Source of the DNA: Desulfovibrio sp.
GTDB taxonomy: Bacteria > Desulfobacterota > Desulfovibrionia > Desulfovibrionales > Desulfovibrionaceae
Assembly: GCA_020217165.1 (NCBI GenBank)
Contig: JAIWOE010000077.1
Location: 1 to 15,714, forward strand
DNA: 15,714 nt
Reading direction: 5' to 3'
The translations under genes were made by a program, and so were the position numbers. Of this stretch, positions 1 through 15,714 are shown piece after piece (the stretch's first letter is position 1; each line of letters opens with the position of its first letter). Below the pieces are notes generated by a model that worked only from the letters and a program-made list of their open reading frames with translations, had not been told where the DNA came from and made no database searches.

Positions 1-14
1 AAGGATGGTGCCAT
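1..14 (-). CDS. possible start of a further minus-strand gene (partial, 4 codons visible)
   Basis: An ATG at 14-12 is preceded by GAGGGAG (27-21) with a 6-base spacer, which is good Shine-Dalgarno geometry. The frame then runs off the window edge. An in-frame ATG further upstream at 74-72 has no ribosome site. It would be the next gene of the phage-type module after the coat protein. Only four codons are visible, so nothing can be said about the product. Confidence 0.25.
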
Positions 15-95
15 GCGTTTCTCCCTCGCGGCTTGTTGGGTGCAACCCCCTGCCAGCCAGGCGAATTTTTCCATGCGTTCAGTGCGAGATGAAGA

Positions 96-143
96 GAGCC
101 GGGGGAGGCCTCCTTCTTCCGGGATGACGTTCCCCCGAGGCTC
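96..143 (-). other. imperfect inverted repeat downstream of the coat gene
   Basis: The arms are GAGCC-GGGGGA at 96-106 and TCCCCC-GA-GGCTC at 131-143. They pair over 11 bases with a 2-base bulge and a 24-base loop. It lies just 3' of the coat-protein stop codon and before the possible gene at position 14. There is no T-tract, so it is at best a weak terminator or an mRNA-stabilising hairpin. Confidence 0.3.
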
Positions 144-155
144 TGTTGACTGGCC

Positions 156-1310
156 CTAGCCCAGCACGCGGCAGGCCAGTTCCGGCCGCACCAGGGCCGC
201 CCCGAAGAGAATGTCGTAACTCCAGCGGGTGCGCTTGTACTCGCGGGACACCTCCAGTCGCAGGGACAGGCCGCTCACGGGGTCGGTGACGGACTGGATC
301 ATGGCCCCCAACCCCTCGGCGGCATCCACCAGGGGCCGGTTGGCAAAGGCGATGGCATCCCGGTGGAAGGCCAGGTTCACGGTGTGACTGCCCAGCACGG
401 CCAGCTTCTCTCCACCCATGGTGGCCTGCCCGAGCCCCGTGGCCAGACGCACCACGCCATCGGCGCCAGGGGCGATGGTCACTGCCTCGGCCACGGCATA
501 GGTGGCGTCGTCATGCTCAATGGTCAGCAAATCCCCGGCCTTGAGGCCAAGGGCATTGGTGGTGCCGCAGGTCACGGGCAGGATGGTTTCCCCGGCCGGC
601 GTCACCGTGGCGGCCTTGAGCACCGTGGGCGTGCCGGCGGTGCCGCCCACGCTGCCGGCGGTGTGCAGGGGCACGTTCTGATCCATGAACCAGTCGAACC
701 CCAGTTTGCGGGTGATGTCGCCTTCCTGGATGGTCTCGGCGGAGCCGGCAAAGGAGGCATCCTGGAAGGCGCGCAGCATCAGGGCATTGGCTTCGGCTTC
801 GGGATCCATCACAAAGCGGCGGTCGGTCTTGGGGGCGCTGGCGGTGGAGAGCACCTTGCGGGCCGCGGTAATGACCGAGAGATCCGTGCCAAAGGGCGTG
901 GTCCCGGCGGTGCCCACGGCCTGGGAAACCCCGAGGTACAGCCCCAGCAGGTAAGCATCCACGTAGTTGGCCAGGGCCTTGATGGCCTCCGCCGCCTGCA
1001 TGGGGATGGCGCCATCCATCACGGACATCATGTCCTTGTCGGTGAGGTAGAACGGCGCCTCCCGCCACTGGTCCATGGCAATGGGCACGCTGGCGGCGGT
1101 CAAACCGTCCAGGGTGGGGGCCGTGGCGGCGGGCTCCACGGCGGCGCTGGTCATGGCCGTGGGCACGGGCACGTCGATGACGGCTCCCTTGCGGGCGGCC
1201 TCCACGCCGAAATCGGCATTCACCAGCCGGGGCATGACGGAGTGCTGTCGCAGGGTGATGACGCCCTGGGCCAAGAGCTTGGGCGTAATGGCGGACAAAT
1301 CGGTGGGCAT
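156..1310 (-). CDS. P22-like phage major capsid (coat) protein
   Basis: This 384-residue protein is read as a phage major coat protein of the P22 gp5 family (HK97 fold), the subunit of an icosahedral capsid. Its layout follows that family: a short N-terminal arm, a helical stretch around 105-130 (EAIKALANYVDAYLLGLYLG), a beta-rich section around 225-310 containing GLKAGDLLTIE that matches the place and style of the P22 insertion domain, and a following segment NLAFHRDAIAFANRPL (about 312-327) typical of these coat proteins. It is somewhat shorter than P22 gp5 (about 430). The start is supported by AAGGAG 8 bases upstream. It follows the scaffold-like gene after 36 bases on the same strand, the usual scaffold-then-coat order. 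The family call is from remembered sequence style, not a search. Confidence 0.8.
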   Translation of the reverse strand: MPTDLSAITPKLLAQGVITLRQHSVMPRLVNADFGVEAARKGAVIDVPVPTAMTSAAVEPAATAPTLDGLTAASVPIAMDQWREAPFYLTDKDMMSVMDGAIPMQAAEAIKALANYVDAYLLGLYLGVSQAVGTAGTTPFGTDLSVITAARKVLSTASAPKTDRRFVMDPEAEANALMLRAFQDASFAGSAETIQEGDITRKLGFDWFMDQNVPLHTAGSVGGTAGTPTVLKAATVTPAGETILPVTCGTTNALGLKAGDLLTIEHDDATYAVAEAVTIAPGADGVVRLATGLGQATMGGEKLAVLGSHTVNLAFHRDAIAFANRPLVDAAEGLGAMIQSVTDPVSGLSLRLEVSREYKRTRWSYDILFGAALVRPELACRVLG

Positions 1311-1346
1311 TCCGGAATCTCCTTGCGGAATAAGAGGATGATACTG

Positions 1347-1994
1347 CTAGCGGACGTTGACTTCGCCCCGGGCGATGGCTTCCAGGTTGGCGGCGAAGGC
1401 CTTGGCGTCATCCCGGGGGATGGTCAGGCCGGAACGGGACGGGCGCTCGGCATTGCCCGAGGCGCCGGACCCGGCGTGGCTGGCCCGCAGGATGGCGTCT
1501 CGGTCGGGGTAGTGCTGCATGATGTACAGCTCCAGGGCCTCCTCGGGGCTGGCCAGGCGGGCGGGATCCTCCCGGGACATGATGGCCGTGCCGTCCGGGG
1601 CGTGGGCCACGGCCGTGGGGGTGCCGTCCACGTCTTCCACCGTGAAGATGCGGCCGAAGACCTCCATGGCGATGGAGGGCGGCAGCACGGTTTTTTCACG
1701 CAGGAAGGTGGAATTCAGGATGACATTGGACACGAGCAGGGTCTTGAGCTGCTCGTCGCGGGCGGCCAGGGCGGCCTCCAGTTCCTTGATGCGACCGGCC
1801 TGGATGGATTGCTGGAGCTGGACGGCCTGCTGGGGCTGGATGGCCGTGCTGGCGGACACAGAGGCAGGCGCGGCAATGGCCTGCTGCTCCGCCGCCAGGC
1901 GCTGCTCCACCTGCTCCAGCCGAGCCAGCAGCGCCGCAAGATCCGACACAGCCGGCAGCGCGGGGGGGGCGGACATGGGGGAAAGCTCGTGCAT
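1347..1994 (-). CDS. putative phage scaffolding-type protein (DUF6651-like)
   Basis: A 215-residue soluble protein with no signal peptide or membrane segment. Residues 15-90 are Ala/Gln/Leu/Glu-rich and look like a coiled coil (ALLARLEQVEQRLAAEQQ; RIKELEAALAARDEQL). Residues 103-170 form a compact region (EVFGRIFTVEDVDG, then EEALELYIMQHYPDRDAIL) that resembles the DUF6651 proteins encoded just before P22-type coat genes. The tail is Gly/Ser-rich and ends with a short charged helix, as in scaffolds that contact coat through their C-terminus. The start at 1994 is chosen because AGGAGG (2010-2005) lies 10 bases upstream; the open frame extends further 5' but lacks a ribosome site and reads as antisense of the neighbouring gene. 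A scaffold role is inferred from position and coil content. Confidence 0.65.
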   Translation of the reverse strand: MHELSPMSAPPALPAVSDLAALLARLEQVEQRLAAEQQAIAAPASVSASTAIQPQQAVQLQQSIQAGRIKELEAALAARDEQLKTLLVSNVILNSTFLREKTVLPPSIAMEVFGRIFTVEDVDGTPTAVAHAPDGTAIMSREDPARLASPEEALELYIMQHYPDRDAILRASHAGSGASGNAERPSRSGLTIPRDDAKAFAANLEAIARGEVNVR

Positions 1995-2010
1995 GGGAAC
2001 GATTCCTCCT

Positions 2011-2087
2011 TGGAAACGCGGTTGCGGGAACATCTGCACCCACCCTATCCCCCGTCCCGCCACCCCTGCAGGAAGGAAGCGTTTCCA
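2011..2087. repeat. 9-bp perfect inverted repeat flanking 59 bases
   Basis: TGGAAACGC at 2011-2019 and GCGTTTCCA at 2079-2087 are perfect reverse complements. They sit in the 200-base gap between the divergent phage-type module and the ABC operon. The left copy touches the Shine-Dalgarno region of the scaffold-like gene. It could be a paired operator or a relic of a recombination or integration end; chance is not excluded for a 9-mer pair. Confidence 0.4.
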
Positions 2088-2109
2088 CCCACCGCGTCCG
2101 TGCCGGCGA

Positions 2110-2138
2110 TTGCCAGACCAGGGCAGATGCCGTACAAG
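2110..2138 (+). promoter_or_regulatory. candidate sigma70 promoter of the ABC operon
   Basis: A -35 box TTGCCA (2110-2115, 5/6 to consensus) and a -10 box TACAAG (2133-2138, 4/6) are separated by exactly 17 bases. They lie about 58 bases upstream of the first ATG of the operon, leaving a short 5' leader. No other promoter-like pair was seen in the gap. Confidence 0.45.
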
Positions 2139-2195
2139 GAGCCCATGCCCGCCCCATCCCGGCCGGGCCATTCTGCGGCATTGGGAGTCCACCAC

Positions 2196-3044
2196 ATGGT
2201 GTATCGTCTGGTAACCCTGGCCCTGTGCGCCGCCCTGCTCTGCGGCGGCCCGCCGCCGGCAGGCGCGGCCTTGGTCCCGCCCCTGAGTGAGACAGAAAAA
2301 CAGGCCTTTGGGGAAAACTATCTTCTGCCCTCCCCCGCCGAGGTCTTTCTGGCCCTGGAAAAGGCTGGTCCCGTGGACTGGACGGCCATGGCCAGTTTCA
2401 ACCCCCGCTACGACTATGCCGACAACGCCCAGCGCGCCCTGAACCTTGGCATTCGTGCGGCGGATGGCTTTCTGGCCATCCAGGCCCGGGACCACGACAA
2501 GCTCGGCAAGATGATCTCGGCCATCATGACCCTGGCCGAAGAGCTGCTGGTGGCCGAAACCATCCTCAACAAAGGCAAGGCCTTTGAAGACCTGGCCCGA
2601 AATGGCCAGTGGGAGGAGCTGCACGGCCAGCTGGACGCCCTGCGCGACGACGTGCTGCACGAAATGGAACGCATGGGGGACAAGGACATCGCCCTGCTTG
2701 TCTCCACGGGCGGCTGGCTGGAGGGCCTGCGCGCCACGGCCAAGACCCTGCAGGAGCATTACTCCGAACGCGCCTCCACCCTGCTCTACCAGCCGAAATT
2801 GCTGCAGTATTTCCGCACGCGCCTGAATGCCCTGCCCCAGCAGACGCGCACTACCCCGGCCGTGGCCTCCATTCTGGCCCAGCTGGACGCCATCGAGGCT
2901 TGTCTCAATGTGGGGTACCGCACGCCCATCCCCCAGGAGAACATCCGCCGTCTGGCTGCCATCAGTGAAATGCTGATCAGTGGCATCGAAGGCGGGATGA
3001 GCGACAATGGTGCATCTGGCAGCGTGGGCGGAGGGGGCTCATGA
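2196..3044 (+). CDS. exported helical periplasmic protein of the ABC operon, function unknown
   Basis: I do not recognise a family for this 282-residue protein. It begins with a signal peptide: basic MVYR, a hydrophobic core LVTLALCAALLCG, and probable cleavage after PAGA (residue 24). The Cys in the core is preceded by LL, so it is not a good lipobox. The mature part is almost all amphipathic helix (about 75-250), for example DDVLHEMERMGDKDIALL, and ends in a flexible SDNGASGSVGGGGS tail. Start choice: ATG 2196 has GGGAG 8 bases upstream and opens directly on the signal peptide; the same frame is open far upstream but is antisense to the phage-type genes. The stop overlaps the next start (ATGA at 3041-3044), implying translational coupling. 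With the next two genes it probably forms a dedicated periplasmic part of an ABC system. Confidence 0.8.
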   Translation: MVYRLVTLALCAALLCGGPPPAGAALVPPLSETEKQAFGENYLLPSPAEVFLALEKAGPVDWTAMASFNPRYDYADNAQRALNLGIRAADGFLAIQARDHDKLGKMISAIMTLAEELLVAETILNKGKAFEDLARNGQWEELHGQLDALRDDVLHEMERMGDKDIALLVSTGGWLEGLRATAKTLQEHYSERASTLLYQPKLLQYFRTRLNALPQQTRTTPAVASILAQLDAIEACLNVGYRTPIPQENIRRLAAISEMLISGIEGGMSDNGASGSVGGGGS

Positions 3045-3538
3045 AGCCGCTCCCCCTGCGTTTTTCTGGCTTGCGGTCCCTGGTCCTGACGCTGGCCCTG
3101 GCTGTGGCCCTGGCCGCCCCCCTTGCGGCCCAGGCTCCCCAGGCCATGAACACCCCCGCGTCCATTCAGGGCCGGCCCCACAACGAAGACATGCTGCGCT
3201 ACGCCTTCGCCGTGGTCCGGTCCCTCAACGAAGACGGCTTCCAGATGCGCGAGCTGCAAAACGGCCGGCTCCACAAGGGCCAGTCCTTTTACTATTCCAC
3301 CCAGCTCTCCGCCGGGGTGGAATACTATTTCTACGCCGCCGGCGATCCGGACCTTCACGCCATCGATCTGCGGCTCTACGACGAGCAGTGGCAGCTGGTG
3401 ACGGCGGACACCCGCCAGGACAAGACCGCTACCCTCCAGTACCTCATCGAATGGAGCGGCGCCTACCACCTCAAAGTGACGGTCATGGACTGCAACGATT
3501 ACGGCGCCGAGTGGTTCCTCGTCTCCGGATACAAGTAG
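3041..3538 (+). CDS. small exported beta-rich periplasmic protein of the ABC operon
   Basis: A 165-residue protein with a clear signal peptide: MKPLPLRF, a hydrophobic stretch SLVLTLALAVALAAPL, and cleavage likely near AAQA (residue 31). The mature part, from about 85 on, alternates aromatic and hydrophobic strands (GVEYYFYAAGDPDLHAIDLRLYDE, split here only as a motif description, then a QDKTATL and YHLKVTV strand). This resembles the beta-sandwich of bacterial pre-peptidase C-terminal (PPC)-like domains, which is an inference without a search. There is a single Cys (in VMDCND). GGAGGGGG just upstream of ATG 3041 is the ribosome site, lying inside the end of the preceding gene. It is followed after 21 bases by the ABC gene, so it is probably a periplasmic partner of that transporter. 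Confidence 0.8.
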   Translation: MKPLPLRFSGLRSLVLTLALAVALAAPLAAQAPQAMNTPASIQGRPHNEDMLRYAFAVVRSLNEDGFQMRELQNGRLHKGQSFYYSTQLSAGVEYYFYAAGDPDLHAIDLRLYDEQWQLVTADTRQDKTATLQYLIEWSGAYHLKVTVMDCNDYGAEWFLVSGYK

Positions 3539-3559
3539 CCGCCCGCCCGCGGGGACTGC

Positions 3560-6500
3560 ATGACGTCCACCCCCCCCTTGGTTGCTCCCGCATCCCCGGC
3601 CCCGGCCCCTTCTTCCGCCCACGTGCTGCCGGATGCCGCCACCCGTCAGGCCCTGGAAAACAGCCTGGCCATGGAGGTGCTGCGGCTCTTTGCCTTTATT
3701 GCCGGGGCCGAGGGCCCGGCCAGCGCCGTCACCGCCCAGGAGCGGGCCTTCATCGTCGGGTTTTTCGAGACCTTCTTCCCCCGTGACGTCACTGCCTTTT
3801 TCCTGGCCCGGTTTGAGGAACGCCGGCAGGAGCAGGCAGCCGCGGGAGGCGCCTCCCCTCGGGAAACCGCCGAGGCCTTTGCCCAACACCTCAACCAGCG
3901 GCTGGATTACCCGGAGAAGATCTTCTGCCTGCTCACCCTGTACGGGTTTCTGGCCTCGGAACGCACCCAGGAACTGCCCCTGCGGGCGGTGCGTTCCATG
4001 GCCGCCCTCATGCGCATCGAAAGCCGGGACCAGGCCTTCATCGAGCATCACTTCGGCCTGGCCGAGGCACCGGCCCGGGTGCTGGCCCGGTCCAACATCC
4101 TTGCCCTGAACATCACCGGCGATCCGGAAACCGCAGACGTCTACCTGCCCTTCCCCGGCCTGGACCTGGTGGTGTACAAAATCCAGACAACCTACTGCAT
4201 CCACAAGAAAAACGATCTTTACAAAGTCACGGCCGAAGGCATCAACCTGCGGCACAACTTCTCCACCCGCATTTCCCAGCACGTGGGCCTGCACATCGAG
4301 GACCACTCCCTGCGCTACCACGACCTGCTGCTGCATTTCCGCAACAAGGTCCGGCCCCTGGAAGCCTCCATGTACCTGGCCCAGCGCGGCGTGGAACTGC
4401 GCATCACCCCCGAACGGCCGGAAAACGCCCTGGCCCGGGTGGACATTCACGGCTCCCACATCGTCCTGTCCGTGCTCAACGCCGAGCATGGCGTCATTAC
4501 CCGCAACGGCCAGCCCGTGCACACCTGGCGGCACCTGACCCTCAACGACGTGGTGCACTGCAACGGCTTTCGCCTGGACCCCCGTGAGCTGTTCTACTCC
4601 GTCAGCGGCAACCAGGAAGTGGCCCTGCCCACTCCCCAGGACGACGCCGATGCGGACCAGGACGAACCGTGCCTGGTGGTGACCAACGACATCAAGGGCG
4701 ATATCTTCATCCAGGACACCCTGCCCGACAAATGGACGGCCCACCTGCTCCGGGAGGAGAACGGCTGGCGTTTCGTGCCCCTCACCTGCCCCTACCAGGC
4801 CTATGTGGACGGCCACGCCCGGGCCGGCAGCCTGTTCCTGGCTCCCGGGCAAACCCTCTTCCTCCACAACGCCTTCCTCACCCCCCAGGAAGACGGCCGC
4901 TCCGTGCGCACCCGCCTCTTCAGCTTCCGGCACCTGGTGGCGGACCGGGTGAGCTACCGCTTCGGGGATGGGGAACCCGCCCTGGACGAGATCAGTTTTT
5001 CCGTGGATTACGGGGAGATGGCCTGCATCATGGGCCCCAGCGGCTGCGGCAAGTCCACCCTGCTCAAGACCCTGTGCGGCCTGCTCACCCCGGACTCGGG
5101 AAGCGTGAAGCTGGACAGCTTTGACCTCCACCGCCAGTTTCCCCGCCTGCGGGACTACATTGGCTACGTGCCCCAGGAAGACCTGCTGCTGCCCAACCTG
5201 ACGGTGTGGGAGAATCTGTATTACCACGCCAGATTGCGGTTTCCTGAACTGCCCCGGCCCGAGGTGGAGGCCCGGCTGGAAGCCGTGCTGGCCTCCATTC
5301 GCCTGCGAGACAAGAAACACCAGCGGGTGGGCTCCCTGGAAGACGCCGTGCTTTCCGGCGGGGAGCGCAAGCGGCTGCATATCGGCCTGGAACTGCTGGC
5401 CGGGGCGGCGGTGTATTTTCTGGACGAGCCCACCTCGGGCCTGTCTTCCTCGGACTCGGACAACATCATGGAGCTCCTGGCGGACATCGCCCTGTCCGGC
5501 AAGATCGTGGTGGCCGTCATACACCAGCCAAGCTCACGAATTTACAAAAGTTTTGACAAAGCCTGCATCCTGGATCACGGCGGCCGGCTGACCTTTTTCG
5601 GCCCGCCCTCCCGGGCGCTGGAATATTTTCAGCATCATGACATCTCCCCGGAGGAAGGCCTGCCCGGCGAGGTGGAATGCCCCCACTGCAAGCGCGTGCA
5701 GCCCGAGAGCCTGCTCCAGGCCATGGAAGAAAGCCTGCGGGACATCGACGGCACCCTGCTGGGCGAGCGCAAGTATTCCCCCCTGTACTGGAAGCGCCGC
5801 TTCCGGCGCACGGTGGTGAGCTCCTGGGTACGCAGCGTGCAGTTGCCCATGCAGCATGAGCTGCCCCCGGCCCGCGTGCCCAGCAGCGCTGAACGCTGGA
5901 CCCAGTTTCGCACCCTGGCCGGCCGCACCTTCCGCCATAAAATGCGTGACCGCGCCAACCTGGGCATCACCTTCCTGGCCGCGCCCCTGCTGGCTCTGGG
6001 GGCCAGCTTCATCATGAAGTACACTCCGGGCGCGGAGTATTCCCTCTACACCAACGACCTCTTTCCCTCCTTCCTGTTTGTGGCCATCATCTCCACCCTG
6101 TTCCTCTCCCTGACCAACAGTGTGGACGAGGTCATCGGCGACGGCGCCCTCTTTTTCCGCGAACGCATGCTGCACATCCCCCGGCGCTCTTACCTGGCGG
6201 CCAAGCTTCTGGTGCTCATGTGTTTTGCTGTGGTGCAGAACGTGCTGTTCGTGCTGTCGAGTTTTGCCGTGCCGGAGGTGCGGGAGCTGTACTGGGAACA
6301 CGTGGCCGCCCTCACCTGCCTGTCCCTGTGCGGGGTGTCCCTGGGGCTGTGCATCTCCTCGGTGCCCAAACTTTCATCCCGGGCAGCCCTCAACACCGCC
6401 CCCCTGGCCCTCATCCCGCAGATCATCCTGGGCGGCGCCCTCATTGAGTACGAGCGCATGAACCGAGACCTGCGCTTTTCCGACGCCTCCCCCATCCCGG

Positions 6501-7045
6501 AAATCTGCCAGATCATGCCCTCCCGCTGGGCCTACGAAGGCCTGGTGGTGATGCAGGAGACCCTCAACAGCTACGACACCACCCACGACGCCATGGCCGC
6601 CGCCCTCAAGGCCTTCAAATACAAGCGGGAATCCCTCATCCAAAGCCGGGGTGAAGCCTGGTATGCTGCCCACGAAGCCCAGATGCAGCAGGAGTTGGAG
6701 CATTTCCGTCAGGCCCGCAAGCATCGCTATGGCAACAAGAACATCCACGACGCCGTGAACTTGGGCGAACAACGCCTCAAGGACCTGGACGCCGCAGGAC
6801 GAGCCGACGCCGCCCTTCCGCTCTTCGTACGCACCAAGCCCGTGCCGGGCTGGCTGGGCTGGCTGCCGGGCATGGCCCAGGCGCGCATTTCCACTCCCGT
6901 TTACAATATGGCGGTGTTGCTGCTTTTTTCCGGCATCCTCCAACTGATGACCCTGGGCCTCCTGCACTGGCGCGAGGCGCTGCTTGCCGGTCGCTGGCGG
7001 CCTTCGCGGGCCTTGCTGGGATGGCGCAGGCGGGGGCAGAACTAG
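3560..7045 (+). CDS. TerB-like / FHA-like / ABCG-type ABC transporter fusion (1161 aa)
   Basis: A single polypeptide carrying regulatory, ATPase and membrane parts. Residues about 30-175 are helical and resemble TerB-type domains. Two beta-rich stretches follow (about 185-345, with [17 protein letters not shown], and about 372-450, with [20 protein letters not shown]) that look like degenerate FHA modules. The ATPase (about 460-690) is complete: Walker [10 protein letters not shown] 492-500, Q-loop YVPQED, signature LSGGE 598-602, Walker B VYFLDEP 618-624, switch His 655. The linker has a CPHC pair (Cys707, Cys710). The membrane domain has six predicted helices near 800, 834, 880, 913, 943 and 1115, giving the ATPase-before-membrane order of the ABCG (White) type. 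About 150 residues separate helices 5 and 6. It would act as a homodimer in the inner membrane; the substrate is unknown. The two exported proteins encoded upstream suggest work on the periplasmic or outer envelope. GGGGA precedes the start by only 4 bases. Confidence 0.88.
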
Positions 7046-7079
7046 GCCATTCTCAATAAAATCCAGTATCACAGAGCAG

Positions 7080-7637
7080 TTACCCCATGGGCAACTGGTG
7101 AGACTCCACCGCATGCTCCAGGATGGCCGCCACCCCCGTGCCACGGAAGCTGCCCGTGACCGGCATGGCCTGCGGTAGGCCTCCATGATACCCGGCACGC
7201 CCGGCAGGGATTCCGGCCGGAAGGCCCTGGGATCGAGGAGATCATCATTGATGCGGCGGTAAATCACGTGCACATGCTTGAGGCCCCGGGTGGTGCGCAG
7301 GTGCACGTAGCCATCGCGCACCACCGGAATCCCGGCTTTCGGCCAGCTTCAGGCTGGTCTGCTGGGCCAGGAAGAAATGCTCGAACTAGGCGGAGTTGAA
7401 CGCACCAGGGGTCAGCAGGGCTCCCAGGAGCTCATCCACTCCGGCCGGGGCAGTGTGGCGGAGCATGTCCAGCAATTGCATGGGGTAGCCATCCACCGGG
7501 CGGACCTTGAGGGTCGGGAAGATTCTCCGGGGGCGCTCCAGGAACTCCACCAGCTGCCGGGTGCCGGGTCTGGGCCGGCCGTCCCTGGCGAAGAGTTCAT
7601 CATAGAAGCCGTCGGTATCGTAGTGCTGAAAATCCAC
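7080..7637 (-). pseudogene. decayed circularly permuted ATP-grasp (CP_ATPgrasp_1 / DUF404-type) gene
   Basis: Minus-strand fragments match, in order, the circularly permuted ATP-grasp proteins that usually sit beside alpha-E and transglutaminase genes. GTG 7637 (GAGGGAGG just upstream) opens VDFQHYDTDGFYDELFARDG; after LVEFLERP the text jumps to RRIFPTL and VRPVDGYP, so about 150 codons that intact members carry here are gone. The frame then reads LLTPGAFNSA and hits TAG (7388-7386) where family members have Tyr, followed by [17 protein letters not shown] frameshift near 7324-7332 moves the sequence to [14 protein letters not shown] and [13 protein letters not shown], ending at [10 protein letters not shown] (7172). 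Beyond that only a weak GTGVA echo is seen in another frame before a stop at 7080. The C-terminal half is absent. No alpha-E or transglutaminase gene lies nearby. Family text is from memory; the lesions are read directly. Confidence 0.82.
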
Positions 7638-7793
7638 ACGCCCTCCCTCTGTACAAAAATGAACAATATCGTGTTTATGAAACGACAATTCTAGCCTGTG
7701 TTTGCAGCATTTGTCCATTCTCGTCAACACAACCCGACCCCTCGGGCTCCTGGCTGGCCAGATTCATGCCACGGCCGGGAATCTCCCCTTGCG

Positions 7794-7870
7794 TTGACAT
7801 CGTCCTTTTGAAACGTGTACCCCTGTACGGACGCAGCGGCACTGCACCCCCCCATCCTTTTCCGTACAAT
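7794..7870 (+). promoter_or_regulatory. possible promoter region of the SGNH gene
   Basis: A perfect -35-like TTGACA lies at 7794-7799, but the best -10 at 16-17 bases is poor (TGTACC at 7816-7821). Separately, a good -10-like TACAAT lies at 7865-7870 without a convincing -35. One of the two probably serves the gene starting at 7928. The 290 bases between the pseudogene start (7637) and 7928 are visibly richer in A+T than the surroundings and form a divergent control region. Confidence 0.25.
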
Positions 7871-7927
7871 GTTCCTCACGGCGTCCTGCGCTGTGATGCC
7901 GCTGCATAGTCATGAAGGACGGTTCGC

Positions 7928-9145
7928 ATGAGCAATTGGCGCAAGTCCCTGCTACAATATGGCATCATCCTCTGCATGACGGCCCTATGCATTGAAGGAG
8001 CAAGCCTGATATACATCGCCTCCACCCAGGGTCGCTTTCATTATGCCACGCCGCCGTATTCCACGGCCAACGCCACCCAGTGGACCATCCCCCAAACAAG
8101 ATTACACCCCTATTTCGGCTACCTGTCCGACCTGGCCTTCTTCCCTGGCCTGCCCGGCCAGCCCGACGGCCCCCAGCCGGATGAAGCCCTGGTGGGCATC
8201 TTTGGCGGCTCCGTGGCCCAGGGGCTCTATGTCAGCCAGAATGCCACCAACATCCTGCGCGATGCCCTCCAGGCCCTGCCCCGCTTTGCTGGCAAGCGTG
8301 TGCGCATCGTCAACTTTGCCCACTCCGGCTACAAGCAGCCCCAGCAGCTCAACGTCTTCAGTTTCTACCTGGCCAACGGCATGCCCCTGGAGGTGGCCAT
8401 CCTGCTGGATGGGCTCAACGAAGTAGGCTTCAACAGCGTGAATTTTGACCATGGGCTGGACCCGTCCATGCCCATGGCCCCCGTATTTAGCGATCTGGTC
8501 CGCCAGTGCTCCGCCGGTGACCAGCTGGAGGCTTCCACCTGCCAGCTGGTGGCAGTACGGCAACGCGCCTCCCGCCTGCAGGCCCTGGCCGAGCAGACGC
8601 CCCTGGCCGCTGGGCACCTCCTGTTCGCCACCCTGGCCAAGCGCAGCCGCGCCCAGTACTGGGCCCTGAGCAAAAACCGGGAAGCCCAAAACACCACCGC
8701 CTCCCTGGTGTCCTACATTCCCGCCCCAACTTCCCCGGACCTGCGGGCTTCCCTGGAGCGCAGCGTGCAGACCTGGCGGTTCTGTAGCCTGGCCATGCTG
8801 CAGATTGCCCGGCAGGCCGGGGTGGAGTTGTTCGAGTTTGTGCAGCCCAATCAGTATTATCCCACACATCGGACCCTGACGGAAGAGGAACGCGCCATTG
8901 CCTGGAACGACAAGTCCATCCTGCTGCGCAGCCTGGAGCCGGGCTATGCCCTGTTCTTCCAGCAAATCGAGTCCCTTCGCCAGGCCGGCCTGCGGGTGTA
9001 CGACATGACCCGCGTGTTTGATGACCTGGATGAAACCATTTATGTGGACACCTGCTGCCACACCAATCTCCAGGGGTATGTGGCCATGGAGCAGTTCATT
9101 GCCGACACGGTGGCCCGGGAGTTGGGAGACACACCAGCCCCCTGA
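7928..9145 (+). CDS. membrane-anchored SGNH/GDSL-family hydrolase or acyl-transfer protein
   Basis: A 405-residue protein with one N-terminal hydrophobic anchor (about 8-32) and a periplasmic SGNH-type domain. Visible family blocks: GIFGGSVAQG with candidate nucleophile Ser95, NFAHSGYKQPQQ with Gly134, LLDGLNEV with Asn164, and YVDTCCHTNLQGY with Asp374 and His378. Such enzymes remove or transfer acyl groups on glycans or lipids. The terminal block reads D-T-C-C-H, one residue longer than the classic DxxH. The middle (about 175-280) is helical and could be a lid. Start: GAAGGA 8 bases before ATG 7928. It stands alone, with a decayed gene upstream and a c-di-GMP enzyme 92 bases downstream. Substrate is not predictable; a role in exopolysaccharide or envelope modification is inference. 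Confidence 0.78.
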   Translation: MSNWRKSLLQYGIILCMTALCIEGASLIYIASTQGRFHYATPPYSTANATQWTIPQTRLHPYFGYLSDLAFFPGLPGQPDGPQPDEALVGIFGGSVAQGLYVSQNATNILRDALQALPRFAGKRVRIVNFAHSGYKQPQQLNVFSFYLANGMPLEVAILLDGLNEVGFNSVNFDHGLDPSMPMAPVFSDLVRQCSAGDQLEASTCQLVAVRQRASRLQALAEQTPLAAGHLLFATLAKRSRAQYWALSKNREAQNTTASLVSYIPAPTSPDLRASLERSVQTWRFCSLAMLQIARQAGVELFEFVQPNQYYPTHRTLTEEERAIAWNDKSILLRSLEPGYALFFQQIESLRQAGLRVYDMTRVFDDLDETIYVDTCCHTNLQGYVAMEQFIADTVARELGDTPAP

Positions 9146-9237
9146 GTGCGGACCACGCCGGTGCGGCCCCCTTGCCGCCTGCGTCAAAAAGAGGCATTCT
9201 CACGACTTTGGGAACCTCAAATCTGCGGGACGGGTGT

Positions 9238-11529
9238 ATGCCGCCACTGTTGACGGACCTGCTCCTGGTGCTCCTGGGCGCCGCCGTGACCCTGGGGGGC
9301 GTCGGGGTTGTTCGCCTGTTGCGCGCCCGCCTGGCTACCCACCCGGCGCACCGGCCAGCCTCGCCTGAACCCGCGCCTGAGCCCACACCGGAGCTGGAAG
9401 CCCCCCCCACCCCATCCGCCCCATCCGCCTCCCCCGCTCCCTGCCCCGCCGAGGCCCTCTTCCACGAACTGCCACATCCCCTGCTGCTCCTGAACGCCCA
9501 GGACCAGATTCTGCTGACCAATTCCGCCGCCGCCACGCTGCTTCAAGGGGTCGAGAACTTCAGGGATGGCGACGAGGCCCTGCGCCCATTTCCCTTCGCT
9601 CTGCCAGCCCCGGGCACCGAGCTGGAACTGTCCCTGCCCCGCCAGGAGCAATCCTCCCTGGCTTCAATGCCCCCCCCGCCCCCCCTGGCCGTGACGGTCC
9701 GCCGCACCGCCCTGTTTTGGAGGGACGAGCCAGCCTGGCTCGTGTCCTTGCAAGAGCAGTCGGCCCTGCACGCCTGCCGTCAGGCCCTGGAGGACTGCTC
9801 CCTGCGCTTCCACGTGCTGGCGGACCACGCCTGCGACTGGGAAAGCTGGCTGCTGCCCGGCGGGGAGTTTGCCTACGTCAGCCCGTCCTGCGAGCGCCTC
9901 ACGGGGTATACGCCGGAATACTTCCTGAAGGATCCACTGTTTATCCAACAGATTGTGGAGGAGGAGGACCTGCAGGGCTGGAAGGACTTCATGCACGCAG
10001 CCGTCACCGCCTCCCCTCCGGGAGACACCCAGCACCTGGACTTCCGCCTGCGGCGCAAGAACGGCCGGCAAGTGTGGGTTTCCCTGGCCATCTGCCCGGT
10101 GTTCGCCGCCGATGGCGCGTTGCTGGGCCTGCGCATGTCTGCCCGGGACATTACCTCCCGCAAGCAGGTGGAGCTGGAGCTGCACCGCCAGAACCTGCAC
10201 GACCCCCTCACCGGCCTGCCCAACCGTACCCTCTTTCTGGACCGGCTGGAACTGGCCCGCATGCGCGCCTCCCGACGCAGCGACTATTTTTTCGCCCTTT
10301 GCTTTCTGGATCTGGACCGCTTCAAGACCATTAACGATTCCCTGGGCCACACTGCCGGGGACAAGGTCCTCGTGGAAGTGACCCGCCGCATTCTGGACAG
10401 CGTCCGCACCCTGGACACGGTCTCGCGCTTTGGCGGGGACGAATACGCCATCCTGCTGGAGGAACTGGTCTCCCCCCGCGGTGCCGTGCAGATAGTCAAA
10501 CGCATCCGCCAGCTCATCAGCGAACCCCTGGCGGTAAATGGCACGGAACTGCGCATCACGGCCTCCATGGGCGTGGTGCTCTCGCCCATGGACAACCTGC
10601 CCGCCGAGTTACTCCTGCGCAACGCCAACATCGCCCTCCACGCCGCCAAGGAACAGGGCCGGGACTGCTTCAAGGTCTTCACCAACAAGATGCTGGATCA
10701 GGCCGTCCTGCTCATGACCATGGAGCAGGAGATGCGCCGCGGCGTGCAGGCAGACGAATTCTTTTTGATGTTCCAGCCCTTTGTAGACCTCAACTCCAAC
10801 ACGTTGGTGGGTTTTGAGGCCCTGGTGCGCTGGCGGCATCCCACCCGGGGCCTCATGCCGCCCGGCGCCTTTATCGGCCTGGCCGAGGAGACCGGCGCCA
10901 TCATCGACCTCGGCACCCTGGTGCTGCAGAAGGCCTGCGCCGCCTGGGTGGCCTGGGCCGAGCAGTGGCCCGTGGTTCGCAACACCCTGATGAGCGTGAA
11001 TATTTCCGGGCGCCAGTTCTCGCAGTTCGGATTTCTGGATTCCATCCGCGCCGTGCTGGACAAAACCGGCATGCCCCCCGAGCGGCTCAAGCTGGAAATC
11101 ACCGAAACAGCCATCATGGAAGACGCCGAATCCTCTGCGGAAAAACTCAACCGCATCAAGGAGATGGGCATAGCTCTTTCCATTGACGATTTTGGCACCG
11201 GCTACTCCTCCATGAGCTACCTGCAGCGCTTTCCTCTGGACAACCTCAAGATAGACCTGAGCTTCATCCGGCTCATGCACGTGTCGCAGGAGAACATGGA
11301 AATCGTACGGGCCATCATCAACCTGGCCCACACCCTGGGTATGCAGGTGGTGGCTGAAGGCGTGGAGGACGAGACCCAGCGCCGCACCCTGCAGGAGCTG
11401 CACTGCGAATTTGGCCAGGGCTACTTTTTTGCCCGTCCCATGGCCGATGCCGACCTGCGCGCCTTCCTGGACGGCCTGGATCAGGACCACCCGGTGGTCT
11501 CGCCACCCTCCCTGACTTTCGCCGGCTAG
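9238..11529 (+). CDS. membrane-bound PAS-GGDEF-EAL c-di-GMP synthase/phosphodiesterase
   Basis: A 763-residue signalling protein. A hydrophobic N-terminal anchor (about 3-28, LLTDLLLVLLGAAVTLGGVG) is followed by a Pro/Ala-rich linker, a weak first PAS-like region (about 70-170) and a clear PAS-PAC (about 190-312, ending MSARDITSRKQVE). The GGDEF domain (about 315-480) has GGDEY at 399-403 and an RTLD inhibitory-site motif five residues before it. The EAL domain (about 490-750) keeps EAL 527-529, NIS with Asn588, ITET with Glu623, DDFGTG with Asp650-Asp651, Lys671, EGVE with Glu707, and Gln727 of GQGYFF. Both activities are therefore plausible: c-di-GMP synthesis from GTP and hydrolysis to pGpG, with the PAS input setting the balance. 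ATG 9238 is preferred over TTG 9172 because it opens directly on the anchor. The ribosome site is weak (GGGACGGG). Confidence 0.92.
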   Translation: MPPLLTDLLLVLLGAAVTLGGVGVVRLLRARLATHPAHRPASPEPAPEPTPELEAPPTPSAPSASPAPCPAEALFHELPHPLLLLNAQDQILLTNSAAATLLQGVENFRDGDEALRPFPFALPAPGTELELSLPRQEQSSLASMPPPPPLAVTVRRTALFWRDEPAWLVSLQEQSALHACRQALEDCSLRFHVLADHACDWESWLLPGGEFAYVSPSCERLTGYTPEYFLKDPLFIQQIVEEEDLQGWKDFMHAAVTASPPGDTQHLDFRLRRKNGRQVWVSLAICPVFAADGALLGLRMSARDITSRKQVELELHRQNLHDPLTGLPNRTLFLDRLELARMRASRRSDYFFALCFLDLDRFKTINDSLGHTAGDKVLVEVTRRILDSVRTLDTVSRFGGDEYAILLEELVSPRGAVQIVKRIRQLISEPLAVNGTELRITASMGVVLSPMDNLPAELLLRNANIALHAAKEQGRDCFKVFTNKMLDQAVLLMTMEQEMRRGVQADEFFLMFQPFVDLNSNTLVGFEALVRWRHPTRGLMPPGAFIGLAEETGAIIDLGTLVLQKACAAWVAWAEQWPVVRNTLMSVNISGRQFSQFGFLDSIRAVLDKTGMPPERLKLEITETAIMEDAESSAEKLNRIKEMGIALSIDDFGTGYSSMSYLQRFPLDNLKIDLSFIRLMHVSQENMEIVRAIINLAHTLGMQVVAEGVEDETQRRTLQELHCEFGQGYFFARPMADADLRAFLDGLDQDHPVVSPPSLTFAG

Positions 11530-11718
11530 TTTGCCCAACACTCCGGCACCGCGTTCCGGGCATGGCCTTTCTGGTGAATCTGTGCCAGCATCATCCACGC
11601 GATCATCCGAATGTCATGCCGTTGTGACCCAATCGGCTCAATTTCACCCCGTCCGCATGGTATTGCCCGGCAGTACGCCGTCCAGCGGACTCGCACCCAT
11701 CCACGCGAGGGATAGTCC

Positions 11719-13185
11719 ATGTCCAATTTGCCCATGCACATCCGAGTTGTCGCCACCCTTGGCCCCAAGTCCACCGATTACGACAAGATGCGCGAGATGG
11801 TGGAACACGGTGTCCGCATTTTCCGGCTCAATTTTTCCCACGCCGGGGCCGAGGCCTTTGTGCCAGCAGTGAAGATCATCCGGCAGCTGGAAGAAGACCT
11901 GGGGATTCCCCTCACGGCTATGGGCGACCTGTGCGGTCCCAAAATCCGCATTGGCGAGGTCACAGGCTCGCCCCTGCAGGTGGGTCAGGGCGAAACCGTG
12001 GTCCTGGGCCTGCCGCAATTCAGGGAACAGGCTGGCGAGCACGTCTTCATCAGCCTGGACATGCCTGAACTGCTCCAGGGCCTGGAGGCTGGCATGCCCG
12101 TGTCTCTGTCCGACGGCATGCTCAACTTCACCGTCACCAAGGTCCGCAAGGTGGACCAGCTGTTCGAGATGCGCGCCACCAACCGCGGCATGCTGACCTC
12201 CAACAAGGGCATCGCCTTCCCCGGCAAGTTCCACCCCATGCCAGCGCTGACGGAAAAGGACCGCGTGGACGTGCGGGGCGGCATTGACATCGGCCTGGAC
12301 GCCTTTGCTCTCTCCTTTGTGCAGTGCGCTCGCGATGTTGATGATTTGATTGATGAAATGCAAAAGCACGGCAAGCGGCTGGCCATCATCTCCAAGTTGG
12401 AGCGCAAGAACGCCCTGGATGACCTGGACGCCATCCTGGAACGCAGCGACGCCGTCATGGTGGCCCGTGGCGACCTGGGTCTGGAATGCCCCCTGGCCGA
12501 GCTACCCGTGATTCAAAAGAAGATCATCCGCGCTGCCCGCCATGCCCAGAAGGCCAGCATTGTGGCCACGCAGATGCTGCTTTCCATGGTCAAAAACCCT
12601 GGCCCCACCCGTGCGGAGGCCACGGACGTGGCCAATGCCATCATGGACGGCGCGGACTGTGTGATGCTCTCCGAGGAAACCGCCATCGGCGATTATCCCG
12701 TGGATGCCGTCAAGTTCATCAGCGGCGTGGCCGAACACGCAGAAGCCTACTTCCTGGAACGCATCCAGGGGCCATACGCCCCCAAAAAGGAATCCAACCC
12801 AGCAAAATACATTGCGTATTCCGCCTGTCTCCTGGCGGACACCATAAACAGCAACTGCCTGGTCTGTCATTCCACCTCCGGCTCCACGGCCCGGCTCATC
12901 TCCAGCCGCCGGCCCTCCAAGCCGGTCTATGCCTTGTCTCCCAACGACCAGGTGTTGCGCACCTTGAACTTCTTTTTCGGCCTACGTCCCCGCAAGGTGG
13001 ATGCAACCATCACCCGGCACATCGAACGCGCCGAACAGTTCGTCAAGGCCGCGCCGTTCATCAAAACCGGGGATAGCGTGATCATCACCTCCGGCCAGCC
13101 CACGCCGGGGCAGCCCCTGATTTGCGACCTGGACCCGTGCCGTCCCGTGCTCTCCACCAACGAAATCAAGGTGTACTACAAATGA
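11719..13185 (+). CDS. pyk: pyruvate kinase
   Basis: A 488-residue cytoplasmic glycolytic enzyme converting phosphoenolpyruvate and ADP to pyruvate and ATP. It opens with VVATLGPKSTDYDKM and the substrate-binding IFRLNFSHA (Arg36, Asn38, Ser40). Next come CGPKIRIGE in the barrel, the small B domain (about 80-180), catalytic Lys226 with metal-ligand Glu228 in SKLE, VARGDLGLE with Asp252 and Glu256, and Thr284 in VATQM. The C-terminal regulatory domain (about 360-488) includes CHSTSGSTARLIS and ends at IKVYYK. Length is normal (E. coli PykF is 470). The nucleotide loop reads MLSEETAIG rather than the commoner MLSGETA. Start: GAGGGA 6 bases before ATG. It appears monocistronic: 189 bases separate it from the preceding stop, with no clear promoter or terminator, and a long hairpin follows. 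Confidence 0.96.
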   Translation: MSNLPMHIRVVATLGPKSTDYDKMREMVEHGVRIFRLNFSHAGAEAFVPAVKIIRQLEEDLGIPLTAMGDLCGPKIRIGEVTGSPLQVGQGETVVLGLPQFREQAGEHVFISLDMPELLQGLEAGMPVSLSDGMLNFTVTKVRKVDQLFEMRATNRGMLTSNKGIAFPGKFHPMPALTEKDRVDVRGGIDIGLDAFALSFVQCARDVDDLIDEMQKHGKRLAIISKLERKNALDDLDAILERSDAVMVARGDLGLECPLAELPVIQKKIIRAARHAQKASIVATQMLLSMVKNPGPTRAEATDVANAIMDGADCVMLSEETAIGDYPVDAVKFISGVAEHAEAYFLERIQGPYAPKKESNPAKYIAYSACLLADTINSNCLVCHSTSGSTARLISSRRPSKPVYALSPNDQVLRTLNFFFGLRPRKVDATITRHIERAEQFVKAAPFIKTGDSVIITSGQPTPGQPLICDLDPCRPVLSTNEIKVYYK

Positions 13186-13229
13186 GCCGTGCCCCGGTGG
13201 CAGGGCATTGACTGTTGAACGCGCGCAGT

Positions 13230-13271
13230 GCAGAGGTCCAGGTCCTGCCGCCGGGCAGTCTGGGCCTCTGC
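13230..13271. terminator. long GC-rich hairpin downstream of pyk
   Basis: The outer arms GCAGAGG and CCTCTGC (7 pairs, then a T-G wobble and CCA/TGG) enclose an inner stem CTGCC (13245-13249) / GGCAG (13254-13258) with a 4-base GCCG loop. It starts 45 bases after the pyk stop codon. There is no T-run on either strand, so it may be a non-canonical terminator, a 3'-end stabiliser or part of a structured RNA. A smaller hairpin follows. Confidence 0.4.
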
Positions 13272-13289
13272 CCGCACCGCTGCCGGGCC

Positions 13290-13306
13290 TGAGGCAGGCC
13301 GCCTCA
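13290..13306. other. small hairpin TGAGGC-aggcc-GCCTCA
   Basis: A perfect 6-bp stem with a 5-base loop, 18 bases after the larger hairpin behind pyk. It has no T-tract. It may be part of the same 3' structure. Confidence 0.3.
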
Positions 13307-13450
13307 ATCCGGTGCATTACGGTATTGCAATGATCATGGCTGGGGGCTTCCCACAATGACAAGATTGCTGTAATGTTCCCAACTACGATGGGAGAAGACA
13401 TGTGCTGCAGCCCTGCGGCGCATTGATCTTGCTCGCGGGAGAGGCGGCCT

Positions 13451-13996
13451 ATGAACACCACTGCAACCAGACGCAGCCCAGCCGAGCAACGCGGCCCCAC
13501 TCCCGTGGCCTCGCCTGCCTCCACGCAGGAGCCCCGCCCCGAGCTGCCTTCCCCCCAATACCGGCGGCTGCCTCGCCACGGCAAGCCGGACCTGCTCTTT
13601 ACCGGCATCCTGCTGGGCACGGCCCATGAGCCAGCCCCTCCTGAGGACGCCAGACGCAATTGGTGGGAAATCGCCCTGTACAAAACCAGCGTGGGCGCCT
13701 ATCTGCTGGCCTCCACCTATCATGTGGTGGAAGAAGGCGACCGCGCTCTTTCCACCGTTATTTCCTTTGCCGAGGCAGCCTGCCTGCGCGACTTTTTCGA
13801 CACCCACGGCTCCTATGTCTCCCAGGGCTCCCAACACTCCCAAAGATCCACAGACGCGCCCGACTCGCCAAACGCACCCGGCCCCACCGGCCCCACAGGC
13901 TCGCCCATCTCGGAACTGGCCCGCAGCCTGCTCCTCCAGGCCATGGCCAAGGACCGCAGCCTGCGCGCCGCCTTTGTCGGCTTTGTGCTCTCCTAA
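13451..13996 (+). CDS. hypothetical protein, 181 aa, with Pro/Gly/Ser-rich linker
   Basis: Not recognised with confidence. Residues 1-45 are Pro/Ser/Arg-rich and probably disordered. Residues about 46-120 look folded: PDLLFTGILLGTAHE, then WWEIALYKTSVGAYLLASTYHVVEEGD, then a helix SFAEAACLRDFFDTHG. The pattern W-x-E-I-A-L-Y-K-T followed by short strands recalls small beta-sheet proteins around mobile or regulatory loci, but this is only an impression. A low-complexity stretch (about 127-155, with APGPTGPTGSP) precedes a C-terminal helix SELARSLLLQAMAKD. There is no signal peptide or membrane segment, so it is cytoplasmic. The start is supported by GGAGAGG 6 bases upstream. It has its own 265-base upstream region after pyk and converges on the tolC-like gene. 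Confidence 0.7.
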   Translation: MNTTATRRSPAEQRGPTPVASPASTQEPRPELPSPQYRRLPRHGKPDLLFTGILLGTAHEPAPPEDARRNWWEIALYKTSVGAYLLASTYHVVEEGDRALSTVISFAEAACLRDFFDTHGSYVSQGSQHSQRSTDAPDSPNAPGPTGPTGSPISELARSLLLQAMAKDRSLRAAFVGFVLS

Positions 13997-13999
13997 GGG

Positions 14000-14017
14000 C
14001 GCAACACTCGTGTTGCG
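14000..14017. terminator. perfect hairpin 3 bases after the small gene's stop codon
   Basis: CGCAACAC and GTGTTGCG are perfect 8-base arms around TC, so physically about 7 bp with a 4-base loop. It begins 3 bases after the TAA of the plus-strand gene. There is no long T-run, only TTG after it. It is likely the transcript end of that gene. Confidence 0.5.
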
Positions 14018-14067
14018 TTGACCAACCGCGCCCGCCAAGCGCGCTGCACACCCCCCGGCCACTCCCG

Positions 14068-14102
14068 AAAACAAAAGGCGGCGTCCCGTCGGACACCGCC
14101 TT
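14068..14102 (-). terminator. intrinsic terminator of the tolC-like gene
   Basis: Read on the minus strand, AAGGCGGTGTCC pairs with GGACGCCGCCTT over 12 positions (one T-G wobble) around a GACG loop, and the stem is followed by TTTTGTTTT. It sits 34 bases after the stop codon of the outer-membrane efflux gene. This is a textbook Rho-independent terminator. Confidence 0.88.
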
Positions 14103-14136
14103 GCATGCGTGTGCGCAGCAGCTCTGGCCGGGCGCA

Positions 14137-15714
14137 TCAGGAGGCCGGCTTGGCCGGCTTCTTGGGCGCGGCCTTGCCGGTGGAGGCTGGCACGGGCAGG
14201 GAGGTTTTGGGCATGGTGGCAGGCGTCTCAGGCAGGTCGGTCACATCCAGGGTGACGTTCTTGCGGCCCATGCTCACATACAGATTGGCCACGGCCACCT
14301 GATGGTCCACCAGGGCCTGGGTGGTCTGGGCCTCGGCATTGGACAGGCGGGACTGGGCGTCCAGCACTTCCGTGCTGGTGCCCACCTGGGCCTGATACCT
14401 CGCCACGGCCATGCGGTAGCTTTCCTTGGCCGCGGCCAGGGACTGCTTGGCCACCTTGATGCGCTTGGCCGTCTCGGCAATGGAGAGATGCCGGGACTTG
14501 ACGTCAAAGGTGGCTTCCAGGAACTGGTTGGCATACTCTGCCTCGAACTGCTTGACGAGTTCCTGGGCCTGGCGCCAGTTGAAGTAGTTTTCGCCAAAGT
14601 CAAAGATTTCCCAGTTCACGCCAATGGTGAACACGTAGGTATCATACTTGTTCAGGGCAGCCTGTACGCTGTCCCCATGCAGGTTGGGATGGTTGCCGCT
14701 CTGGTACCAGTCGATGGTGGCCGCCACCTGGGGCAGCATCACCGAGCCGGCAATGTGCGAATCCTTGCGGCCAATTTCGATGGCGCGCTGGAAAATCTGC
14801 AAATCCGGCCTATTACGATAGGCCTCGGTGAGGCAGGCTTCCAGGGGAATACTGAAGGGAATGTACCGCAGCTCACCAGTGTACAGTAGAGGTTCGGTGA
14901 TTTCCAAGTCCATGAGGGTGGCCAGGCGGGCGCGCTGGGTGTCCACTGCGTTCTGGGCCTGGAGCAAGGCGTCTTCCGCGCTGCCAAGATCCACTTCCGC
15001 CTGCAGCACATCCAGTCGGGGTTTGAGGCCCACGTCATAAAACGCCTGGGTCACCTGCAGCTGGGAGCGCAGACGGGTGACGGAGTCCTTGGCGCTGCGC
15101 ACATTCTCCTGCGCGCCCAACAGGTTCAGGAAGTTTTCCTGCACCGTGAGCAGCAGGGAGAGTTCTTCGTTGATGTAGTTGGTTTCCGCCTGCTCCACTT
15201 CCAGCCGGGCCTTGCGGAACTCGTTGAGCACCTTCCAGCCCGTGAAGAGATTCTGCTTGACGGTGAAGGCCAGGGTATATTGAGTATTGGACTTGGTGGG
15301 AGCCTCCCCCACCACCTTGGGCCAGTCCGTATATGAATAGGTATAGCTGCCCGAAAGCTTGGGAAAAAAGGCGCTGGTCTTGCTGTTACGGCCCTGGCGG
15401 GCGGCGTTCAAGGAGGCCTTGGCTGCCTGCAGACGGGGGTTGCGTTCCAGGGCGGTGAGCACGGTTTTGGCCAGATCGTACGAGGCGCCCGAGGGAGTAG
15501 CATTGTTTTCCGGCATCACCGTGACCTGCACGGAGGTGGCATTGGGATTGTCCGGCGCAATGCCCAGCTCCTCATCCGAGGGCATGGAGACGGCGGGGGG
15601 CTGCGCCAGCGTGGACAAAGGCAGGGGGGTGCTGAGGTCGTTGGGCATGCCCATCCCGTTCTGCTGCGCACCGCCAGGCGTGGCACCCAGCAGCACGCAC
15701 AGTACAACAAACAA
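14137..15714 (-). CDS. tolC: TolC-family outer-membrane efflux protein (5' end beyond window)
   Basis: The visible 525 residues are a TolC/OEP-type channel protein, the outer-membrane duct of type I secretion or tripartite efflux systems. The frame is open to the window edge and begins inside a signal peptide (FVVLCVLLGATPGGAQ); the basic N-terminus lies outside, so the TTG at the edge is not taken as the start. After a Pro/Asn-rich linker come two OEP repeats of helices and strands: YDLAKTVLTALERNPRLQAAKASL, then SYTYSYTDW and TVKQNLFTGWKV in the first repeat, and the second repeat with VNWEIFDFGENYFNWRQAQE and AVARYQAQVGTSTEVLDAQSR (each described only as landmarks). The last 35 residues are Ala/Lys/Pro-rich and would hang into the periplasm. 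No membrane-fusion or inner-membrane pump gene is in view; these would lie upstream, beyond the right edge. The gene ends in a strong terminator. Confidence 0.9.
   Translation of the reverse strand: MFVVLCVLLGATPGGAQQNGMGMPNDLSTPLPLSTLAQPPAVSMPSDEELGIAPDNPNATSVQVTVMPENNATPSGASYDLAKTVLTALERNPRLQAAKASLNAARQGRNSKTSAFFPKLSGSYTYSYTDWPKVVGEAPTKSNTQYTLAFTVKQNLFTGWKVLNEFRKARLEVEQAETNYINEELSLLLTVQENFLNLLGAQENVRSAKDSVTRLRSQLQVTQAFYDVGLKPRLDVLQAEVDLGSAEDALLQAQNAVDTQRARLATLMDLEITEPLLYTGELRYIPFSIPLEACLTEAYRNRPDLQIFQRAIEIGRKDSHIAGSVMLPQVAATIDWYQSGNHPNLHGDSVQAALNKYDTYVFTIGVNWEIFDFGENYFNWRQAQELVKQFEAEYANQFLEATFDVKSRHLSIAETAKRIKVAKQSLAAAKESYRMAVARYQAQVGTSTEVLDAQSRLSNAEAQTTQALVDHQVAVANLYVSMGRKNVTLDVTDLPETPATMPKTSLPVPASTGKAAPKKPAKPAS

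Follow-up and report, generated by a model that had tools for sequence, protein, structure and literature searches.

A three-gene ABCG transporter unit with a TerB-like and FHA-like head in Desulfovibrionaceae and Bacteroidota, and its possible control by partner-switch regulators

Two genes for exported proteins, g1 and g2, and a gene for an ABCG half-transporter with a TerB-like domain and three FHA-like lobes at its N-terminus form a unit whose anatomy and co-conservation we regard as near certain. The unit lies in a 15,714-nucleotide stretch of DNA from Desulfovibrio sp. (the window; GenBank GCA_020217165.1, JAIWOE010000077.1), which is contig C218 of a 2.96-Mb, 340-contig assembly that is 87% complete. 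Regulator genes of the partner-switch type adjoin the unit in relatives from two phyla, and a full mechanism in which g1, g2 and the ABC protein act as one switch-controlled export unit has, in our estimate, an even chance of being right.

Gene layout and protein domains

All features of the unit are on the + strand. The first gene, g1 (2196..3044; ATG at 2196, stop ending at 3044), codes for an exported all-helical protein of 282 aa. It overlaps by the bases ATGA with g2 (3041..3538; ATG at 3041, stop ending at 3538), whose exported product of 165 aa is probably beta-rich by eye. The ABC gene follows after 21 bases (3560..7045; ATG at 3560, stop ending at 7045) and codes for a predicted TerB-FHA-FHA-FHA-ABCG half-transporter of 1161 aa. 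An earlier sequence-only reading had claimed this coupled pair and spacing, which our ORF calls reproduced at these coordinates, as well as two signal peptides, which the hydrophobic N-terminal stretches of g1 and g2 fit on hydropathy. The AlphaFold2 (AF2) model of g1 is all helical (pLDDT 83.8, pTM 0.77), and structure comparison gave no clear solved relative or known fold for it. For g2, no convincing Pfam family was found in 21 members and no known fold by sequence.

Some other genes around the unit were also observed. A P22-like coat protein gene and a scaffold-like gene are divergent from g1 in four genomes of two genera (window 156-1994, - strand; L058 6288-7991; L065 11286-13219; L066 11645-13676). 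The copies in the window and L065 were scanned, and those in L058 and L066 were named by matching N-terminal sequence. The window coat protein matches PF11651 (8.8e-31) and phrog_283 (6.4e-79), and L065 has a weakly tail-fibre-like gene beyond the pair. A conserved prophage remnant, domesticated head genes and a gene-transfer-agent-like locus are the candidates here. On the other side of the unit, the window codes at 7928-9145 for a protein of 405 aa that has a hydrophobic segment at its N-terminus and resembles SGNH hydrolases by eye (GGS, late His); Pfam gives nothing above cut-off for it. At 9238-11529, 2.2 kb downstream of the ABC gene, a PAS-GGDEF-EAL protein is encoded. Directly after the ABC gene, the two g11 genomes have an ORF of 151-159 aa with a hydrophobic N-terminus (L065 5818-6297, L066 6174-6629), possibly a third exported partner; Pfam gives nothing above cut-off for the L065 copy.

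In the ABC protein, Pfam places the nucleotide-binding domain core (PF00005, 4.9e-34) at residues 475-626 (4982..5437; Walker A at 492, signature at 598) and an ABC2 membrane domain with hydrophobic segments (PF01061, 6e-16) at residues 781-997 (5900..6550). This order of ATPase and ABC2 membrane domain in a single chain is that of an ABCG half-transporter. The best NCBIfam match is TIGR00955 (pigment precursor permease; 5.6e-65), with 220.1 bits against a cut-off of 736.35. Out of 47 matches to the ABC protein in the window's assembly, 1 is full-length (its own place) and 46 are partial and fall on the ATPase domain and its surroundings (within residues 394-709). A CxxC (residues 707-710; 5678..5689), located between this domain and the membrane domain, is kept in 25 of 25 aligned proteins from both phyla and could be a metal or redox site across the dimer.

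Hydropathy also shows that the last hydrophobic segment is preceded by an enlarged hydrophilic stretch (residues 963-1116; 6446..6907), which is expected to be periplasmic if the topology of ABCG transporters applies. As judged from hydropathy segments, it has about 155 residues here, about 125-165 in Desulfovibrionaceae relatives and about 225-240 in Bacteroidota relatives. The presence of this large stretch in both phyla, and the two exported partners that always accompany the transporter in the family sample, would also suit a transenvelope mechanotransmission machine, as MacB and LolCDE are. The ATP-driven movements of the membrane domain would then act on periplasmic g1 and g2 and remodel lipoproteins, peptidoglycan or polysaccharide, while nothing crosses the membrane. 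However, the best-scoring solved relatives of the ABC protein (best 60 of 566) are PDR, ABCA and ABCG substrate transporters. Also, PF01061 and other ABC2 models match the membrane domain, whereas MacB/FtsX-type models give no match to the protein at E up to 1. We consider such a machine quite improbable.

The N-terminal head

The head (460 residues) was modelled by AF2 (pLDDT 82.9, pTM 0.80) as a helical domain (residues 26-177; 3635..4090), TerB-like on the strength of PF05099 in relatives, and three beta lobes at residues 180-265, 268-355 and 371-455. These lobes resemble FHA structures in structure comparison, and on this model the head carries three FHA-like lobes, delimited here as lobe 1 (residues 180-265; 4097..4354), lobe 2 (268-355; 4361..4624) and lobe 3 (356-456; 4625..4927). 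With a limit of E 1, Pfam recognises neither TerB nor FHA nor any other family in the window's own head. Of the 10 aligned heads, 6 match PF05099 (TerB) under this limit (best 3e-7), the window protein being unmatched; the PF05099 scores in the relatives L059 and L041 are 31.2 and 26.2 bits against a curated cut-off of 24.4. PF00498 matches 1 of the 10 heads by sequence (E 0.0042). The placement of FHA folds N-terminal to the ATPase domain, which marks an FHA-headed ABCG protein, comes from the AF2 model and the structure matches. Relatives of the head by name are those of Megalodesulfovibrio gigas (92% over 92% of the head) and M. paquesii (83%). Structure prediction, FHA structure matches and the HMM check, with PF05099 in relatives, together support the TerB and FHA folds that the sequence-only reading had proposed for the N-terminal head.

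The phosphothreonine-binding residues of FHA domains are an Arg and then Ser-x-x-His. In 10 heads, pattern inspection of the columns conserved in the three lobes did not show this canonical set with normal spacing, and phosphothreonine reading by the lobes is not supported. Lobe 1 has a conserved T-R-x-S (residues 236-239), often followed by His, at another place than the canonical pattern. Degenerate lobes of this kind favour a constitutive, Rv1747-like envelope exporter, in which the TerB-FHA head would only assemble or anchor the transporter and the SiaC or STAS neighbours seen in relatives (see below) would have other targets. Foldseek gave two matches to the head at E <= 0.001, one of them the FHA tandem of EssC; this pair, reported to be without phosphothreonine-binding residues (PMC4925161), may likewise assemble or anchor.

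Co-conservation of the three genes

Searches found g1 in 10, g2 in 10 and the head in 10 of 119 Desulfovibrionaceae genomes. These are the identical 10 genomes, from 6 of 44 genera, and the three genes adjoin in each. At genus level and with kinship ignored, a given second gene would fall in the same 6 of 44 genera by chance with a probability of 1/C(44,6), or about 1.4e-7. As the same 10 of 119 genomes hold all three parts, their co-occurrence exceeds chance. The g1 and g2 counts rest on the 119 genomes and a further 169 were searched with the head profile alone; over the 288 family genomes this profile matches the same 10 and no others. The gene order is g1-g2-ABC in 9 of the 10 and ABC-g1-g2 in G014 (L067), and the ABC gene of G022 is divided between two contigs.

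The relatives of g1 comprise P0007-P0045, with 40-97% identity, and P0046-P0054, proteins of 298 aa with 29-31% local identity (E 1.3e-5 to 3.4e-4 against 5.8 billion sequences), of which P0051 is named Cyclobacteriaceae. The 298-aa proteins led to 17 Bacteroidota contigs, which were therefore picked by g1 (14 titled Cytophagales, Cyclobacteriaceae or Flammeovirgaceae, 3 only Bacteroidetes). All 17 have g2, in the order ABC-g1-g2, and homology of g2 across the two phyla, judged from sequence, is likely but weaker. Of the 17 ABC genes, 14 have an unbroken ORF of >1000 aa, and those of L045, L046 and L054 are disrupted. The Bacteroidota ABC protein has TerB (PF05099 1.1e-5 in L041); its beta region is shorter and its membrane part the same. 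Comparison of 11 proteins gives 31-35% identity between the phyla for the ATPase and membrane domains, and the head profiles also match (88.1%, E 3e-6). The Bacteroidota trio and the 10 of 119 genomes together bear out the proposal that the two exported proteins are conserved with the transporter.

It may be added that 5 Bacteroidota genomes have 3-4 TerB-headed ABC proteins each (the split gene of G411 counted once). A g1 relative is upstream at 5 of 11 paralogue loci (82-100 bits), and L072, L073, L075 and L082 have, downstream of the TerB-headed ABC gene, a small ORF whose product starts like a lipoprotein or with a hydrophobic stretch. Because the paralogue loci hold such g1 relatives or small exported-looking ORFs, an exported partner adjoining a TerB-headed transporter looks like a frequent theme. 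The ORFs of L073, L075 and L082, which follow another TerB-headed ABC subfamily, are lipoprotein-like and have 142-149 aa; the L073 ORF, the sole copy scanned, has no Pfam match.

Regulator genes next to the unit

In all 17 Bacteroidota contigs, phmmer placed a SiaC gene immediately before the ABC gene (in L054, before its fragments). PF09345 matches the five scanned SiaC proteins at 5.6e-27 to 3.3e-38, and the L046 copy is broken. In 4 of the 17 (L053, L055, L056 and L057) Pfam shows DUF6272 (SiaB-type) and SpoIIE-type phosphatase genes before SiaC; the L048 contig starts at SiaC and its upstream part is unreadable. SiaC of P. aeruginosa is reported to be phosphorylated at T68, in the peptide LLYLNTSSIK (PMC7647112). 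Of the 17 SiaC rows that can be read, 16 retain the phospho-acceptor Thr (18 rows including the paralogue L072; Pro in L048, L046 unreadable).

On the Desulfovibrionaceae side, 3 of 9 readable loci, from 2 genera, have STAS genes (PF01740, PF13466) about 60-160 bases upstream of g1 and a SpoIIE phosphatase gene nearby (L060, L061 and L063; the SpoIIE gene of L061 is encoded on the opposite strand, about 3.5 kb away from STAS). In the tenth genome, G076, the contig breaks off at g1, and the end of another contig, C159, has a SpoIIE gene and a close STAS gene, as expected if the same arrangement was cut by a contig break. In all 3 Desulfovibrionaceae STAS proteins, a serine aligns by eye with what we take to be the phosphorylation-site serine of SpoIIAA. 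SpoIIE genes are common (4-15 matches per Desulfovibrionaceae genome examined), so their presence next to the unit counts for little by itself and the STAS neighbour weighs more. Near the unit in the window, G015, G010, G051, G023 and G014, there is no STAS or SpoIIE match, and the STAS query from L060 has a single match in the window's genome, at 27% identity. Among the neighbouring genes at the window's locus the SiaC, SiaB and SpoIIE phosphatase set, complete in those 4 Bacteroidota contigs, was not found, nor was a Ser/Thr kinase gene among the window genes scanned.

Published work relates the DUF1987/SiaC family to STAS by structure and suggests that it modulates adjacent proteins, SiaC activating its neighbour SiaD (PMC8457831). 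On sequence matches, therefore, regulators of one kind are seen at the g1-g2-ABC unit in both phyla, via two different but related families, and the argument for a switch rests on this more than on the FHA fold. The adjoining SiaC/SpoIIE/DUF6272 or STAS/SpoIIE genes in relatives also speak for the regulated transporter of the sequence-only reading.

The partner-switch genes upstream in relatives would also be seen if the unit were a signalling device, where periplasmic g1 and g2 sense the envelope state and the ABC protein relays it inward to the SiaC/STAS circuit; BceAB, an ABC-type sensor, is a precedent. However, the SpoIIE phosphatases themselves contain sensor-like regions (GAF and PAS in Bacteroidota, dCache- and HAMP-like matches below cut-off in Desulfovibrionaceae) and therefore look like inputs, and we think a signalling device very improbable. 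As for the constitutive exporter, SpoIIE-SiaB-SiaC is upstream at 1 of 11 paralogue loci (L072), by which the SiaC link is confined to one subfamily of TerB-headed ABC proteins. The 10 loci missing SiaC and the window's own unit, which has no adjoining regulator, count in favour of it. Against it stand the SiaC gene directly upstream in every Bacteroidota contig and the STAS and SpoIIE pair in the other phylum, and we hold it to be unlikely.

Proposed mechanism

In the switch-controlled export that we prefer, the three genes would make up one export unit. The half-transporter would dimerise and use ATP to drive its substrate across the inner membrane, probably outward; this substrate would be an envelope molecule of hydrophobic or amphipathic character, namely a lipid, a glycolipid or a glycan precursor. 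The cytoplasmic TerB and three-FHA head may be a docking platform for a small partner-switch phosphoprotein, which would be SiaC in Bacteroidota relatives and a STAS protein in some Desulfovibrionaceae. This protein might bind the TerB/FHA head or the ATPase domain; since the canonical FHA pattern is absent, SiaC need not bind the FHA lobes. Its phosphorylation state, set by the SpoIIE-type phosphatase and the SiaB-like kinase, would switch transport. The periplasmic stretch before the last transmembrane helix would engage helical g1 and beta-rich g2, which may accept, release or pass on the substrate. We go no further than an even chance because the window is without adjoining regulator genes, its head is unrecognised by Pfam, g1 has no clear fold, 10 of 11 paralogue loci lack SiaC, and the interactions are inferred. 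It was also observed that in L059 (genome G023) a WcbI gene (PF18588, polysaccharide biosynthesis; 5810-6661) shares 4 bases with the end of the ABC gene, a single hint that points to envelope glycans as substrate.

A broader reading, to which we give rather less than an even chance, is a cross-phylum class of envelope exporters in which SiaC or STAS directly targets a head of TerB and FHA lobes, a dedicated periplasmic pair acts as acceptor, and the switch protein is exchangeable while transporter and partners stay together. If true, partner-switch phosphoregulation would gate an envelope exporter in two phyla, besides sigma factors and diguanylate cyclases, and the SiaC family would gain a second kind of target. 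It would also suggest a role for the TerB domain and give a tractable bacterial ABCG system with defined periplasmic partners.

Comparison with known systems

Literature searches did not turn up a name for the TerB and three-FHA head, the g1/g2 pair or the SiaC/STAS neighbourhood. EssC of type VII secretion is alike in its tandem N-terminal FHA lobes, which are reported to lack phosphothreonine-binding residues (PMC4925161). It differs in being an FtsK/SpoIIIE-type ATPase and no ABC transporter.

SiaABC(D) of Pseudomonas aeruginosa is alike in that a SpoIIE/PP2C phosphatase, a SiaB-type kinase and SiaC stand in a row before the presumed target, as in 4 of 17 Bacteroidota contigs. Its target is a diguanylate cyclase as opposed to an ABC transporter here, and its genes are absent at the window's own locus.

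MlaFEDB is alike in having, as far as described, a STAS-type regulator of an envelope-lipid ABC transporter, and a STAS gene is upstream in 3 of 9 readable Desulfovibrionaceae loci; for L060, L061 and L063 the likeness is one of gene adjacency. The STAS protein MlaB is reported to bind the ABC ATPase MlaF, a phosphomimetic weakening the binding, and the authors state that no other PDB entry has both STAS and ABC domains (PMC7367683). MlaB on MlaF is thus a precedent for STAS control of an ABC ATPase. However, MlaFEDB is of another ABC class, the head here is of TerB/FHA type, and Pfam scans of the neighbours gave no Mla partners.

What is already known, then, is an FHA-bearing G-subfamily ABC half-transporter (PMC3908365). 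Rv1747 of Mycobacterium tuberculosis is reported to belong to these half-transporters of the G subfamily, to carry two FHA domains (FHA-FHA-ABCG) and to share an operon with the kinase PknF (PMC3908365, PMC5549992), so the earlier statement that ABCG half-transporters usually lack such heads was too strong. Rv2623 with pT237 binds FHA I of Rv1747 (PMC5549992), a precedent in which a phosphoprotein controls a transporter of the FHA-ABCG type. Rv1747 differs in its two FHA domains, of which FHA I reads phosphothreonine, and the portions of these sources available do not mention TerB or g1/g2-like partners. Its kinase is PknF, whereas a SiaB/SpoIIE circuit stands beside relatives of the window's unit.
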